Below are positions 1 through 64,000 of a DNA stretch of 64,000 nt, one piece after another. Source of the stretch: a virus. The position numbers and the translations under genes are program-made. Each line of letters begins with the position of its first letter. Within the stretch, counting starts at the first letter, position 1. The notes under the pieces were generated by a model. That model did not search any database, had not been told where the DNA came from, and saw nothing but the letters and a program-made list of their open reading frames with translations. Location: positions 1-64,000 of the IMG/VR virus record IMGVR_UViG_3300046536_000173; one strand, given 5' to 3'.

Positions 1-213
1 GAGGGCGAGCTTCCGCAAGCGCTCCAGCTTGAACCCGCCCGCGAGTATTGCGTGATCATGTGCGCCGACCTCGACGAATGGGAACGCCTCAAAGTCGCGC
101 TGTCGCTCACACCCGTCCGCCGAGGCGGATACAAGCGGGGATCTGTGCTCGACGACGTGAGCACGCAACGCGTCGTGACCGCCGCCGCCGTCCTGAAGCT
201 GATCGAGGGGTAA
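1..213 (+). CDS. ParB/Srx-like protein, C-terminal fragment (unit A)
   Basis: Open from the first base; only the last 70 residues are present, ending at TAA 211-213. They match the C-terminus of the complete unit B protein at 41945-42586, including the stretch EYCVIMCADLDEWERLK and the ending VLKLIEG. The ParB-fold N-terminal domain is outside the window. In both units the gene sits four bases upstream of the Acb2-like gene and leads into the terminase block. The role is not known; phage ParB-like proteins of this kind often lie near terminase or DNA methylase genes. Confidence 0.85.
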   Translation, partial: EGELPQALQLEPAREYCVIMCADLDEWERLKVALSLTPVRRGGYKRGSVLDDVSTQRVVTAAAVLKLIEG

Positions 214-216
214 GAC

Positions 217-462
217 ATGTCCGACCAGCCGCAACCACAGATGATTGACAGCACCGCCGACCCGCGCACCGTCAACAACGTGGTGCGCCACGAATACCGC
301 GTGCTGACCGATGCCGAAAAAGACCACATGCGCGCGATCAAAGACCTGGGGCTTGCCTTCATTGAGCAATGCGACGCGATCGGATCGAGCCGCGAACTGG
401 CACTGGCGAAAACGAACGCCGAGATGGCGGTGATGTGGGCCGTGAAACACGTCACGAGATAA
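217..462 (+). CDS. Acb2/Tad1-like small protein (possible anti-CBASS/anti-Thoeris nucleotide sponge)
   Basis: 81 residues. The second half carries a pattern I associate with the Acb2/Tad1 hairpin family: a Y-R-x-L-(T/S) start, an acidic/KDLGLAFIEQ helix, an IGSSRELALAKT turn and a final EMAVMWAVKH helix. Acb2 proteins bind cyclic di- and trinucleotide signals and so block CBASS immunity. The N-terminal 25 residues are polar and variable. Unit B carries a close homologue at 42590-42859 in the same place. The start ATG follows the ParB-like stop by 3 bases. The family call rests on remembered motif pattern, not on a search, so function is inferred. Confidence 0.5.
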   Translation: MSDQPQPQMIDSTADPRTVNNVVRHEYRVLTDAEKDHMRAIKDLGLAFIEQCDAIGSSRELALAKTNAEMAVMWAVKHVTR

Positions 463-465
463 GCC

Positions 466-651
466 ATGCAAGAGCGCGCGATCGTTTACTTCGTCGTCGC
501 ATGGCTCGCGTGCTGGTTGATCGATCTCGTGATCATCGTCGCGCGCGGCCCCGTGCTGATCGACCCGATCCTGAAGCTCGTGGTCGTGCTCGTGTGCCTG
601 ATCATCGTCCTGGTCGGCCTCGCGCGGCACGGATGGTTGCTGACCGGATGA
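466..651 (+). CDS. Small two-helix membrane protein
   Basis: 61 residues with two hydrophobic segments, roughly residues 6-26 and 34-54, separated by a short ARGPVLID loop. It begins 3 bases after the Acb2-like gene and overlaps the glycosyltransferase start by an ATGA junction, so it is probably translationally coupled. Unit B has an unrelated soluble 60-residue ORF in the same slot (42856-43038), so this position is a variable cassette site. No function can be assigned; a membrane anchor or holin-like role is possible but unsupported. Confidence 0.6.
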   Translation: MQERAIVYFVVAWLACWLIDLVIIVARGPVLIDPILKLVVVLVCLIIVLVGLARHGWLLTG

Positions 652-1397
652 CGAAGCCGAAGCGCCGCGCCTCCTCGATCCATGTCGCCGTGCCCTCGAA
701 GGGCAGGGCTGGCAGGGTCCGCACGCAAGCCGTGATCCCGTCGTGTCACGTCTATGTCCCCGCGCTCGAAGCCGCCTCCTACGGTGCGGCGGGCGCCCGC
801 AACGTGGTTCCCGTGCCTGACACCGTGCGCGGCATCACCGCGACGCGAAACTTCATCCTCGACAACGCGCCCTCGACGCGCGTCGTGATGATCGACGACG
901 ACGTGAAAACGCAGGGGTGGACGCATCTCCTCCCGCGCTCCGCGCACAAGCTCCATCTCGACGAAGCGACGTGGCTCGCCGAATTCCGCAAGCTGTTCGA
1001 GGTGACCGAGAGTCTCGACTTTCGGATATGGGGAGTGGCGACGGAAAGCGCGACGCGCTCGTGTTACCCGTGGGCGCCCTTCCGCTGGCGAGCCTACGTC
1101 ACCGCGTCGTGCATGGGGATCGTCAACGACGACCGCGCGCCCCGCTTCGACGAAGCCTATCCCGTGAAAGAGGATTACGAGCTGTGCGCCCGGTGCATCC
1201 GCGACGACGGCGGGGTCGTTGCGGCGCAGTATCTATTCTGGGAGAAAGCGCACTGGCACGACAAGGGCGGATGTCACGACTATCGCACGCAAGCGATGGA
1301 GCGCGACGCGATCCGCCGCCTTTGCAAGACCTATCCGGGCCTCGTGCGCGCCGTCGAGCGCGCGTCGAACGCCTGGGCAATCGAGATCGGAAGCTGA
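648..1397 (+). CDS. GT-A-type glycosyltransferase-like protein (TET-associated glycosyltransferase-like)
   Basis: 249 residues from the ATG at 648, which overlaps the upstream stop (ATGA). Visible features are an N-terminal Rossmann-like start IHVAVPSKGR (residues 11-20), GITATRNFILD (62-72) and the acidic motif VMIDDDV (80-86), which fits the metal-binding DxD of GT-A enzymes. The layout (VPSxGR, GI-A-TRN, MxDDD) resembles phage TET-associated glycosyltransferases thought to decorate modified DNA bases. No base hydroxylase or methylase is visible in the window, so the acceptor is unknown; it could also act on a virion or host surface. Unit B has a near-identical copy at 43035-43784. Confidence 0.5.
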   Translation: MTKPKRRASSIHVAVPSKGRAGRVRTQAVIPSCHVYVPALEAASYGAAGARNVVPVPDTVRGITATRNFILDNAPSTRVVMIDDDVKTQGWTHLLPRSAHKLHLDEATWLAEFRKLFEVTESLDFRIWGVATESATRSCYPWAPFRWRAYVTASCMGIVNDDRAPRFDEAYPVKEDYELCARCIRDDGGVVAAQYLFWEKAHWHDKGGCHDYRTQAMERDAIRRLCKTYPGLVRAVERASNAWAIEIGS

Positions 1398-1398
1398 C

Positions 1399-1560
1399 AT
1401 GAGCGACGACCGCGAGCGCTTGCTTCTGAAACTGGTCGAGGCGGTGCAAGACCTCGCGGGAGCGATCCTCGACCATGTGTCGCCCGCCGACCGCACGACG
1501 ATCGCCGACGTGCAGGCGAGACTTGCCGAGATGCGTCGCGAGTATCGGGGCGGCGCCTGA
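1399..1560 (+). CDS. Small hypothetical protein, likely helical
   Basis: 53 residues, starting one base after the glycosyltransferase stop and overlapping the terminase small-subunit start by one base (TGATG). The sequence is charged and heptad-like (ERLLLKLVEAVQDLAGAIL), suggesting one or two amphipathic helices. The equivalent slot in unit B (43789-44019) holds an unrelated 76-residue ORF. I do not recognise a family. Confidence 0.55.
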   Translation: MSDDRERLLLKLVEAVQDLAGAILDHVSPADRTTIADVQARLAEMRREYRGGA

Positions 1561-2072
1561 TGGGCCGACGCCCGAAGCCGACCGCCTTGCACAAGCTCCA
1601 CGGAACCCACAACGCGACGAAGCACGGTCGCGACCGCGAGGGCGAGCCGATCCCGCTGGGCGACCTGGAGGAGCCGCCGCACGACCTGACCGAGAGTCAG
1701 GAAGCCGCGTGGCGCTACGCCGTCCAGAACATGCCGAAGGGCGTCGTCAAGCTGGTCGATCGTGGCATCCTGAAGGTCTGGGTCGAAGCGGAGGATCGCC
1801 ACAACACCGCGCGCATGATGCAAGCCATGCTCGACCAGGACACGAAGCTAAAGCTCCTGGTCAAAGGCCCGAACGGGCTGGAGCCTTCGCCCTACAACTT
1901 CATCCTCGACAAGTGCGCGCAAACCATGTTCCGCGCCGCGCAGGAACTTGGCTTCTCGCCCGCCGCGCGCCCCCGCCTGAAGCTCTACGCGCAGCAACCC
2001 GACAAGCCCGCCGCCGACGTGCGCGCCGACCCGTGGGCCATGCTGCAGGTCATCCCCGGTGGCAAGGCGTAA
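1560..2072 (+). CDS. Terminase small subunit, P27-like family
   Basis: 170 residues. Begins MGRRPKPTALHKLHG, the characteristic N-terminus of P27-like small terminases, followed by an acidic E-P-P segment and a helical DNA-recognition region. The protein would recognise the phage packaging site and recruit the large subunit to the concatemer. The stop lies 14 bases inside the large-subunit gene, so the two are translationally coupled. Unit B has a closely related protein at 44019-44534, with differences concentrated near residues 30-55. Confidence 0.88.
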   Translation: MGRRPKPTALHKLHGTHNATKHGRDREGEPIPLGDLEEPPHDLTESQEAAWRYAVQNMPKGVVKLVDRGILKVWVEAEDRHNTARMMQAMLDQDTKLKLLVKGPNGLEPSPYNFILDKCAQTMFRAAQELGFSPAARPRLKLYAQQPDKPAADVRADPWAMLQVIPGGKA

Positions 2073-3801
2073 GCCTCCCGCGCCTCCTGCTCCCGGCGAT
2101 GATCCGCGCCGCTTCGTGCGCGACGCGCTCGACTACGCGAAACGCACCGCCGACGACCCGACCGCCGCCTCGACCCATGCCCGCGCCGCGTGCGAGCGCT
2201 TCGTCCGCGACCATGCCGAAGCCCAAAAGAAGGACTCGCGCTGGTCATTTGACGACACCGCCGCGATCCGCGCGATGGTGTTCGCGACTCAAATGCCGAA
2301 CATCAAAGGCCCGGAAGCGAACAAGCCGATCCGCCTGATGGACTGGCAGAAGTTCGCATATAGCAACATCTTCGGGTTTATGGAGCGTGGCACGACGACC
2401 CGCCGCTTCCGACAGGCGGGCATCTTCGTGCCGAAGGGTAACGGCAAAACAACGATCTCCGCGCCGCTCGCGATGTATATGACCTTCGGCGAGGGCGAGG
2501 GTGGAGCGGAAGGCTACGCCGCCGCCGTCACAAGAGATCAGGCCCGCATCCTGTTCGACACCGCCTCGCACATGGTTCGCCGATCGCCCGACATGCAACG
2601 CGCCTGGGGCGTCGGCGTGCTGACAAACTCGATCTTCCAGGAACGCACCGCCTCGCGCTTCATCCCGATCTCCTCCGACGCGAAAGCGCTCGACGGCCTC
2701 AACGTCGCCGTCGCCGTGTGCGATGAAATCGGATCGCACCGCACGAGCGAGGTTTACGATGCGCTGATCACCGCGATGGGCAAGCGTCATCAGCCGTTCC
2801 TCCTGTCGATCTCGACCGCGACATCGAACACGTCGGGCATCGGGCGACAGGTCTGGGACTACGTGCTCCGCGTCGTGCAAGGCGGACAAGAGGACGAACG
2901 CCTGTTCGGTGTGATCTACTCGATCGACGACGCCGACGACCCGTGGGACGAAGCGACCTGGGTCAAAGCGAATCCAGGTTGGGGCCATAGCGTCCAGCCC
3001 GACGCGATCCGCGCGATCATGCGGCAGGCGCGCAACAATCCCGCGCAAGAGATGTCCGCCCGGACGCGACACCTCAACATCTGGGTCGGTGCCGACGAAG
3101 CGCTGTTTTCGACGCGCGCGTGGAACGCGTGTGGCGATCCCTCGCTCCAGATCGACGCCTTCGAGGGCCGCGACTGTTACATTGGCGTCGATCTCGCTTC
3201 GCGCGCCGACCTCGCCGCCGTCGTCGCGGTGTTCCCGGAGCGGATCACCGTCGAGGATCGCGACGCGCTGATGTTCACGGTGTTTTCGCGCTGTTACCTC
3301 AACGAAGCGGCGGTGATGGAAGCGCGCAACCCGTCCTATCCGGGGTGGGCCGCGAACAACGAACTGATCATCACGCAGGGCAACGAAACCGACTTTCACA
3401 CGATCGAGTCCGACATCCTCGACATGTGCCAGCGCTTCCGCGTGTGCTCGCTCGCCTTCGACCCTTACAACGCGGTCCACATGGCGCAACGCCTCACCGC
3501 GCGCGGTGTGCCGTGCCGCGAATTCCGATCGAACGCGCTGAACTTCAGTCCCGCGACGCGCGAACTCGAAGCCGCGATCCGGGGCGGTCGCATTCAACAC
3601 GACATGAACGGCCCGCTGGGCTGGTGCATCGGAAACGTCGTCGGCCACACCGACGCGCGGGACAACGTGTATCCGCGCAAAGCGCGCCCGGAGAACAAGA
3701 TCGACGCCGCGATCGCGCTGATCATGGCGATCGCGCAAGCGACCGATCAGGTCGATGCGTCGTCGGTTTACGAGACAAGGGGACTTCTGACCCTTGGCTA
3801 A
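2059..3801 (+). CDS. Terminase large subunit (ATPase/nuclease, HK97-type)
   Basis: 580 residues from a GTG start at 2059 that overlaps the small subunit by 14 bases. Walker A is PKGNGKTT (about 125-132), Walker B is AVAVCDEIG (about 217-225). The RNase-H-like nuclease domain starts at YIGVDLASRADLA (about 374-386), with further acidic residues in LAFDPYN (about 465-471) and near KIDAAIALI at the C-terminus. It translocates and cuts DNA during packaging into the HK97-type prohead. Unit B encodes the same length (44521-46263) with most residues identical. Confidence 0.95.
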   Translation: MARRKPPAPPAPGDDPRRFVRDALDYAKRTADDPTAASTHARAACERFVRDHAEAQKKDSRWSFDDTAAIRAMVFATQMPNIKGPEANKPIRLMDWQKFAYSNIFGFMERGTTTRRFRQAGIFVPKGNGKTTISAPLAMYMTFGEGEGGAEGYAAAVTRDQARILFDTASHMVRRSPDMQRAWGVGVLTNSIFQERTASRFIPISSDAKALDGLNVAVAVCDEIGSHRTSEVYDALITAMGKRHQPFLLSISTATSNTSGIGRQVWDYVLRVVQGGQEDERLFGVIYSIDDADDPWDEATWVKANPGWGHSVQPDAIRAIMRQARNNPAQEMSARTRHLNIWVGADEALFSTRAWNACGDPSLQIDAFEGRDCYIGVDLASRADLAAVVAVFPERITVEDRDALMFTVFSRCYLNEAAVMEARNPSYPGWAANNELIITQGNETDFHTIESDILDMCQRFRVCSLAFDPYNAVHMAQRLTARGVPCREFRSNALNFSPATRELEAAIRGGRIQHDMNGPLGWCIGNVVGHTDARDNVYPRKARPENKIDAAIALIMAIAQATDQVDASSVYETRGLLTLG

Positions 3802-3817
3802 CCTGGAGGAGCACGAC

Positions 3818-3925
3818 ATGAGCGACCAGCCGAAGCCCGACGATCCGATCCCCGATCCCCCGCCAGCGCCGCCCGTGCCGCCCGTGCCACCCGTGCCGGG
3901 GCAGAGCGAACAGCCCGCCGCATGA
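3818..3925 (+). CDS. Proline-rich small protein
   Basis: 35 residues, about a third proline, with a PPVPPVPPVP run. A clear GGAGGA ribosome binding site at 3805-3810 precedes the ATG by seven bases, and the stop overlaps the portal start (ATGA), so it is probably translated and coupled to portal synthesis. Unit B lacks it: there the large-subunit stop overlaps the portal start directly. A similar proline-rich ORF exists in unit B at 37487-37660. Function unknown. Confidence 0.5.
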   Translation: MSDQPKPDDPIPDPPPAPPVPPVPPVPGQSEQPAA

Positions 3926-5292
3926 GCATCCGCGAGCGCGTGGGCACATGGCTGTTGGGCGGACCTCAACAGCCAGCGACGCGCATCGAGCCGACGATCG
4001 AGACAAAGAACGACGCCGCCGTGACCTCGACGCTGGGCGGCCTGGGATGGCCGCAGCCGATGCTATACGCCGCCCTCGGTGGCTACGCGTCGAACACCGG
4101 AGTCCCGGTGACGCCCTTCACCGCGCTTCAGGCGTCGGCGGTCTACGCTTGCATCCGCATGATCTCGCAAGACATGGCGATGCTGAAGCCCTTCGTCCGC
4201 CGCGCCCTGGTCGGAGGAGGCTACCGCCGCGAGCTTCAACATCCGCTGATGAAGCTGTTCCGCCGTCCGAACCGCTGGCAAACCGGGTTCGAATTCGTTT
4301 CCTACATGATCACGTCGCTTTGCCTCCGTGGCAACGCCTTCGTCGTCATCGAGCGCGACAAGGACGCGAACCCGATCGAGCTGGTCCCGATCGCGCCCGA
4401 TCGATGCTCGATCATGCTGACAGAGGACGGCGAGCTTTGGTATCGCATCAACAGTCGCCGCCTGGGTTACGGGTTGGTCGTGCCGCCAGATGACATGCTT
4501 CATCTCAAAAACATCAGCCTCGACGGATACGTGGGCGCCTCGCCGATCGCGATCGCGCAAGACATCGTGGGCCTCGCGCTCGCGACGCAGCAACACGGCG
4601 GGGTCTTGTTCCGCCAGGGCGGACAAATCGGCGGCGTGATCTCGCATCCCGGCAAGCTGTCGAAGGAAGCATCCGATCGCGTCGGCAATTCGTGGCGCGA
4701 GACGCACGCCGGAGTCCAGAACGCGCACAAGGTCGCGATCCTGGAGGAAGGGATGAAGTTCGACAAAATCGCGATCACCAACGAGGAAGCGCAATTCCTG
4801 GAGACGCGCCGCTTTCAGGTGCTGGAGATCGCCCGCCTGTATGGCGTGCCGCCGCACCGCCTCGGCGAACTCGACAAGGCGACGCTGAACAACATCGAAC
4901 AGCAAAATCAGCAATACGTTGACGGAGCGCTGGCGCCGACCGCGCGCGCGATCGAGCAATTGTTCGATCATCATCTCCTGTTCGACGACGAGCGATCGTT
5001 CCTGGAGTGTAAGTTCGACTTCGACGAGATGACGCGCGGCGACATGAAAACCAGGTTTGAGGCTTACCAGATAGGAACCCTCAACGGCTGGCTGAACCGC
5101 AACGAAGTCCGCGCCCGCGAGAACATGAACCCGATCGAGGATGGTCACGGCGACGACTATCGCGTGCCGCTCAATACCGCCGTCCCGTCCGACAACCTCG
5201 CGCAAGTCACGACCGCGCCCGCCGAGTCCGCGAACGCGCCGGGGGTAGCGCCGACGAAGCCGGAACCCGGAGCGACCGACGATGACGAATGA
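3922..5292 (+). CDS. Portal protein, HK97 family
   Basis: 456 residues. The order of motifs is that of HK97-type portals: an N-terminal SAVYACIRMISQDMA helix (about 74-88), FEFVSYMITSLCLRGNAFV, a KNISLDGYVGASPI loop, then the clip/stem region EIARLYGVPPHRLGEL and the C-terminal NEVRARENMNPI segment. It forms the dodecameric ring through which DNA passes at the capsid vertex. The N-terminal 30 residues differ completely from unit B (46260-47642). The start overlaps the proline-rich ORF and the end overlaps the next small gene. Confidence 0.93.
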   Translation: MSIRERVGTWLLGGPQQPATRIEPTIETKNDAAVTSTLGGLGWPQPMLYAALGGYASNTGVPVTPFTALQASAVYACIRMISQDMAMLKPFVRRALVGGGYRRELQHPLMKLFRRPNRWQTGFEFVSYMITSLCLRGNAFVVIERDKDANPIELVPIAPDRCSIMLTEDGELWYRINSRRLGYGLVVPPDDMLHLKNISLDGYVGASPIAIAQDIVGLALATQQHGGVLFRQGGQIGGVISHPGKLSKEASDRVGNSWRETHAGVQNAHKVAILEEGMKFDKIAITNEEAQFLETRRFQVLEIARLYGVPPHRLGELDKATLNNIEQQNQQYVDGALAPTARAIEQLFDHHLLFDDERSFLECKFDFDEMTRGDMKTRFEAYQIGTLNGWLNRNEVRARENMNPIEDGHGDDYRVPLNTAVPSDNLAQVTTAPAESANAPGVAPTKPEPGATDDDE

Positions 5293-5476
5293 CGACATCG
5301 CGATCGACATCACGAGCGACACGATCCGCCTTTACGGCGTCCGCTACAGCCTCGCCTTGTTTCGCACGCTTGGCGTCGCCTCCGTGGGCGGTGCCGCGTT
5401 TCGGATCGTGCATCGCGAGGGTGAGATGTTGACGCTGGAGACGATCAGCGAGGAGCGCATCGATGCAAATACTTAG
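5282..5476 (+). CDS. Small hypothetical protein between portal and protease
   Basis: 64 residues, starting 11 bases before the portal stop and ending 14 bases inside the prohead protease gene. The sequence alternates polar and hydrophobic residues (IAIDITSDTIRLYGVRY...), suggesting a small beta-rich fold. Unit B lacks it: there the protease start itself overlaps the portal stop. I recognise no family; coupling to neighbours on both sides supports translation. Confidence 0.55.
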   Translation: MTNDDIAIDITSDTIRLYGVRYSLALFRTLGVASVGGAAFRIVHREGEMLTLETISEERIDANT

Positions 5477-6158
5477 CGCGACGCAATTCAAGAACCTGAA
5501 CCGTGGCCGCAACGTCACGCGCTCGACGATCGCCGTGCGCAAGCAGATCATCGCCCCCGCCGAAGGTCTGGAGCGCGGCGACGCGCGCGCGCTGCGCTTC
5601 ACGATCTCGACCGCCGATGTCGATCGCGAACAGGACACGATCGCGATCACCGGATGGGACTTGGCGAACTTCAAGCGCAATCCCGTCGTGCTCTGGGGTC
5701 ACGACGCCTCGCGCTTGCCGATCGGACGCGCCTTCGATGTCTCGATCGAGGGCGGCGCGTTGAAAGCCTCCGTCGAATTCATCCCGCTCGACACCCCGGA
5801 GGGCGGCACCTTCGCCGAGTCCGTCTATCGCCTCGCCCGCGCCGGTTTCATCGCCGCGACCTCGGTGGGCTTCCGCCCTCTGAAGTGGGACTACACGCGC
5901 GACGCCGCGCGCGGAGCCGACGACTGGTTTCCGGGGATCGACTTCGAGGAGCAAGAGCTTGTCGAGCTTTCCGTTGTCACCGTGCCCGCGAACCCGGAGG
6001 CGCTGATGGACGCGCCCGCGCCGGGTGAGGGCACGGCAATCGCGTCCGACCTCCCTCCCGTCACGGGCGAGGAGGTGACAGCCTTCAACGAAGAACAAAC
6101 AAGATCACGAGCACGCCGCCGACGCGCGCTCCAACTGGCAATGGCCACGAACGACTGA
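5463..6158 (+). CDS. Prohead protease, HK97 family (peptidase S78)
   Basis: 231 residues. Family landmarks are the catalytic histidine in LWGHDASRLPIGR (H80), the serine in IAATSVGFRP (S134) and the conserved ELVELSVVTVPANPEA strand (about 165-180). After them comes a basic, low-complexity tail (about 200-231). It matures the capsid by cleaving the N-terminal scaffold (delta) domain of the capsid protein encoded next. Unit B has a protein of the same length at 47629-48324. Confidence 0.93.
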   Translation: MQILSATQFKNLNRGRNVTRSTIAVRKQIIAPAEGLERGDARALRFTISTADVDREQDTIAITGWDLANFKRNPVVLWGHDASRLPIGRAFDVSIEGGALKASVEFIPLDTPEGGTFAESVYRLARAGFIAATSVGFRPLKWDYTRDAARGADDWFPGIDFEEQELVELSVVTVPANPEALMDAPAPGEGTAIASDLPPVTGEEVTAFNEEQTRSRARRRRALQLAMATND

Positions 6159-6219
6159 ATCGGAACAATCGCGCGACGACGCGGAAGCGCGCGCGCACAT
6201 GCAAAAGGGTAAACATCAA

Positions 6220-7770
6220 ATGGCTGGCTTGTCAGAGAAACATCGCGAACTGAAGCGTCGGCGCGCTGAGATCGTCGAGAAAATGGGCGCGATCGTCAAC
6301 AAAGACACGGACGAAACGCCGATCGACGAAGCTGGATCGACGACCTTCGACGAACTGTCGGCGGCGCTCGCCGCGATCGACCAACGCCTCCAGCGCGTCG
6401 CCGCCGCGATGTCCGCCGCCGCCGAAGGGGCGCAGGACGCGAACGGAGACGGCGAGGGCGACAGCGAAGGCGACGACGACGACAAGGGCCTCGCTCGTGG
6501 TGGTTTCCGTGTCCGCGAAGGAGGAGCGCGCACCGCCGCGCGAGCGAAGCGCGATCCCGACGCGGGCCTGAAGGACAAGCGCGGCATCAAAGCCTCGCGC
6601 TATGTGCTCGGGCTGTTGCACGCGCGCTTCCATCACGTCGGCATGGACAAGGCGGCGGAATTCGTAAGCAACCGCTTCGGCGACGACATCGTGGCCCGCG
6701 CGCTCAACGGCTCCGTGACCGGCGAGGGCGGCGCGCTGATCCCGCAAGACTTCATGGCGGACCTGATCGAGCTTTTACGCGCCTCGACCGCCGTTCGCGG
6801 GGCGAACCCGATGGAAGTCGGAATGCCGATGGGCAACCTGACGATCCCGCGCCTCGCCGGGGGCGCGACCGCCGCGTATCAAAACGAACTCGACGACATC
6901 GGCGTGTCGCAAGAGCGATTCGACGATGTGAACTTCGTCGCGAAAAAGCTCACCGCGATGGTTCCCGTGTCGAACGACCTGATCCGCCGCGCGCCGATCG
7001 GTGTCGAGGAAGTGGTGCGCGACGATCTCGTGCAAACCGTCGCCCGCCGCGAGGATTTGGCGTTCCTCCGTGGCGACGGAACCGACAAGGGTCCGGTGGG
7101 GATGAAGTCGCTTTGCCTCGCCGCGAATAAAATCACGGTGACGGCGATGCCCGCCGTTCCCGCGCCAGGGGATCAGGTGACCGCGATCCTCGCCGGGGTG
7201 TCCGCCGCGATCCTCGCGCTCCAGAACGGCATGTCGAGGATGATCCGCCCGACCTGGATCATGGCCCCGACGATCGCCCGCTTCATCGCGGTCGCCCGCG
7301 ATAACGTCGGCGGGTTTTACTTCAAAGACGAGATGGCGCGCGGAATGCTGGAGGGGTTCCCCGTCAGACTGACGCAGCAAATCCCGACAAACCTCGTGAT
7401 GACGACCTACACGAAGGCGAGCGAAGTCTACTTCGTCGATATGGCGGATTTTGTCATCGCCGACACTTACAACGTCGTCGTCGATGCCTCCGATGTCGCC
7501 GCTTACAACGATGGCGTGTCGATGGTCTCGACCTTTCAGCGCGATCAATCGCTGTTCCGTGTCATCGCGGAGCACGACTGCAACATGCGGCACCTGCAAT
7601 CACTCGCGATTCTGTTGACGCAGGATTGGGCCTTCAGCGGCCTCCCAGGTGCTGTCGGGGCGCCTTACACGACGCAGCCGCTCAATCCAACGTGGTCGCA
7701 AGCCGCCGCCATCAGGCCCGCCGTGCTGACCGGCGCGAACGCACCGCCGACGCTCGCCAACCCCGCCTGA
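6220..7770 (+). CDS. Major capsid protein, HK97 fold, with N-terminal delta domain
   Basis: 516 residues from the ATG at 6220 (MAGLSEKHRELK). I prefer this start to the in-frame ATG at 6199 because unit B begins identically and both products are then exactly 516 residues. Residues 1 to about 130 are charged and helical with an acidic GDGEGDSEGDDDD patch, typical of the delta scaffold removed by the protease. The remainder has HK97 landmarks: GGALIPQDFMADLIELL, IPRLAGGATAAYQNE, the VPVSNDLIRRA region and FRVIAEHDCNMRH. It assembles the icosahedral shell. Confidence 0.93.
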   Translation: MAGLSEKHRELKRRRAEIVEKMGAIVNKDTDETPIDEAGSTTFDELSAALAAIDQRLQRVAAAMSAAAEGAQDANGDGEGDSEGDDDDKGLARGGFRVREGGARTAARAKRDPDAGLKDKRGIKASRYVLGLLHARFHHVGMDKAAEFVSNRFGDDIVARALNGSVTGEGGALIPQDFMADLIELLRASTAVRGANPMEVGMPMGNLTIPRLAGGATAAYQNELDDIGVSQERFDDVNFVAKKLTAMVPVSNDLIRRAPIGVEEVVRDDLVQTVARREDLAFLRGDGTDKGPVGMKSLCLAANKITVTAMPAVPAPGDQVTAILAGVSAAILALQNGMSRMIRPTWIMAPTIARFIAVARDNVGGFYFKDEMARGMLEGFPVRLTQQIPTNLVMTTYTKASEVYFVDMADFVIADTYNVVVDASDVAAYNDGVSMVSTFQRDQSLFRVIAEHDCNMRHLQSLAILLTQDWAFSGLPGAVGAPYTTQPLNPTWSQAAAIRPAVLTGANAPPTLANPA

Positions 7771-7784
7771 ACGGAGAACACACC

Positions 7785-8306
7785 ATGGCGACCGAACCAA
7801 CGACCGACAAAGGGGCGCGGCATGACCGCGCCCCCGACCCTCGATCCCCCGCACCCGAGCAAGCCATGACGGGAGCGCCCGACCGCGACCAGATCGTGAC
7901 CTTCAACACGCAACACCTGTCCTATAACGCGGGCGAGTCCGCCGCCTTCGCGCCCGACGAAGCCGCGCACCTCGCCGACCTCGGCGTGACCGGCGACGCG
8001 CCTCCAGCTGCGGGGGCACCCGTCAACACGGCGATCCCCGCCGTCTCGCAAGCCCTCGACGTGCTGACATGCACGATGGGGACGTGGGACGGCACGCCGA
8101 CCGCCTACGCCTACGCCTGGACGCTCGACGCCGCGCCTGTCGGAGCCGACAGCGCGACGCACACCGTCACGAGCGCCGACGCGGGCAAGTCCGCCGTGTG
8201 CACCGTCACCGCGACGAACGCGACAGGATCGACCGCCGCGCCGCCCTCGGTCGGTGTCGTCGTCACCGATCCCGGCGCGACGCGCAGCGGTCGGAGCCGG
8301 TCATGA
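7785..8306 (+). CDS. Ig-like domain protein, probable capsid decoration protein
   Basis: 173 residues. The N-terminal 45 residues are disordered-looking, then a short YNAGESAAFAPDEAAHLADLG motif, then an Ig-like domain (about 85-165) ending in the characteristic AVCTVTATNATGSTAAPPS pattern with two cysteines. Phage Ig-like domains often decorate heads or tails and are thought to bind host-surface glycans. The gene lies directly after the capsid gene with GGAG at 7772-7775. Unit B (49948-50673) keeps the YNAGE and Ig parts but has a different, much longer N-terminus. Confidence 0.7.
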   Translation: MATEPTTDKGARHDRAPDPRSPAPEQAMTGAPDRDQIVTFNTQHLSYNAGESAAFAPDEAAHLADLGVTGDAPPAAGAPVNTAIPAVSQALDVLTCTMGTWDGTPTAYAYAWTLDAAPVGADSATHTVTSADAGKSAVCTVTATNATGSTAAPPSVGVVVTDPGATRSGRSRS

Positions 8307-8518
8307 GCGACACCGTGGTTCCGGGGACGCTCGTGCACATGCGCGTCGCGCGCCGGTATTCGCACTACACGGTCGGCGAGATGATCGCCGTCCCCTATGA
8401 GGTCGCCCGCGATCTCGACGCGAAGCGCCTCGCCGTGCCGCTGCAATTGTTCGTGCCGGGTGGAGGCGCGGAGGAGGTCGCGCCCCTCCGCCAGCCGACC
8501 GGTGTCGTGCGGAAATAG
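8303..8518 (+). CDS. Small conserved head-region protein
   Basis: 71 residues, ATGA-coupled to the Ig-like gene. The sequence is PGTLVHMRVARRYSHYTVGE..., then a segment resembling the YNAGE motif of its neighbour (HYTVGEMIAVPYEVARDLDAKRL), ending PTGVVRK. Unit B has a clear homologue at 50670-50882 that starts with GTG. Position between capsid/decoration and connector genes suggests a minor head or neck protein; I do not recognise a named family. Confidence 0.65.
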   Translation: MSDTVVPGTLVHMRVARRYSHYTVGEMIAVPYEVARDLDAKRLAVPLQLFVPGGGAEEVAPLRQPTGVVRK

Positions 8519-8523
8519 CGCCG

Positions 8524-9156
8524 ATGTATGGCGGGTTGCGCGTCGTCGAGGCCCCCGCGACGGAGCCGGTGACCGTCGAGCTTGCCCGCCAGCATTGCCG
8601 CATCGACGCGGACTATGACGACGAGCTGGTCGCGCTTTACGTGACCAGCGCGCGCCTGGAGGCGGAAGCCTACCTGAACCGCGCGCTGTTCACGCAACGG
8701 CTGCGATACAACATCACCTGGGCGCCGCCGCCGACCGCGACGCCGCTCGTGCCGCAATCGCTGATCGTTTTCCCGCTCAACTGGCCCCCGCTGGTGAAGC
8801 GTCCGATTGAGCTTCCGCGCGCGCCGGCCATCTCCGTCGAGCAAATCATGTGGGGACCGCTCGACGACATGCGGCTCGCCGACCCAGAGGACTACGATCT
8901 GAACCTCGGCGTCGAGCCGGGGTATATCTCCGTCAAACCGCAATTGCTGCCGCGCATTCCGCAACAGTCGATGGTGATCGACTACACCGCCGGATATGAC
9001 GCCGCCGATCCGCTCGTGATCCCGACGCCGATCCGCATGGCGATCCTGATCGGCACCGCGCACCATTACGAAAACCGGGGCGACGTGTCCGCCGAGATGC
9101 CGCCCGCGTTTTATCGCCTCCTCGATCCCTTCCGCCTCTGGACCTTCAGCGGGTGA
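8524..9156 (+). CDS. Head-tail connector (gp6-like / phiE125 gp8 family)
   Basis: 210 residues. Begins MYGGLRVVEAPATEP, then VELARQHCRIDADYDDELVALYVTSARLEAEAYLNRALF-like helices, the standard start of the HK97 gp6/phage_connect family. Next is a variable beta region and a C-terminal PIRMAILIGTAHHYENRGD helix. It forms the adaptor ring below the portal. The unit B protein (50888-51520) has the same length and is nearly identical. Confidence 0.85.
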   Translation: MYGGLRVVEAPATEPVTVELARQHCRIDADYDDELVALYVTSARLEAEAYLNRALFTQRLRYNITWAPPPTATPLVPQSLIVFPLNWPPLVKRPIELPRAPAISVEQIMWGPLDDMRLADPEDYDLNLGVEPGYISVKPQLLPRIPQQSMVIDYTAGYDAADPLVIPTPIRMAILIGTAHHYENRGDVSAEMPPAFYRLLDPFRLWTFSG

Positions 9157-9222
9157 TCCGATCGCCCCGCCGCGCCTTGCCAGGACGGTCAGGGGCGGCT
9201 CCTCGCCGTCGCCGGATGATCC

Positions 9223-9702
9223 GTGCCCGATAACCCGACCGGCGCCCTGACGGCCTCCACGGGTCTCGGCACGCTGCGCTCGCTCGTGACCCTGTACCGC
9301 CGCGACCAGGAACCCGCCGACGACCTCGCGCTCCAGGAACGGCTGGTGCCGATCGCCACCGTGCACGCCGCGATCGACCCGACCTATGCGAGCACGTTTT
9401 ACCAGAGCACGCAGGTCGACCAGCCGGTGACGCACATGATCACGATCCGCTGGCAGGATTACCCCGCGACGATCGAGGTCATCGCGCGCTCGACCGATCG
9501 ACCCGGAGGCGGGCAGCGCACTGAACTTTTCCGGGTGCGCCGCACGAAGGAAGTCGGAGGCCGCAAGCGCTTCCTTCAGATGGAGTGCGAGATCGAGCAC
9601 GCCCGCGCGACGCCCAACGACAGCGACGGAACCCGCAACGCGATGTTGACGGAGCCCTATGACGGCGCCGCCGCCGCGCCGCCTGGAGTGAACCCGCTAT
9701 GA
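9223..9702 (+). CDS. Head closure / head-tail joining protein
   Basis: 159 residues from a GTG start at 9223 (MPDNPTGALTAS in unit B begins with ATG at the matching place). The region LVTLYRRDQEP...QERLVPIATVHAAI with a following VTHMITIRWQ strand has the pattern of SPP1 gp16-like head closure proteins. A C-terminal proline/alanine tail ends PPGVNPL. It would seal the connector after packaging. The 66 bases before it contain only a possible remnant of a small membrane gene that is intact in unit B (51517-51639). Confidence 0.75.
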   Translation: MPDNPTGALTASTGLGTLRSLVTLYRRDQEPADDLALQERLVPIATVHAAIDPTYASTFYQSTQVDQPVTHMITIRWQDYPATIEVIARSTDRPGGGQRTELFRVRRTKEVGGRKRFLQMECEIEHARATPNDSDGTRNAMLTEPYDGAAAAPPGVNPL

Positions 9703-9866
9703 CGCTGATCCTGATCATCGTGCTGGTGCTCCTCCTCGCCGGGGGCGGCTACGGATGGCGCGCCGGATACTACGGACCCGCCGACCCGCTGGGCCTGATC
9801 CTGATCGTGCTTCTCGTGCTCCTCCTGGTCGGATTGCTTGGCGGACCTCGCTGGGGACTCTGGTGA
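9699..9866 (+). CDS. Small two-helix membrane protein in the connector cluster (DUF3309-like)
   Basis: 55 residues with two strongly hydrophobic segments, about 2-15 (TLILIIVLVLLLAG) and 31-49 (LGLILIVLLVLLLVGLLGG), separated by an aromatic GYGWRAGYYG linker. Composition and layout resemble DUF3309-type proteins. It overlaps the head-closure stop (ATGA) and its stop shares one base with the gp10 start. Unit B keeps a 55-residue homologue in the same place (52108-52275). A membrane protein inside a connector operon is unexpected; a lysis (holin-like) role is possible because no other holin is recognisable. Confidence 0.65.
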   Translation: MTLILIIVLVLLLAGGGYGWRAGYYGPADPLGLILIVLLVLLLVGLLGGPRWGLW

Positions 9867-10387
9867 TGTCCGATCTGAAGCTGACCGTCACGAACTGGGG
9901 CACCGTCGCGCTCGACAAGCGCGAGATCACGAAGCTCATGCGCGCCGCTGGCAACGACGTGAAAAGCAAGACCTCGCGCCTGATCAACAAAAGCACGGGC
10001 GGGGGCCGGAGCTATTTCGGACCCGCTGGCCGCTATACCGCGTCGTCGCCCGGAGCGCCGCCCGTGCGCGTGTCCGGGGATCTGAGATCGAGCTTGCGCA
10101 CCTATGTTTTCCGCTCCGGCGAGGGCTTCGCCGTCCGCGCCCGCGCCGCTTACGCGACACCGCTCGAAGCCGGGGCCTTTGGCGGTGCGCCCGGAAGCTC
10201 GAAGCGCCGCGAACATCGCAAGCTGTCCGCGCCCGTCCGCAAAGCCCGCGCCAAGGCACGGGGCGACAACCGCGAGATGGCACCGCGCCCCTTCCTCGAT
10301 CGCGTGATGTCGGAGGAAGCGCCCGAACTCGATCGCCGCGTGCGCAAAGCGCTCGAAGGCGCGTTGACCTGGAGGGAAACGAAGTGA
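9866..10387 (+). CDS. Neck/tail-completion protein, HK97 gp10-like
   Basis: 173 residues. Contains LMRAAGNDVKSKTSRLINKS, a glycine-rich YFGPAGRYTASSPGAPP loop and VRVSGDLRSSLRTY, then a basic region and PRPFLDRVM, the usual motif order of HK97 gp10-like minor tail/neck proteins. It acts at the head-tail joint. Translation begins at the ATG sharing one base with the upstream stop; its own stop overlaps the next GTG (GTGA). Unit B has a same-length protein at 52272-52793. Confidence 0.8.
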   Translation: MSDLKLTVTNWGTVALDKREITKLMRAAGNDVKSKTSRLINKSTGGGRSYFGPAGRYTASSPGAPPVRVSGDLRSSLRTYVFRSGEGFAVRARAAYATPLEAGAFGGAPGSSKRREHRKLSAPVRKARAKARGDNREMAPRPFLDRVMSEEAPELDRRVRKALEGALTWRETK

Positions 10388-11034
10388 GCACGACGACCGC
10401 GACGCCCGCGATCAGCATCATGGGTTCGCTCATCGCGTCGCTTCGCGCGAATGCTCCGATCTTCGGCGGACGCGTCGCCGGAGCCGCCGAATTTTACGCG
10501 GGCCTGAAAAATTACAACACGTCGATGGCGCTTCCCGCCGCTTACGTGCTCCCGCTTGGGCAGGAAGCGGAGCCGAACAAATACTGGGGAGGGCTGGTGC
10601 AGATCGTGCACAAAACGATCGGCATCGCCGTCGAGCTTGACGCGCAAACCGATCGACGCGGACAGGCCCCCGCGATGAACTTCGAGGAGATCGAGGCGCA
10701 GCTTTTCGCCTCCGTGCTCAACATCACGATCGACGAATGCCGCATGGTGCAAGGCGCGAACTTCGCTGGCGCCCGCTACCTCGACCTCGATCGCGCCCGC
10801 CTGTTCTATCAGTGGGAATTCCTCCTCGATTGGCAGATCACCGACGCGGACGGCGTGCAACCCGTCTCCGTGCCGCTCCAGCACGTCGAGATGGACATCT
10901 TCCACGCGCCGGGGGCTGTCGGTGTGCCCGGTTCGATCCCCGCCGCCGTCGTCGTCGTGCCGACCGGTGAGCCGCCGTATCCCCCGCCGACCAATGGGCC
11001 TTGGCCTGATCCCACCGCGAAGGAACCCGCCTGA
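10384..11034 (+). CDS. Mu gp37-position tail protein (tail terminator-like)
   Basis: 216 residues from a GTG coupled to gp10. The conserved core is APIFGGRVAGAAEFYAGL, ALPAAYVLPLGQEAE, VELDAQTDRRGQAP and a YLDLDRARLFYQWEF region. It lies just before the tailspike insertion and DUF2635, the slot occupied by gp37 in Mu; a tail-terminator role (capping the finished tail tube) is inferred from position and from the alpha/beta pattern. The proline-rich tail ends PPPTNGPWPDP. Unit B homologue at 52790-53434. Confidence 0.6.
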   Translation: MSTTTATPAISIMGSLIASLRANAPIFGGRVAGAAEFYAGLKNYNTSMALPAAYVLPLGQEAEPNKYWGGLVQIVHKTIGIAVELDAQTDRRGQAPAMNFEEIEAQLFASVLNITIDECRMVQGANFAGARYLDLDRARLFYQWEFLLDWQITDADGVQPVSVPLQHVEMDIFHAPGAVGVPGSIPAAVVVVPTGEPPYPPPTNGPWPDPTAKEPA

Positions 11035-13628
11035 TGGCGAGTAATATCGATTCATCGAAGCCTTCCAGCCCGATCGCGTATACCAGCGATATGCGCGGCA
11101 ATTTCGCGTCCGCGAAAGCTGAGATCGAGTTTCTACAAACTCAGATGGGCAGTCTTGAGGATGCTGGCCCCTATCTACCTACAGCCGGGGGCACCGTCGG
11201 TCCGCTTTACTACACGGCGACCGGTGGAACGGTGTCGCGGTCGGCGCAGGATCGCTCCGCTGACGTGGCGAACGTGCTGGACTTTGGTGCCGATCCAACT
11301 GGCGTTGCCGACAGTTCAGCGGCGATCAACGCGGCGGCGGCGGTCGTGGCGTCGGGCAGCACACGGCACAAGGCGGTTTATCTTCCAACCGGAACTTATC
11401 GCGTCAACCATCAGATCAATCTGACCGCCTGCCAGGCGTTTTATGGCGGCAGTCGTGGCTCATCCGTGCTGATGATCGATGATCAGTTCGATCCGGCGGC
11501 CACGGCGGTCCTGTTTGTCACGGCCTCGCTTTACGACGCGGGTCCGGTGCTGCGTGACTTCGGGATCACGTTCGCGCAGCCACAGGACCAGGGATCGCGG
11601 GCCAACTTCAAGACCCTGGCACAAGGAGGCACGTCGCACCCTGGCGGCACGGGCGTTAAATATCCGTGGGCGATAGCATCAGGCGCCGAGAGCTTTCGCA
11701 TCCAGTGCATACGTTTGCGTATCGGCGCCGCGTGGGACGGGATCACCACCAACGGCCACAACACGGTTTTCTATCTCGAAGACATCGAGATGAGCGCGTT
11801 TGATTGTGGCACGTCACTGGGAGAGGGTGCCAACGGTGTTTATGATTTCTCTCATATGACAAACTACCATTTCTGGAACTTTGAGATAAGCTCAACACTG
11901 ATGAATGTCTTCGCTGATGGCCAGACCATCGCGTTACGCGTCGGTGCTCAGAATGGCTTGAATGCGCACGGCATCTGTTGCCTGTTTGGGCGTGTCGTCT
12001 TTACCTCGCAGGCGTCGGGGGGTTGGTTCCATATCACCAACCTCGCGCTCGACTATTATCAGTCCACGCTTGAGGTCGCGGCGGCGGCTTTCCTGCAAAT
12101 CACCAACATGTATTCGACTTCCGGCGTTGGTGCCCCGCGCCCTTGTATTGACATAACCGCGACGACGTCCGCGACCAAGGTATTGATCACCAACGCGATG
12201 CTGGCGAGCGACACGGCGCTGCCGCAACTCCGTGTGGCGGGCGGCGATGTGACCGTGGTCGCGGCTTACATTCAACAGGGTGATATAACGTCTCCCGCCA
12301 TCGTCACATTGGGAGGCACGACGCGGCTGAACGACATCAAGATTTATCCCGGCACCGGAGCATGGACGCAGGCGCTTATTTCACAGAACGGAGCGAGCGT
12401 CTTACAGGTCGATAACCTCGATGTGGGCAGTGTGCCGGGCGCTACTGGCATCGCCGTGCAAATAAACGTTGATAATGTCGGCAATATCCTGGGCAAGCTG
12501 GCGCTCGCCGCTGGCTGGCGGACTGTTGTCGCCTATGGTCCGAACGGCGACTACGGCAAGGTTTTCAGCCCAAAGAATGACGCGACCAGCTATCAGGTCG
12601 GGAGTTATTCATTCTCTGTGTTTGGCGCGAGCGCGCACGGTTGCACCGCTTTTGGCTATCAGGCGCTGGTGCAAAATCAGGACACTGCGCTGCACAACAC
12701 GGCGTTCGGCATGAGCGCGGGGTTCGGTGTCACGACGGGTGGTGACAATACCTTTATCGGCTACGCGTCAGGCAACTCGGGACCAGTCACCGGAACGGGC
12801 AATACGTGCATCGGCAGCACTACGGGGTATTTGTTGACGAGCGGTTCAAATAATACGTTGATCGGGACCTACGCCGACCAGGGTGGTTTTACCAGCGGTT
12901 CAAATAATATCGTCTTGGGAACGAACCTTGGCGTGGGGTCCGTTGGTGTCACGGGCTCAAACAGCATGAACCTTGGCGGGATTATTTATACAACGGGGAT
13001 CAATACGCCCGCGACCTCGGTGACCACGGTATCGGGGAGATTGAACGCGATAACATTGTTTACGAACAGCAATATTCAGTCGGGTCTGTTAACTCCTGGT
13101 AACCCAGGACGCGTGGTTATGACCGGAGCGACAGGCGAACAAAGAGCGCTTATTTACCTTGGTCCAGCGGGTAACCTCTGGACCGCGCAAACGTCCGGGG
13201 CCTCGGACGATTACATACTGGCGAGATGGGATAACAGCGGTGGCTACCAAGGCAACCCCATATCCGTTAGCAGGGCGACCGGCGTGGTCACCTTCTCGCA
13301 ACCTATCGTCAACGGTTCCGATCGCAGCCTGAAAACCAACATAGAGCCGATCACCGGAGCGCTTGCCATCGTCAGTCAGCTACAGGGTGTTTTCTATAAA
13401 CACCGAGACGCGGCGCGGCGACAGGTCGGCCTGATCGCGCAAGATGTCCTGATGCCTCTGCCAGAGGTTGTTTTCGATGTTGGCCCGGAACTAGGAGAGG
13501 ACGGCAAACCAAGAGGAGGTGAGGGCGCACCCAATCTGTTGGGGATCGCTTATCCAAATATCGTCGCGGTTCTGATCGAAGCTATCAAGGAACTTAACGC
13601 GAAGCTCGCGGGGGCGGGGGCGGTATGA
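11034..13628 (+). CDS. Tailspike: right-handed beta-helix (pectate-lyase-3-like) with head-like repeats and S74 chaperone
   Basis: 864 residues. An N-terminal helical anchor (about 1-45) precedes a pectate-lyase-3-type start NVLDFGADPTGVADSSAAINAA (about 80-100) with YLPTGTYRVN, then a long beta-helix. Residues about 530-645 carry repeats of the form NTAFG, NTFIGY, NTCIGS, NTLIGT, NNIVLGT, typical of trimeric beta-roll stalks. Near 762 SDRSLKTNIEP marks a peptidase S74 intramolecular chaperone that should trim itself. Likely binds or degrades a surface polysaccharide. Third codon positions are visibly more AT-rich than in neighbours, and unit B has nothing here: a recently acquired cassette. 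Confidence 0.85.
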   Translation: MASNIDSSKPSSPIAYTSDMRGNFASAKAEIEFLQTQMGSLEDAGPYLPTAGGTVGPLYYTATGGTVSRSAQDRSADVANVLDFGADPTGVADSSAAINAAAAVVASGSTRHKAVYLPTGTYRVNHQINLTACQAFYGGSRGSSVLMIDDQFDPAATAVLFVTASLYDAGPVLRDFGITFAQPQDQGSRANFKTLAQGGTSHPGGTGVKYPWAIASGAESFRIQCIRLRIGAAWDGITTNGHNTVFYLEDIEMSAFDCGTSLGEGANGVYDFSHMTNYHFWNFEISSTLMNVFADGQTIALRVGAQNGLNAHGICCLFGRVVFTSQASGGWFHITNLALDYYQSTLEVAAAAFLQITNMYSTSGVGAPRPCIDITATTSATKVLITNAMLASDTALPQLRVAGGDVTVVAAYIQQGDITSPAIVTLGGTTRLNDIKIYPGTGAWTQALISQNGASVLQVDNLDVGSVPGATGIAVQINVDNVGNILGKLALAAGWRTVVAYGPNGDYGKVFSPKNDATSYQVGSYSFSVFGASAHGCTAFGYQALVQNQDTALHNTAFGMSAGFGVTTGGDNTFIGYASGNSGPVTGTGNTCIGSTTGYLLTSGSNNTLIGTYADQGGFTSGSNNIVLGTNLGVGSVGVTGSNSMNLGGIIYTTGINTPATSVTTVSGRLNAITLFTNSNIQSGLLTPGNPGRVVMTGATGEQRALIYLGPAGNLWTAQTSGASDDYILARWDNSGGYQGNPISVSRATGVVTFSQPIVNGSDRSLKTNIEPITGALAIVSQLQGVFYKHRDAARRQVGLIAQDVLMPLPEVVFDVGPELGEDGKPRGGEGAPNLLGIAYPNIVAVLIEAIKELNAKLAGAGAV

Positions 13629-13846
13629 GCGGTTTCAACGAGCAGGCCATTCCCGTCAGCCTGTCCCGGCAGCAATGGGACCACGTCCTGACCATGATCG
13701 CGCGGCAACCGTTCGACCAGTGCGCGCCGCTGATCGGTGAAATCCAGCGCCAGATTCAGATGCAAGAGGTGCGGAGCCGGGCCACGATGCAGCAGCCCCG
13801 GCTGGTGCCGGGAGATTATGGGCCGATCGAGCAACCGGCGGAATGA
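13625..13846 (+). CDS. Small protein accompanying the tailspike
   Basis: 73 residues, ATGA-coupled to the tailspike gene. The conserved-looking core is VSLSRQQWDHVLTMIARQP and CAPLIGEIQRQI, a helical pattern common to small proteins encoded after tail fibres. It is absent from unit B together with the tailspike, so the two move as one cassette. A chaperone or assembly role for the spike is possible but unproven. Confidence 0.65.
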   Translation: MSGFNEQAIPVSLSRQQWDHVLTMIARQPFDQCAPLIGEIQRQIQMQEVRSRATMQQPRLVPGDYGPIEQPAE

Positions 13847-13882
13847 TGCCGCCTCGCGTCTGTTAACAAAGGAGAATCGCAG

Positions 13883-14092
13883 ATGAAAATAATCCCCGTG
13901 CCCGGTCGAACCGTGCGCGATCCTCACTCGATGGCGCTGTTGACGGAGGAGGGCCGCGAGGTGCCAGACGGCGACCCGTTCTGGCTCCGTCGCCTCCGAG
14001 ACGGAGACGTGACGAAGGAAGAACAGCAACCCGCCCGCGCCGCGCCGACGCGCCAGCCGCCGCGCCCCGATCCCGCGCACAAGGAGTCCTGA
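13883..14092 (+). CDS. DUF2635 protein (Mu gp38-like)
   Basis: 69 residues with the signature PGRTVRDPHSMALLTEEGRE, then W-L-R-R-L-R-D-G-D-V. This small protein precedes the sheath gene in Mu-like contractile tails; its job is unknown. AAAGGAG at 13868-13874 serves as the ribosome binding site. The C-terminal 20 residues are low-complexity proline/arginine. Unit B homologue at 53438-53641. Confidence 0.85.
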   Translation: MKIIPVPGRTVRDPHSMALLTEEGREVPDGDPFWLRRLRDGDVTKEEQQPARAAPTRQPPRPDPAHKES

Positions 14093-14095
14093 TCG

Positions 14096-15568
14096 ATGGC
14101 GATCAATTTCACCTACTATCCGACCTCGAACCGGGTTCCCGGTGTGTACGTCGAGATGGACCCTTCGCAGGCGAACACCGCGACGGTGCTCCAGAATACA
14201 CTGGTGATCGGCCAGATCGCCGCCGATGGCACCGCGATAGCCGACCATCCGACGCTGATCGAAAGCAAGGCGCAATTGCTGACACTGTGCGGCAAAGGCT
14301 CGATGCTCAACGCGATGGGAAGCCGTTACCTCGACCGCGATCCCTTCGGCCCGCTCTACATCTTGCCGATCGCCGATGATGCCGCCGCCGTCGCCGCGAC
14401 CGGGACGATCGTGCTCGCCGGCCCCGCCACGTCGTCGGGCACGCTGAATGTCTATATCGGCGGGTTGCGCGTGCGCTCGCTCGTGTCGCTCAACGACACC
14501 GCGACGACGATCGGGGTCGCGCTCGCGAGCGCGATCAACGCGACGGAGCACATTGAGGTGACCGCCGTCGCCGCGCTCGGCACTGTGACCCTGACCTCGA
14601 TCGGCAAGGGTCAGGCGTTCAACAGCATCGACATCCGATCCAACTATCTCGGCGCCGCCGGCGGTGAATATGACGTGCCGGGTGTCACGCTGACGATCAC
14701 TCCAATGACGGGCGGAACGGGCAACCCGAACATCGCGCCCGCGCTCGCGAACCTGTCGGATCAGCCTTACGATTTCATCATCACGCCTTACACCGACACG
14801 GCGAACCTCGACGCGCTGCGCGGCCTCCTCGCCGACGACGTGGGCCGCTGGTCGTGGGAACAGATGATCTACGGCGGGGCCTTCACCGCCTTCCGTGGCA
14901 CGCTTGGCGAGTGCACGACATTCGGTAACGGACGCAACGATCAGCACATGTCTGTCGTCGCTTTCAACGACAGCCCCGATCCGCCCTGGATTTGGGCGGC
15001 GGAGATGGGAGCCGCGTCCGCCGCGAGCTTGCGCGTCGATCCGGGGCTTCCGCTGCAATACATCAACACGACGCTGAAGGCGCCGCCGATCGCCTCCCGC
15101 TGGACGCTGGGGGAGCGCAATACGCTCCTCTATGACGGCATGAGCACCTTCCGCACCGGAGACGACGGGACGGTGATCGTCGAGCGCATGGCGACGACCT
15201 ATCAAAAGAACGCCGCAGGTGCCACCGACAACAGCTATCTCGATGTCGAGACGATGTATGGCCTGATGTTCGTCGCGCGCGACCTGTCCAACTATCTCCT
15301 GACCCGCTACGCGCGCAAAAAGCTGGTGAGCGATCAGACGATGATCCTCGCCGGTTCGAATTGCGTCAACGCGCCGATGATCCGGGCGAGCGTGATCAGC
15401 GAATACCGCGCGATGGAAGCGGCGGGGTATGTGCAGAATTCTCGCGAATTCGCGCGCAACGTCATCGTCGAAAACGCGGGCAACGGTCTGGTGAAAATCC
15501 TCGCGCCCGTCGATCTCGTGAATCAGCTTCGGCAGATCGCGATCCTGTTGCAATTCAGAAAAAGCTAA
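14096..15568 (+). CDS. Tail sheath protein (Mu gpL-like)
   Basis: 490 residues. Starts MAINFTYYPTSNRVPGVYVE, the Mu L-type N-terminus, with an LIESKAQLLTLCG loop, an inserted beta domain (about 100-215), FDFIITPY/YDFIITPYTDT and a C-terminal VIVENAGNGLVKILAPVD-LVNQLRQIA strand-helix. It forms the contractile sheath around the tail tube. Unit B (53645-55117) has exactly the same length, differing mainly in the inserted domain. Confidence 0.95.
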   Translation: MAINFTYYPTSNRVPGVYVEMDPSQANTATVLQNTLVIGQIAADGTAIADHPTLIESKAQLLTLCGKGSMLNAMGSRYLDRDPFGPLYILPIADDAAAVAATGTIVLAGPATSSGTLNVYIGGLRVRSLVSLNDTATTIGVALASAINATEHIEVTAVAALGTVTLTSIGKGQAFNSIDIRSNYLGAAGGEYDVPGVTLTITPMTGGTGNPNIAPALANLSDQPYDFIITPYTDTANLDALRGLLADDVGRWSWEQMIYGGAFTAFRGTLGECTTFGNGRNDQHMSVVAFNDSPDPPWIWAAEMGAASAASLRVDPGLPLQYINTTLKAPPIASRWTLGERNTLLYDGMSTFRTGDDGTVIVERMATTYQKNAAGATDNSYLDVETMYGLMFVARDLSNYLLTRYARKKLVSDQTMILAGSNCVNAPMIRASVISEYRAMEAAGYVQNSREFARNVIVENAGNGLVKILAPVDLVNQLRQIAILLQFRKS

Positions 15569-15583
15569 GGGGAGCGCCGCGCA

Positions 15584-15949
15584 ATGGCCGCTTGTGAAAG
15601 ACTCGCCGGTATCACCGGACTCACGATCGACGGGAACGCTTACATGGTAGTTTCCGATGTAACCTGGTCCCCCGCCAAATGGAAACGCGAGACGCTTGTC
15701 GGCCTCGACAGCGTGCACGGCTTCAGCGAGGTGCCAATTCAGGGCTACATCGAGGCGACGCTACGCGACAGCGGCGAGATCAGCGTCGGCGACTTCAACG
15801 ATATGCGATGCGTCGAGGTGCTCGTGACCCTCGCGAACGGAAAGGTCGTCGGAGGCGCGAACATGTGGAACACGTCCGCGCTCGAAGTCCGCGCCGCCGA
15901 AGGCACTTTTCAGGTGCGCTTCGACGGCATAGACGTGTCGGAGTCCTGA
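15584..15949 (+). CDS. Tail tube protein (Mu gpM-like)
   Basis: 121 residues. Features ACERLAGITGLTIDGNAYMV, WSPAKWKRETLVGLDSVHGF, an RDSGEISVGDFNDM hairpin and VRAAEGTFQVRFDGIDV at the end: the standard small beta-barrel tail tube layout. It directly follows the sheath gene (15-base gap with AAGGGGAG) and polymerises inside the sheath. Unit B homologue at 55131-55502. Confidence 0.92.
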   Translation: MAACERLAGITGLTIDGNAYMVVSDVTWSPAKWKRETLVGLDSVHGFSEVPIQGYIEATLRDSGEISVGDFNDMRCVEVLVTLANGKVVGGANMWNTSALEVRAAEGTFQVRFDGIDVSES

Positions 15950-15951
15950 TC

Positions 15952-16302
15952 ATGGCGCTGTCCGCGATCACGCGCGACGAATTCGAGCCGATCGACCCGA
16001 TCGAGGAGGAGCCGCAGGCGCGCACACTCGACATCGACATCGACGTGACGTTTCAAAAGAAGCGCTTCACGTCGCTTCACCTGGAGGAGCCGACCGCGAA
16101 GCAATTGGAGCGCGCCGAGCTTGAACTGAACACCGCGAACCCGACAGCCTACACGATGCGGCGGTATCAGATCGCGCTTGTCGCCTCCGTCGCCGGGGTG
16201 CCGCGCGAGGTTGTGCTAGAGCTTAAATTCAGCCAACTAAACGAGGCTTTCGATTTTTTGGCCGACTTGCTCGATCGTTCCCAAAAGGATGGCCCGACCT
16301 GA
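15952..16302 (+). CDS. Tail assembly chaperone, zero-frame product (Mu gp41-like)
   Basis: 116 residues. Contains VTFQKKRFTSLHLEEPTAKQ, a central YTMRRYQIALVASVAGVP helix and VVLELKFSQLNEAFDFL near the end, the pattern of Mu 41/P2 E type chaperones that coat the tape measure during tail assembly. The slippery heptamer T_TTT_TTG at 16254-16260 sits in phase with these codons, so a minor -1 product with 59 extra codons is expected (see the next entry). Unit B equivalent at 55506-55838. Confidence 0.85.
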   Translation: MALSAITRDEFEPIDPIEEEPQARTLDIDIDVTFQKKRFTSLHLEEPTAKQLERAELELNTANPTAYTMRRYQIALVASVAGVPREVVLELKFSQLNEAFDFLADLLDRSQKDGPT

Positions 16303-16439
16303 TCGCGGACCTGACTCGGTTCTGGGGCTGGGGTCCGCATGACGCCTGGGGACTGACGGGCACGCAATTGGTCTGGTGGGCTGAACAGGCGCACCGGATC
16401 GCCGACCGCGAGCGCGAAGCGCGGGAAGCTCACAGGTAA
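15952..16439 (+). CDS. Tail assembly chaperone, predicted -1 frameshift product
   Basis: After slippage at 16254-16260 the ribosome would read 59 further codons to TAA 16437-16439, giving about 162 residues. The extension contains DLIADLTRFWGWGPHDAW and VWWAEQAHRIADRER, and is conserved in the unit B -1 frame (ending 55978) even though the zero-frame tails there differ. This is the G/GT-type arrangement known from lambda, P2 and Mu-like tails. No independent start is needed for the extension, which lies wholly in the -1 frame. Confidence 0.75.
16254..16260 (+). promoter_or_regulatory. Programmed -1 frameshift site, T_TTT_TTG (unit A)
   Basis: Six T followed by G, read as GAT TTT TTG in the chaperone frame, so both P- and A-site tRNAs can slip back one base. 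The same heptamer is reported for P2 gene E. It is one of very few T6 runs in this GC-rich region and is preserved in unit B at 55790-55796. Confidence 0.8.
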
Positions 16440-16991
16440 ATGGCGAAACCACGATCATCAATGACAGCGGAGGAGCGGGCGCGAGCCGACGCCAGGGTGC
16501 GCGCGTGGGTTGTCGCGAACCCTGACAGACGCAAGACGATCGCTCGCGCCTGGGCGCGCGCATGGCGCGACGACAACGCGGAATTGGCCCGTGAACAAGC
16601 CCAGCGCTACCGCAACCCTGCCAGGGATCGCATCCGCTATCACACCGACCCGCAATATCGCGCCGTCAATCAACTGCGCTGCAAATTGCACGACGCGGTG
16701 AAGCGATTGCCCACAAAGACGCGCCTCCTGGCAAGGTGGGGCGCGCGCTCGACGATCGGCCCGCTGATTGGGTGCTCGCCCTCGGACCTGAAGTCGCACC
16801 TCGAAGCGCTGTTCCGACCTGGAATGTCCTGGGCGAACTATGGGCGCGGGGGTTGGGAAATCGACCATATCAAGCCGTGCGCGTCGTTCGATCTGACCGA
16901 TCCCGATCAATGCCGCGCGTGTTTCCATTATTCCAATCTGCGCCCGCTCTGGTTCAAGGATAATCAAGCCGCGCGAAGGATACCCGGCTAA
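16440..16991 (+). CDS. Free-standing HNH homing endonuclease
   Basis: 183 residues. The C-terminal part has GWEIDHIKPCASFDLTDP followed by CFHYSNLRPLWFKDNQAA, an HNH (beta-beta-alpha metal) nuclease of the phage homing type; the N-terminal 100 residues are basic and helical, probably for DNA binding. The gene is inserted exactly between the frameshift stop (TAA 16437-16439) and the tape-measure start (GTG 16992). In unit B these two are directly adjacent (TAA then ATG at 55976-55981), so this is a precise insertion. It probably spreads into phages lacking it. Confidence 0.85.
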   Translation: MAKPRSSMTAEERARADARVRAWVVANPDRRKTIARAWARAWRDDNAELAREQAQRYRNPARDRIRYHTDPQYRAVNQLRCKLHDAVKRLPTKTRLLARWGARSTIGPLIGCSPSDLKSHLEALFRPGMSWANYGRGGWEIDHIKPCASFDLTDPDQCRACFHYSNLRPLWFKDNQAARRIPG

Positions 16992-19364
16992 GTGGCTGGC
17001 TATTCCGTTACATTTTCCGTTGTAGATCAAGCCTCCAAGCAGATCGACGCGATCAACCGTCGCATCGCGCAGACACGCGCGCCGCTCGATCGGATGTCGC
17101 GCCAGATGTCGCGCTTCATCGACGTGTCGGGGCTGCGCAAGGTCGCGACCGGGTTCGAATGGATCGGCAAGGCGGCGGGGAGCGTGCTGCGCACGTTGAC
17201 CTCGATCATCCCGGTGATGGGGACCATCGTCGGCGCCGCCTCGATCGCCGGAATGGTCAAGCTCGTGTCGGGGTATGCCGCTTGGTCCCGCGAGCTTGTG
17301 CAAGCCGCCGACAACATCGGAACGACGACGCAAAAGCTCCAGCAATTCGAGGATGCGACGCGCCTCGCCGGGGGCAACGCCGCCGACATGCGCGACAGCC
17401 TGAAGGGGCTTCACGATCGCCTCGCCGACTTCAACATCGGCGGGGCCAGCGCCGCCGTCACCGGACAATGGGCGAACAAGCTGGGCATCAACCTGAAGGG
17501 TGCGAACGGGCAAATCCGCACCGCCGACGAACTGTTGCCCGAACTGATCCGCAAGATCGGCGAGATCAAAGACCCCGCCGATCGCGCCGCCGCCGCGCAA
17601 GCGCTCCTGGGATCTTCGGGCGAAAAGCTGGTTGAGACGTTCCGCCAATCGAGCCGCAGCTTCGCGCAATGGTTCGAGGATGTGAAACGATACAAAGACC
17701 TGACCGACGATCAGAAGGCGAGCCTCCAGCGCTTCAGCGAAGCGCAAGGTCGCCTCGGTGTCGCCTTCGATCGCCTGGGGCAACAGATTAGCGCGATCGT
17801 CGCGAAGCATCTCGGGCCGTTGCTCGAAAAGTTCGCCGCCTTCGTCGAACAGAACACGCCCGCGATCCTCGCCGCCGTCGATCAACTGGCGAGCCGCTTC
17901 GCCGCGTGGTTGAACGACCCGGAGACGGGGAAAGCCTTCGTCGCCGGGATACAATCCGTCGTCGATGCTTTGAAGTGGGTCATCAACAACCTCGACACGA
18001 TCAAGCTCGCCGTCGAGGTCATCGCCGGATTGTTCGCGTTCAAATGGGCGGTCGGCATCGTGCAAGCGATCGGTGCCGTGACCTCCGCGCTTGGCGCTTC
18101 CGCGTCGATCGCCGGGGCCGCTGTCGGAACCGGACTGATCGGAGCGCTGGCCGGTGTCGCCGCGATCGCCGGATTGCTCGCGCTTGGGTCGAAGTATGAG
18201 ACGCCGGAAAACCGCGCCGCGCTCGACAAGCTCGCGAAGGAACGTCGCGACCCCGCAGGGGGTCCGAACGGCCCGACCGTCGATTACTGGATCGACGCGC
18301 AAGGCCGGAAGCACGACGCGACGACCGGAGCGCTGACCGACGACGCCGCGCCCGCCGTGCGCCCGCCCGGAGTCATTCAAAAGCAGTCGTCGAGCGGCGG
18401 ATACCTACCCGGAGGGGTGACGCCCGCCGCCTTCCATCCTGGAGGCCCCGCCGCCGCCGGTCTCGCCGGGGGCAGCGAATTCTGGGACAGCATGGCGCGC
18501 GCCGTGACGAAGGGCTTCGAGGATGCCGTGAACCATCTCCGGGACGTGGGTTCCGAAGGTGCCGGGGGCGCCGGGGGCGGGGGTGCCGCTGGAGGCGTTC
18601 AACGCGCGTCCTACTCGCCAGCCGGGGGCGGCGGTTTCGGACCAGCCGGGGGCGCGCCCGCTCAACAGGGAGGAGCGCCGTCGTCGCCGCCAGGATCAGG
18701 CGCCGGGGTTGGAGGAGGCAGCGCTGGCGGATCGGGTGGCATCGACGCTCCAGCCGGAACGCCGATCGCGCGCACCGGACTCGCGACCGTCACCTCCGCG
18801 AGCGGTCGAAAATTCCAGGTCGATGCGCGCTTCGCGCCGAACTTTCAGGGCTTCATCGACGATTACGAGAAGGCGGGCGGCAAGATCGGACCCGACAGCG
18901 GCACGCTGGGTTCACGCCCGCACAACGCGAGCGGCCATCCGATCGGAGCCGCGATCGACATCAATCAGATCGGGCGCGGGGTGCGCAGCAATCGCGCGCC
19001 CTCGCTCGACCCGAGACTCGAGGATCAGCTTGCGAAAAAATGGGGAATGGTCTCGGGCAATTCGTGGCGCTCGAACGATCAGGGACACTTCGGGATCGAA
19101 AGCGTCGAAGCCGCCCGCCGCGCGCTGATCGCGCAAGGCCGCGCGCCGGGGGCCGGGTATAAAACGCTGACGAAGGATCAACTCGACATCGCGCCGCGCG
19201 CGCCCGCCGCGACCGTGCCCGGACCCGCCTCGATCAACGGCTCCGTCGATGTCTCGATCACGCACAAGAACCCGCCCGCGAATTCCGCCGTGACCGCGAC
19301 CGGATCGGGTGCCGTCAACGTCGCGCCGCCGCGCGTCGAGCATCAGGCGATGGAGTCGATATGA
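16992..19364 (+). CDS. Tail tape measure protein with C-terminal M15-like peptidase domain
   Basis: 790 residues from a GTG right after the HNH stop. Residues 1 to about 330 are helical (IDAINRRIAQTRAPLDRM...), with hydrophobic segments around 55-80 and 345-400 that may insert in the host membrane. Residues about 450-590 are glycine/proline-rich linker. The C-terminal domain has SRPHNASGHPIGAAIDINQI (about 643-660) and DQGHFGIES (about 695-703), giving the H, D and H of an M15/VanY-type zinc peptidase. It sets tail length and probably cuts peptidoglycan cross-links during DNA entry. Unit B (55979-58738) has an extra domain after it. Confidence 0.88.
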   Translation: MAGYSVTFSVVDQASKQIDAINRRIAQTRAPLDRMSRQMSRFIDVSGLRKVATGFEWIGKAAGSVLRTLTSIIPVMGTIVGAASIAGMVKLVSGYAAWSRELVQAADNIGTTTQKLQQFEDATRLAGGNAADMRDSLKGLHDRLADFNIGGASAAVTGQWANKLGINLKGANGQIRTADELLPELIRKIGEIKDPADRAAAAQALLGSSGEKLVETFRQSSRSFAQWFEDVKRYKDLTDDQKASLQRFSEAQGRLGVAFDRLGQQISAIVAKHLGPLLEKFAAFVEQNTPAILAAVDQLASRFAAWLNDPETGKAFVAGIQSVVDALKWVINNLDTIKLAVEVIAGLFAFKWAVGIVQAIGAVTSALGASASIAGAAVGTGLIGALAGVAAIAGLLALGSKYETPENRAALDKLAKERRDPAGGPNGPTVDYWIDAQGRKHDATTGALTDDAAPAVRPPGVIQKQSSSGGYLPGGVTPAAFHPGGPAAAGLAGGSEFWDSMARAVTKGFEDAVNHLRDVGSEGAGGAGGGGAAGGVQRASYSPAGGGGFGPAGGAPAQQGGAPSSPPGSGAGVGGGSAGGSGGIDAPAGTPIARTGLATVTSASGRKFQVDARFAPNFQGFIDDYEKAGGKIGPDSGTLGSRPHNASGHPIGAAIDINQIGRGVRSNRAPSLDPRLEDQLAKKWGMVSGNSWRSNDQGHFGIESVEAARRALIAQGRAPGAGYKTLTKDQLDIAPRAPAATVPGPASINGSVDVSITHKNPPANSAVTATGSGAVNVAPPRVEHQAMESI

Positions 19365-20242
19365 GCGGCATCATCGGACAGATCGGAAGCGCGATCAGCG
19401 GAGCGACGCGCGTCGTCTCCGCGACCGGCGCGCTGGTCAACGATGTCGCTCGCCTGGGGCAGAGCTTCGGCGCCTCCCAGCAATTCGACGCGTCCGGTCT
19501 GTCCTGGGGCAGCGGCGCGTGGTTCCAGCAATTGCAACCCGGATCGTGGCGGGGCGTGGGTTTCGTGCTCGACGCCGGGGACACCGCCGCCGGTCGTCGC
19601 GTCGCGATCCACGAGTATCCGTATCGCGACACCGCCTGGGCCGAGGATTTGGGCAAGCTGCCGCGCCGCTTCACCGTGCAAGCCTTCGTCGTCGGCGACG
19701 ACTGCTATCAGCAACGCGACGCGATGCTTCGCGCCGTCGAGCAATCCGGGGCCGGGACGCTCGTGCATCCGACGCTGGGCAGCGTGCAATGCGTGCTCCT
19801 CGAATTCTCGTGCGCCGATCGGCGCGAGCGAGGCCGCGTCGTCGAGTTTCAATTCGCCTTCATCATCGCGGGCGATGTGCAATTCCCCTCGACCGCGATC
19901 GCCACCGTGCAAGGTGTCCTGGGCGCCGCCTCGAAGCTCAACATCGCCTCCGCGTCCGACCTTGGCTCGACGCTCCAGAGCATCGGCGCCGTCGCGAAAC
20001 AGGTCACCTCGACCGTGAGCAAGTACGCTGGTATCGCGACGGGGTTGGTCGGAGACGCGACCCGGATATTCAACAGTGTGCGCGGCCTCGTGGGTTTCCA
20101 CGGACGCTATGCGACCGGAAGCCGCTCAACCCTCCAGTCTGTCAACCGAACCGTGCAAGGCGCTCTGAGCGCCGCCACGACGGCGCGGACGCTGGTCAAC
20201 ACGTCCGCGTCGCTCGTGACCCGCCTCGCGAGCTTCCTGTGA
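19361..20242 (+). CDS. Mu gpN-like baseplate/DNA circularisation protein
   Basis: 293 residues, ATGA-coupled to the tape measure gene. The DNA_circ_N signature is visible: WRGVGFVLDAGDTAAGRRVA, HEYPYRDTAWAEDLG, DCYQQRDAMLRAVEQSG and GTLVHPTLGSVQCV. In Mu, N is a baseplate component at the tube end; the circularisation label comes from related families. The C-terminal half is alanine-rich helix. Unit B (58735-59616) has the same length. Confidence 0.88.
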   Translation: MSGIIGQIGSAISGATRVVSATGALVNDVARLGQSFGASQQFDASGLSWGSGAWFQQLQPGSWRGVGFVLDAGDTAAGRRVAIHEYPYRDTAWAEDLGKLPRRFTVQAFVVGDDCYQQRDAMLRAVEQSGAGTLVHPTLGSVQCVLLEFSCADRRERGRVVEFQFAFIIAGDVQFPSTAIATVQGVLGAASKLNIASASDLGSTLQSIGAVAKQVTSTVSKYAGIATGLVGDATRIFNSVRGLVGFHGRYATGSRSTLQSVNRTVQGALSAATTARTLVNTSASLVTRLASFL

Positions 20243-20805
20243 GCGAGCAAAGCGACGCCTTCGCCGCCGCCGCCGCAGCGCTCGCCGACGCGCTCGCCGC
20301 CTCCGCGAACGATCCCGCCGACGCGATCCGCATGTTGCTACCGCTCGCTGGTTTCATCCCGCCGCCGGTCGCCGGAACCGGCCCGCTCGCCGCGAACGCG
20401 CAAGCCGCGCAAGACGCGGTGGCGTCGAACCTCCGATGCGCCGCGTGCGCCGCCCTGGCGACGGCCTCGACCCGCTATCTGCCCGCCAGCTATCAGGACG
20501 CCCAGGCGTTGCGCGTGACCGTGTGCGGTGCCCTCGACGCCGAGGTGACCCGTGCGGGCGACGCGGGCCGGGACGCGACCTATCAGGCGCTCCGCGAGCT
20601 TCGCGCCGCCGTCGCCCTCGACCTCGCCGTGCGCGGCGCCAACCTCGCGTGGCTGGTCGAGATCGTGACCCGCCAGCCGATGCCGTCGCTCGCCGAAGCC
20701 TGGAGCCTCTACCGCGACACGCCGCGCGAACCGGGGCTGGTCGCGTCCGCCGACCCGCCGCATCCGCTGTTCCTCCCGACGAGTTTCCCGGCGCTCAATC
20801 AATGA
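20239..20805 (+). CDS. Conserved protein of unknown function between gpN- and gpP-like genes
   Basis: 188 residues from a GTG start overlapping the gpN-like stop (GTGA). Alanine-rich and largely helical, with SNLRCAACAALATAS, LAVRGANLAWLVEI and a C-terminal REPGLVASADPPHPLFLP motif. Unit B has a same-length homologue (59613-60179). Mu has no gene between N and P, so this is an addition typical of this phage group, probably a baseplate or hub-associated factor. I do not recognise a named family with confidence. Confidence 0.75.
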   Translation: MSEQSDAFAAAAAALADALAASANDPADAIRMLLPLAGFIPPPVAGTGPLAANAQAAQDAVASNLRCAACAALATASTRYLPASYQDAQALRVTVCGALDAEVTRAGDAGRDATYQALRELRAAVALDLAVRGANLAWLVEIVTRQPMPSLAEAWSLYRDTPREPGLVASADPPHPLFLPTSFPALNQ

Positions 20806-22064
20806 GCGACGCGATCGGCGCCATCGCGCACGGTGTCGCGCCCCGCCCGCCGCCCGGATCGTCGGATGTCCTGTCGTTGACCGTGGGCAATCAGACCGTG
20901 ACCGGCTGGCAACGCGTCTCCGTGACGCGACCGCTCGCCGCGATCCCCGCGAGCTTTTCGATCGAGGTGACGGAGCGCTATCCGTCCGCCGCCGACATCG
21001 ACCTGAAGCCCGGGCATCCGTGCACCGTCAAGATCGGCTCCGATCTCGTGCTGACCGGATACGTTGACCGCTACGCGTCGAGCATCAGCGCCGCGCAGCA
21101 CACGATCCGCGTCGAGGGACGCAGCATGTCCGCCGATCTGGTGGATTGCTCCGCGCTTGTCGCGGGCACGAGCGCCGGAAGCGCCTCGACGCCGGGGCTT
21201 CAGGTGCTCAACGGATCGACGCTCGACATCGTGCGCAAGCTCGCCGCGCCTTACGGGGTCACCGTGCAATCGACGGCTGGCGACGGCATCCAGGTGCCGC
21301 AATTCAACATCAACCTGGGCGAAACCGTGTGGGAGATCGTCGATCGGATCACGCGCTATTCGGAAATGGTCGCTTATGACATGCCAGACGGCTCGATCAT
21401 GCTCGCGAAAGTGGGCACGACGCCGATGGCGTCGGGTTTCAAGGTCGGAGTGAACGTTGAAGCCGCCGACGTGATGTTTTCGACCGATCAGCGCTATTCC
21501 GAATACGAAGGGCATCTGATGTCGATGATGGCGCTGGGCACCGATGGCGGGGTGAATTCGCCAGGGGTCGGTGAGATCATCCGCGACGATGAAATGACCG
21601 CGCTGCGCCGCCCGGACGGAAGCCCGCGCTTCCGCAAGCTCTACATCATCAGCGAGCAATTCGTGATGGGTCAGCCGCTCGCCGGAAAGCGCGCGATCTG
21701 GGAGAAAAATCGACGCTACGGCCAGAGCTTCAACTTCACCGTGACATGCGACGCGTGGCGCGACACCGCCGGAAAGCTCTGGTCGCCAAACTATCTCGCG
21801 CCGATCGACGCCGAAGCGCTGAAGCTAAAGCATCGCGACTGGCTGATCGGCACCGTCACCTATCTCCGCGACGAAAGCGGACAACACGCCCGCCTGTCGC
21901 TGTGGCCCCCGGAGGCATTCAGCGTCGAGCCGACATCGCCGAACGTGCTGGTCACGCAAGACGATGTGAACCGCAACAACGCGACGAAGCCGAACCCGCC
22001 CGCCCCGCCCGCGCCCGCCCAATCGAAGGGCACGGCCTTGCCGCCTGGACAGATCGACACATGA
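20802..22064 (+). CDS. Baseplate hub protein, Mu gpP (gp44)-like
   Basis: 420 residues, ATGA-coupled upstream and downstream. Early part [30 protein letters not shown] and GYVDRY form the gp27-type hub barrels; middle [20 protein letters not shown] and DMPDGSIML; end [21 protein letters not shown] and VNRNNA. It forms the ring onto which the gp45-type spike docks. The last 20 residues are proline-rich and differ from unit B (60176-61426). Confidence 0.9.
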
Positions 22065-23830
22065 CCGCCGCCGCGCGCCTGTATCGCCGCGTGATGATGT
22101 CGGTGATGCCGATGAAAATCACCGCGACCGACGACAGCGGTCCCGTGCACCGTGCCCAGGTCCGGGGCTTCCCGAACGAAACGATCGACGCGATGCCGAT
22201 CCTCCAGATTTACGGTCTCGCCTCGCACGCCATGCCGGGATCCGATGCGATGGCGATGTTCGGCAGCGGCGACCGATCGAACGGCGTCATCGTCGCGACC
22301 GGCAATCAAAAGCATCGGCTGCGCAACCTGAAGTCGGGCGAGGTCGCGCTGTATGACGACAACGCCTCCGTGCTGAAGCTCGCCAACGGCGGCAACGTCG
22401 AGATGACCGCGAAGGGCACGCACACGACGAACGTCCCGACCGTCGTCGTCAACGCGAAGGATGGCGTCAAGGTCACGACCCCGCTTGTCGATGTGCAGGG
22501 GCGGCAAACGATGGCGCATCCGCCCGTCGCCTCGAATGAGGTCGTGACGAAAGCGTATTGCGACGGCAACCGGGGCAGCGGATCGCCCGGACCCGCTGGC
22601 CCGCCTGGGCCCGAGGGACCGCCTGGACCGACCGGACCGCAAGGCCCGCAAGGCAACACGGGCGCCGCCTCGACCGTGCCCGGACCCGCAGGCCCGCAGG
22701 GGCCGAAGGGCGATCCCGGAGCGACGGGCTCGACCGGATCGCAGGGACCGCAAGGTGCGACCGGAGCGACCGGACCACAAGGGCCGCAGGGTGCGAGCGG
22801 CATTCCGACCGACGCGCCGTATGACAATTACGCTTACATGCGCGTCAACGCGTCGTGGCAAACCGGGGGCACGCTGGCTGGAAGCCTGACCGTCAACGGC
22901 AACTTCAACGCCATCGGCAGTTCCGCCGCCGCGTATTTTTACCTCAACCCCACGGGCGGGAGCATTCAGGGCGACGCGAACTATACTTACTTCTACCAGG
23001 ACAGCGGCAACTGGCACTGGCGTTACCAGCGCTCGACCGGGATGATGAATTACATCCGTGGCGGCGACTGGGCGAACCTGTTCCAGGTTGACGGCGGCGG
23101 CAGTATTTGGAACCCCGGAAGCGCCACGAGCGGCAACGCGACGACCGGACGGATGCGCGCGACCAACGGAGTCATGAGTAGCAATGGCCTGATGTATGTC
23201 GCCGACAACGACGCTTACTATTTTGGCCGTGGTGGCGACGGCACCTGGACGATCACCGATGGCGGTGTGGCGAACCTCTATTACAACGGCGGCAACCTGA
23301 CCGTGAATGGTCGGTTGGCCTGTCAATCGACGGGCGTTTGTTACTCCAACGTCGGGGCGCAGGGCTTCAACTTTCGCTGGGACGGCGCGAACTTTTTCAT
23401 CCGCGCGGACAACTCGGTTGAGTGGGCGCTTCAACCCTGGAGCGACGAGCGAGTTAAAGGGGATATCGCGCCGTCAACGTTCGATTGCCTCGCCGCCGTT
23501 CAAAAAATGCCGCTCTATCAATTCCGCTTTCGCCACGCGCCGGACCCGGCCAAGGCACTTAGCGCCGAGGTGCCGGAGGGCGCGCCGCTGGTGCCGGTCG
23601 GCTTCATCGCGCAGCGCGCCGACGAGGCATTCCCTGGCAGCGCCTTTCGGGGCACCGAAGCCGGGGGCAGCGTGGGCGGTGCGACGACCTTTTGGCAGAT
23701 GGACCTCAACGTTGTTTCCGCCGCGCTGTGCGGCGCGGTGAAGCAGCTTGACGCGCGCAACGCCGAACTCGCCGACACCGTGCGACAGCTATCCGCGCGC
23801 CTCGCTCAACTTGAACAAGGGAGACCCTGA
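22061..23830 (+). CDS. Mu gp45-like spike fused to collagen-like stalk, fibre domain and S74 chaperone
   Basis: 589 residues from the ATG overlapping the hub stop. Residues 1-160 match gp45 spikes ([59 protein letters not shown]). A fibre-type [10 protein letters not shown] element follows, then Gly-X-Y repeats (about 180-247), a beta-rich shaft with [18 protein letters not shown], and [12 protein letters not shown] (about 460) starting a peptidase S74 chaperone, then a coiled coil. Mu gp45 ends in a short metal-binding HxH tip; that tip is missing here. The product is a spike-fibre chimera whose geometry is unusual. Confidence 0.85.
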
Positions 23831-23831
23831 C

Positions 23832-24182
23832 ATGGCCGCTTTGATCATTCCGAACATGACGCCATTCGGCTCGATGACAAATCAGGCAACCTCGCGCCTG
23901 ATCAACCTCAACGCGACGATCGAGCGCCTGAAGGATGCGATCGCCACCGCGAGCGCTGGCTACACGGGCACACCGGGCACGCAATTCGAGGCCGCGCCGA
24001 TGGGCGTCGGGGCGCCGCCGCCCGCGCCGAACAATTTCGGGGTGCAACCCGACCCGGAAGCTCTGGGCGAGAACGGCACCGACTACGCCTACGCGGTCGG
24101 GGTGTTGACCGAACAGTGGGCACTGTTCTGGGCCGCCGCCGAAGCCTCGATCAATCAACTCGACAATGGCGGGACGCTCTAA
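23832..24182 (+). CDS. Hypothetical protein following the spike-fibre gene
   Basis: 116 residues, ATG one base after the previous stop. Contains NQATSRLINLNATIERLKDAIATA and ALFWAAAEASINQLDN helices flanking a proline/glycine-rich centre. Unit B lacks it: there gp45 runs straight into gp46 by an ATGA overlap. It may be an accessory of the longer S74-type fibre in unit A. No family recognised. Confidence 0.65.
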   Translation: MAALIIPNMTPFGSMTNQATSRLINLNATIERLKDAIATASAGYTGTPGTQFEAAPMGVGAPPPAPNNFGVQPDPEALGENGTDYAYAVGVLTEQWALFWAAAEASINQLDNGGTL

Positions 24183-24209
24183 GCGCGAGCGCGGAGGAGA
24201 CGCGCGCCG

Positions 24210-24854
24210 ATGCCAGGGTGGATCGGGTCTTCAACGCAATGGGACCACGGTGCGACGACCTGGGATACCGTATGGGACCCGACCGGGCTGGAGGTCCCCA
24301 CCGCCGAAGGCCCGGTACTGCCCGCGAACTGCGCTGGCGACGTTTATATTCGATGGGACAACAGCAACGCGATCGGCGACTGGACCCTCGCCGTGGGCGA
24401 TCTCCAGACCGGGCAAGACCTGGAGACGGCATGTCTCGTGTCGCTGTTCACCGACAAGCTCGCGACGCCCGACTTCGTGCCGACCGATGGAAGCTCCGAC
24501 CGTCGCGGCTGGTGGGCCGACCCTTACAACGACCAGCCGCTAGGCTCGAACCTTTGGCAACTGGAGCGCGCGAAGAAAACCCGCGACACGCTCGCGATCG
24601 CGCGCCGCTATGCCGAAGAATCGTTGCTCTGGCTCGTCGATGACGGCGTGGCGAAAGAGGTCATCGTGAACACCTCCTGGCTCGGCACCGCGATCGGATC
24701 GACCTTGCTGGGCATCGGCATCGCGATTGTAAAGCCGGATGGCTCGCTGACCCGCTTTACCTTCGGTTGGGCGTGGGAAGGGCTCGCGGTCCTGCCGTCG
24801 CCCGTGCGCGTGCCGCCGCCGCCGATGCAACGTCAACGCGCGCTGGTGAGGTAA
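24210..24854 (+). CDS. Mu gp46-like baseplate protein
   Basis: 214 residues. Core signature: [39 protein letters not shown], a [17 protein letters not shown] helix, and FTFGWAWEG near the end, which define the phage GP46 family of baseplate wedge proteins. A good GGAG (24194-24197) precedes the ATG. Compared with unit B (63267-63872) it has a longer, tryptophan-rich N-terminus. Confidence 0.9.
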   Translation: MPGWIGSSTQWDHGATTWDTVWDPTGLEVPTAEGPVLPANCAGDVYIRWDNSNAIGDWTLAVGDLQTGQDLETACLVSLFTDKLATPDFVPTDGSSDRRGWWADPYNDQPLGSNLWQLERAKKTRDTLAIARRYAEESLLWLVDDGVAKEVIVNTSWLGTAIGSTLLGIGIAIVKPDGSLTRFTFGWAWEGLAVLPSPVRVPPPPMQRQRALVR

Positions 24855-24860
24855 GATCAC

Positions 24861-25973
24861 ATGCCGTTCGCCCGACCGACCCTGACCGCGCTCCGCACCG
24901 CCGCGATCGAGGACATCACGACATCAGGCGTCCCCGGCCTCGACGGGCTGTTGCGCAACGCGGTGTTGCGCGTGCTCGCCTGGGTGATGTCGGGCCTTGC
25001 GTATAGCGTTTACGGTTACCTCGATTGGATCGCCCGACAGTCGGTCCCGTTCACCGCGACGGATGAATATCTCGAAGCCTGGGCGGGCCTGATCGCGATC
25101 TACCGCAAGGACTCAACGCCCGCGACCGGAGCCGCCAGCTTCACCGGAGCGCCGGGGCTTGTCGTGCCGCTGGGATCGACCCTGACCCGCCAGGACGGCA
25201 CCCCCTACATCGCCACCGACGACGCCACCGTTGACCCGACGGGCAACGTGCTCGTGCCGATCATCGCCGCCGTGAACGGCGCCGCGACTGATTGCGACAC
25301 GAACACCCCGATCAGCCTCGACCCGCCGATCGCGGGCATCAATTCCGGGGGCGTGACCTGGGGTCCGACGACCGGAGGTTCCGACCAGGAAACGACGGAC
25401 GAATTGCGGACCCGGATGCTGTTCAAATACGCCATGCCGCCGCAGGGCGGGTCCGCGTCCGATTACATCGAATGGGCGCTTGAGGTGCCGGGGTGCACGC
25501 GCGCATGGATCGAAGGGGAGGGGCACGGGCCGGGTAGCGTCGTCGTTTATCCGATGTTCGACATCGTGAACGCCGCCGCCGGGGGCTTCCCGGAGGGGAC
25601 CGATGGCGGGGCCGCGCTGGAAACGCGCATCCTGCCCGCGACGGGCGATCAGTTGGCCGTCGCCGATTACATCTTCCCGCTGCGCCCGGTGACCGCGCTG
25701 GTGTTCGTCGCCGCACCGGACCCGCTCGTGATCAACGTCACGCTCGCCGCGCTCGAACCCAACACCGTCGAGATCGTCGGGCAGATCACCGCTTCGCTCA
25801 ACGACATGTTTCTCGCGCTCGGCGAAGTCGGCGGCGTTATTTACCCCTCACAGCTATACGAAGCGATCTCTCTCACTCCAGGCGTCAACCATTTCGTGAT
25901 GCAGGCGCCGATCGCCGCCGTCACCGCGACCGCTGGTCAGCTTCCCGTACTGGGCACGCTGACGGTGCTCTAA
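24861..25973 (+). CDS. Baseplate protein J / Mu gp47-like
   Basis: 370 residues. Contains SGVPGLDGLLRNAVLRVLAW, a beta sandwich (GLVVPLGSTLTRQDGTPYIA), WGPTTGGSDQETTDELRTRM and GGSASDYIEWALEVPGCTRAW, the hallmark stretch of Baseplate_J proteins. It builds the wedge ring that triggers sheath contraction. Unit B's copy is cut by the window edge (63877 onward). Confidence 0.92.
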   Translation: MPFARPTLTALRTAAIEDITTSGVPGLDGLLRNAVLRVLAWVMSGLAYSVYGYLDWIARQSVPFTATDEYLEAWAGLIAIYRKDSTPATGAASFTGAPGLVVPLGSTLTRQDGTPYIATDDATVDPTGNVLVPIIAAVNGAATDCDTNTPISLDPPIAGINSGGVTWGPTTGGSDQETTDELRTRMLFKYAMPPQGGSASDYIEWALEVPGCTRAWIEGEGHGPGSVVVYPMFDIVNAAAGGFPEGTDGGAALETRILPATGDQLAVADYIFPLRPVTALVFVAAPDPLVINVTLAALEPNTVEIVGQITASLNDMFLALGEVGGVIYPSQLYEAISLTPGVNHFVMQAPIAAVTATAGQLPVLGTLTVL

Positions 25974-25976
25974 GCC

Positions 25977-26591
25977 ATGCCCGCGCCGACCTTCAGCCCG
26001 ACCGATTACCTCTGGCAGTTTCAACGCCTCCTCCCGCGTGGCCGCGTCTGGCATCGCGGCTGGGGCACCGTGCAAGCCGCCGACATCCTGACTCTCATGC
26101 CGACCTGGGCACGGTTGAGCGCGCGCGCGAACGATCTCATCGCCGACGTTTTCCCGTGCACGACGACCGACCTGTTGCCGGAATGGGAAGCCTCGCTCGG
26201 CCTGCCCGATCCGTGCACTGGCCCGCTCGACTCAATCCAGGAACGCGTCGCCGCCGTGTGCGCGAAGTTCACCGCGCGCGGCGGGCAGTCGGTCGCTTAC
26301 TTCATCGCCGTGTGCGAGACGTTGGGTTTCGAGGGTGTCACGATCGACGAATTCCCCGCGACATCCGACATCGAAGCGCCTCCGGTCTTTACGTGGCGCG
26401 TCAACATTCACACGTCGACGCAGACCGTGTGGTTCCGCGCCGGGGTCTCGACCGCCGGCGATCCGCTCGCATCCTGGGGAAGCAATGTCCTGGAGTGCAC
26501 GCTTGAGCTTCTGAAGCCCGCGCACACGAACATCATTTTCGCTTATCACGACGACGACGCAACAACGTCCGACGCCGCCGCGTCCGCATAG
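25977..26591 (+). CDS. Mu gp48-like baseplate/tail-fibre adaptor (DUF2313)
   Basis: 204 residues. YLWQFQRLLPRGRVWHRGWG near the start, LLPEWEASLGLPDPC and RVAAVCAKFTARGGQSVAYF are the DUF2313 hallmarks. The C-terminus is acidic with a YHDDDAT tail. It links baseplate wedges to the tail fibre encoded next. Spaced 3 bases after the gp47 stop. Confidence 0.9.
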   Translation: MPAPTFSPTDYLWQFQRLLPRGRVWHRGWGTVQAADILTLMPTWARLSARANDLIADVFPCTTTDLLPEWEASLGLPDPCTGPLDSIQERVAAVCAKFTARGGQSVAYFIAVCETLGFEGVTIDEFPATSDIEAPPVFTWRVNIHTSTQTVWFRAGVSTAGDPLASWGSNVLECTLELLKPAHTNIIFAYHDDDATTSDAAASA

Positions 26592-26600
26592 GGGCCGATA

Positions 26601-28085
26601 ATGCACCGCATCGACAATTCGACCGCCGTCACCGTGATGCCGATCCGCAAGCCCGCTGGCACCGAAGGGTTCTTCACTCAAGGTAACCAAACGTCTGGCC
26701 AGCTCGCGACGATCGTCGAGGCCGACATCCTCAACGCGCTGATGATGGAGATCGCGAACGTCGTCACACGCGCGGGCATCGCGCTGAACAAGCTCGACGA
26801 CACGCAGCTATGGGCCGCGATCAACGCGCTGATCAACGCCTCCCGCCTGGGGTTCATGCCTGTCGAGCAAGGCGGCGGATACCTCCAGGGCAGCAACAAA
26901 GTCCGCATCGGTTGGGCGACGGACGGCAGCGGACTGAAAGCGCAGGTCGATGCGACCGACCTGGGGCCGATCGCGTTCCTCCAGCGCGCGCAAACCTTCA
27001 CCGCGACGCAGAGCTTCCAGACCGTCAATGTGACGACGATCAACGGCGGAACCTTCAGCGGATCGTCGATCTATTCAAGCGGCGCGATGACCGCCGCCGG
27101 AACCGTGACGGGCGGAACCGTCAACAGCAATGGCAACATGACCGCGAGCGGTGGAATGTATGCGGGCTATATTGCCTCGACCGGCAACATCAACGCAGCC
27201 GGAACCTTCACGGGTGGCGCCGTGTCGGTCACGGGCGGCGTCAACGGCAACGGACAGGTTCGCGGCGGTTCGATAATGAGCGCGGGCGGCATTTTCTATG
27301 TCGCCGACAACCTCGCTTACTATGTCGGGCGCGGCGGGGACGGAGCGTGGCGGTTCGTCGAAAACGGCAACGTCACTTGCACGATCGACGGCGCTGGCAA
27401 CCTGACCTCCGCTGGTGCCATCGCGTGCACCTATCTGACCAGCCACGGCGGCGGGAGCTTCGCGGGCGACGTATGGTCGGGTGGTGCCCTTACCTCGACC
27501 GGCAACACGAACGTCGGCAACTCGATCGTCATTCAACACGATGTCATCTTCGCCAACGCGACCAATCCGGGCCGATCTTCCCTGTTCGGCAACGGCGATC
27601 TTGGCTCGCTGATCCTGAATGTCTCGGGCGGCGGCGAGTGCGCGATCCGAGGCTATCGGTCGGCGGGTGAAACGCAGGTCATCGCGAATGGCGTGATCGG
27701 CCTCCGGATCGTGAACAACGGAGATGCCTACTTCATCGCCAACGTATTTGGCGCCGCGTTCAACCCTTCAGACACGCGCATCAAGGAACAGAGCGCGCCT
27801 TATACGCGCGGACTCGCCGACGTGCTGCGCATGACGCCCAAAGCCTACAAGCTGAAGCGCGACCTGGACGGGCCGCTTCATGTGAGCATCGATGCGCAAG
27901 CATTGCTGGAAACCATCCCCGAAGCCGTGGTCGAGCGCGATTGCACGGAACAAGACGGGCTGGCCGATCAGCTTTTCATTCAACCCGACTTCGTGAATTA
28001 CGCCATGCTCAACGCCATAAAAGAGATGGCCGCGACGATCGACACGTTGACCGCCCGCGTCGCCGCGCTCGAAGGGGCGCGCTGA
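26601..28085 (+). CDS. Tail fibre with S74 intramolecular chaperone domain
   Basis: 494 residues. The N-terminus RKPAGTEGFFTQGNQTSGQL and the following LNALMMEIANVVTRAGIALNK match baseplate-attachment segments of tail fibres. A repetitive beta shaft follows (GTFSGSSI, GTVNSNGN, GNLTSAGAI), including a FYVADNLAYYVGRGGDG module also found in the spike-fibre at 22061-23830. SDTRIKEQSAP (about 390) marks the start of a peptidase S74 domain and the end is coiled coil. It is the probable host receptor-binding protein of unit A. Confidence 0.85.
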   Translation: MHRIDNSTAVTVMPIRKPAGTEGFFTQGNQTSGQLATIVEADILNALMMEIANVVTRAGIALNKLDDTQLWAAINALINASRLGFMPVEQGGGYLQGSNKVRIGWATDGSGLKAQVDATDLGPIAFLQRAQTFTATQSFQTVNVTTINGGTFSGSSIYSSGAMTAAGTVTGGTVNSNGNMTASGGMYAGYIASTGNINAAGTFTGGAVSVTGGVNGNGQVRGGSIMSAGGIFYVADNLAYYVGRGGDGAWRFVENGNVTCTIDGAGNLTSAGAIACTYLTSHGGGSFAGDVWSGGALTSTGNTNVGNSIVIQHDVIFANATNPGRSSLFGNGDLGSLILNVSGGGECAIRGYRSAGETQVIANGVIGLRIVNNGDAYFIANVFGAAFNPSDTRIKEQSAPYTRGLADVLRMTPKAYKLKRDLDGPLHVSIDAQALLETIPEAVVERDCTEQDGLADQLFIQPDFVNYAMLNAIKEMAATIDTLTARVAALEGAR

Positions 28086-28312
28086 TGTCCGATCCGTCGT
28101 CGCCGACGCCTCCAGCCGCGCCGCACAGCAGCGTCATGGTGTCAATCAGCGAGCGGCTGATTCGCGTGCTCCCGCCCGCCTTCATCGCGCTTCTGGTGAT
28201 CAACGTGCTGTTTATCGGGGTCATCGCCTGGGTGTTCGACCACAACGCCGAAACCCGCAACGCGCTCCTGACCAGGATCGTCGAGCGCTGTTTGCTGCCG
28301 CCGCCCCGCTAG
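28085..28312 (+). CDS. Small single-helix membrane protein at the end of unit A
   Basis: 75 residues, sharing one base with the fibre stop (TGATG). Polar proline-rich N-terminus, a single hydrophobic segment PPAFIALLVINVLFIGVIAWVF (about 33-54) and a short basic tail. Last gene before the inter-prophage gap. Position at the end of the late operon is where lysis genes often lie, so a holin/antiholin-like role is possible; nothing in the sequence proves it. Confidence 0.6.
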   Translation: MSDPSSPTPPAAPHSSVMVSISERLIRVLPPAFIALLVINVLFIGVIAWVFDHNAETRNALLTRIVERCLLPPPR

Positions 28313-28351
28313 ATCGATCTGGCGCGCCCGGCTGGAGCCGCCACACGCCGC

Positions 28352-28382
28352 AAAGCAAAAGGGGTGCCCGCTTGGACACCCC
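28352..28382 (-). terminator. Rho-independent terminator of the integrase transcript
   Basis: On the minus strand an inverted repeat GGGGTGtCC/GGgCACCCC (28361-28382, one mismatch) with a 4-base AAGC loop is followed by TTTTGCTTT. It lies 33 bases past the integrase stop. This 104-base gap (28313-28415) is also where the junction of the two prophages should be; I could not identify an att core or tRNA end in it. Confidence 0.75.
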
Positions 28383-28415
28383 TCGCCGTCGTCGCCCCGT
28401 GGGGTCTTCCAGGGA

Positions 28416-29771
28416 CTAAGCCGCCCTCCTCAACTCGACGACGTTGGTCGCGTCGGTCTCGACCAGCCCGACCAGCGCCGACGCGGACGGAGCGCCGTCG
28501 AGCAATTGATTCGCCCATGCCGTCGCCAGCGCCCGCCGCTGCGCGACGAATGTCGCCTTGTTGTACCGCCCCTCGACCTCGCCGAACGCCTTATGCGCGA
28601 GCATGACATCGATCACGCGCCCCGCGCCGGGGTCCGCTTCGTTATTGATCGTCGAGAACGTCGCCCGCCAGCCGTGCACCGTATGCCGCCCCGTCAACCC
28701 GACGCGCGGAAGCGCGCGCCCCATGACTTCATTCAGGCACGACCGCTCGACGCTGCCGCGCATCCCCTGACCTGGAAATACGAAGTCGGAGGAGACGCCC
28801 GCCGCGACCTGGAGCGCGCGCGCCGCCCGGAACACGTCCGTCGCCTGGGGCGCGAGCGGGATGACGTGCTCGCGCTTGTGTCCGCGCCGTCCCTTCATAC
28901 GGGCGGCGGGGATCTTCCACGTCATGCCGTCCGCCGTCTCGACAAGCTCGCTCCACCGCGCCTCGACGCCCTCCAGCTTACGGACAGCCGTCAACGCGAT
29001 CAGCCGATGCGCGAGCTTCGAGAACGGACCCGACGCGCTCGCCTCCACCGCCCGCAACACCGCCCGCGCCTCCTCGATCGTCTCGACGTGCGCGCGACTG
29101 ACCTCGCGCGGATCGCCCGCGACGCGCTTCGGCAAATCCGCCGCGATCGCCCGTACCGGGTTTTCCGTGACCAGCTTCCTCCGCAACGCGTAATCGAACA
29201 GCAATTGCAAATTCTGTTGCACATGCACCGCTTGCGCGCGGAGCGCCGGTCGATCGCCGCGCGCCTTCGTCAGGCCGATGATCAGCGCCTCGACCTCGCT
29301 CGCCGTGACCCGTGCGATCGGACGATCGCCGATCACCGGGTAAATGTGATTCCGAAGCCGAAGCTCGACGTTGCGCGTATGCGTCGCCGACCAGCCGCGC
29401 GCCTCCTGGGAGATGTCGAACCACGCCGCCCCGACGACGCGCACCGTCGCCGCGTCCGCCTCGCGCCGCGTCGCGCGCGCCTCCTGCCGATCGTGCGCCG
29501 GATCGCCGCCTTCGCGGATTGTGCGCCGCAATTCGTCGCGCTTGCCCTTCGCCTCGACGATCCCGAGATCGGGCCACCGCCCAATGATCGTCGCCTGATG
29601 CTTGCCCGCGACGTGGTAGTGCACCTGCCACGACTTCGCGCCGCCCGCGCCGACCAGCAAGTAAAGCCCGCCGCCGAAGCGGAGCTTGGCCCCCGCCTTC
29701 GCCGCCTTTATGTCCGCGCCCGTCGCGAGCTTGCCCGCTTGCCGCGCCGCGTCCTGAATGGTAGTGGTCAT
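28416..29771 (-). CDS. int: Tyrosine integrase with DUF4102-like arm-binding domain
   Basis: 451 residues. The N-terminal domain (about 1-95; GGLYLLVGAGGAKSWQVHY) is the P4/DUF4102-type arm-binding fold, then a SAM-like core-binding domain (about 110-215). Catalytic residues are visible: R264 (TAVR), K293 (RMKG), H366-x-x-R369 (HGWRATF), H393 (LAHK) and Y403 (GRYNK). It performs integration and, with a directionality factor, excision. The gene is the last of the leftward operon and lies at the left edge of unit B, as expected next to attL. Confidence 0.93.
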   Translation of the reverse strand: MTTTIQDAARQAGKLATGADIKAAKAGAKLRFGGGLYLLVGAGGAKSWQVHYHVAGKHQATIIGRWPDLGIVEAKGKRDELRRTIREGGDPAHDRQEARATRREADAATVRVVGAAWFDISQEARGWSATHTRNVELRLRNHIYPVIGDRPIARVTASEVEALIIGLTKARGDRPALRAQAVHVQQNLQLLFDYALRRKLVTENPVRAIAADLPKRVAGDPREVSRAHVETIEEARAVLRAVEASASGPFSKLAHRLIALTAVRKLEGVEARWSELVETADGMTWKIPAARMKGRRGHKREHVIPLAPQATDVFRAARALQVAAGVSSDFVFPGQGMRGSVERSCLNEVMGRALPRVGLTGRHTVHGWRATFSTINNEADPGAGRVIDVMLAHKAFGEVEGRYNKATFVAQRRALATAWANQLLDGAPSASALVGLVETDATNVVELRRAA

Positions 29772-29798
29772 GTGTGAATCCCTTTCGTTGGAATGCAG

Positions 29799-29828
29799 AA
29801 CGGGCGCCCCTGCCAGGGAGCGCCCGTT
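29799..29828. terminator. Strong hairpin upstream of the integrase gene
   Basis: Perfect inverted repeat AACGGGCGC/GCGCCCGTT with a 12-base interior, between the integrase start (29771) and the stop of the upstream leftward gene (29835). There is no good T-run on the minus strand, so termination would be weak; it may instead limit read-through or stabilise the upstream mRNA. Its position suggests int has its own promoter or only attenuated expression from the operon. Confidence 0.5.
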
Positions 29829-29834
29829 TCGTTG

Positions 29835-30146
29835 TCAGTCATTGCAAGAGGAAGGCCGGGGCTGTTCGTTGCACCGCCCCGACTCCCGATTGAACTTCCG
29901 CCAGCGCGCCGCTTCCGCTTCCTCGGCCCGTTGCTTTTGCTCACGTGCCGCCTCGAATTCCCGCCTGGAGATCGAGGGGACGTTTGTGAAGCAGACGATC
30001 CGCCAATCACCGTTGACGATGATCCGCGTTTCGTCATTCGGGCAGACCCACAGTCCATCTGCCCGCTGGTGCGGGACCATCTGCGCCTGGGCGGTCGCGA
30101 ACGTGCCGACCGCCAGGACCGCCGCGAGGAGCGTCGCGCGGATCAT
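29835..30146 (-). CDS. Secreted small protein with signal peptide
   Basis: 103 residues. Residues 1-22 form a classical signal peptide (basic start, LLAAVLAVGTFATA core, AQA cleavage site). The mature part has three or four cysteines, an aromatic GLWVCPND segment and a charged helical RREFEAAREQKQRAEEAE stretch. A periplasmic or outer-surface role is implied; superinfection exclusion or lysis accessory are both possible. It overlaps the upstream gene by ATGA. Confidence 0.65.
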   Translation of the reverse strand: MIRATLLAAVLAVGTFATAQAQMVPHQRADGLWVCPNDETRIIVNGDWRIVCFTNVPSISRREFEAAREQKQRAEEAEAARWRKFNRESGRCNEQPRPSSCND

Positions 30147-30427
30147 CGACCCGCGTCCGCCGTGAGCCGCGCCAGCTTCGCCGCGCAGCGTGCGCAGATC
30201 GGAACCGCCCCGAGGATCGGATGCGCCGCCGTCGCCGTCGCCGGGTTGTCGCACAGCGCGAACCATTTGCACTTGGCTGGAGCCGCTTCGTCGATCGCCG
30301 CGATCTCGCGATCCCGCCGCCACTTCGCCTCGGCGCGCGTCATGCCGTCCCATTTCACGCGCCCATCGACCATGACGCACCATTGGTGCCCGTCGTCGCC
30401 CCCGATCTGTCGGATCGTCACGCGCAT
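30143..30427 (-). CDS. Small cysteine-containing protein
   Basis: 94 residues. The N-terminal half VTIRQIGGDDGHQWCVMVDGRVKWDGMT looks like a small beta sheet; the C-terminal half has CKWFALC and CARC, possibly one zinc site. Member of a tightly packed leftward set; overlaps the next gene by four bases. Unknown function. Confidence 0.6.
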   Translation of the reverse strand: MRVTIRQIGGDDGHQWCVMVDGRVKWDGMTRAEAKWRRDREIAAIDEAAPAKCKWFALCDNPATATAAHPILGAVPICARCAAKLARLTADAGR

Positions 30428-30430
30428 CGA

Positions 30431-30670
30431 TCAGCCCTCGCCCGCGTTGAGCTTCGCGACGATCGCATCGATCGCCGCCTGTTCGCCCGCGCAAGCGACC
30501 ATCCGCAGATCGCGCGCCGCGTGCCCGTGCTCGCGATAGTCCGCGCGCTCGGCCTCGACCTCCGCTTTCGCCCATGAGCCGAACGCGACGCCCCACCGCT
30601 CGCCGGGTTCATACCGTGAGAGGAGGACGTGATACTTGCGCGTCGCCGTCGTTGCTGTTTTCGTCGTCAT
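30431..30670 (-). CDS. Small hypothetical protein, first gene of the int-proximal group
   Basis: 79 residues starting MTTKTATTATRKYHVLLSRY, with WGVAFGSWAKAEVEAERADY and a helical C-terminus. Minus-strand AAAGGGACT just upstream can act as ribosome binding site. The 283 bases upstream contain two operator-like dyads, so this gene is probably the first of a separately regulated transcript. No family recognised. Confidence 0.6.
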   Translation of the reverse strand: MTTKTATTATRKYHVLLSRYEPGERWGVAFGSWAKAEVEAERADYREHGHAARDLRMVACAGEQAAIDAIVAKLNAGEG

Positions 30671-30728
30671 GTTGGAGTCCCTTTCATGCGGAAATCATGC
30701 GGAGCAGGATGTCATACCCTGTCGTCAC

Positions 30729-30745
30729 ATTGCATTCCGTGCAAG
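30729..30745. promoter_or_regulatory. Operator-like dyad (third site)
   Basis: TTGCA-N5-TGCAA with the same spacing as the sites inside the two switch promoters at 35472-35488 and 36230-36246; the outer bases here are A and G instead of C and G. It lies 59 bases upstream of the leftward gene at 30670, where the same phage repressor could control the int-proximal genes. Confidence 0.65.
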
Positions 30746-30933
30746 GGGAGGTGGACGCTTATGGCTGAAAACACAAGGAAATGTCGCGCCCTGTCGGACC
30801 CTGACGTTGCACCCCGCGATGTGTTCAACAACGCCGGATGATGGTCTAAGTGGCTGTGGCAGTAGGGTTTCCGCCGATCCATGCGATCGACCATGCGAGA
30901 AAACATGCGAACGCGCATGGGTGCCACGTTCAC

Positions 30934-30950
30934 CTTGCATGGATTGCAAC
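30934..30950. promoter_or_regulatory. Operator-like dyad (fourth site)
   Basis: CTTGCA-TGGAT-TGCAAC, one mismatch from the perfect dyad of the switch promoters. It lies just past the stop of the leftward gene at 30954. With the site at 30729 it brackets the intergenic region. Confidence 0.6.
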
Positions 30951-30953
30951 CGA

Positions 30954-31085
30954 TCAGCGCTGATCGAGGCCGGTTCCCCGCGCGAGCCGCCGATACGCCG
31001 CAAGCTCCGCGCGATCGAACCCCCACGAGACGAACGACCCGACCAGCGCGCCGAACGCGAACGCCGCGAGGAGCGCGTAAATCAT
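30954..31085 (-). CDS. Small membrane protein
   Basis: 43 residues starting MIYALLAAFAFGALVGSFV, one hydrophobic helix (about 2-20), then a charged helix RAELAAYRRLARG. ATGA overlap with the upstream gene supports translation. Last gene of the main leftward operon before the operator-containing gap. Unknown function. Confidence 0.55.
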   Translation of the reverse strand: MIYALLAAFAFGALVGSFVSWGFDRAELAAYRRLARGTGLDQR

Positions 31086-31429
31086 CCCCCGCCCTGCCAC
31101 CGCATGAACGCCGCGAGCGCTGCCGCTTCCGTCTCCGTGAGCGGAGCATCATCCTCCATCGCCGCGAACAGCTTCGCGGAATCCTCCGCGTCGATGACGC
31201 GCCGACCGTCGTCGAGCACGGAGCAACGCAGATCGACGCCGAATACGCTGATCACGCCCGACCATACCGCTTTGGGGATCTGACCCGGACCACGCATCCG
31301 CGCCGGGGTCACAACGCGATCATTGCACGCGCGGCAACATCGTCCCTCCGCCACCGGCTCCGCGTTGTGCCCGCGCGCCCAGCCGCTGGCCCGCACCGCG
31401 ATCTCGCACCCGCATATGACGCAGATCAT
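31082..31429 (-). CDS. Small zinc-ribbon-type protein
   Basis: 115 residues. CVICGC at the N-terminus and GHNAEPVAEGRCCRACND (about 20-37) give four cysteines in two pairs, a pattern found in small phage proteins of unknown role. The C-terminal part is helical and acidic. Overlaps its upstream neighbour by four bases. Confidence 0.7.
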   Translation of the reverse strand: MICVICGCEIAVRASGWARGHNAEPVAEGRCCRACNDRVVTPARMRGPGQIPKAVWSGVISVFGVDLRCSVLDDGRRVIDAEDSAKLFAAMEDDAPLTETEAAALAAFMRWQGGG

Positions 31430-31653
31430 GGCCTCCCCCTTCGCTCGCGAACCTCAACCGTGGGCGCCAAGCGCGCGACCTCCTCGATCGAGCACGGCTT
31501 GCGCCATTGCGCGCTTGTGAACTCGCGTCCGACTTCCGCCGTCATCTCGCCATCCGATACCGCGATCACCGCCTCGGTGGTGCCGCACATGTCGAAGATT
31601 CGATCGCGGGTGGCTTCGATCCGTCTCCGCATTGTCGGGGTCCAACGGACCAC
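31426..31653 (-). CDS. Small hypothetical protein
   Basis: 75 residues from a GTG at 31653; an in-frame ATG at 31632 is an alternative start and I cannot decide between them. Basic N-terminus (TPTMRRRIEATRDRIFDM), then a short beta-like region and a C-terminal SIEEVARLAPTVEVRERR. No family recognised. Confidence 0.5.
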   Translation of the reverse strand: MVRWTPTMRRRIEATRDRIFDMCGTTEAVIAVSDGEMTAEVGREFTSAQWRKPCSIEEVARLAPTVEVRERRGRP

Positions 31654-31731
31654 CGGGATCGGGCGTGCTTTGGCGAGGTCATGCAGCGCTAGACTCAGAT
31701 GCCAAAGCGGTCGGCCCGATGCGTAGACGCT

Positions 31732-31863
31732 TCATTCAAGACCAATGTTCACGGTCAAGCACGCCGATACGCTGTCGCCCGCCCACCAATAGTGGCCCTC
31801 GACGATCTGGCGCTCCGGGTCGAACACCGGATGCGACAACGCGAATTCGATCTGTGATCTCAT
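31732..31863 (-). CDS. Small hypothetical protein with strong RBS
   Basis: 43 residues starting MRSQIEFALSHPVFDPERQI. The start is chosen because GAGGAGGAAAG lies a few bases upstream on the minus strand and because the ATG overlaps the stop of the upstream gene (ATGA). Contains GHYWWAGDSVSACLTVN. Unknown function. Confidence 0.55.
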   Translation of the reverse strand: MRSQIEFALSHPVFDPERQIVEGHYWWAGDSVSACLTVNIGLE

Positions 31864-32084
31864 GCTTTCCTCCTCCTCGATGATCGCCCCGCTGGAGCCG
31901 CTGGGCGCGTCGCACGCGGGTCGGGGGCCGCGCCCGCTGTCGTCGTGTCCCGCCCTGGCACGAGCCAGCCGTGGGCCTCCTCGCAGCGTAGGCACCATCC
32001 CTGGTCCGGCTTGCCCGTCGCGATCTCGCCCGGAGCGACCGCCATCGACTTACGCCCGCAGTCGGTGCACCGGGGCAGTGTCAA
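31860..32084 (-). CDS. Small CxxC/CxxC protein
   Basis: 74 residues from a TTG start overlapping the upstream stop (TTGA) and preceded by GGAGGAGGAGGA. CTDCG near the N-terminus and WCLRCEEAHGW about 25 residues later form a probable zinc ribbon. The C-terminal 30 residues are low-complexity proline/alanine/arginine. Unknown function. Confidence 0.55.
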   Translation of the reverse strand: MTLPRCTDCGRKSMAVAPGEIATGKPDQGWCLRCEEAHGWLVPGRDTTTAGAAPDPRATRPAAPAGRSSRRRKA

Positions 32085-32299
32085 TCCTCCTCCTCCCCGT
32101 CGTCGCCGACATAGAAGTTCGCTTCGCCCTCCGGGCACTCCTCGCGAAGCAACACGAGACAGCGCCGCACGCTTGCGGGGCCGGTGCCGAATGACTCCGT
32201 CGAATGACCGCACCGCTCGCACGTCGCCGATACGCCTTCGACTTCGCGCCCGTCGTCGTTTTCCAGGTCGATGAAATCGATCGAGCACGAGACTTTCAC
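32081..32299 (-). CDS. Small acidic cysteine protein
   Basis: 72 residues from a GTG start coupled to the upstream hydrophobic peptide (GTGA). VSATCERCGHSTESFGTG and RRCLVLLREECPEGEANFYV follow a pattern seen in small phage proteins; the C-terminus is very acidic (GDDGEEED). Probable single zinc site. Unknown function. Confidence 0.6.
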   Translation of the reverse strand: MKVSCSIDFIDLENDDGREVEGVSATCERCGHSTESFGTGPASVRRCLVLLREECPEGEANFYVGDDGEEED

Positions 32300-32385
32300 G
32301 GCACCCGCATCGCCTCGATCGTCAACAGCACGATCCCGACCCATGCGACCGCGAGGAACGCGACCAGAGCGAGGAGCCGCGCCAT
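32296..32385 (-). CDS. Hydrophobic mini-protein
   Basis: 29 residues, almost one transmembrane helix (LLALVAFLAVAWVGIVLLTI). Supported mainly by the GTGA coupling to the downstream gene and the fit between neighbours; could be a leader peptide whose translation opens the next start. Confidence 0.4.
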   Translation of the reverse strand: MARLLALVAFLAVAWVGIVLLTIEAMRVP

Positions 32386-32391
32386 CGCGCG

Positions 32392-32706
32392 TCAATGCGC
32401 CCCGTGCGGGCCGGGTTGCTCCGCGAGGATCGACAGCATCATTCGCCCGAAGCGCTCCATATCGCCCGCCGTGTCCGCGTCGATGCCTGTCGGATGATCG
32501 ATCAGCTGGTCCGCATACCATTGGACCTCTGGCAGGGTCAGCGCTGCCGTCGTGTCGCCGATCGTAAACAAAAGATGATGCGCGCCGCGCCCCGTCTCGA
32601 CCGGAACGGCCATCATCGTTTCCAGGTGAAACACCTGACCCGCGAGCCGGAACGCGCGCAACAGCGCGAGCATCCCGACATGGCCGCGCAACGCTTCAGT
32701 CCGCAT
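32392..32706 (-). CDS. Hypothetical protein
   Basis: 104 residues starting MRTEALRGHVGMLALLRAFR. Contains FHLETMMAVPVETGRG, LLFTIGDTTAALTLPEVQWY and a helical C-terminus ending HGAH. The start lies 11 bases inside the upstream gene, as in the other tightly packed genes here. No family recognised. Confidence 0.6.
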   Translation of the reverse strand: MRTEALRGHVGMLALLRAFRLAGQVFHLETMMAVPVETGRGAHHLLFTIGDTTAALTLPEVQWYADQLIDHPTGIDADTAGDMERFGRMMLSILAEQPGPHGAH

Positions 32707-32911
32707 CGATCGCCGCCTTCTTCGTCGGGTAGAGCATGTCCGCGACAAGCTGCGCCGCGCGCATGGTCTGAAACGGCTTGTCGCAGCACGGGCACCGATC
32801 AAGCGGAAGCCGCTCGCTGGGCGGTGGCATGATCACAAGCCCGTCGATCCCCTCGACAATCGCCAGCCCGTCGCAACGCTTACCGTCGGTCGTCCATCGC
32901 TCCTCGCTCAT
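32696..32911 (-). CDS. Small protein with CPCC motif
   Basis: 71 residues from the ATG at 32911, preferred over the upstream TTG at 32929 because GAGAGGGA precedes it at good spacing. RCPCCDKPFQTM in the middle suggests a zinc knuckle. Overlaps both neighbours. Unknown function. Confidence 0.55.
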   Translation of the reverse strand: MSEERWTTDGKRCDGLAIVEGIDGLVIMPPPSERLPLDRCPCCDKPFQTMRAAQLVADMLYPTKKAAIDAD

Positions 32912-33104
32912 GTTCGCGTTCCCTCTCAAGGTGGTTCAAAACCGCGTCCATCACGTCGATGCGGCGATCCGCCCGCCGCCGGTTCATCCGCCCCTCGCGA
33001 CACGCGCGCCCGTAAACCTCGCGCCGCATCTGACACTCGCGCTGAATCTCCTCGATCATGTCGTCGATCGAGACAGGGTGGCGGGGGAGGAGATCATCCG
33101 ACAT
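32880..33104 (-). CDS. Small charged helical protein
   Basis: 74 residues starting MSDDLLPRHPVSIDDMIEEI; mostly charged helix (RRADRRIDVMDAVLNHLERE). Overlaps the HTH gene upstream by 11 bases and the CPCC gene downstream by 32. Unknown function. Confidence 0.55.
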   Translation of the reverse strand: MSDDLLPRHPVSIDDMIEEIQRECQMRREVYGRACREGRMNRRRADRRIDVMDAVLNHLEREREHERGAMDDRR

Positions 33105-33369
33105 CGCGCCGCCTCCGCTTGTCGCCCGCCGCCTGGGCCTCGCGCAGCCGCGCGACGTAGGCGTTGTAATCGCTCGCCCGCCAGCGTGGGGTGTTGTGCC
33201 CGAGCATCAACGGCGCGGGGAACGCGCCTTCCCTCACGAGCCGTTGCACCGTCCGCTGGGTGACGTGCAGCAATTGCGCGACCGTGCGCTGATCGATCAG
33301 CCGGGGGACGATCGCGCTCGCCGCGCCCGCGTCCGCCTCGATCTCGACCGGAGCCGTCCGCGCCGCCAT
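33094..33369 (-). CDS. Winged-helix DNA-binding protein (AlpA/excisionase-like)
   Basis: 91 residues. RLIDQRTVAQLLHVTQRTVQ-RLVREGAFPAP-RWRASDYNAYVARL is the MerR/AlpA-type helix-turn-helix with wing. Such proteins serve as excisionases or activators of int. It lies in the same leftward operon as int but 3.3 kb upstream. Start at ATG 33369 (TGATG coupling); a GTG at 33372 is the alternative. Confidence 0.7.
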   Translation of the reverse strand: MAARTAPVEIEADAGAASAIVPRLIDQRTVAQLLHVTQRTVQRLVREGAFPAPLMLGHNTPRWRASDYNAYVARLREAQAAGDKRRRRDVG

Positions 33370-33614
33370 CACGCAGCCGCCGACGCCGCGCCTCGCAGGT
33401 GCGGCATCATCGGGGGTTCGTCCGCTTCCGCTTCCGCTTCCGGTGCATCGACCTGGGCGATCACCGGCATGTCGCGCAACCGCGCCTTGACGTAATCGAC
33501 GACGAACTCGCGCCGATCCTGGTGTAGCGTCGCGACCAGATCGAACACGCGCGAGATCACGAGCAATTCGTGATCATGGGTCAGCTTGCCGCGCGTCGGT
33601 TGTTTCGTGCTCAT
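33369..33614 (-). CDS. Small hypothetical protein downstream of bet
   Basis: 81 residues, ATGA-coupled to the Bet gene. LTHDHELLVISRVFDLVATLHQ and FVVDYVKARLRDMP are helical; then a low-complexity EAEAEADE run. Could assist recombination by position alone. No family recognised. Confidence 0.6.
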   Translation of the reverse strand: MSTKQPTRGKLTHDHELLVISRVFDLVATLHQDRREFVVDYVKARLRDMPVIAQVDAPEAEAEADEPPMMPHLRGAASAAA

Positions 33615-34882
33615 GTGCTTTTGCTCCCCTTCAGGATTGCCCGCCGTGTCGCGATCGCTTCGTTCAACCGATCCTGGTCGGGCGGAAAGTCGATCGCCGC
33701 GCGCGTCTTCGCCCGCCATTCCGCGCTGGTCGCCAGCGCGTCGAGCGCGATCAGGTCCATCGCCTCGACCTCCGCGAGCAATTCGAGGATCGGATCGTCT
33801 GGCCATCCCTCGACGCCTGGAGGATTGCCGCCGCCCGGGTCGAAGCCCGGAGGAGCGCCGCTGTCGAAGCCTGGAGGAGCGGGCCAATCGGGCGGGGGCG
33901 GCTGCTCCGCGACCTTGCGCACACGCTCGCGCGCCGTGCTGATCATCCTGGTGATCTGATCGCGGATCAGCGTCGGCGCCGTTGCGAGCGAAGCGACCAC
34001 GCGCTCGTGCCGCTCGATCGCCGCGACCCGCGCCTCCGTCGTCGCCGCCATGAGGAGCGCCGACAGGTTCCGCAGCCATAGCGTGCCGTTGCCTTCCATG
34101 AGCGGAGCGAAGCCCTCCAGCGCGTCGCCAGAGGGCGGCGGTGGGGGTGGTTGCTCCACGACCTTGCGATCGCGCTCCGTCATGCCAGGATCACCGTGGT
34201 CGATCGTGCCCTCGATCGTCACGCCGCCCGTGTCGGTCTCGTGGTCTTCCATCTCCTCGGCGGTGTAGCCCAGGCCCTCCTCGGGGAACGCCGCGCGCAA
34301 CGTCGCCGCCTTCGTGCACTTGTGCAGCATTTGCCGGGGCGCCTTCGACCATCGGTCGTTGGGAACCTCCGTGCGGAAGCCCGCGCGCGCGTAGCATTCC
34401 TCGAAGAACAATTGCTCGGTGAACGCGCGACGCTCGCCGCCGACCAGCCGCCAGACCGTCACCGCGCACGATGTCGGATAGGTCATCGTAATCTCGACCG
34501 CGCGCTTGCTGCCGTCGTCGTTGTCTATCGTGCCGCGAAAGGTGCGCTCGACCGCCGGTCCCCATTGCGGCAGGTCCATCCCCGCCCATGCTCCGGTGCG
34601 CGAAGCCGTGATCTCGACTTCGTTGATCCCTTGCATCACGACCTGGACGCGCCGCTTTAGCTTCGCGTTCCACATAGGGACTATGTGACAGGGCCTTTTG
34701 AACGGATCGAGACGACGCACCGCGCAGTATTCGACGACCGCCATGATGATCTCGGTCGTCTCGGCGGACGGATACAGATCGCACAGTGTCCGCCAGGACG
34801 CGTCGGTGCCGCCGAATATCGCGGGCTTGGTGTAGCGTGGCGCGACCGTCATCGCCTGCCGCTCGCGAGCTTGCTGCGCCAT
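33611..34882 (-). CDS. bet: Bet/RecT-type single-strand annealing protein
   Basis: 423 residues. The first 200 match Bet: AVVEYCAVRRLDPFKRPCHI, VQVVMQGINEVEITASRTGA and a KCTKAATLRAAFPEE end. It anneals complementary single strands for phage recombination and repair. The C-terminal half (about 250-423) is an unusual extension with proline-rich linkers (QPPPPPPSG, PPGFDSGAPPGFDPGGG) and two helical regions. No exonuclease partner is adjacent; candidate nucleases are in the rightward operon (37068, 37662). Confidence 0.85.
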   Translation of the reverse strand: MAQQARERQAMTVAPRYTKPAIFGGTDASWRTLCDLYPSAETTEIIMAVVEYCAVRRLDPFKRPCHIVPMWNAKLKRRVQVVMQGINEVEITASRTGAWAGMDLPQWGPAVERTFRGTIDNDDGSKRAVEITMTYPTSCAVTVWRLVGGERRAFTEQLFFEECYARAGFRTEVPNDRWSKAPRQMLHKCTKAATLRAAFPEEGLGYTAEEMEDHETDTGGVTIEGTIDHGDPGMTERDRKVVEQPPPPPPSGDALEGFAPLMEGNGTLWLRNLSALLMAATTEARVAAIERHERVVASLATAPTLIRDQITRMISTARERVRKVAEQPPPPDWPAPPGFDSGAPPGFDPGGGNPPGVEGWPDDPILELLAEVEAMDLIALDALATSAEWRAKTRAAIDFPPDQDRLNEAIATRRAILKGSKST

Positions 34883-34884
34883 CG

Positions 34885-35427
34885 TCAGAGCTTCCTGATC
34901 CGCAATACCTGTCCCGCGTTCGACAGCACCGCGCCGGGGACGACGACGCCTTGCTCCAGATCGTCGATCAGCGGGGTCCGCATCAGGATTCGCTCGGTCT
35001 TGAAGTATTCATCGGGCACAAGCTGTTCGTCGGTGAGCACGAGCGACGCGCGCCCCGCCGCGATGCTCGCCGCGCCCCATTTCGCGCGCCGCGCCTTCGT
35101 TTCGGTCGCGTTCATTAAATCCTCGATCACCTTGCGCACCGTCTCCGCGCGCGCCCGATACCTGTCCCGCCGGTTGACCATCTCGCGCCGCAGATCGTCC
35201 GCCTCGACCTCGCGCCGCTCGATCCACACGAGCGCGTCGATCGAGCGATCGAGCAAGACATCGGGGTGCGGCATCTCCGCGTCGGCCAGCGCCGCCCGGA
35301 TCACCTCCTCATCCTCGGTGATCGAGGGGTCGAGGGCATACATCTCGCGCAATTGCTGCCACGCTGACACGACGCGCTCCAATTGACCCGCCGAGGGAAC
35401 CCGTGGTGCGTTGTTGCTGTCCGACAT
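34885..35427 (-). CDS. Siphovirus Gp157-like protein
   Basis: 180 residues. The C-terminal third has the family pattern AAGRASLVLTDEQLVPDEYF, a D-x-L-E-Q-G-V-V-V-P-G-A-V turn and VLRIRK end; the middle is long coiled helix. Gp157 proteins occur beside phage recombinases; a protective effect against other phages has been suggested in streptococci. First gene of the leftward operon, 30 bases from the PL -10. Confidence 0.78.
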   Translation of the reverse strand: MSDSNNAPRVPSAGQLERVVSAWQQLREMYALDPSITEDEEVIRAALADAEMPHPDVLLDRSIDALVWIERREVEADDLRREMVNRRDRYRARAETVRKVIEDLMNATETKARRAKWGAASIAAGRASLVLTDEQLVPDEYFKTERILMRTPLIDDLEQGVVVPGAVLSNAGQVLRIRKL

Positions 35428-35457
35428 GCCGCCGCGCTCCTCTGAACCGGAGCGAGG

Positions 35458-35488
35458 AGGTTAGGCCGAACCTTGCACGGCATGCAAG
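35458..35488 (-). promoter_or_regulatory. Leftward early promoter PL with embedded operator
   Basis: On the minus strand TTGCAT (35487-35482), 18-base spacer, TAACCT (35463-35458). The perfect dyad CTTGCA-CGGCA-TGCAAG (plus strand 35472-35488) covers the -35 and half of the spacer, so a bound repressor would block polymerase. Drives the Gp157-Bet operon. The geometry is the same as in the rightward promoter at 36230-36260. Confidence 0.7.
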
Positions 35489-35564
35489 TCTGGAGATGAC
35501 CGGAGAGGACGACGACGCCCGACTTCACGCGTCGCGCGAGCGTGTTGACGTGGGCTTGCGCGGA

Positions 35565-36092
35565 CTAATTGTGGCGGGCTAGCGTCCTGCGCTTTGTCAA
35601 ACGCCGATGGGAGGAGCCGGATGATTTTTTCGTCGATCGTTCCTCATGCGCATCATGTGCATCATTTGGTATTGTTCGCGGTCGGTTCCTGCCGCTGGGC
35701 GGTTCCTCATCCGCGAGCGCTCGATTGGCTCGCGCGAAAAGTTCGCTTTGACGTTGCCAGTAATCCGCCGCGTCCAATAATTCGGGGTTGCCGGCCTTCA
35801 AGGCGCGATACAGCCATTGCACCAGATGTTCCGACAACACTCCCGCGACCAGATAATTCGGATCAACCCGAAAAAGCAGGGAAATCCGAAGCAGATCGAC
35901 GAACTTAGGCAGGTTCGCGCCCGCCTCCCATCGACCATACATCGCCGGACTGACCCACAACCGCTTGGCCCATCGCGCCTTGGTGTGATGCTCCGCGCCG
36001 AACCTCTCCCCGTATGCCTTGCGCAGCTACCGCAACCGCTCGCCGAAGCCCCTCATCAATAACTTGTCGCCGCTCTCCTGGCGTTCTGGCAT
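35565..36092 (-). pseudogene. XRE-family (CI-like) repressor gene interrupted by an in-frame amber codon
   Basis: Reading from ATG 36092, MPERQESGDKLLMRGFGERL-R is followed by TAG at 36029-36027 and then continues in frame as LRKAYGERFGAEHHTKARWA, an HTH of XRE type (RLWVSPAMYGRWEAGANLPK) and a C-terminal region to 35565. FGERLR and LRKAYGERFG would join naturally in such repressors, so the stop looks like a point mutation. A tryptophan also replaces the usual glycine before VSPAMYG. Restart at TTG 35960 would lose most of the first HTH helices. It may be non-functional or read by amber suppression; a sequencing error is possible. Confidence 0.75.
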
Positions 36093-36229
36093 TGCATAAA
36101 CCTCAAAGCACTGGACACGAACTATCGGCCCGCGCGCGCGAGCTTGTGAGTGTTATCCTGATCGGTCGGAATCACCGAAGCGGTGAACTCTAGATCGTCG
36201 CGCCGCACAACCGCAAGCCACAACGTGGG
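36093..36229. other. Divergent intergenic region between repressor-like and cro-like genes
   Basis: 137 bases with no gene. Contains the presumed maintenance promoter region for the repressor-like gene and a short palindrome ACCGAAGCGGT near 36175. Only one dyad of the TTGCA-N5-TGCAA type is seen between these divergent genes, at its right edge. Confidence 0.5.
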
Positions 36230-36260
36230 CTTGCACGCCATGCAAGTGCTGGCCTAGTGT
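36230..36260 (+). promoter_or_regulatory. Rightward early promoter PR with embedded operator
   Basis: TTGCAC (36231-36236), 18-base spacer, TAGTGT (36255-36260). The perfect dyad CTTGCA-CGCCA-TGCAAG (36230-36246) overlaps the -35. Transcription should begin near 36266, which is the A of the next gene's ATG. Confidence 0.7.
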
Positions 36261-36265
36261 GTGGT

Positions 36266-36523
36266 ATGCGACACGACCGGATCATCGAACTGTTTGGTGG
36301 CAACGTCGCGCTTGGCGATCTGGTTGGTCGCAGCGATAGCGCCGTATCGCGTTGGCGCGTCAACGGCATCCCGCCGCAATACTGGCTGATGATCGTCGCG
36401 CTGTCGCGCAGGCACGCGAGCGAGCAAGTCTCTTTCGAGATGATCGCCGCTGGTCCACCGGTCCGGGCCTTCGCCGTCCGCCCCAAGATAACCAAGGGCA
36501 GAACTCCCGAAACGGTGGCCTAG
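36266..36523 (+). CDS. Cro-like repressor, probably on a leaderless mRNA
   Basis: 85 residues from ATG 36266. FGGNVALGDLVGRSDSAVSR-WRVNGIPPQYW is a Cro-type helix-turn-helix; the C-terminus is basic (VRPKITKGRTPETVA). The ATG lies five bases after the -10 hexamer, so the transcript probably starts at the ATG itself, as known for lambda cI from PRM. An in-frame GTG at 36257 overlaps the -10 and is unlikely. It should bind the TTGCA-N5-TGCAA dyads and favour lytic growth. Confidence 0.75.
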   Translation: MRHDRIIELFGGNVALGDLVGRSDSAVSRWRVNGIPPQYWLMIVALSRRHASEQVSFEMIAAGPPVRAFAVRPKITKGRTPETVA

Positions 36524-36586
36524 CGTTGTGGGGCGCGCACCTTTCCGACTGACCGCGCCGATTCTGATCGAGGATGGGCGGGCACC

Positions 36587-37075
36587 ATGACCCGGCCCGG
36601 ACGCCCTCTCGACCAACGCTTTTGGCGGTATGTGTCTTGCGAACCGAATAGCGGATGTTGGCTCTGGGATGGAGCGTGTGACCGCAAGGGGTATGGCCAG
36701 CTTCGCCTTGGAACAGGCGCGCTACGCTACGCGACGCATATAGCGTTGGAATTAGCGGGGCGGGAACTTCCACTAGGGATGCTCGCCTGTCATCGATGCG
36801 ATGTCCCTTCGTGCGTCAATCCCGACCACCTTTTCGTCGGCACGCCCCTTGATAACACCACCGATATGATTGTCAAGGGTCGCTTTACTTACGACCCCGC
36901 ACTGCGACCGCGAGGGTCCAGGGTTGGCGGTGCCAAACTGCACGAGCGAGACATCCCGGTTATCCGGCAGCGTCTAGCAGCGGGTGAGGCATTGCCTACT
37001 GTCGCTGCGACTTATGACGTTACCCCGACCGCGATTTGGTATGTCAAATGCGGAAAGACGTGGCGCCATGTTTAA
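36587..37075 (+). CDS. HNH endonuclease
   Basis: 162 residues. CWLWDGACDRKGYGQL, LACHRCDVPSCVNPDHLFVG and TPLDNTTDMIVKGR form the HNH_3-type His-Me finger with zinc-like cysteines; the C-terminal ARLHERDIP/VIRQRLAAGE region resembles an intron-encoded-nuclease repeat with an HTH. Less GC-rich than the neighbours. Probably a free-standing homing endonuclease in the early operon. Confidence 0.85.
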   Translation: MTRPGRPLDQRFWRYVSCEPNSGCWLWDGACDRKGYGQLRLGTGALRYATHIALELAGRELPLGMLACHRCDVPSCVNPDHLFVGTPLDNTTDMIVKGRFTYDPALRPRGSRVGGAKLHERDIPVIRQRLAAGEALPTVAATYDVTPTAIWYVKCGKTWRHV

Positions 37076-37490
37076 GCTCATCGCGCCCGTCATGCCTGAA
37101 GATGACCTCCAAGCATCGTTGGCGCAGACGCTCGACCAGCTATTGAAGCCGCCAGCGATGTGGTGGGCGATGCCGATCGGGCACATCCAGCTAACGCGCC
37201 CACAAGCCGCCAAACTGACCCGCATCGGTCTGAAGCGAGGACTCCCCGACATCCTCGTGTTGCACGGGGTCTTGCACGGGATCGAACTGAAGCGCCCCGG
37301 CGAGGGGTTGAGCCGCGCCCGCTGGGTGCCGACCCGGAGCGGAGGCCGACGCTTCGTCGAGGGCCAGCGCGAGGTGTTCCCGCGCCTGGAGGCGGCGGGG
37401 ATGAAGCTCGCTACCTGTCACAGCGTCGTCGCCGTGCTCGACCAGCTTACCGCGTGGAAAATTCCCTTGCGTGGAAGGATCGCCGCATGA
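37068..37490 (+). CDS. VRR-NUC nuclease
   Basis: 140 residues, overlapping the HNH gene by 8 bases. IGLKRGLPDILVLHGVLHGI-ELKRPGEG gives the D-x(n)-E-x-K catalytic core of VRR-NUC (PD-(D/E)XK) nucleases, followed by a GQREVFPRLEAAGMKLATCH helix-strand. Role likely in branched DNA processing during replication or recombination. Confidence 0.85.
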   Translation: MFKLIAPVMPEDDLQASLAQTLDQLLKPPAMWWAMPIGHIQLTRPQAAKLTRIGLKRGLPDILVLHGVLHGIELKRPGEGLSRARWVPTRSGGRRFVEGQREVFPRLEAAGMKLATCHSVVAVLDQLTAWKIPLRGRIAA

Positions 37491-37660
37491 GCAATCAACC
37501 GACACCATCAAACCCACGTCGCCCGTTGCCGGGGCCTAATAAGGTGCCGCAACCACGGCCCGATCCGCCCAGACGACCGGAGAAGGCGCCACCTCCTCCG
37601 CCTCCCCGCTACCAACCGCCAGCGCCGAGGCCACACGAGCGCCGCGACAGGCCCTTGTGA
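37487..37660 (+). CDS. Proline-rich small protein
   Basis: 57 residues, about 40 percent proline, with PPPPPPRYQPPAPRP and a basic C-terminus; probably unstructured. ATGA-coupled to the VRR-NUC gene. Similar in style to the 35-residue ORF at 3818-3925. Unknown function. Confidence 0.5.
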   Translation: MSNQPTPSNPRRPLPGPNKVPQPRPDPPRRPEKAPPPPPPRYQPPAPRPHERRDRPL

Positions 37661-37661
37661 G

Positions 37662-38270
37662 GTGGTGGATTACTCGATCGCCGCGATCCCCACTGAGTAC
37701 AGGGGCCGCACATATCGCAGTCGCCTCGAAGCGCGGTGGGCCGCGTTTTTCGATCGCCTTGGTCTCGCGCATGAATACGAACCGTTCGACCTGGGCGCGT
37801 GGTCGCCCGACTTCCTTTTGACCGACATCGACACGCTGGTCGAGGTCAAGCCGCTGACCGAATTCGATGCTGAAGCCTGGGCGAAAATCGCGGCGGCTTG
37901 CAAGGAACGAAACATCAAAAATGGTCTGTTGCTAACGCGCGTCGCGCCGCAGCTATATCGCAACGTCGTCGAGTTAGGTTGGGTTGCGATCCCCTGGCAT
38001 GAGGATGGGGCAATCCCGCACCGGGCTTTGTTGGGTTGGGTTCCAAACCGGGAACATCCCCGGTTCGACGCCAAGATCGTCACTCTCATGCAACATCCCT
38101 TTGGGTGGGCGACGACGACCGGCTTCGGACACGTTTTCGAGGATGGGTTTCGACCGTCGGGGGATGATCTGGAGCGATTAAACTGGCCGGAACCCTATCC
38201 CGACCATGCGATGGGCCTCTGGGCGCGCGCGACCTCCGACGTTCAATGGCGACCGGATGGGGACGCATGA
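37662..38270 (+). CDS. PD-(D/E)XK nuclease-like protein
   Basis: 202 residues from GTG 37662 (GTG 37665 possible). YRSRLEARWAAFFDRLGLAH, EYEPFDLGAWSPDFLLTD and TLVEVKPLTEFD give the E, D and E-x-K residues of a restriction-endonuclease-like fold. The C-terminal half is tryptophan-rich and unassigned. Possible exonuclease or repair partner for Bet, or a DNA-degrading enzyme. Confidence 0.7.
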   Translation: MVDYSIAAIPTEYRGRTYRSRLEARWAAFFDRLGLAHEYEPFDLGAWSPDFLLTDIDTLVEVKPLTEFDAEAWAKIAAACKERNIKNGLLLTRVAPQLYRNVVELGWVAIPWHEDGAIPHRALLGWVPNREHPRFDAKIVTLMQHPFGWATTTGFGHVFEDGFRPSGDDLERLNWPEPYPDHAMGLWARATSDVQWRPDGDA

Positions 38271-38273
38271 TCC

Positions 38274-38831
38274 GTGTCAAAGCTCCGCTGGGCAAAATGG
38301 TTCTGGGCTGACTGGTCGAACGACACCGCCCTGAATCTGTGCTCGATCCCGGCACGCGGATTGTGGATGTCGTTGCTTTGCATAGCAGCGCAGGGCGAAC
38401 CCTACGGCACGGTGACGATCAAAGGGCACGTTCCGACGACCGGGGAACTGTTCAGCCTGATCGCTCCGAGGGGCACGCGACGCCGCGAATTCGATCACTG
38501 GCTGGCTGAACTGGAGGAGCGCGGGGTGATCCAGCGCGACCCGACGGGAGCCATATGGAGTCCACGCATGAGCCACAGCGGAACCGTATCTTTGGCAAGA
38601 ACCAGTGCGGCAAAGCAACGCTGGAAAGGTCAGGGGAAAAGCCAAAAACAACAAAATTTGCATGAGCAAACACACGGAAACGGCGCCGATTTGCATGAGC
38701 AAAAAGAGGTTTTGCATATGGTAGAAGCAGAAGCAGAAGCAGAATCCCCCTTAATCCCCCCAAATTCAAAACGTGGTCGGAAGCCGAAGGATGGCCCCTG
38801 GACCTCCCTCGCCAAGCACGGGGTGAACTGA
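38274..38831 (+). CDS. Phage replication-initiation-like protein with N-terminal winged helix
   Basis: 185 residues from GTG 38274. WAKWFWADWSNDTALNLCSI-PARGLWMSLLCIAA and FDHWLAELEERGVIQRDPTG are typical of replication-organiser winged-helix domains. The C-terminal part is glutamine/glutamate-rich (SQKQQNLHEQ, VEAEAEAES), a linker type in which O-like origin iterons may lie; the DNA at 38700-38760 shows repeated GCAGAA units. Confidence 0.65.
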   Translation: MSKLRWAKWFWADWSNDTALNLCSIPARGLWMSLLCIAAQGEPYGTVTIKGHVPTTGELFSLIAPRGTRRREFDHWLAELEERGVIQRDPTGAIWSPRMSHSGTVSLARTSAAKQRWKGQGKSQKQQNLHEQTHGNGADLHEQKEVLHMVEAEAEAESPLIPPNSKRGRKPKDGPWTSLAKHGVN

Positions 38832-39373
38832 TGCGCGACCTCGCCCCGACAAAGCGACCGCCCGTCGCAACCGTGCGCGAATGGACGATCGCCCTCGGCA
38901 TCCTGACGGCGGGCCAGATGACGCGCGCCGACGCCGAGATGAAGCTGGCGGCTTATGTGCCGCTACTTCAGGACAACTTCCCCGCCGCCGCGTTCACGCA
39001 GGACTCGCTTCACCACGTCGCCCGCCAGTGCAAGTGGTTCCCGTCCTACGCCGAGGTGATCGAGCACCTTGGCGCTTGGTGGAAAGAACGCCGCCCGCCG
39101 TTCCCCGCGATCGCGCCGCCGCCCCCGCCGCCGCCTCGACCGGAGCCGACACCGGAGGAGATCGAGCACGTCCGCCAGCTATGCGCGCAAGTCGTCGGCG
39201 AGCTTCGTGCATCCGCGATCGACAAGGACACGGTGGGCCGACCGCTTCCGACCGGGCCGATCGAGCCGCGTCCGCGATACCTGCCGCCCGACGTGCTCGA
39301 TCGCATCAACCCCTTGCCGAACGGGCGGAAGCGCGCCGCGCAACCGGAGCCGCCACCGGAGCCGCCGACATGA
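38831..39373 (+). CDS. Replication-region protein (possible helicase loader-like)
   Basis: 180 residues, TGATG-coupled to the upstream gene. KLAAYVPLLQDNFPAAAFTQ, LHHVARQCKWFPSYAEVIEH and a LGAWW end resemble N-terminal domains of phage P/DnaC-like or primosomal proteins; the rest is a proline linker and an acidic helix. No ATPase motif, so a loader role is uncertain. Confidence 0.55.
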   Translation: MRDLAPTKRPPVATVREWTIALGILTAGQMTRADAEMKLAAYVPLLQDNFPAAAFTQDSLHHVARQCKWFPSYAEVIEHLGAWWKERRPPFPAIAPPPPPPPRPEPTPEEIEHVRQLCAQVVGELRASAIDKDTVGRPLPTGPIEPRPRYLPPDVLDRINPLPNGRKRAAQPEPPPEPPT

Positions 39374-39594
39374 GCGACGACGGATTGCCGTGGGGTTACG
39401 TGCACCCCGTCGAGGGCTGGTTGCCGCTCCCGAAGGGGCCCGGGCTGATCGACCTCGGCCCGCCGCCGTTCGACGTGACGTTGCTCGATGGCCGCGTGCG
39501 CCGCGTCGTGCACAAACCCGGAGGATCAGCCGATGCCGCCACACCGCCCGCGATGGACGCTCCCGATGCGTCCGACCTACCCGACGCCCCCTAG
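39370..39594 (+). CDS. Small hypothetical protein
   Basis: 74 residues, ATGA-coupled. Starts MSDDGLPWGYVHPVEGWLPL with a DVTLLDGRVRRVVHKPGG segment and an acidic alanine/proline tail. No family recognised. Confidence 0.55.
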   Translation: MSDDGLPWGYVHPVEGWLPLPKGPGLIDLGPPPFDVTLLDGRVRRVVHKPGGSADAATPPAMDAPDASDLPDAP

Positions 39595-39724
39595 CGCTTG
39601 GCGCGGACCCGGAACCGCGCACCGTCCGCCGCCGCCGTCACCGCCGCCGCCGCAGATCGTCCGCAAGCCGTGCGGGCTGTGCAATCGCGTCCGAAAATGG
39701 GTCGGCCTGGAGCCGCGACGGTGA
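39533..39724 (+). CDS. Small proline-rich protein with CxxC
   Basis: 63 residues, overlapping the previous gene by 62 bases in another frame; GGAGG at 39521-39525 suits the ATG at 39533. Proline-rich centre and IVRKPCGLCNRVRKWVGL end. Supported by GTGA coupling to the next ORF; otherwise weak. Confidence 0.4.
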   Translation: MPPHRPRWTLPMRPTYPTPPSAWRGPGTAHRPPPPSPPPPQIVRKPCGLCNRVRKWVGLEPRR

Positions 39725-39939
39725 ACCCCGTCGAACAGCGCGCCGTCGAGATCGACGACACGTTGCACGAGATCGAGCGCGAGCTTCGACAGCCCGTCGA
39801 ACCCTTCGAGCGCGTCGCGATCCGCCTCGCCCGTCCGCCTCACGCTGGAGCAACGCGCCGCGCAGCCGGAACTCGGCGACGCGATCGGCCGGGTGGTCGT
39901 GCCCGTGCCGCCGCCCGAGGAAGGAGCAACCACCGATGA
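39721..39939 (+). CDS. Small helical protein, possibly frameshifted
   Basis: 72 residues from GTG 39721. The first 40 (VEQRAVEIDDTLHEIERELR) look like a genuine helix; after about residue 40 the sequence turns arginine-rich, while the frame one base further on reads RLTLEQRAAQPELGDAIGRV and ends DEPK at a TGA near 39949. This looks like a single-base change within the gene, or two overlapping genes. Confidence 0.4.
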   Translation: MNPVEQRAVEIDDTLHEIERELRQPVEPFERVAIRLARPPHAGATRRAAGTRRRDRPGGRARAAARGRSNHR

Positions 39940-40148
39940 ACCGAAATGATCCGCCGATCCGACATCAAGCGCCGTTCCACGTCTACCCCGCGCGCCGCGC
40001 CGCGTCGCCACTGTCCATCCCGGTGCCGACGCGGCCAGTCATGCGGGACGAATGGAAGCCCATGTCGCCCGGCGCATTTTCGATGTTCGTGGGCGGCTTC
40101 GCGTTCGCCATCGCGGCCATCGTCCTGGTCGCGGTCCTGTCGCGATGA
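39936..40148 (+). CDS. Small single-helix membrane protein
   Basis: 70 residues: polar proline/arginine-rich N-terminus and a C-terminal transmembrane segment MFVGGFAFAIAAIVLVAVL (about 50-68). AAGGAG at 39921-39926 precedes the ATG. Tail-anchored topology; role unknown. Confidence 0.55.
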   Translation: MNRNDPPIRHQAPFHVYPARRAASPLSIPVPTRPVMRDEWKPMSPGAFSMFVGGFAFAIAAIVLVAVLSR

Positions 40149-40666
40149 GCAACCAGCCATCCGACGCGTACCGCCAGCATCATCACGACATCGATCCGCC
40201 GCGTGTCGATGCCGTGACCTTCCGCCAGGGCTGGAGGGTGCGGACGCGCCTCGACGCGCTCCTCGCCTCGCGCCGGATCACGTCGGGCCATTGGCAAGCC
40301 GCCGTCGAGTATCGCGACGCCTGGGGCCGTGTGCTCGCTGCTGGCGGATCGCCTGGAGGCTATCGGGTCAGCGGAGCGATCGACCCGCATCATCGCGTCC
40401 TGGGCCTCCTCGCGACCGTCACGCGCCTCCGCGTGGTGCACACCGCGATCGGCGCCGACTTCGCGACGCTGTGCTTCGCGTGCGCCGTCGAGGATCGATC
40501 CTGGGCCTCGATCGCCGCCGCCCATCGCCGCAACCCGGAGACGGAGCGCGACCGCGCCGTGCGCGCGCTGCGCGCGCTGGCCTCGGCCTGGGCAGGAACG
40601 CGCCTGGGCGACCTCGACGTGTCGTCGCCCCCGCGTCATGCTCCGCGCCGTGTAGGGGGCCTCTGA
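40145..40666 (+). CDS. Hypothetical protein, last gene of the rightward early operon (possible late regulator)
   Basis: 173 residues. VRTRLDALLASRRITSGHWQ, RVLGLLATVTRLRVVHTAIG and CAVEDRSWASIAAAH/R-TERDRAVRALRALAS form an all-helical protein with a putative C-terminal HTH (DRSWASIAAAHRRN). Position at the end of the early operon, before a terminator and the late genes, is that of a late-gene activator or antiterminator; this is inference from context. Confidence 0.6.
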   Translation: MSNQPSDAYRQHHHDIDPPRVDAVTFRQGWRVRTRLDALLASRRITSGHWQAAVEYRDAWGRVLAAGGSPGGYRVSGAIDPHHRVLGLLATVTRLRVVHTAIGADFATLCFACAVEDRSWASIAAAHRRNPETERDRAVRALRALASAWAGTRLGDLDVSSPPRHAPRRVGGL

Positions 40667-41121
40667 GCGCCGGGAAAGGGCATGGCGCCTATCGCGACCC
40701 GGAGATTGTGCGCAAGTCTCGACCGGGACCGAATCGGGAACGCCCCGGATTCCCGCGCAACCCGAGAATCGGGGCTTTCAGGGGACCGCGATGGGAGCGG
40801 CCCCGCCCCCGTCCAGGGATCGCGGCGGCGGCGATTTAAGTGCCCGCACACTCATGGATCGGGAAAGGTGACCCTGGCGCGAACCCTGTCCGGGCGCGGC
40901 CAAAGGGTGCATCGATCACGTAACAATTGAGGCGGTGTGACGAACGAAGTCCCAAAAGTTTAGGACGGCGGTCCCCTCGGTGAGACGATGGGCGGATCGC
41001 TCCAGCGTTTCCGCCGGTTTCCGGGTCGCGATCCTGATTGACGCCTTTCCGCGATCGGTGGTAGCGATTCGGGCATCCTCGCAGCCGTTGCGTGTATCGC
41101 CCCGGCCCGAGCTTCCCGAAC
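40667..41121. other. Intergenic region between early and late operons
   Basis: 455 bases with no convincing gene. It contains several inverted repeats (CGGGAA...TTCCCG at 40735-40755 and the terminator at 40761), a GC-rich block, then more AT-containing sequence around 40920-40965. A late promoter, and possibly the target of a late regulator, would be expected here. A possible 82-codon ORF at 40682-40930 is not supported by composition. Confidence 0.5.
40761..40779 (+). terminator. Probable terminator of the rightward early operon
   Basis: CCCGA-GAA-TCGGG hairpin followed by GCTTTC, about 95 bases after the last early stop. The T-run is short, so efficiency is uncertain; it could be the site of regulated antitermination into late genes. 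Confidence 0.5.
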
Positions 41122-41451
41122 ATGCACCCCATCCGATACGAGCGCGGCGCGGTCGTGCGCTGCAATTCCCGCACCTGGATCGTCTGGACCTACTCGCGAG
41201 GGCAGGGAATCTGCGATCCGATCGCGCTCCCCGTGATGCCGCAAACCGGGCCGCGCCATCGCTCGCAAGCGCGCCTCGACCTCGGTGGGCGTGCGGTCCT
41301 GGTGCATCTCCTCGACCGCGTGACGTTGCCGCGCCTCGACTGTGAACACGTCGGCCAATGCACGCCCGACATCGTGTCGAGCCTCGCCGCGAGTATGCAA
41401 CGCGCGATCGACGCGCACGAAGCTGATCGCCCCCGGAGCGCCGTCGCATGA
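41122..41451 (+). CDS. Small protein upstream of the HNH gene
   Basis: 109 residues from ATG 41122; an in-frame GTG at 41092 would add ten. Contains RGAVVRCNSRTWIVWTYSRG and LLDRVTLPRLDCEHVGQCTP. ATGA-coupled to the next mini-gene. First gene after the early/late intergenic region. No family recognised. Confidence 0.55.
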   Translation: MHPIRYERGAVVRCNSRTWIVWTYSRGQGICDPIALPVMPQTGPRHRSQARLDLGGRAVLVHLLDRVTLPRLDCEHVGQCTPDIVSSLAASMQRAIDAHEADRPRSAVA

Positions 41452-41525
41452 GCGGCCCATGGCTGTTCGTGATAGCGATGGCCTTGGTGCTTGCCCTCGA
41501 TCGCCTTTCGCTGGTCTGCCCCTGA
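41448..41525 (+). CDS. Hydrophobic 25-residue peptide
   Basis: MSGPWLFVIAMALVLALDRL followed by SLVCP: one transmembrane helix. Coupled on both sides (ATGA upstream, TGATG downstream), which is the main support. Unknown function. Confidence 0.4.
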   Translation: MSGPWLFVIAMALVLALDRLSLVCP

Positions 41526-41857
41526 TGCCGATCGCCTCGCCGGTCTATCATCCGCCCGGTTGGCAGTCGCGCGCCGATCGACGCCGCGCGCACGACCAGA
41601 GCAAGGTGCGGCACTATTCCAACGCCCGCTGGCTCCGTCTCCGCGCCGCGTATCTCGCGACGCATCCATTGTGCGAGTGCGGATGCAATCGCCCCGCGAC
41701 CGTCGTCGATCATCGCAAGCCGCATGGCGGCGACGACGCGCTGATGTATGCCTGGGACAACCTCCAGGCGATGACGAAGCCGTGCCACGATCGCAAGACG
41801 GCGACGCAAGACGGTGGGTTCGGTCGCGCCTCGCGCGCCTCGGTCGGTGCGCGATGA
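41525..41857 (+). CDS. HNH endonuclease of the packaging region
   Basis: 110 residues. RWLRLRAAYLATHPLCECGC, ATVVDHRKPHGGDDALMYAW and DNLQAMTKPCHDRKT form a compact HNH domain with zinc-type cysteines. Small HNH proteins encoded just before terminase (for example HK97 gp74) support terminase cleavage at cos; the position here, 2.2 kb before terminase, suggests the same. Confidence 0.85.
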   Translation: MPIASPVYHPPGWQSRADRRRAHDQSKVRHYSNARWLRLRAAYLATHPLCECGCNRPATVVDHRKPHGGDDALMYAWDNLQAMTKPCHDRKTATQDGGFGRASRASVGAR

Positions 41858-41944
41858 TGACGCGATCGACCCCCATACGGTGTCCGAAACCGGGATCGAT
41901 CGTGTGCACTGACCGCGCCCCAACTGATTTTTTAGCTTTCCAAT

Positions 41945-42586
41945 ATGGGCCAGACTGAAGCCGCCGCTTGGCCCGCCGACCAGATCGAGCGCCGCGACGT
42001 GTCCGCGCTCGTGCCGCACGTCCGCAACGCCCGGAAGCACGGCCCCGCGCAGATCGCGGAGATCGCCGGCCTGATCCGCGAATGGGGCTGGACCGTGCCG
42101 ATCCTGATCGACGAAGCGAACGGGATCATCGCGGGGCACGGGCGCGTGCTCGCCGCGCAGCAATTGAACATCGCCGACGTTCCCGTTGTCGTCGCGCGCG
42201 GATGGAGCGACGCGCAAAAGCGCGCATACATGATCGCCGACAACGAAGTGACCGCGCACTCGACCTGGAATACGGAGCTATTGCGCGTCGAGCTGGCCGA
42301 CCTCGCGCAACAGGGCATCGACCTGGAGACGATCGGCTTCAGCGCCGCCGACCTCGCCGCCAAGGGATCGAGCGAGGGCGAGCTTCCGCAAGCGCTCCAG
42401 CTTGAACCCGCCCGCGAGTATTGCGTGATCATGTGCGCCGACCTCGACGAATGGGAACGCCTCAAAGTCGCGTTGTCGCTGACTCCCGTCCGACGCGGCG
42501 GATACAAGCGCGGGTCCGTGCTTGACGACGTGAGCACGCAACGCGTCGTGACCGCCGCCGCCGTCCTGAAGCTGATCGAGGGGTAA
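41945..42586 (+). CDS. ParB/Srx-fold protein
   Basis: 213 residues. VSALVPHVRNARKHGPAQIA, an EWGWTVPILIDEANGIIAGH-GRVLAA stretch (GHGR is the ParB-type nucleotide-binding motif) and RAYMIADNEVTAHSTWN define the ParB N-terminal fold. LETIGFSAADLA is shared with ParB domains of phage DNA-methylase fusions, but no methylase domain follows. The last 60 residues carry EYCVIMCADLDEWERLK. May be a CTP/ATP-dependent DNA-binding or nuclease factor. Start chosen at ATG 41945; an AT-richer 87-base leader precedes it. Confidence 0.88.
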   Translation: MGQTEAAAWPADQIERRDVSALVPHVRNARKHGPAQIAEIAGLIREWGWTVPILIDEANGIIAGHGRVLAAQQLNIADVPVVVARGWSDAQKRAYMIADNEVTAHSTWNTELLRVELADLAQQGIDLETIGFSAADLAAKGSSEGELPQALQLEPAREYCVIMCADLDEWERLKVALSLTPVRRGGYKRGSVLDDVSTQRVVTAAAVLKLIEG

Positions 42587-42589
42587 GAC

Positions 42590-42859
42590 ATGTCCGACAC
42601 GCCGCAACCAACGATCGACACGACCGACCCGCGCGCCACCATCGACAGCGCTTCCGACGCGCGCACCGTCAACAACGTGGTGCGCCATCAATACCGCGTG
42701 CTGTCCGACGCCGAAAAAGACCAGATGGGCGCCCTCAAAGACCTGGGGCTTGCCTTCATCGAGCAATGCGACGCGATCGGATCGAGCCGCGAACTGGCTC
42801 TGGCGAAAACGAACGCGGAGATGGCGGTGATGTGGGCCGTGAAACACGTCACGCGATGA
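42590..42859 (+). CDS. Acb2/Tad1-like small protein, unit B
   Basis: 89 residues. Same motif series as the 217-462 protein (VVRHQYRVLSDAEKDQM, ALKDLGLAFIEQCDAIGSSR, MAVMWAVKH), with a longer variable N-terminus (two TID/DxR repeats). Retention of the core in both phages with divergent flanks argues for selection. If it is an Acb2 homologue it would sequester cyclic-nucleotide immune signals. Confidence 0.5.
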   Translation: MSDTPQPTIDTTDPRATIDSASDARTVNNVVRHQYRVLSDAEKDQMGALKDLGLAFIEQCDAIGSSRELALAKTNAEMAVMWAVKHVTR

Positions 42860-43038
42860 CAGCCTGGGAAGATCGTATGCGCGCCGCGCTCCTCGCCTGT
42901 GAGGCGCAGTTTCACGCATACGCCGATCATCATCTGGCGAAGGAACCGCCCGATCGCGACAAAGCCGCGATCAACGTCCGATGGGCGATCGACTGCCACG
43001 AAGCCGCGATGCCGCCCGACCGGGTCGTGCTCCGTTGA
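42856..43038 (+). CDS. Small soluble hypothetical protein
   Basis: 60 residues, ATGA-coupled on the Acb2-like side and TTGA-coupled to the glycosyltransferase. Helical: AWEDRMRAALLACEAQFHAY and DKAAINVRWAIDCHEAAM. Occupies the slot that in unit A holds an unrelated two-helix membrane protein (466-651). Unknown function. Confidence 0.55.
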   Translation: MTAWEDRMRAALLACEAQFHAYADHHLAKEPPDRDKAAINVRWAIDCHEAAMPPDRVVLR

Positions 43039-43784
43039 CGAAGCCGAAGCGCCGCGCCTCCTCGATCCATGTCGCGGTCCCCTCGAAAGGCAGGGCTGGC
43101 AGGGTGCGCACGCAAGCCGTGATCCCGTCGTGCACGATCTATGCGCCCGCGCTCGAAGCCGCCGCCTACCGCGCCGCAGGGGGCCGCAACGTCGTGCCCG
43201 TGCCCGACACCGTGCGCGGGATCACCGCGACGCGAAACTTCATCCTCGACAACGCGCCCTCGACGCGCGTCGTGATGATCGACGACGACGTGAAAACGCA
43301 GGGCTGGACGCATCTCCTCCCGCGCTCCGCGCACAAGCTCCATCTCGACGAAGCGACGTGGCTCGCCGAATTCCGCAAGCTGTTCGAGGTGACGGAGAGT
43401 CTTGAATTCCGCATCTGGGGCGTGGCGACCGAAAGCGCGACGCGCTCCTGTTACCCGTGGGCGCCCTTCCGCTGGCGCGCGTATGTCACCGCGTCGTGCA
43501 TGGGGATCGTCAACGACGATCGCGCGCCCCGCTTCGACGAAACATATCCCGTGAAAGAGGATTACGAACTCTGTGCCCGGTGCATCCGCGATGATGGCGG
43601 GGTCGTTGCGGCGCAGTATCTATTCTGGGAGAACGCGCACTGGCACGACAAGGGCGGATGCAACGACTATCGCACGCAATCGATGGAGCGCGACGCGATC
43701 CGCCGCCTTTGCAAAACCTATCCGGGCCTCGTGCGCGCCGTCGAGCGCGCGTCGAACGCCTGGGCGATCGAGATCGGACCCTGA
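43035..43784 (+). CDS. GT-A-type glycosyltransferase-like protein, unit B
   Basis: 249 residues from TTG 43035 (overlaps the previous stop; matches the ATG start of the unit A copy). Same motifs: IHVAVPSKGR, GITATRNFILD, VMIDDDVKTQ. Most differences from unit A fall near residues 33-52 (TIYAPALEAAAYRAAGG); the nucleotide-sugar half is almost invariant. Substrate unknown, as for unit A. Confidence 0.5.
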   Translation: MTKPKRRASSIHVAVPSKGRAGRVRTQAVIPSCTIYAPALEAAAYRAAGGRNVVPVPDTVRGITATRNFILDNAPSTRVVMIDDDVKTQGWTHLLPRSAHKLHLDEATWLAEFRKLFEVTESLEFRIWGVATESATRSCYPWAPFRWRAYVTASCMGIVNDDRAPRFDETYPVKEDYELCARCIRDDGGVVAAQYLFWENAHWHDKGGCNDYRTQSMERDAIRRLCKTYPGLVRAVERASNAWAIEIGP

Positions 43785-43788
43785 TCAC

Positions 43789-44019
43789 ATGAGCGACATC
43801 ACCACATCACCGTTGGTCGCGGATGGTGGCCTTTGCTTGTTCCAGGCGATCGAGCCGACGCACTGGCTCACGTTCGCGTCGTGCGGCCTACGGATCAACA
43901 TGGCCACGGGTGAGGTCGTGATCCCGGATGGTCTCGCGCTCAACGAAGCCTCCCGGCAATTCTGGGAACAATTGGGGCGCTTTCATCCGCTCGCCCCGAT
44001 CGGGTTTGGTGATCGCTGA
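43789..44019 (+). CDS. Small hypothetical protein upstream of terminase
   Basis: 76 residues, in the slot of the unrelated 1399-1560 ORF of unit A. Contains LVADGGLCLFQAIEPTHWLT and MATGEVVIPDGLALNEASRQ; predicted mixed alpha/beta. The stop shares one base with the small-terminase ATG (TGATG). No family recognised. Confidence 0.55.
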   Translation: MSDITTSPLVADGGLCLFQAIEPTHWLTFASCGLRINMATGEVVIPDGLALNEASRQFWEQLGRFHPLAPIGFGDR

Positions 44020-44534
44020 TGGGACGCCGCCCGAAGCCGACCGCCTTGCACAAGCTCCACGGCACATACAACGCGACGAACCACGGACGCGACCGCGCGC
44101 AAGAGCCGGTGCCGATGGGCGACCTGGAGGAGCCGCCGCCCGACCTGACCGAAAGCCAGGAAGCCGGATGGCGCTACGCGATCGCCAACATGCCGAAGGG
44201 CGTCGTCAAGCTGATCGATCGCGGCATCCTGAAGGTCTGGATCGAAGCGGAGGATCGCCACAACACCGCGCGCCTCATGCAAGCGATGCTCGACCAGGAC
44301 ACGAAACTAAAGCTCCTGGTGAAAGGCCCGAACGGGCTGGAGCCGTCGCCTTACAACGTGATCCTCGACAAGTGCGCGCAAACCATGTTCCGCGCCGCGC
44401 AGGAATTGGGCTTCTCGCCCGCCGCGCGTCCGCGCCTGAAGCTCTACGCGCCGCCGCCCGACTCACAAGCCGCCGCCGACGTGCGCGCCGACCCGTGGGC
44501 CATGCTGCAGGTAATCCCTGGTGGCAAGGCGTAA
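44019..44534 (+). CDS. Terminase small subunit, P27-like (unit B)
   Basis: 171 residues, beginning MGRRPKPTALHKLHGTYNAT. Homologous over its full length to 1560-2072; the main changes are at residues 19-35 and in the C-terminal YAPPPDSQAAADVRADPW. Overlaps the large-subunit GTG by 14 bases, the same coupling as unit A. Recognises the packaging site of unit B. Confidence 0.88.
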   Translation: MGRRPKPTALHKLHGTYNATNHGRDRAQEPVPMGDLEEPPPDLTESQEAGWRYAIANMPKGVVKLIDRGILKVWIEAEDRHNTARLMQAMLDQDTKLKLLVKGPNGLEPSPYNVILDKCAQTMFRAAQELGFSPAARPRLKLYAPPPDSQAAADVRADPWAMLQVIPGGKA

Positions 44535-46263
44535 GCCTCCCGCGCCTCCTCCTCCCGGTGATGATCCGCGCCGCTTCACGCGCGACGCGCTCGACTATGC
44601 GAAGCGCACCGCCGACGATCCCGCCGCCGCCTCGATCCACGCCCGCGCCGCGTGCGAGCGCTTCATCCGCGACCATGCCGAAGCATCGAAGCGCGACACC
44701 CGCTGGTCGTTCGACGACACCGCCGCGATCCGCGCGATGGTGTTCGCGACTCAAATGCCCAACATCAAAGGCCCGGAAGCGAACAAGCCGATCCGCCTGA
44801 TGGACTGGCAAAAGTTCGCATATAGTAACATTTTCGGGTTCCTGGAGCGTGGCACGACGACCCGCCGCTTCCGACAGGCGGGCATCTTCGTTCCGAAGGG
44901 TAACGGCAAAACAACGATCTCCGCGCCGCTCGCGATGTATATGACATTCGGCGAGGGCGAGGGTGGAGCGGAGGGCTACGCCGCCGCCGTCACAAGAGAT
45001 CAGGCCCGCATCCTGTTTGACACCGCGTCGAACATGGTCCGCCGCTCGCCCGACATGCAACGCGCCTGGGGCGTCGGCGTGCTGACGAATTCGATCTTCC
45101 AGGAACGCACCGCCTCGCGCTTCATCCCGATCTCCTCCGACGCGAAGGCGCTCGACGGCCTCAACGTCGCCGTCGCCGTGTGCGATGAAATCGGATCGCA
45201 CCGCACGAGCGAAGTCTATGACGCGCTGATAACCGCGATGGGCAAGCGTCATCAGCCGTTCCTCCTGTCGATCTCGACCGCGACCAGCAACAGCGCCGGG
45301 ATCGGAAAACAGGTCTGGGATTACGTGCTCCGCGTCGTGCAAGGCGGGCAGGATGACGATCGGCTGTTCGGCATCATCTATTCGATCGACGACCAGGATG
45401 ATCCGTGGGACGAAGCGACCTGGGTCAAGGCAAATCCGGGCTGGGGCCATAGCGTGCAACCGGACGCGATCCGCGCGATCATGCGACAGGCCCGCAACAA
45501 CCCCGCGCAAGAGATGTCCGCCCGGACGCGGCACCTCAACGTGTGGGTCGGCGCCGACGAAGCGCTTTTCTCAACGCGCGCATGGAACGCGTGCGGCGAC
45601 GCCTCGCTTCAAATCGCCGCCTTCGAGGGCCGCGAATGTTACATCGGCGTCGATCTCGCCTCGCGCGCCGACCTCGCCGCCGTCGTCGCGGTGTTCCCGC
45701 AAACCGTCACCGTCGAGGGCCGCGACGCGCTGATGTTCACGGTGTTCGCGCGCTGTTACCTCAACGAAGCCGCCGTGATGGAAGCGCGCAACCCGTCATA
45801 TCCGGGGTGGGCCGCGAACAACGAATTGATCATCACGCAAGGCAACGAAACCGACTTCCACACGATCGAGGCCGACATCCTCGACATGAATTCGCGCTTC
45901 CGCCTGATGTCGCTCGCCTTCGATCCCTTCAACAGCGTGCACATGGCGCAACGCCTGACCGCGCGCGGTGTGCCGTGCCGCGAATTCCGATCGAACGCGC
46001 AAAACTTCAGCCCCGCGACGCGTGAACTCGAAGCCGCGATCCGGGGCAGTCGCATTCAACACGACATGAACGGCCCGCTGGGCTGGTGCATCGGAAACGT
46101 CGTCGGCCACACCGACGCCCGCGACAACGTGTATCCGCGCAAAGCACGCCCGGAGAACAAGATCGACGCCGCGATCGCGCTGATCATGGCGATCGCGCAA
46201 GCGACCGATCTCGCCGCAGCGCCCTCCGTTTACGAGACAAGGGGGTTGATCACACTCGGATGA
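44521..46263 (+). CDS. Terminase large subunit (unit B)
   Basis: 580 residues from GTG 44521. Walker A PKGNGKTT and Walker B VAVCDEIGSH as in unit A; nuclease segment YIGVDLASRADLA and AFDPFNSVHMAQ. One notable substitution is FDPFN for FDPYN. The stop overlaps the portal ATG directly (ATGA), because the proline-rich ORF of unit A is missing. Confidence 0.95.
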   Translation: MARRKPPAPPPPGDDPRRFTRDALDYAKRTADDPAAASIHARAACERFIRDHAEASKRDTRWSFDDTAAIRAMVFATQMPNIKGPEANKPIRLMDWQKFAYSNIFGFLERGTTTRRFRQAGIFVPKGNGKTTISAPLAMYMTFGEGEGGAEGYAAAVTRDQARILFDTASNMVRRSPDMQRAWGVGVLTNSIFQERTASRFIPISSDAKALDGLNVAVAVCDEIGSHRTSEVYDALITAMGKRHQPFLLSISTATSNSAGIGKQVWDYVLRVVQGGQDDDRLFGIIYSIDDQDDPWDEATWVKANPGWGHSVQPDAIRAIMRQARNNPAQEMSARTRHLNVWVGADEALFSTRAWNACGDASLQIAAFEGRECYIGVDLASRADLAAVVAVFPQTVTVEGRDALMFTVFARCYLNEAAVMEARNPSYPGWAANNELIITQGNETDFHTIEADILDMNSRFRLMSLAFDPFNSVHMAQRLTARGVPCREFRSNAQNFSPATRELEAAIRGSRIQHDMNGPLGWCIGNVVGHTDARDNVYPRKARPENKIDAAIALIMAIAQATDLAAAPSVYETRGLITLG

Positions 46264-47642
46264 AATCACCCGTCGCACGCCTGATCAACGCGATGCGCCT
46301 CGGCCTCGCCGATCGCCCGACCGCCACGCGCACCGAACCGTCGATCGAGACGAAGGACAGCGCCGCCGTGACCTCGACGCTGGGCGGTCTGGGCTGGCCG
46401 CAGCCGATGCTATACGCCGCCCTCGGTGGCTACGCGTCGAACACCGGAGTCCCGGTGACGCCCTTCACCGCGCTCCAGGCATCGGCGGTTTACGCGTGCA
46501 TCCGCATGATCAGCCAGGACATGGCCATGCTGAAGCCGTTCATCCGCCGCACGCTGGTCGGTGGGGGTTATCGCCGCGAGCTTCAGCATCCGCTCGCGAA
46601 GCTGTTTCGCCGTCCGAACCGCTGGCAAACCGGGTTCGAATTCGTTTCATACATGTGCACGTCGCTTTGCCTCCGTGGCAACGCCTTCATCGTCGTCGAG
46701 CGCGACAAAGACGCGAACCCGGTGGAGCTTGTCCCGATCGCGCCCGACCGTTGCTCGATCATGCTGTCGGAGGATGGCGAGCTTTGGTATCGCATCAACA
46801 GCCGCCGCCTGGGTTACGGGCTGGTCGTGCCGCCCGATGACATGATCCACCTTAAAAACATGTCGCTCGACGGCTACATGGGCGCCTCGCCGATCGCGCT
46901 CGCGCAAGACATCGTGGGCCTCGCCCTCGCGACGCAACAGCATGGCGGCATCCTGTTCCGCCAGGGCGGACAGATCGGCGGCGTCGTGTCGCATCCCGGC
47001 AAGCTGTCGAAGGAAGCATCCGATCGCGTCGCGAATTCGTGGCGCGAGACGCACGCCGGAGTCCAGAACGCGCACAAGGTCGCGATCCTGGAGGAAGGGA
47101 TGACCTTCAACAAAGTCGCGATCACGAACGAAGAGGCGCAATTCCTGGAGACGCGCCGCTTCCAGGTGCAAGAGATCGCCCGCCTGTATGGCGTGCCGCC
47201 GCACCGCCTCGGCGAACTCGACAAGGCGACGTTGAACAACATCGAACAGCAAAACCAGCAATACGTTGACAGCGCGTTGAAGCCGATCGCGAACGCGATC
47301 GAGCAATTGTTCGATCATCATCTCCTGTTCGACGACGAACGATCGATGCTCGAATGTAAGTTCGACTTCGACGACATGACGCGCGGCGACATGTTGACCC
47401 GCTTCAACGCGTATCAGGTCGGAACCCTCAACGGCTGGCTGTCGCGCAACGAAGTCCGCGCCCGCGAAAACATGAACCCGATCGAGGATGGGCACGGCGA
47501 CGAATACCGCGTGCCGCTCAATACCGCCGTCCCCTCCGACAACCTCGCGCAAGTGACGACCGCGCCAAGCGTGACCGATGACGCGCCGGGGGCGAACGCG
47601 ACCACGCCGGAACCTGGAGCGCCCGACGATGCAGATAATTAG
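46260..47642 (+). CDS. Portal protein, HK97 family (unit B)
   Basis: 460 residues. The N-terminal 27 residues (MKSPVARLINAMRLGL...) are unrelated to unit A, then the two proteins are collinear from SAAVTSTLGGLGWPQPM onward. The conserved stem segment EIARLYGVPPHRLGEL is unchanged. Ends with its own acidic/proline tail, 14 bases inside the protease gene. Confidence 0.93.
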   Translation: MKSPVARLINAMRLGLADRPTATRTEPSIETKDSAAVTSTLGGLGWPQPMLYAALGGYASNTGVPVTPFTALQASAVYACIRMISQDMAMLKPFIRRTLVGGGYRRELQHPLAKLFRRPNRWQTGFEFVSYMCTSLCLRGNAFIVVERDKDANPVELVPIAPDRCSIMLSEDGELWYRINSRRLGYGLVVPPDDMIHLKNMSLDGYMGASPIALAQDIVGLALATQQHGGILFRQGGQIGGVVSHPGKLSKEASDRVANSWRETHAGVQNAHKVAILEEGMTFNKVAITNEEAQFLETRRFQVQEIARLYGVPPHRLGELDKATLNNIEQQNQQYVDSALKPIANAIEQLFDHHLLFDDERSMLECKFDFDDMTRGDMLTRFNAYQVGTLNGWLSRNEVRARENMNPIEDGHGDEYRVPLNTAVPSDNLAQVTTAPSVTDDAPGANATTPEPGAPDDADN

Positions 47643-48324
47643 CGCGACGCAATTCAAGAGCTTGAACCGTGGCCGCAACGTCACGCGCTCGACGATCGCC
47701 GTGCGCAAGCAGATCATCGCCCCCGCCGAAGGTCTGGAGCGCGGAGACACGCGCGCGCTGCGCTTCACGATCTCGACCGCCGATGTCGATCGCGAACAGG
47801 ACACGATCGCGATCGCCGGATGGGATCTGACGAACTTCAAGCGCAACCCCGTCGTGCTCTGGGGACACGACGCCTCGCGCCTCCCGATCGGTCGCGCCTT
47901 CGATGTCTCGATCGAGGGCGGCGCGTTGAAAGCCTCGATCGAATTCATCCCCGCCGACACGCCCGAAGGCGGCGCTTTCGCCGAGTCCGTCTATCGCCTC
48001 GCCCGCGCCGGTTTCATCGCCGCGACCTCCGTCGGGTTCCGCCCCCTGAAATGGGACTACACGCGCGACGCCGCGCGCGGAGCCGACGACTGGTTTCCGG
48101 GGATCGACTTCGAGGAACAAGAGCTTGTCGAGCTTTCCGTCGTCACCGTGCCCGCGAACCCGGAGGCGCTGATGGACGCGCCCGCGCCGGGTGAGGGCAC
48201 GGCAACCGCGTCCGACACCCCGCCCGTCTCGGGCGAGGAGGTGACAGCCTTCAACGAAGAACAAACAAGAGCACGAGCACGCCGCCGACGCGCGCTCCAA
48301 CTGGCACTGGCAACGACCGACTGA
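47629..48324 (+). CDS. Prohead protease, HK97 family (unit B)
   Basis: 231 residues from ATG 47629, matched to the unit A start (MQIISATQFKSLNRG). H80 in WGHDASRLPIGR and S134 in AATSVGFRP are kept. Sits directly after portal without the extra small gene found in unit A. Confidence 0.93.
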   Translation: MQIISATQFKSLNRGRNVTRSTIAVRKQIIAPAEGLERGDTRALRFTISTADVDREQDTIAIAGWDLTNFKRNPVVLWGHDASRLPIGRAFDVSIEGGALKASIEFIPADTPEGGAFAESVYRLARAGFIAATSVGFRPLKWDYTRDAARGADDWFPGIDFEEQELVELSVVTVPANPEALMDAPAPGEGTATASDTPPVSGEEVTAFNEEQTRARARRRRALQLALATTD

Positions 48325-48378
48325 AATCGGATCAACGCGCCGCGCGATCCCGCGCCGCGCACACATAGGACAATCGCA

Positions 48379-49929
48379 ATGGCTGGCTTGTCAGAAAAAC
48401 ACCGTGACCTAAAGCGTCGGCGCGCTGAAATCGTCGAGAAAATGGGCGCCATCGTCAACAAAGACACGGACGAAACGCCGATCGACGAAGCCGGATCGAC
48501 GACCTTCGACGAACTGTCGGCGGCACTCGCCGCGATCGATCAACGCCTCCAGCGCGTCGCCGCCGCGATGCAAGCCGCCGCCGAAGGGGCGACGGACGCG
48601 AACGGAGACGACGACAGCGACACCGAAGCCGACGACGACGACAAGAGCCTCGCCCGTGGCGGTTTCCGCGTGCGCGAAGGTGGCCGGCGAACCCCCGCGC
48701 AAGCGAAGCGCGATCCCGATGCGGGCCTGAAGGAAAAGCGGGGCGTGAAAGCCGCGCGCTTCGTGCTGGGCCTGATGCACGCGCGCTATAACAAGGTTTC
48801 GATGCAAAAGGCGTCGGAATTCATCGCGACCCGCTTCGGCGACGACATCGTTGCGCGCGCCCTCAACAGCGGCGTGACGGGCGAAGGCGGCGCGCTGATC
48901 CCGCAAGACTTCATGGCGGACCTGATCGAACTGTTGCGCGCCTCGACCGCCGTTCGCGGATCAAACCCGATGGAAATCGGGATGCCGATGGGCAACATCA
49001 CGATCCCGCGCCTCGCCGGAGGAGCGACCGCCGCGTATCAGAACGAACTTGACGACATCGCCGTGTCGCAAGAGCGCTTCGACGACGTGAACCTTGTCGC
49101 GAAAAAGCTCACGGCGATGGTTCCCGTGTCGAACGATCTGATCCGCCGCGCGCCGATCGGAGTCGAGGAGGTGGTGCGCGACGATCTCGTGCAAACCGTC
49201 GCCCGCCGCGAGGATTTGGCGTTCCTCCGTGGTGACGGAACCGACAAGGGTCCGATCGGAATGCGGCATCTCGCCTTGCCCGCGAACATCATCACGATCG
49301 CGCCGATGCCCGCGACGCCCGCGCCCGGAGATCAACTGACCGCCATCCTCGCCGCCGCGTCCGCCGCGATCCTGACGTTGCAAAACGGCATGTCGCGGAT
49401 GCTTCGCCCGACCTGGATCATGGCGCCGACGATGGCCCGCTTCATCGCGACCGCCCGCGACTCCGTTGGCGGGTTCTACTTCAAAGACGAGATGGCGGCG
49501 GGGACATTCGAGGGCTACCCCGTCAAATTGACGCAGCAAATCCCGACGAACTTGGTCATGAGCACATACACGAAGGCGTCGGAAATTTACTTCGTTGACA
49601 TGGCGGATTTTATCATCGCCGACACATACAACGTCGTCGTCGATGCCTCCGATGTCGCCGCATACAACGACGGCGTGTCGATGGTCTCCGCTTTCCAGCG
49701 CGATCAATCGCTGTTCCGTGTCATCGCGGAGCACGATTGCAACATGCGGCACCTTCAGTCGCTCGTGGTGTTGCTCGTGCAAGACTGGGCCTTCAGCGGA
49801 ATGCCGGGGTCGCCTGGGGCGCCTTACTCGACGCAACCCCTCAACCCCACATGGTCGCAAGCCGGAGCCATCAGGCCCGCCCTGGCGACCGGCGCGAACG
49901 CGCCGCCGCCACTCAAAGACCCGGCATAA
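48379..49929 (+). CDS. Major capsid protein, HK97 fold (unit B)
   Basis: 516 residues, same length as unit A. The delta region keeps the acidic patch (DDDSDTEADDDDK) and the mature domain keeps GGALIPQDFMADLIELL and FRVIAEHDCNMRHLQS. Differences cluster around residues 120-160 (ARFVLGLMHARYNKVSMQKA), close to the likely cleavage region, and at the C-terminus. AGGA at 48368-48371 is the probable RBS. Confidence 0.93.
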   Translation: MAGLSEKHRDLKRRRAEIVEKMGAIVNKDTDETPIDEAGSTTFDELSAALAAIDQRLQRVAAAMQAAAEGATDANGDDDSDTEADDDDKSLARGGFRVREGGRRTPAQAKRDPDAGLKEKRGVKAARFVLGLMHARYNKVSMQKASEFIATRFGDDIVARALNSGVTGEGGALIPQDFMADLIELLRASTAVRGSNPMEIGMPMGNITIPRLAGGATAAYQNELDDIAVSQERFDDVNLVAKKLTAMVPVSNDLIRRAPIGVEEVVRDDLVQTVARREDLAFLRGDGTDKGPIGMRHLALPANIITIAPMPATPAPGDQLTAILAAASAAILTLQNGMSRMLRPTWIMAPTMARFIATARDSVGGFYFKDEMAAGTFEGYPVKLTQQIPTNLVMSTYTKASEIYFVDMADFIIADTYNVVVDASDVAAYNDGVSMVSAFQRDQSLFRVIAEHDCNMRHLQSLVVLLVQDWAFSGMPGSPGAPYSTQPLNPTWSQAGAIRPALATGANAPPPLKDPA

Positions 49930-49947
49930 TCGGAGGAGCTTCGCACA

Positions 49948-50673
49948 ATGCCAGACGATCGAAACGACGCGCCGCGCTTCGTCCCCCTCGGCTCGATGCC
50001 GGGGGGGTTGGAATTCCCCCCGCGACGCTATCCGCCCGACCCGCGACATCTCGACATCCCGCGCACGTTCGACCCGCGCGCGTCGGTGCAGCTTGAACGC
50101 AGCGCGCGCGACATCGCGGCGGGCAAGCCTGGAGCCGCCGCGCGCGAGGATGCCGATCGCGCGACGCCGGAGAACCCGACCGGACGCGCGACGCCGGGGA
50201 ACCCAAGTGGCGAACCCGCGCCGACCGGGGTCGAGGGCGCGACGGAGCGCGAAACGCCCGTGACCTTCAATCAGCATTTCGCCAGCTATAACGCTGGCGA
50301 AACCGCCGCCTTCAGCGCCGACGAAGCCGCCCGCCTCGCCGACCTCGGCGTGACCGGCGAAGCGCCGCCCGCTGGAGCCGCGCCCGTCAACACGACGGTC
50401 CCCGCCGTCACGCAAGCCGCCGACGTGCTGTCGTGCACGATGGGGACGTGGGACGGGGAGCCGACCGCCTACGCCTACGCCTGGACCCTCGACGGCGCGT
50501 CGGTCGGAACCGACAGCGACACGCACACCGTCACGAGCGCCGAAGCGGGCCAGACCGCTGTTTGCACCGTCACCGCGACGAACGCGACCGGATCGACCGC
50601 CGCGCCGCCCTCGACGGGTGTCGTCGTCACCGATCCAGCCGGAGCGACGCGAAGCGGGAGGCATAGGTCGTGA
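49948..50673 (+). CDS. Ig-like domain decoration protein with long linker (unit B)
   Basis: 241 residues. The first 105 are a disordered region rich in proline, arginine and acidic residues with an imperfect repeat (ATPENPTGR, ATPGNPSGE). Then the shared YNAGETAAFSADEAARLADL motif and the Ig-like domain with CTMGTWDGEPTAYAYAWTLD and AVCTVTATNATGS. Compared with unit A, only the N-terminal arm differs, as if the Ig module is kept and the arm exchanged. Confidence 0.72.
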   Translation: MPDDRNDAPRFVPLGSMPGGLEFPPRRYPPDPRHLDIPRTFDPRASVQLERSARDIAAGKPGAAAREDADRATPENPTGRATPGNPSGEPAPTGVEGATERETPVTFNQHFASYNAGETAAFSADEAARLADLGVTGEAPPAGAAPVNTTVPAVTQAADVLSCTMGTWDGEPTAYAYAWTLDGASVGTDSDTHTVTSAEAGQTAVCTVTATNATGSTAAPPSTGVVVTDPAGATRSGRHRS

Positions 50674-50882
50674 GCGCGACCGTGGTTCCGGGCACACTGG
50701 TCCATATGCGGACCTTGCGCCGCTTCGCGCATTACACGGCGGGCGAGCTTATCGCCGTTCCGTTCGATGCCGCGCGCGACCTCGACGCGAAGCGCCTCGC
50801 GCAGCCGTTGCAATTGTTCGTGCCGGGGGCGGAGGGCGACGCGCAGCCCGTCCGCCAGCCGACCGGCGTCGTGCGGAAATAG
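50670..50882 (+). CDS. Small conserved head-region protein (unit B)
   Basis: 70 residues from GTG 50670 (GTGA overlap). Homologous to 8303-8518: PGTLVHMRTLRRFAHYTAGE, LIAVPFDAARDLDAKRLAQP and PTGVVRK. Its YTAGE..AVP..AARDL pattern echoes the YNAGE motif of the preceding protein. Confidence 0.65.
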   Translation: MSATVVPGTLVHMRTLRRFAHYTAGELIAVPFDAARDLDAKRLAQPLQLFVPGAEGDAQPVRQPTGVVRK

Positions 50883-50887
50883 CGCCG

Positions 50888-51520
50888 ATGTATGGCGGGT
50901 TGCGCGTCGTCGAGGCCCCCGCGACGGAGCCGGTATCGATCGAGCTTGTCCGCCAGCATTGCCGCATCGACGCGGACTATGACGACGAACTGGTGGCGAT
51001 GTATGTGACCAGCGCGCGGCAAGAGGCGGAAGCCTACTTAAACCGCGCGCTGTTCACGCAACGCTTGCGATACAACATCACCTGGGCGCCGCCGCCGACC
51101 GCGACGCCGCTCGTGCCGCAATCGCTGATCGTGTTTCCGCTCAACTGGCCCCCGCTCGTGAAAGCGCCGATCGAGCTTCCGCGCCCGCCCGCGATCTCCG
51201 TCGAGCAAATCACCTGGGGACCGCTCGACGACATGCAAATCGCCGACCCGGAGGATTACACGCTCAACCTGGGCGTCGATCCCGCATATGTCTCCGTCAA
51301 ACCGCAATTGCTGCCACGCATCCCGCAACAGTCGATGGTGATCGACTTCACGGCGGGCTATGACGCCGCCGATCCGCTCGCGATCCCGACGCCGATCCGC
51401 ATGGCGATCCTGACCGGCGCCGCGCACCATTACGAAAACCGGGGCGACGTGTCCGCCGACATGCCGCCCGCGTTTTACCGCCTCCTCGACCCGTTCCGGG
51501 TCTGGACCTTCAGCGGATGA
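50888..51520 (+). CDS. Head-tail connector, gp6-like (unit B)
   Basis: 210 residues. Nearly identical to 8524-9156, with the same HCRIDADYDDELVAMYVTSA start and AAHHYENRGDVSADMPPAFY end. Forms the ring between portal and head closure. Confidence 0.85.
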   Translation: MYGGLRVVEAPATEPVSIELVRQHCRIDADYDDELVAMYVTSARQEAEAYLNRALFTQRLRYNITWAPPPTATPLVPQSLIVFPLNWPPLVKAPIELPRPPAISVEQITWGPLDDMQIADPEDYTLNLGVDPAYVSVKPQLLPRIPQQSMVIDFTAGYDAADPLAIPTPIRMAILTGAAHHYENRGDVSADMPPAFYRLLDPFRVWTFSG

Positions 51521-51639
51521 CCGGATCGCCCCGCCGCTTCAGCCGCGCGCGGATCGAGCTTCTGGCAACCGCCGCCGTCGCGCTCCTGGGGGTGCTCGTG
51601 CTCCTCCTCGACCTCCTGACGGGTGTCGATGCCCGATAA
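51517..51639 (+). CDS. Small single-helix membrane peptide
   Basis: 40 residues, ATGA-coupled to the connector gene and overlapping the head-closure start by 11 bases. Basic N-terminus then AAVALLGVLVLLLDLL. In unit A the same interval (9153-9233) reads as a 26-codon arginine-rich frame from GTG without any hydrophobic stretch, so the gene is either lost in A or spurious in B. Confidence 0.4.
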   Translation: MTGSPRRFSRARIELLATAAVALLGVLVLLLDLLTGVDAR

Positions 51640-52111
51640 CCCGACCGGCGCCCTGACGGCCTCCACGGGGATCGGCGCGCTGCGCTCGCTCGTGACCCTG
51701 TATCGCCGCGACCAGGAACCCGCCGCCGACCTCGCGCTGCAGGAACGGCTGGTGCCGATCGCCACCGTGCACGCCTCGATCGAGCCGACGTTCGCGAGCA
51801 CGTTTTACGCCTCGACGCAGGTCGACCAGCCGGTGACGCACATGATCACGATCCGCTGGCAAGAGTATTTGCCGACGATCGATGTCATCGTGCGCTCGAC
51901 GAAGCGCCCCGACACGGACGGCATCCGATCGGAGCTTTTCCGCGTGCGCCGCTCGAAGGAAGTCGGAGGCCGCAAGCGCTTCCTTCAGATCGAGTGCGAG
52001 CTTGAACACGCCCGGATCACGCCCGACGACCGCGACGGAACCCGCAACGCCCTGTTGACCGAACCCTATGACGGCGCCGGGGCCGCGCCGCCCGGAGTGA
52101 ACCCGACATGA
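51629..52111 (+). CDS. Head closure / head-tail joining protein (unit B)
   Basis: 160 residues from ATG 51629 (MPDNPTGALTAS), chosen to match unit A; GTG 51623 would add two residues. SLVTLYRRDQEPAADLALQE and MITIRWQEYLPTI as in unit A. Same proline-rich ending PPGVNPT. Confidence 0.75.
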   Translation: MPDNPTGALTASTGIGALRSLVTLYRRDQEPAADLALQERLVPIATVHASIEPTFASTFYASTQVDQPVTHMITIRWQEYLPTIDVIVRSTKRPDTDGIRSELFRVRRSKEVGGRKRFLQIECELEHARITPDDRDGTRNALLTEPYDGAGAAPPGVNPT

Positions 52112-52275
52112 CGCTGATCCTGGTCATCGTGCTCGTGCTCCTCCTCGCCGGGGGCGGCTACGGATGGCGCGCCGGATATTACGGCGCGAGCGACCCGCTG
52201 GGCATCATCCTGATCGTCATCCTGTTGGTGCTCGTGTTTGGCCTCGTGCGCGGACCTCACTGGGGCTGGTGGTGA
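52108..52275 (+). CDS. Two-helix membrane protein in the connector cluster (unit B)
   Basis: 55 residues, same length and layout as 9699-9866: MTLILVIVLVLLLAGGGYGW, YYGASDPLG and IILIVILLVLVFGLV. Conservation of length, aromatic linker and both hydrophobic helices argues that it is a real gene. Overlaps both neighbours by four bases. Confidence 0.65.
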   Translation: MTLILVIVLVLLLAGGGYGWRAGYYGASDPLGIILIVILLVLVFGLVRGPHWGWW

Positions 52276-52793
52276 GCGATCTGAAGCTGACCGTCACAAG
52301 CTGGGGCACCGTCGCGCTCGACAAGCGCGAATTGCGCGCCCTCATGCGCGCGGCCGGCAATGACGTGAAAAGCAAAACCGCCCGCCTGATCAACAAAAGC
52401 CAGGGCGGGGGCCGGAGCTATTTCGGACCCGCTGGACGCTATACCGCGTCGTCGCCTGGAGCGCCGCCCGTGCGCGTGTCCGGGGATCTCCGATCGAGCT
52501 TGCGGACCTATCCCTTCAAGTCGGGCGAGGGCTTCGCCGTCCGCGCCCGCGCCCCCTACGCGACGCCGCTCGAAGCCGGGGCCTTTGGCGGGGCGCCCGG
52601 AAGCTCGAAGCGCCGCGAGCATCGCAAGCTGTCCGCGCCGATCCGCAAAGCGCGCGCCAAGTCGCGGGGCGAGGGCCGCGAGATGGAGCCGCGCCCGTTC
52701 CTCGATCTCGTGATGACGCGGGAAGCGCCCGACCTCGATCGCCGCGTGCGCAAAGCGCTCGAAGGCGCGTTGACCTGGAAAGAGTCGAAGTGA
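52272..52793 (+). CDS. Neck/tail-completion protein, HK97 gp10-like (unit B)
   Basis: 173 residues from GTG 52272. Same order of motifs as unit A: RAAGNDVKSKTARLINKSQG, YFGPAGRYTASSPGAPPVRV, PRPFLDLVM. Ends in a GTGA overlap with the next gene. Confidence 0.8.
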   Translation: MSDLKLTVTSWGTVALDKRELRALMRAAGNDVKSKTARLINKSQGGGRSYFGPAGRYTASSPGAPPVRVSGDLRSSLRTYPFKSGEGFAVRARAPYATPLEAGAFGGAPGSSKRREHRKLSAPIRKARAKSRGEGREMEPRPFLDLVMTREAPDLDRRVRKALEGALTWKESK

Positions 52794-53434
52794 ACGCGCT
52801 CGCGCCGCCCTCGATCATGGGCATATTCATCGCGCAATTGCGCCTGTGCGCGCCGATTTTCGGCGGACGCGTCGCCGGAGCCGCCGAATTTTACGCGGGC
52901 CTCAAGAATTACAACACGTCGCTCGCGCTGCCCGCCGCGTATGTGCTCCCGCTCGGCCAGGAAGCCGAAGCGAACACGATCCTGGGCGGCGGGTTTCAAC
53001 AGATCGTGCACAAGTCGATCGGTGTCGCCGTCGAACTCGACGCGCAGACCGATCGACGCGGACAGGCGCCGACGATGAACTTCGAGGAGATCGAGCTTCA
53101 GCTTTTCGCCTCCGTGCTCAACCTGTTCATTCCCGGATGCCGCATGTCGAAAGGCATCTGGTTCCAGGGTGCCCGATACCTCGACCTCGACCGCGCGCGT
53201 CTGTTCTACCAGTGGGAATTTTGCGCCGACCTGATGATCACCGACATCGACGGGGTGCAACCCCTCTCGGTGCCGCTGGAGCATGTCGAGGTGGACATTC
53301 ACAACGCGCCGGGGGCCGTGGGCGTGCCCGGAAGCATCCCCGCCGCCGTCGTCGTCGTGCCTACCGGCGAGCCGCCCTATCCGCCGCCGACCAATGGGCC
53401 TTGGCCCGACCCTGACACATCAACGGAGGATTGA
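52790..53434 (+). CDS. Mu gp37-position tail protein (unit B)
   Basis: 214 residues from GTG 52790. Shares APIFGGRVAGAAEFYAGLKN, VELDAQTDRRGQAP and the PPPTNGPWPDP end with unit A. DUF2635 starts 3 bases after the stop, i.e. the ancestral arrangement without the tailspike cassette found in unit A. Confidence 0.6.
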   Translation: MNALAPPSIMGIFIAQLRLCAPIFGGRVAGAAEFYAGLKNYNTSLALPAAYVLPLGQEAEANTILGGGFQQIVHKSIGVAVELDAQTDRRGQAPTMNFEEIELQLFASVLNLFIPGCRMSKGIWFQGARYLDLDRARLFYQWEFCADLMITDIDGVQPLSVPLEHVEVDIHNAPGAVGVPGSIPAAVVVVPTGEPPYPPPTNGPWPDPDTSTED

Positions 53435-53437
53435 ATC

Positions 53438-53641
53438 ATGCTGGTAAAGCCCGTGGCCGGTCGCACCGTGCGCGATCCGCACTCGCTGGCGGTGTTGCCG
53501 GAGGAAGGTCGCGAAGTTCCCGACAACGACGCCTTTTGGCTCCGTCGCCTTCGTGACGGCGACGTGACGACCGAACAGCCAACGGCACGCGCCGCGCCGC
53601 GAGGGCACGCGCGACACGAACCCGCGCACAGGGAGTCCTAA
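53438..53641 (+). CDS. DUF2635 protein (Mu gp38-like, unit B)
   Basis: 67 residues: MLVKPVAGRTVRDPHSLAVL, PEEGREVPDNDAFWLRRLRD-GDV. The C-terminus is short and basic. RBS GGAGG at 53426-53430 lies within the end of the previous gene. Followed by the sheath gene after 3 bases. Confidence 0.85.
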   Translation: MLVKPVAGRTVRDPHSLAVLPEEGREVPDNDAFWLRRLRDGDVTTEQPTARAAPRGHARHEPAHRES

Positions 53642-53644
53642 GCG

Positions 53645-55117
53645 ATGGCGATCAATTTCACCTACTATCCGACATCGAACCGGGTTCCGGGCGTCTATGT
53701 CGAGATGGACCCTTCGCAGGCGAATTCCGCGACGGTCCTTCAAAACACGTTGCTGATCGGGCAGATCACGATCACCGGGACAGCGGTCAGCAACCATCCC
53801 GTGCTGATCGAAAGCAAAGCGCAATTGCTCACGCTTTGCGGCGCCGGATCGATGCTCAACGCGATGGGAAGCCGCTACCTCGACCGCGATCCCTTCGGCC
53901 CGCTTTACATCCTCCCCGTCGAGGATGACGCCGCCGCCGTCGCCGCGACCGGATCGATCGCGATCGCCGGTCCCGCGACCAAATCTGGCACGTTGAACGT
54001 CTACGTCGGCGGGTTGCGCGTCCGCTCGCTTGTCTCCAGCGGAGACGCCGCGACCGCGATCGCGACCGCGCTCGCCGCCGCGATCAACGCGACGGAGAAC
54101 ATCGAAGTCACCGCGACCGCCGCCGCCGCCGATGTCACGTTGACCTCGATCGGTAAGGGCGACGCTTTCAACGGTATCGACATCCGCGCGAACTATCTCG
54201 GCGCCGCTGGCGGCGAATATGACGTGCCGGGTGTCACGTTGACGATCACGCCAATGGCGGGCGGCACCGGCAATCCGGGCATCGGGGGCGCGCTCGCGAA
54301 CCTGTCGGATCAGCCCTTCGACTTCATCATCACGCCATACACGGACACGTCGAACCTCGACGCGCTCAAGGGCATGTTGGCCGACGACGTGGGCCGCTGG
54401 TCTTGGGAACAGATGATCTATGGCGGGGCCTTCGCCGCGTATCGCGGAACGCTCGGCGAGTGCACGACGTTCGGCAACGGTCGCAACGATCAACACATGT
54501 CGATCGTCGCATACAACGACAGCCCCGATCCGCCCTGGATTTGGGCGACCGAGATCGGAGCCGCGTCCGCCGCGAGCTTGCGCGTCGATCCGGGCCTTCC
54601 GCTGCAATACATCAACACGACGCTGAAGGCGCCGCCGATCCCCTCCCGCTGGACCTTGGGCGAGCGCAACACGCTCCTGTATGACGGCATGAGCACGTTC
54701 CGCACCGGAGACGACGGAACGGTGATCGTCGAGCGCATGGCGACGACCTATCAAAAGAACGCCGCCGGAGCGACCGACAACGCATACCTCGATGTCGAAA
54801 CGATGTATGGCCTGATGTTCGTCGCGCGCGACCTGTCGAACTATCTCCTGACCCGCTACGCCCGGAAAAAGCTGGTCAGCGATCAAACGATGATCCTGGC
54901 CGGGTCGAATTGCGTCAACGCGCCGATGATCCGCGCCTCCGTCATCGCCGAATATCGCGCGATGGAGTCGGCGGGCTACGTGCAAAACTCACGCGCGTTT
55001 TCGCAAAACGTCATCGTCGAAAACGCGGGCAACGGACTGGTGAAAATCCTCGCGCCCGTCGATCTCGTGAACCAGCTTCGCCAGATCGCCATTTTGTTGC
55101 AATTCCGCAAGAGCTAA
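53645..55117 (+). CDS. Tail sheath protein, Mu gpL-like (unit B)
   Basis: 490 residues, same length as unit A. N-terminal 50 and C-terminal 250 residues are almost the same; residues about 40-55 and 125-215 (the externally facing inserted domain) vary most. Forms the contractile sheath. Confidence 0.95.
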   Translation: MAINFTYYPTSNRVPGVYVEMDPSQANSATVLQNTLLIGQITITGTAVSNHPVLIESKAQLLTLCGAGSMLNAMGSRYLDRDPFGPLYILPVEDDAAAVAATGSIAIAGPATKSGTLNVYVGGLRVRSLVSSGDAATAIATALAAAINATENIEVTATAAAADVTLTSIGKGDAFNGIDIRANYLGAAGGEYDVPGVTLTITPMAGGTGNPGIGGALANLSDQPFDFIITPYTDTSNLDALKGMLADDVGRWSWEQMIYGGAFAAYRGTLGECTTFGNGRNDQHMSIVAYNDSPDPPWIWATEIGAASAASLRVDPGLPLQYINTTLKAPPIPSRWTLGERNTLLYDGMSTFRTGDDGTVIVERMATTYQKNAAGATDNAYLDVETMYGLMFVARDLSNYLLTRYARKKLVSDQTMILAGSNCVNAPMIRASVIAEYRAMESAGYVQNSRAFSQNVIVENAGNGLVKILAPVDLVNQLRQIAILLQFRKS

Positions 55118-55130
55118 GGGGGAACCCGCG

Positions 55131-55502
55131 ATGCCGATGATCGCATGCGAACGACTGGCCGGTATCACCGGCCTGACAATCGACGGAAACGCTTACATGG
55201 TCGTTTCCGATGTCACATGGTCCCCCGCGCGGTGGAAGCGCGAGACGCTTGTCGGCCTCGACAGCGTGCACGGGTTCAGCGAAGTGCCCTTGCAAGGCTT
55301 CATCGAAGCGACGTTGCGCGACAGCGGCGCGATCACCGTCGGCGACTTCAACGACATGCGTTGCGTCGAGGTCATGGTGACGCTCGCGAACGGCAAGGTC
55401 GTGTCGGGGGCGAACATGTGGAACACCGCCGCGCTTGAAGTGCGCGCCGCCGAAGGCACGTTTCAGGTGCGCTTCGACGGCATCGACGTATCGGAGTCAT
55501 AA
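55131..55502 (+). CDS. Tail tube protein, Mu gpM-like (unit B)
   Basis: 123 residues (MPMIACERLAGITGLTIDGN). Two residues longer at the N-terminus than unit A, otherwise collinear with the same WSPARWKRETLVGLDSVHGF and FQVRFDGIDV segments. Confidence 0.92.
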   Translation: MPMIACERLAGITGLTIDGNAYMVVSDVTWSPARWKRETLVGLDSVHGFSEVPLQGFIEATLRDSGAITVGDFNDMRCVEVMVTLANGKVVSGANMWNTAALEVRAAEGTFQVRFDGIDVSES

Positions 55503-55505
55503 ACA

Positions 55506-55838
55506 ATGGACGCGATCACGAGCGAATTCGAGACGATCGGGGAGGAGCCGATCGCGCGCACCCTCGACATGGACATCGACGTGACGTTTCAGAAAAAGCG
55601 CTTCACGTCGTTGCACCTGGAGGAGCCGACCGGCAAGCAATTGGAACGCGCGGAGATCGAATTGAACACCGCGAACCCGAACGCTTACACGATGCGCCGC
55701 TATCAGATCGCTTTGATCGCCTCCGTCGCCGGGGTGCCGCGCGAGGTCGTGCTTGAACTGAAGTTCACGCAAATAAACGAGGCTTTCGATTTTTTGTCCG
55801 AATTGCTCGCGCCTTCCCCGAGGGATGGCGCGACCTGA
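55506..55838 (+). CDS. Tail assembly chaperone, zero-frame product (unit B)
   Basis: 110 residues; six fewer than unit A at the N-terminus. VTFQKKRFTSLHLEEPTGKQ and LELKFTQINEAFDFL precede the slippery site at 55790-55796. The -1 product would be about 157 residues, ending at TAA 55976-55978, with RDLIADLTRFWGWGPHDAW and IWWAEQSHRIADRERAA in its extension. The tape-measure ATG follows that stop immediately. Confidence 0.85.
   Translation: MDAITSEFETIGEEPIARTLDMDIDVTFQKKRFTSLHLEEPTGKQLERAEIELNTANPNAYTMRRYQIALIASVAGVPREVVLELKFTQINEAFDFLSELLAPSPRDGAT
55790..55796 (+). promoter_or_regulatory. Programmed -1 frameshift site, T_TTT_TTG (unit B)
   Basis: GAT TTT TTG in frame, identical in sequence and phase to 16254-16260. 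Codons before and after it differ between the units, so its retention is probably functional. Confidence 0.8.
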
Positions 55839-55978
55839 TCGCGGACCTGACGCGGTTCTGGGGCTGGGGTCCGCATGACGCCTGGAGCCTGACCGGAACC
55901 GAATTGATCTGGTGGGCTGAACAGTCGCACCGGATCGCCGACCGCGAGCGCGCCGCGCAGGAACAGGCTCGAAGGTAA

Positions 55979-58738
55979 ATGGCCGGTTATTCCGTCACCT
56001 ATACCGTTGTCGATAACGCAACGAAGCAGATCGACGCGATCAACCGTCGCATCGCGCAAACACGCGCGCCGCTCGACCGCCTGTCGCGCCAGATGTCGCG
56101 CTTCATCGACGTGTCGGGGCTGCGCAAGGTCGCAACGGGGTTCGAATGGATCGGCAAAGCCGCGTCGAGCGTGCTGCGCACGTTGACATCGATCATCCCG
56201 GTCATGGGGACCATCGTCGGCGCCGCCTCGATCGCCGGAATGGCCAAACTCGTGTCGAGCTATGCCGATTGGTCGCGCGAGCTTGTGCGCGCCGCCGACA
56301 ACATCGGCACGACGACGCAAAAGCTCCAGCAATTCCAGGATGCGACGCGCCTCGCCGGGGGCAACGCCTCCGACATGACGGAAAGCCTCAAAGGGCTGCA
56401 CGACAAGCTCGCCGACTTCAACATCGGCGGCGCGAACGCCGCCGCCACCGGGCAGTGGGCGAACAAGCTCAAAATCAACCTGAAGGACGCGAACGGGGTC
56501 ATCCGTTCCTCGACCGACCTGTTGCCCGAACTGATCCGCAAGATCAACGAATTACCCGATCCCGCCGATCGCGCCGCCGCCGCGAACGCGCTCCTGGGAT
56601 CGTCTGGCGAAAAGCTGATTCAGACGTTCCGCCAGTCGAGCAAGAGCTTCGACGCATGGGCCGACGACGTTAAACGATACAAAGATTTAACGGATGATCA
56701 GAAAAGCAGCCTCCAGCGCTTCGCCGAAGCGCAGGGCCGCATCGGTGTCGCCTTCGACCGCCTGGGGCAACAGATCGCTCCGGTGATCGCGAAACATCTC
56801 GGGCCGTTGCTGGAGAAGTTCGCGATCTTCGTCGAACAGAACACGCCCGCGATCCTCGCCGCCGTCGATCAACTGTCGGAACGCTTCGCCAAATGGCTCG
56901 CCGACCCGGAGACGGCGAAAGCCTTCACCGCTGGCATCAAAGCCGTCGCCGACTCGCTCGTGTGGGTCAGCAACAACCTCGACACCGTGAAAACCGCCGT
57001 CGAGGTCATCGCCGGATTGTTCGCGGCGAAGTGGGCGATCGGGATCGCGTCGTCGATCGCCACCGTCGCGCAAGCCTTCGGTGTCGTCGGTGTCGGAGGA
57101 GCCGCCGGTCTGGGCATCCTGGGCGCTCTGGGCCTGATCATCTGGTTGTCGATCGAGATCGTCCGACACTGGGATGAAATTAAACAAGCGGGCGTCGATC
57201 TCGCCGACGCGGTGGGCAAGAGCTTCGAGCGCGTCAAGAAAACGATGTCCGACTTCTGGGAAGGCAAGCACGACCCAAGCGAGATGCCGAAGCCGGGGGA
57301 GGTGCCAAGCTATCCGAAGCAACCCGACTTCGTTCCCGGTGGCGCCTGGACACCGAAGCCGAGCGACAACACCGAACCCGGAGGAGCCTGGGCGCGCCCG
57401 CCTGGAGCGATCCAGAAGCAAAGCGCGAGCGGCGGATACCTGCCCGGAGGGGTGACGCCCGCCGCGTATCATCCCGGAGGCCCCGCCGCCGCTGGCATCG
57501 CCGGGGGCAGCGAATTCTGGGACAGCATGGCGCGCGCCGTGACGAAGGGTTTCGAGGATGCTTTCGACCATATCACCGGAACCGGGGGCATGGGCGGAGG
57601 AGGAGCCGGAGGAGGAGGCTACACGCCCGCCGCGTATCGCGTGCCCGTGCAAGCCGGAGCGCCGTCGCCGAACGTGCAACAGGCGATCGTCCGCCCGCCT
57701 GGAGCCGGAGGAGGGGTTGGCGGCGGCAGCGCCGGAGGATCAGGCGGCATCGACGCGCCAGCCGGAACGCCGATCGCGCGAACCGGACTCGCGACCGTTA
57801 CCTCCGCGAGCGGTCGCAAGTTCCAGGTCGATGCGCGCTTCGCGCCGAACTTCCAGGGCTTTATTGACGATTACGAAAAGGCCGGAGGGCAGATCGGACC
57901 CGACAGCGGCACGCTTGGCGAGCGTCCGCACAACGCGAGCGGCCATCCGATCGGTGCCGCGATCGACATCAATCAGATCGGGCGCGGGGTTCGCAGCAAG
58001 CGCGCGATCTCGCTCGACCCGAGGATCGAGGATGCGCTCGCGAAAAAATGGGGGATGGTCTCGGGCAATTCGTGGCGATCGAACGACCAGGGGCATTTTG
58101 GCATCGAAAGCGTCGAAGCCGCGCGCCGCGCGCTGATCGACAAAGGCGTTGCCGTGCCGAACCAAGCCGCTGGCGGCGCGGCGATCCAGACCGGATGGAA
58201 CGCCAACAATCCGATGAACCTCACGCCCGGATCGAACTGGCACGGCGGACGCGCGACCACACCGGGCGGACTGCCGATCCGCACCTATGGATCGATGGAG
58301 GAGGGCGTCGCCGACAGCGTGCGCAAGCTGGTCGAGTATCAGCAAAAGCGACACCTCGCGACGGTGGACATGATGGCGCGCGAGTGGAACAAGACCGCGA
58401 CGCCTGAGTATGTGAACAAGCTCGCCGACGCCCTGCACGTCGGAAAGGATCAGCCGTTCGACATCCGCGATCCCGACAAAGCCGCCGCCTGGGTGCGTGC
58501 CGCGCAGCCGCAGGAAACCGGACCCGGACGGTTGACGGAAGCGCAGATCGCCGCTGGTGTTCGCACCGGCCTCGCCCCGCCCGTGACCGTGCCGCCGCCG
58601 CAACCGCCGAACGGCGCCGTCGATGTTTCGATCACGCATAAAAACGCGCCGCCGAATTCCGCCGTCACCGCGACCGGATCGGGCGCCGTCAACGTCGCGC
58701 CCGTGCGCGTCGAGCATCAGGCGATGGAGTCGATATGA
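55979..58738 (+). CDS. Tail tape measure protein with M15-like peptidase and an additional NNPxNL domain
   Basis: 919 residues. Residues 1-330 parallel unit A; residues about 360-470 differ and include one strong hydrophobic helix (GLGILGALGLIIWLSIEIV). The M15-type domain is kept (ERPHNASGHPIGAAIDINQI near 645-664, DQGHFGIES near 697-705). After it comes a segment missing in unit A: NNPMNLTPGSNWHGG (about 741-755), YGSMEEGVADSVRKLVEYQQ and a C-terminal PFDIRDPDKAAAWVRAAQ, a module known from phage tail and virion murein-associated proteins. The common C-terminal 30 residues (SITHKN...EHQAMESI) then resume. Length difference implies a longer tail or an extra tip domain. Confidence 0.88.
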   Translation: MAGYSVTYTVVDNATKQIDAINRRIAQTRAPLDRLSRQMSRFIDVSGLRKVATGFEWIGKAASSVLRTLTSIIPVMGTIVGAASIAGMAKLVSSYADWSRELVRAADNIGTTTQKLQQFQDATRLAGGNASDMTESLKGLHDKLADFNIGGANAAATGQWANKLKINLKDANGVIRSSTDLLPELIRKINELPDPADRAAAANALLGSSGEKLIQTFRQSSKSFDAWADDVKRYKDLTDDQKSSLQRFAEAQGRIGVAFDRLGQQIAPVIAKHLGPLLEKFAIFVEQNTPAILAAVDQLSERFAKWLADPETAKAFTAGIKAVADSLVWVSNNLDTVKTAVEVIAGLFAAKWAIGIASSIATVAQAFGVVGVGGAAGLGILGALGLIIWLSIEIVRHWDEIKQAGVDLADAVGKSFERVKKTMSDFWEGKHDPSEMPKPGEVPSYPKQPDFVPGGAWTPKPSDNTEPGGAWARPPGAIQKQSASGGYLPGGVTPAAYHPGGPAAAGIAGGSEFWDSMARAVTKGFEDAFDHITGTGGMGGGGAGGGGYTPAAYRVPVQAGAPSPNVQQAIVRPPGAGGGVGGGSAGGSGGIDAPAGTPIARTGLATVTSASGRKFQVDARFAPNFQGFIDDYEKAGGQIGPDSGTLGERPHNASGHPIGAAIDINQIGRGVRSKRAISLDPRIEDALAKKWGMVSGNSWRSNDQGHFGIESVEAARRALIDKGVAVPNQAAGGAAIQTGWNANNPMNLTPGSNWHGGRATTPGGLPIRTYGSMEEGVADSVRKLVEYQQKRHLATVDMMAREWNKTATPEYVNKLADALHVGKDQPFDIRDPDKAAAWVRAAQPQETGPGRLTEAQIAAGVRTGLAPPVTVPPPQPPNGAVDVSITHKNAPPNSAVTATGSGAVNVAPVRVEHQAMESI

Positions 58739-59616
58739 GCGGCATCCTGGGCCAGATCAGCGGAACGATCAGCGGGGTCAATCGCGTCGTCTCGGCGGGC
58801 GGATCGCTGATCAACGATGTCGCCCGCCTGGGGCAGAGCTTCGGCGCCTCGCAATTGTTCGACACGTCGGGCCTGTCCTGGTCGGGCGGAACGTGGGCGC
58901 AGCAATTGCAACCCGGAAGCTGGCGCGGCGTGGGCTTCGTGCTCGACGCCGGAGACACCGCCGCAGGCCGTCGCGTCGCGATCCACGAATACCCCTATCG
59001 CGACGACACCTGGGCCGAGGATTTAGGCAAGCTCCCGCGCCGCTTCACGATCCAGGCGTTCCTGGTCGGCGACGACTGCTATCAACAGCGCGACGCGATG
59101 CTTCGCGCCGTCGAGCAATCCGGCGCCGGAACGCTCGTGCATCCGACGCTTGGCTCGATTCAATGCGTGCTCCTCGAATTCGCATGCGCCGATCGCCGCG
59201 AACGGGGCCGCGTCGTCGAGCTTCAATTCGCCTTCATCCTCGCCGGCGACGTGAAATATCCCTCGACCATCATCGCCACCGCGCAAGCCGTCGCCGGAGC
59301 CGCCGCGAACCTCAACATCGCTTCCGCTTCCGACCTGGGCTCGACGCTTCAACGGATCGGCACCGTCGCGAAAGCCGCCATCAACACCGTGACGCATTAC
59401 ACCTCGATCGCGACCTCGATCGTCGGCGACGCGACGCGGGTGTTCAACAGCGTGCGCGGCCTGACCGGATTTTTCGGACGCTACGCGACCGGAAGCCGCA
59501 ACACGCTGCAAAAGGCGAGCGCGACCATCGGCGGGCTTTTGAGCGCCGCGACGACCGCGCGATCCGCCGTCACGGGTGGCGCCGCCCTGGTCAACCGTCT
59601 CGCGAGCTTTCTGTGA
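58735..59616 (+). CDS. Mu gpN-like baseplate protein (unit B)
   Basis: 293 residues. WRGVGFVLDAGDTAAGRRVA, DTWAEDLGKLPRRFTIQAFL and GTLVHPTLGSIQCVLLEFAC as in unit A; the alanine-rich C-terminal half is the most divergent part. ATGA/GTGA coupling to both neighbours. Confidence 0.88.
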   Translation: MSGILGQISGTISGVNRVVSAGGSLINDVARLGQSFGASQLFDTSGLSWSGGTWAQQLQPGSWRGVGFVLDAGDTAAGRRVAIHEYPYRDDTWAEDLGKLPRRFTIQAFLVGDDCYQQRDAMLRAVEQSGAGTLVHPTLGSIQCVLLEFACADRRERGRVVELQFAFILAGDVKYPSTIIATAQAVAGAAANLNIASASDLGSTLQRIGTVAKAAINTVTHYTSIATSIVGDATRVFNSVRGLTGFFGRYATGSRNTLQKASATIGGLLSAATTARSAVTGGAALVNRLASFL

Positions 59617-60179
59617 GCACGGAGTCCGACGCCTTCGCCGCCGCCGGGGTCGCGCTCGCCGAAGCCCTCGCCGCGTCCGCCGCCGATCCCGCCGACGCGA
59701 TCCGCATGTTGCTGTCGCTCGCCGCCTGGACACCGCCCGCCATCCCCGGCGCGGGTCCGCTCGCCGCCCGCGCCCGCGACGCCGCCGACGCGATCGCGTC
59801 GAACCTCCGATGCAGCGCGTGCGCCGCCCTGGCCACGGCCACGCTCACGTATGGGCCGGTCAGCTATCAGGACGCGATGTCGCTCCGCGTCGCCGTGTGC
59901 GACGCCCTGGACGCCGAAGCGACCCGCGCAGGCGACTCCGGTCGCGATGCCACCTTCCGCGCGTTGACCGATCTGCGAACCGCCGTCGCTATGGACCTCG
60001 CGGTGCGCGGCGCGAACCTCGCGTGGCTGGTCGAGATCGACACGCGCCAATCGATGCCATCGCTCGCCGAAGCCTGGACGCTTTACCAGGACACGCCGCG
60101 CGAGCCGGGGCTTGTCGCGTCCGCCGACCCGCCGCATCCGCTGTTCCTGCCGACCAGCTTCGCGGCGTTGAACAAATGA
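59613..60179 (+). CDS. Conserved protein between gpN- and gpP-like genes (unit B)
   Basis: 188 residues from GTG 59613. Same length as 20239-20805. Conserved blocks: DPADAIRMLLSLA, SNLRCSACAALATA, AVRGANLAWLVEIDTRQSMP and DTPREPGLVASADPPHPLFL; the last is nearly invariant. Unknown function, probably baseplate-linked. Confidence 0.75.
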   Translation: MSTESDAFAAAGVALAEALAASAADPADAIRMLLSLAAWTPPAIPGAGPLAARARDAADAIASNLRCSACAALATATLTYGPVSYQDAMSLRVAVCDALDAEATRAGDSGRDATFRALTDLRTAVAMDLAVRGANLAWLVEIDTRQSMPSLAEAWTLYQDTPREPGLVASADPPHPLFLPTSFAALNK

Positions 60180-61426
60180 GCGCCGCGATCGGCGCCATCG
60201 CGCACGGTGTCACGACGCACGGCCCGCCACCCGGAGCCGCCGACGTGCTGTCGTTGACCGTGGGCAATCAGACCATCACCGGATGGCAGCGCGTCTCCGT
60301 GACCCGCCCGCTCGCCGCGATCCCCGCGAGCTTTTCGATCGAGGTGACGGAGCGCTATCCGAACGCCGCCGACATCGACCTGAAGCCGGGGTTTCCGTGC
60401 ACCGTCAAGATCGGTTCCGATCTCGTGCTGACCGGATACGTTGACCGCTACACGTCCGCGATCAGCGCTTCACAGCACACGATCCGCGTCGAGGGCCGGA
60501 GCATGTCGGAGGATCTGGTCGATTGCTCCGCCGTCGTCAAAAAAACGAGCGCGGGCAACACGCCGACGCAAGGACTCCAGATACGCAACGGCGACGTGCT
60601 CTCGATCGTGCGCGCGCTCGCCGCCCCTTACGGCGTGACCGTCCAGTGCGACGCGCCGGGGCCTTTCAGGGCAATTCCCCAATTCAACATCAACCTGGGC
60701 GAAACCGTGTGGGAGATCATCGACCGGATCACGAGATATTCAAAGCTGATCGCTTACGACATGCCGGATGGCTCGATCATGCTTTCCGAAGTCGGAAAGG
60801 TGTCGATGGCGTCCGGGTTCAGGATCGGAGTCAACGTCGAGACCGCCGACGTGATGTTTTCGACAGATCAGCGTTATTCCGAATATGAAGGCCACCTGAT
60901 CGCGATGATGTCGCTCGGCACCGACGCGGGCGAAAACTTTCCGACTGTTGGCGAGATCGTGCGCGACGATGAAATGGCCGCGCTGCGCCGCCCGGACGGA
61001 AGCCCACGCTTCCGCAAGCTCTACGTCATCAGTGAACAATTCGACATGGGTCGTCCGATCGCGGGCGACCGTGCCGCCTGGGAGAAAAATCGCCGCTGGG
61101 GCCAGAGCTTCAACTTCAGCGTGACGACCGACGCGTGGCGCGACGCATCGGGTAAGCTGTGGTCGCCGAACTATCTCGCCCCGATCGACGCCGAAGCGCT
61201 GAAGCTGAAGCATCGCGACTGGCTGATCGGCACCGTGACCTATCTGCGCGACGAAAGCGGACAGCACGCGCACCTGTCGCTGTGGCCGAAAGAGGCTTTC
61301 ACCGTCGAGCCGACATCGCCGAACGTGCTGGTCACGCAAGACGACGTGAACCGCAACAACGCGACGAAGCCGAACCCGCCCGCGCCACAGCACAAAATGC
61401 TGACCGAGGAGGAGATCAGCCTTTGA
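60176..61426 (+). CDS. Baseplate hub protein, Mu gpP-like (unit B)
   Basis: 416 residues. [20 protein letters not shown] through [30 protein letters not shown] and [20 protein letters not shown]. The tail [11 protein letters not shown] replaces the proline-rich end of unit A. Stop overlaps a TTG start (TTGA). Confidence 0.9.
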
Positions 61427-63270
61427 CCGCGACCGCGCGTCTGTATCGCCGCGTGATGATGTCGGTGATGCCGATGAAAATCACGGCGACCGACGACACC
61501 GGGCCGATCCACCGCGCACAGGTGCGCGGGTTCCCGCTTGAAACAATCGACGCGATGCCGGTGCTCCAGATTTACGGCCTCGCCTCGCATGCCGAACCGG
61601 GATCCGATGCGATGGCGATGTTCGCCTCCGGCGACCGATCGAACGGCGTCATCGTCGCGACGGGCAATCAAAAGCATCGCTTGCGCAACCTGAAGTCGGG
61701 CGAGGTCGCGCTTTACGACAACACCGACAATCAAAGCGTGCTGAAGCTCGCCAACGGCGGCAACATCGAGGTTAGCGCGAGCACGAAGCACACGACGACG
61801 GTCCCGACCGTCGAGGTCAACGCGAAGGAAGGGGTCAAGGTCACGACGCCGCTGGTCGATGTCCAGGGGCGGCAAACGATGTCGCACGATCCCGTCGCGT
61901 CGAACGAAGTCGTCACGAAGTCATATTGCGACGCGAACCGGGGAGGAGGATCAGCGGGACCGCCCGGACCTCCCGGCCCGACCGGACCGCAAGGGCCGCA
62001 GGGACCGGCTGGACCCGCTGGAGCGACCGGACCCGCTGGCGCCGCCTCGACCGTGCCCGGACCCGCTGGACCCGCTGGAGCGAAGGGCGATCCCGGAGCG
62101 ACCGGAGCGCCGGGACCAACCGGAGCGACGGGGCCGCAGGGAGTCGCCGGAACGCCCGGAGCCGCTGGCGCGACCGGAGCGCAAGGCCCGAAGGGCGACA
62201 CGGGATCGCAAGGGACGCAGGGACCGCCTGGGGCGGACTCGACCGTGCCAGGACCAACCGGACCCGCTGGCGCGCAAGGCCCGCAGGGCGTGCCAGGAAC
62301 GCCGGGGGCTACGGGATCGACCGGACCGCAGGGCGTGCCCGGAGCGGACTCGATCGTGCCCGGACCACAAGGCCCGCAGGGTGTCCAGGGCGTGCCCGGA
62401 ACGCCTGGAGCCACCGGAGCGCAGGGACCGATCGGACTGACCGGCGCGCCTGGAGCCGACAGCACCGTGCCCGGACCACAGGGACCGCAAGGCCCGATCG
62501 GACTGACCGGAGCGACGGGACCGAAGGGCGACACCGGGGCCACGGGGACGCAGGGACCGCCTGGAGCCGACAGCACCGTGCCCGGACCAACCGGAGCGAC
62601 GGGGCCGCAGGGTGTCCAGGGCGTCGCCGGAACGCCCGGAGCGACGGGAGCGCAGGGACCGAAGGGCGACACCGGAGCGACCGGAGCCGCCTCGACCGTT
62701 CCCGGCCCGCAGGGGCCGAAGGGTGACACGGGCGCGACGGGGCCAGCCGGAAGCACCGTGGCATCTGGCGTATCGTTCGCGCCCGCTGGGAACGTCGCCG
62801 CGACGAACGTGCAGGGCGCGATCGCCGAGGTGGACGCGGAGAAGGTCGCCAAGAGTGGCGACGTGATGACCGGGAACCTTAAAATCTCCGTGGCCGACAA
62901 CGCCCTTGGGCTACTGGTCAACGGCGCGACCACAGGTGTCCGCTTCGTCGCGGGCCCAGGTGGCATATCAATCGAAGGTGTAGATAATAGCGGGGTCGGT
63001 TCCTATCAGCCGCTCAATTTCTATGGGTCGGTAATTAAATTCAATCAGGCTGTTACGCTGATCGCCGATCCCGCCGCCCCGTTGGAAGCGGCGACGAAAC
63101 AATACGTTGACAACACGATCACCGCCCGGATCGGACACTCGCAATGGGATGGCGTCGGCCTCGCCGAGACGCGCCCCGGAGACGACGCGCCGCCCGACCT
63201 GATCGCCGAGATGCGCGCGACGATCGCCGACCTCGCCGCCCGCGTCGCCGTGCTGGAGGCTCGCGCATGA
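61423..63270 (+). CDS. Mu gp45-like spike fused to a long collagen-like stalk
   Basis: 615 residues from TTG 61423, matched to the ATG of unit A. Residues 1-160 are gp45-like ([41 protein letters not shown]), then [10 protein letters not shown], then about 268 residues of Gly-X-Y (about 177-445) with six VPGP interruptions, a [20 protein letters not shown] element, a small beta domain, [10 protein letters not shown] and a C-terminal coiled coil ([20 protein letters not shown]). Unlike unit A it has no S74 domain. Probably a trimeric fibre carried at the spike position. Confidence 0.85.
61951..62757 (+). repeat. Collagen-like Gly-X-Y repeat array with periodic (A/D)S(T/I)VPG interruptions
   Basis: DNA of GGN-rich triplets encoding [15 protein letters not shown] units. 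An interruption GA(A/D)S(T/I)VPGP recurs six times (about 62041, 62233, 62343, 62455, 62566, 62686), mostly about 111-120 bases apart. The unit A gene has a much shorter array (about 22600-22800) with one such interruption, pointing to expansion by unequal recombination or replication slippage. Confidence 0.85.
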
Positions 63271-63872
63271 CCGGGTGGATCGAGGGCATCGTCGGATTGC
63301 CCGTCCCCGCCGCCGATGTCTCGCCGCCGCCCGTCGCCGACTGTCGTGGCGACATCTTCATCCTGTGGGACAACCGCAACGCGCAAGGCGACTGGAGCCT
63401 CGCCGATGGCGACCTCCAGACCGGGCAAGACCTCGAAACCGCGTGTCTCGTGTCGCTGTTCACGGACAAGCTCGCGACGCCCGACTTCACGCCGACCGAC
63501 GGCACGAGCGATCGACGCGGGTGGTGGGCCGACGTTTACAGTGACACGCCGCTGGGATCGAACCTGTGGCAGCTTGAACGCGCCAAAAAGACCCGCGACA
63601 CGCTGGGCCTCGCGCGCCGCTACGCCGAAGAGTCGCTTCAGTGGCTCGTCGAGGATGGCGTGGCGAAACAGATCGCCGTCAACACGTCCTGGCTGGGCGA
63701 AGCGATCGGCTCGACGCTCCTGGGCATCGGCATCGCGATCCTGAAGCCGGATGGCAGCGTGACCCGCTTCACCTTCGGCTGGGCGTGGCAAAGCCTCGCC
63801 GCGCTGCCCTCGCCCGTGCGCGTGCCGCCGCCGCTGATCGCGCAACCCGTCCCCGTCGCCGTGAGGAGATGA
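63267..63872 (+). CDS. Mu gp46-like baseplate protein (unit B)
   Basis: 201 residues, ATGA overlap with the spike gene. [39 protein letters not shown] and FTFGWAWQS as in unit A; shorter N-terminus ([20 protein letters not shown]). No extra gene separates it from the spike, unlike unit A. Confidence 0.9.
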
Positions 63873-63876
63873 CCCG

Positions 63877-64000
63877 GTGCCCTTCGCCCGCCCGCCTCTG
63901 ACGACGCTCCGCAATCAGGCGGTGCAGGACATCACGACCTCCGGGGTTCCCGGCCTCGACGGACTGTTGCGCAACGCCGTTTTGCGTGTGCTCGCCTGGG
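63877..64000 (+). CDS. Baseplate protein J / Mu gp47-like, N-terminal fragment (unit B)
   Basis: First 41 residues, from GTG 63877 (unit A uses ATG), ending at the window edge: PPLTTLRNQAVQDITTSGVP and GLDGLLRNAVLRVLAW. Matches the start of 24861-25973. GAGGAG at 63863-63868 is the RBS. Confidence 0.85.
   Translation, partial: MPFARPPLTTLRNQAVQDITTSGVPGLDGLLRNAVLRVLAW

Follow-up and report, generated by a model that had tools for sequence, protein, structure and literature searches.

A ParB-like gene and a TAGT-family glycosyltransferase gene travel together in phages and probably form a DNA-modification unit

Some phages encode a ParB-like protein and a glycosyltransferase (GT) of the TAGT family by two genes that travel as a unit, usually touching or overlapping, in the fixed order ParB and then GT. 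This pair is probably a two-gene phage DNA-modification (glycosylation) unit, and in its putative function would represent a variant of the ParB-linked DNA modification of phages. The neighbouring Acb2 gene and small open reading frames (ORFs) are separate accessory cargo inserted at two gene junctions. No description of the ParB-TAGT pair was found in the literature searched, although the search was not exhaustive and an earlier mention is possible; the founding TAGT paper is reportedly that of Iyer et al. 2013.

The window, i.e., the whole stretch of DNA analysed, comprises 64,000 nt (bases 1-64000) at the left of a virus record of 83,470 bp, and holds two related phage genomes, unit A and then unit B, of which A begins within its ParB gene. 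All the ORFs assigned to units A and B by the initial annotation were confirmed in place, and the features of both units are as follows (TerS and TerL, the small and large terminase subunits):

1..213, + strand: ParB-like gene of unit A, truncated by the start of the record to its last 70 codons and the stop
217..462, + strand: Acb2-like gene of unit A (PF24729, E 9.5e-18)
466..651, + strand: slot 1 of unit A, 61-aa hydrophobic protein, unrelated to slot 1 of unit B
648..1397, + strand: TAGT-family GT of unit A (PF20691, 27.7 bits)
1399..1560, + strand: slot 2 of unit A, 53 aa, unrelated to slot 2 of unit B
1560..2072, + strand: TerS of unit A, 89% identical to that of unit B
41914..41922, + strand: cos, 9-nt CGCGCCCCA, putative 3' cohesive overhang, from the genome ends of relatives
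41945..42586, + strand: ParB-like gene of unit B, 213 aa (phrog_620, E 2.4e-42; fold Z 15 to ParB/Noc)
42590..42859, + strand: Acb2-like gene of unit B, 89 aa, a passenger (PF24729, E 3.5e-17)
42856..43038, + strand: slot 1 of unit B, 60 aa, without a match in Pfam, PHROG or NCBIfam
43035..43784, + strand: GT-A glycosyltransferase of the TAGT family, unit B, 249 aa, TTG start set by homology to A (PF20691, phrog_842)
43789..44019, + strand: slot 2 of unit B, 76 aa, with an 86% identical homologue in slot 2 of locus L032
44019..44534, + strand: TerS of unit B (phrog_83, E 9e-18)
44521..46263, + strand: TerL of unit B, PF20441/PF03354 type (Pfam)

The order in unit B is, accordingly, ParB-like, Acb2, slot 1, GT, slot 2, TerS and TerL, and unit A runs likewise from within its ParB, with the identity between the two of 79% for Acb2, 95% for the GT (236/249) and 89% for TerS. 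The first 99 nt of the record are an identical copy of 42374-42472, so that the join between A and B may have arisen in assembly and not mark a boundary of tandem phages. The initial annotation described a fixed island with the order, overlaps and coupling shared by both units. The order holds, as do the slot 1-GT overlap (ATGA at 648 in A, TTGA at 43035 in B) and the one-base overlap of slot 2 with TerS in each unit, but the overlap of Acb2 with slot 1 exists only in B (ATGA at 42856), the next start in A lying 3 nt past the stop. The slot ORFs, said to be unrelated and of similar size, gave no BLASTP alignment between the units (61 vs 60 aa for slot 1; 53 vs 76 aa for slot 2), although the slot 2 lengths differ by 43%. 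The word fixed had to be given up, since Acb2 and both slots come and go among the relatives.

The linkage of ParB and GT was found from both sides. The scan of viral contigs by GT alignment gave 328 relatives. Of the best 80 of these, 77 carry a ParB gene upstream of the GT in the same orientation, a count that tblastn and the profile search both gave; two of the remaining three are on contigs ending within 90 nt of the GT (L050, L092), while L101 is a real miss. The scan with the ParB C-terminal motif, which was itself derived from the GT-linked ParBs, gave 227 relatives, and the GT was downstream in all of the best 80. The sets of 80 loci used throughout are the best of 328 (GT), 227 (ParB motif), at least 404 (Acb2) and at least 565 (family F of the slot ORFs, see below), and several loci in them are near-copies of one another. 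Other phyla have the pair as well, in phages or on genome contigs, with a GT identity of about 25%, so that the co-occurrence proposed for checking in the initial annotation is confirmed well outside this phage group. Thus, eight of the ten GT loci on genome contigs (24-47% identity) have ParB upstream, namely those from Roseibacillus, Victivallaceae (two), Acidobacteria, Phascolarctobacterium, Bacteroides, Lentisphaerae and one MAG; one further contig is cut at the GT, and L024 has none. The GTs without a detectable ParB in L101 and L024 are observations that speak against the pair as a DNA-modification unit. Microbacterium phage Fireman, the only one of 56 Microbacterium records whose neighbourhood was examined, and Streptococcus phage Javan291 carry the pair as well, and the isolated Microbacterium phages make a direct test possible. 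In a sample of 395 Bacteroidota genomes, the Pfam TAGT model had nine matches: the three strong ones, which include one genome already known and L358, a TAGT beyond the reach of the GT profile, all have ParB directly upstream, and none of the six weak ones (one of which counted as over the cut-off) has it. Among 74 ParB-GT pairs non-redundant at 90% GT identity, 59 have at most 60 nt between the matched stretches. The ParB and GT distances across these 74 pairs are correlated (r 0.69), with none of 2000 permutations as high; both proteins were long enough for this test in 160 of 169 loci, the other nine being dropped.

The ParB-like protein of unit B consists of an N domain of the ParB/Srx fold (residues ~13-145) and a conserved C-terminal domain with the motif QxxPxxEY...VRRGGYKxGS...RV. 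Pfam ParB_N matches it below the cut-off (E 3.1e-4, 21.2 bits against 26.3), and PADLOC aligns the ParB domain with a type II methyltransferase model, but only with its N-terminal portion. The predicted structure (pLDDT 84.5, pTM 0.55) resembles the N domains of the CTP-binding ParB and Noc proteins with Z ~15 over ~130 residues, the best quoted match being M. xanthus ParB (Z 15.2, 135 aligned residues, rmsd 3.2), and matches sulfiredoxin and free serine kinase less well; it aligns to ParB across residues 13-150 only. Seven of the nine columns invariant among 41 GT-linked ParBs belong to the C-terminal part, and this domain may, judging by its conservation, be the candidate contact for the GT.

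The window GTs exceed the PF20691 cut-off of 27.5 with 31.7 bits in B and 27.7 in A, and that of B matches phrog_842 with E 2.1e-20. The predicted model (pLDDT 89) has the GT-A fold, with the best Z of 14.8 and rmsd of 4.7 over 204 residues, the acidic metal-binding DDD motif is invariant in 36 aligned GT sequences, and the closest solved folds are those of polysaccharide and protein glycosyltransferases. According to a 2026 study, the TAGT of phage T6 acts on DNA and needs an already glucosylated hydroxymethylcytosine, while solitary TAGT homologues occur in 288 of 753 phage genomes and were suggested to be novel transferases (PMC13216743). The T6 beta-glucosyl-HMC-alpha-GT shares PF20691, the predicted GT-A fold and the phage origin with the window GT; the T-even TAGTs, however, act on glucosylated hydroxymethylcytosine beside the alpha-GT, whereas here the partner is ParB and no hydroxymethylase of the thymidylate-synthase type was detected. 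The TET/JBP, thymidylate-synthase and C5-methylase models gave no match in 19 records carrying the pair, many of them fragments, and an N4/N6 methylase was matched in four of these (three above the cut-off). The positive control CaiB was detected by the TET model, but below the curated/Pfam cut-off, and weak acceptor-making enzymes could therefore be missed in these partly fragmentary records. With 0/19 for the acceptor enzymes, the acceptor may be the product of an unrecognised enzyme, of the ParB-fold protein or of the host; otherwise the GT would add its sugar to an ordinary base. The missing acceptor-making enzymes in the 19 records, the fold neighbours of the GT, and the lipopolysaccharide and maintenance functions proposed for the phage DLP3 genes (see below) are on the side against DNA as the substrate. 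In Fireman, a UDP-glucose dehydrogenase gene follows the GT.

The genomic address of the pair is shared with other ParB-linked modifiers. TerL was found within 2 kb after the GT on the same strand in at least 58 of 92 loci, mostly with two TerL families; this is a lower bound, since the search with six query proteins failed to pick up at least one annotated TerL, that of Javan291. L107 encodes the GT and TerL as a single fused frame, and in L078 a second protein with a ParB domain, this one bearing a methylase motif, comes after the pair. The phrog_498 fusions in pOW20-A, ctGfd272 and Javan213 have a homologous ParB N domain (58% identical to the window ParB over residues 8-138 in ctGfd272) at the same pre-terminase place, which in pOW20-A and ctGfd272 is immediately ahead of the terminase genes, but carry the methyltransferase in the same chain, in contrast to the separate GT gene and the different ParB C-terminal domain here. 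Likewise, in Javan213, Javan316 and Javan492, the three Streptococcus ParB-methyltransferase phages examined, a ParB domain 66-75% identical to that of Javan291 is within the methyltransferase gene at the same place, and Javan291 has a separate TAGT-family GT second where these relatives have the methyltransferase.

In the TET/JBP clusters of CaiB and Tonitrus, a ParB-like gene is within the first five genes, as here. CaiB has ParB as gene 1, then the coupled genes of the TET/JBP set and then the terminase, an order also given in PMC9302106; Rhodococcus phage Tonitrus opens with five genes listed in PMC11955845 as ParB-like, tet-like, aGPT-Pplase2, hmU kinase and hypothetical. These clusters contain TET/JBP, a pyrophosphorylase and a kinase, whereas no TET/JBP was found here, and the CaiB ParB is only weakly similar; its direct homology to the window ParB was considered and dropped, there being no BLASTP match and 39 bits from the ParB model for the N domain only. 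Genes for ParBc accompany also the phage CmoX base modifiers, where their function is given as unknown (PMC12783734), and these systems use a carboxymethyltransferase and a ligase for carboxymethylcytosine, with a GT instead in the window pair. In Vibrio phage X29, a lone ParB-like gene without an adjoining modifier opens the genome before TerS and TerL. The DLP3 genes 102-106 encode a glycosyltransferase of another family, a hypothetical protein, ParBc, a hypothetical protein and TerL (PMC7326821). Among the annotated genes of mycobacteriophage PRodriguez, listed here not as an order, PMC10893344 names those for ParB-like, dpdA-like, galactosyltransferase, deacetylase, adenylate kinase and terminase.

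The genome ends place the pair further. In this phage group, the left genome end starts at 41923 and ParB begins 22 nt from cos; left ends of the relatives begin directly after cos, and the right end of the 43,436-bp G001 (the contig of L034) stops directly before it. Twelve contigs, some of them near-copies (L030-L034, L036-L038, L040, L041, L048, L049), start 20-34 nt before ParB with the sequences ACTGATT, ACCGATT, ATGGAT or GAGGA, while L044 starts 26 nt before ParB with a different sequence. The second group of ten (L075, L076, L079, L080, L082, L083, L086-L088, L095) has another fixed start 55-68 nt before ParB. In total, 53 loci have a short upstream flank, and 29 of these begin 20-80 nt ahead of ParB. 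Given such fixed starts, the left end in these phages opens with ParB, and ParB-GT come before the terminase. The right end of G001 reads CACTGAC and the uncut window CACTGAC-CGCGCCCCA-ACTGATT, so the nine bases absent from both ends would be a 3' cohesive overhang lost in end repair, as one right end suggests. The seven extra bases at the left end of L034 we take to be the tail of a sequencing adapter.

Since DNA modifiers linked to ParB hold the same position elsewhere, the substrate of the GT is suggested to be DNA, modified late, before packaging. Expression of the pair would be late, together with that of the genes for packaging; the ParB-fold protein may hold DNA, possibly with a nucleotide, and its C-terminal domain may bring in the GT, which would move the sugar from a nucleotide-sugar onto the replicated phage DNA before packaging, and the sugared DNA would be shielded from restriction or CRISPR. 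With this, many TAGT-family GTs gain a specific conserved partner and a genomic address, and the ParB link, already noted for methyltransferases and CmoX (PMC12783734), is extended to glycosyltransferases. A possible, if rather unlikely, form of DNA glycosylation is a self-sufficient one, needing no hydroxylated base, where either an ordinary base is sugared or the ParB-fold protein makes the acceptor. The ParB-fold DNA clamp, possibly CTP-dependent and loaded near cos, would then deliver the GT to a target such as an exocyclic amine on the DNA about to be packaged, by analogy with ParB-methyltransferases, which methylate one. If true, this would account for some of the solitary TAGTs seen in phages, and the sugaring of unhydroxylated DNA would be a new chemistry against restriction and CRISPR.

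The GT may instead glycosylate a virion protein or the host surface in a seroconversion-like manner, with ParB as a separate DNA-binding or plasmid-maintenance factor, which we judge unlikely. The GT does adjoin the head and packaging genes, its fold neighbours act on protein and polysaccharide, capsid glycan modification has been proposed for the GTs between the portal and protease genes of Corndog (PMC4351075), and the DLP3 authors considered their GT as a lipopolysaccharide modifier and ParB as a plasmid-maintenance factor (PMC7326821); however, this would leave unexplained why ParB is so strictly the partner and why methyltransferase or TET/JBP genes can occupy the same position. The tight coupling of two genes and the frequent annotation of ParB-like phage proteins as nucleases would also suit a restriction-modification-like pair, with the ParB-fold nuclease directed against unmodified rival or host DNA and the GT protecting phage DNA, but ParB partners several different modifiers, for which an accessory role fits, and a pair of this kind is quite improbable. 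Similarly, it is highly doubtful that contact of ParB-GT with the chromosome is confined to cos or its vicinity and that the pair marks or protects the genome ends during packaging: the 22 nt from cos, the 29/53 short-flank starts and the GT-TerL fusion of L107 are in line with it, but the neighbouring terminase was not seen in 25 and lies elsewhere in 5 of 92 loci (terminases being undercounted), and in Fireman the pair is near the right end of the genome.

The last alternative, that ParB, Acb2, GT and the slot ORFs are one anti-defence island, is hardly credible, although their order is common to units A, B and L030. The window Acb2 (42590-42859) is by Pfam a member of the family of anti-CBASS sponges (Acb2_Tad1_hairpin PF24729, 62.8 bits against the cut-off of 27). 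Among the best 80 of 328 GT loci, by tblastn or profile, 78 are without Acb2 and two have it, i.e., L030 and L029, the latter being the same phage as B (100% identical to the unit over 7,412 nt); in the independent scan for Acb2, none of the best 80 of at least 404 loci has the GT within 3 kb or to the contig end, and four have a ParB-like gene in this range. Acb2 is therefore a local passenger and not a component of the pair, and the island of three genes with Acb2 was rejected from the gene content of the relatives. The linked system of signal sponge, ParB-fold enzyme and glycosyltransferase, put forward in the initial annotation, is thus reduced to ParB-GT; of the random gene content that was named there as its refutation, together with unlinked core genes, the strong ParB-GT link is the opposite, and only Acb2 falls away.

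The slots are sites of variable insertion, and about half of the close relatives have nothing in them. TerS could be assigned in 28 loci, units A and B of the window among them; with gene starts set automatically, 16 of these have no ORF in slot 2 (at most 13 nt) and 12 carry one, and slot 1 holds an ORF in 11, none in 13 and is without assignment in 4. The tabulated slot contents do differ in their ORFs, as was expected by the initial annotation, but the slots are often empty and the ORF families, small proteins of ~45-92 aa in this group, are shuffled between slots and loci. Comparison of the slot ORFs with Pfam, PHROG, NCBIfam and PADLOC gave no useful known function and no sign of the anti-defence proteins suggested in the initial annotation; slot 1 of unit B has a weak PADLOC match to MTase_II (E 0.0038), and L049:667-900 touches Pan_kinase below the cut-off. 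Family F (e.g., L048:675-875) matches 309 of 50,697 phage records, and the GT is present in three of its best 80 viral loci of at least 565. With a shallow profile of family F, PDB 9ptq ('Acb2 homolog 43') came up at E 0.064, among hits to designed helical proteins, and both family F and Acb2 weakly touch phrog_1454; a hidden relationship to Acb2 was not supported, as the deeper profile lost 9ptq and the profile-profile comparison gave a probability of 0.1-0.2. The same family is in slot 1 of L047-L049 and in slot 2 of L008, L036, L037 and L039. The slot 1 gene of unit B has relatives only in L029 and L030 among the 80 GT loci, the slot 2 gene of unit B recurs in the same slot of L032, and the slot 1 gene of unit A has an 87% identical homologue directly after ParB in L008, where Acb2 is absent.

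The first 99 nt of the window (1-99), which are also the start of the record, are exactly identical to 42374-42472 in unit B, and L029, which is phage B as recovered from a different metagenome, is truncated at 42370. The junction of units A and B may have originated from an assembly join via the common stretch rather than from a tandem pair of prophages. The cos site of 9 nt, CGCGCCCCA, was mapped via the contig ends of relatives to the region 41911-41945, 22 nt upstream of the ParB-like gene. Another protein of unit B (L005:14481-15689, record positions 78381-79589) is also ParB-like in appearance, as judged by eye.

Family F, which is present in 309 phage records, can occupy either of the slots before and after the TAGT-family glycosyltransferase (slots 1 and 2, respectively); these small proteins (L048:675-878 and relatives) carry the motif EPIxQFF...RKLLEAKDAAVRA.

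A PAPS-reductase-family protein (L090:4121-4993) lies inside a 1.3-kb insert separating the ParB-like gene from the glycosyltransferase. In L107:672-3419, the glycosyltransferase and the terminase large subunit form a single open frame, the fused protein of 915 aa having TAGT at 1-196 and GpA_nuclease at 650-891. The stretch L078:415-3641 holds a ParB-glycosyltransferase pair and, after it, another ParB-domain protein, which bears an N4/N6 methylase motif. In L084, the gene behind the glycosyltransferase (5219-7117) encodes both a PLP-dependent-enzyme domain and an N6_N4 methylase motif.
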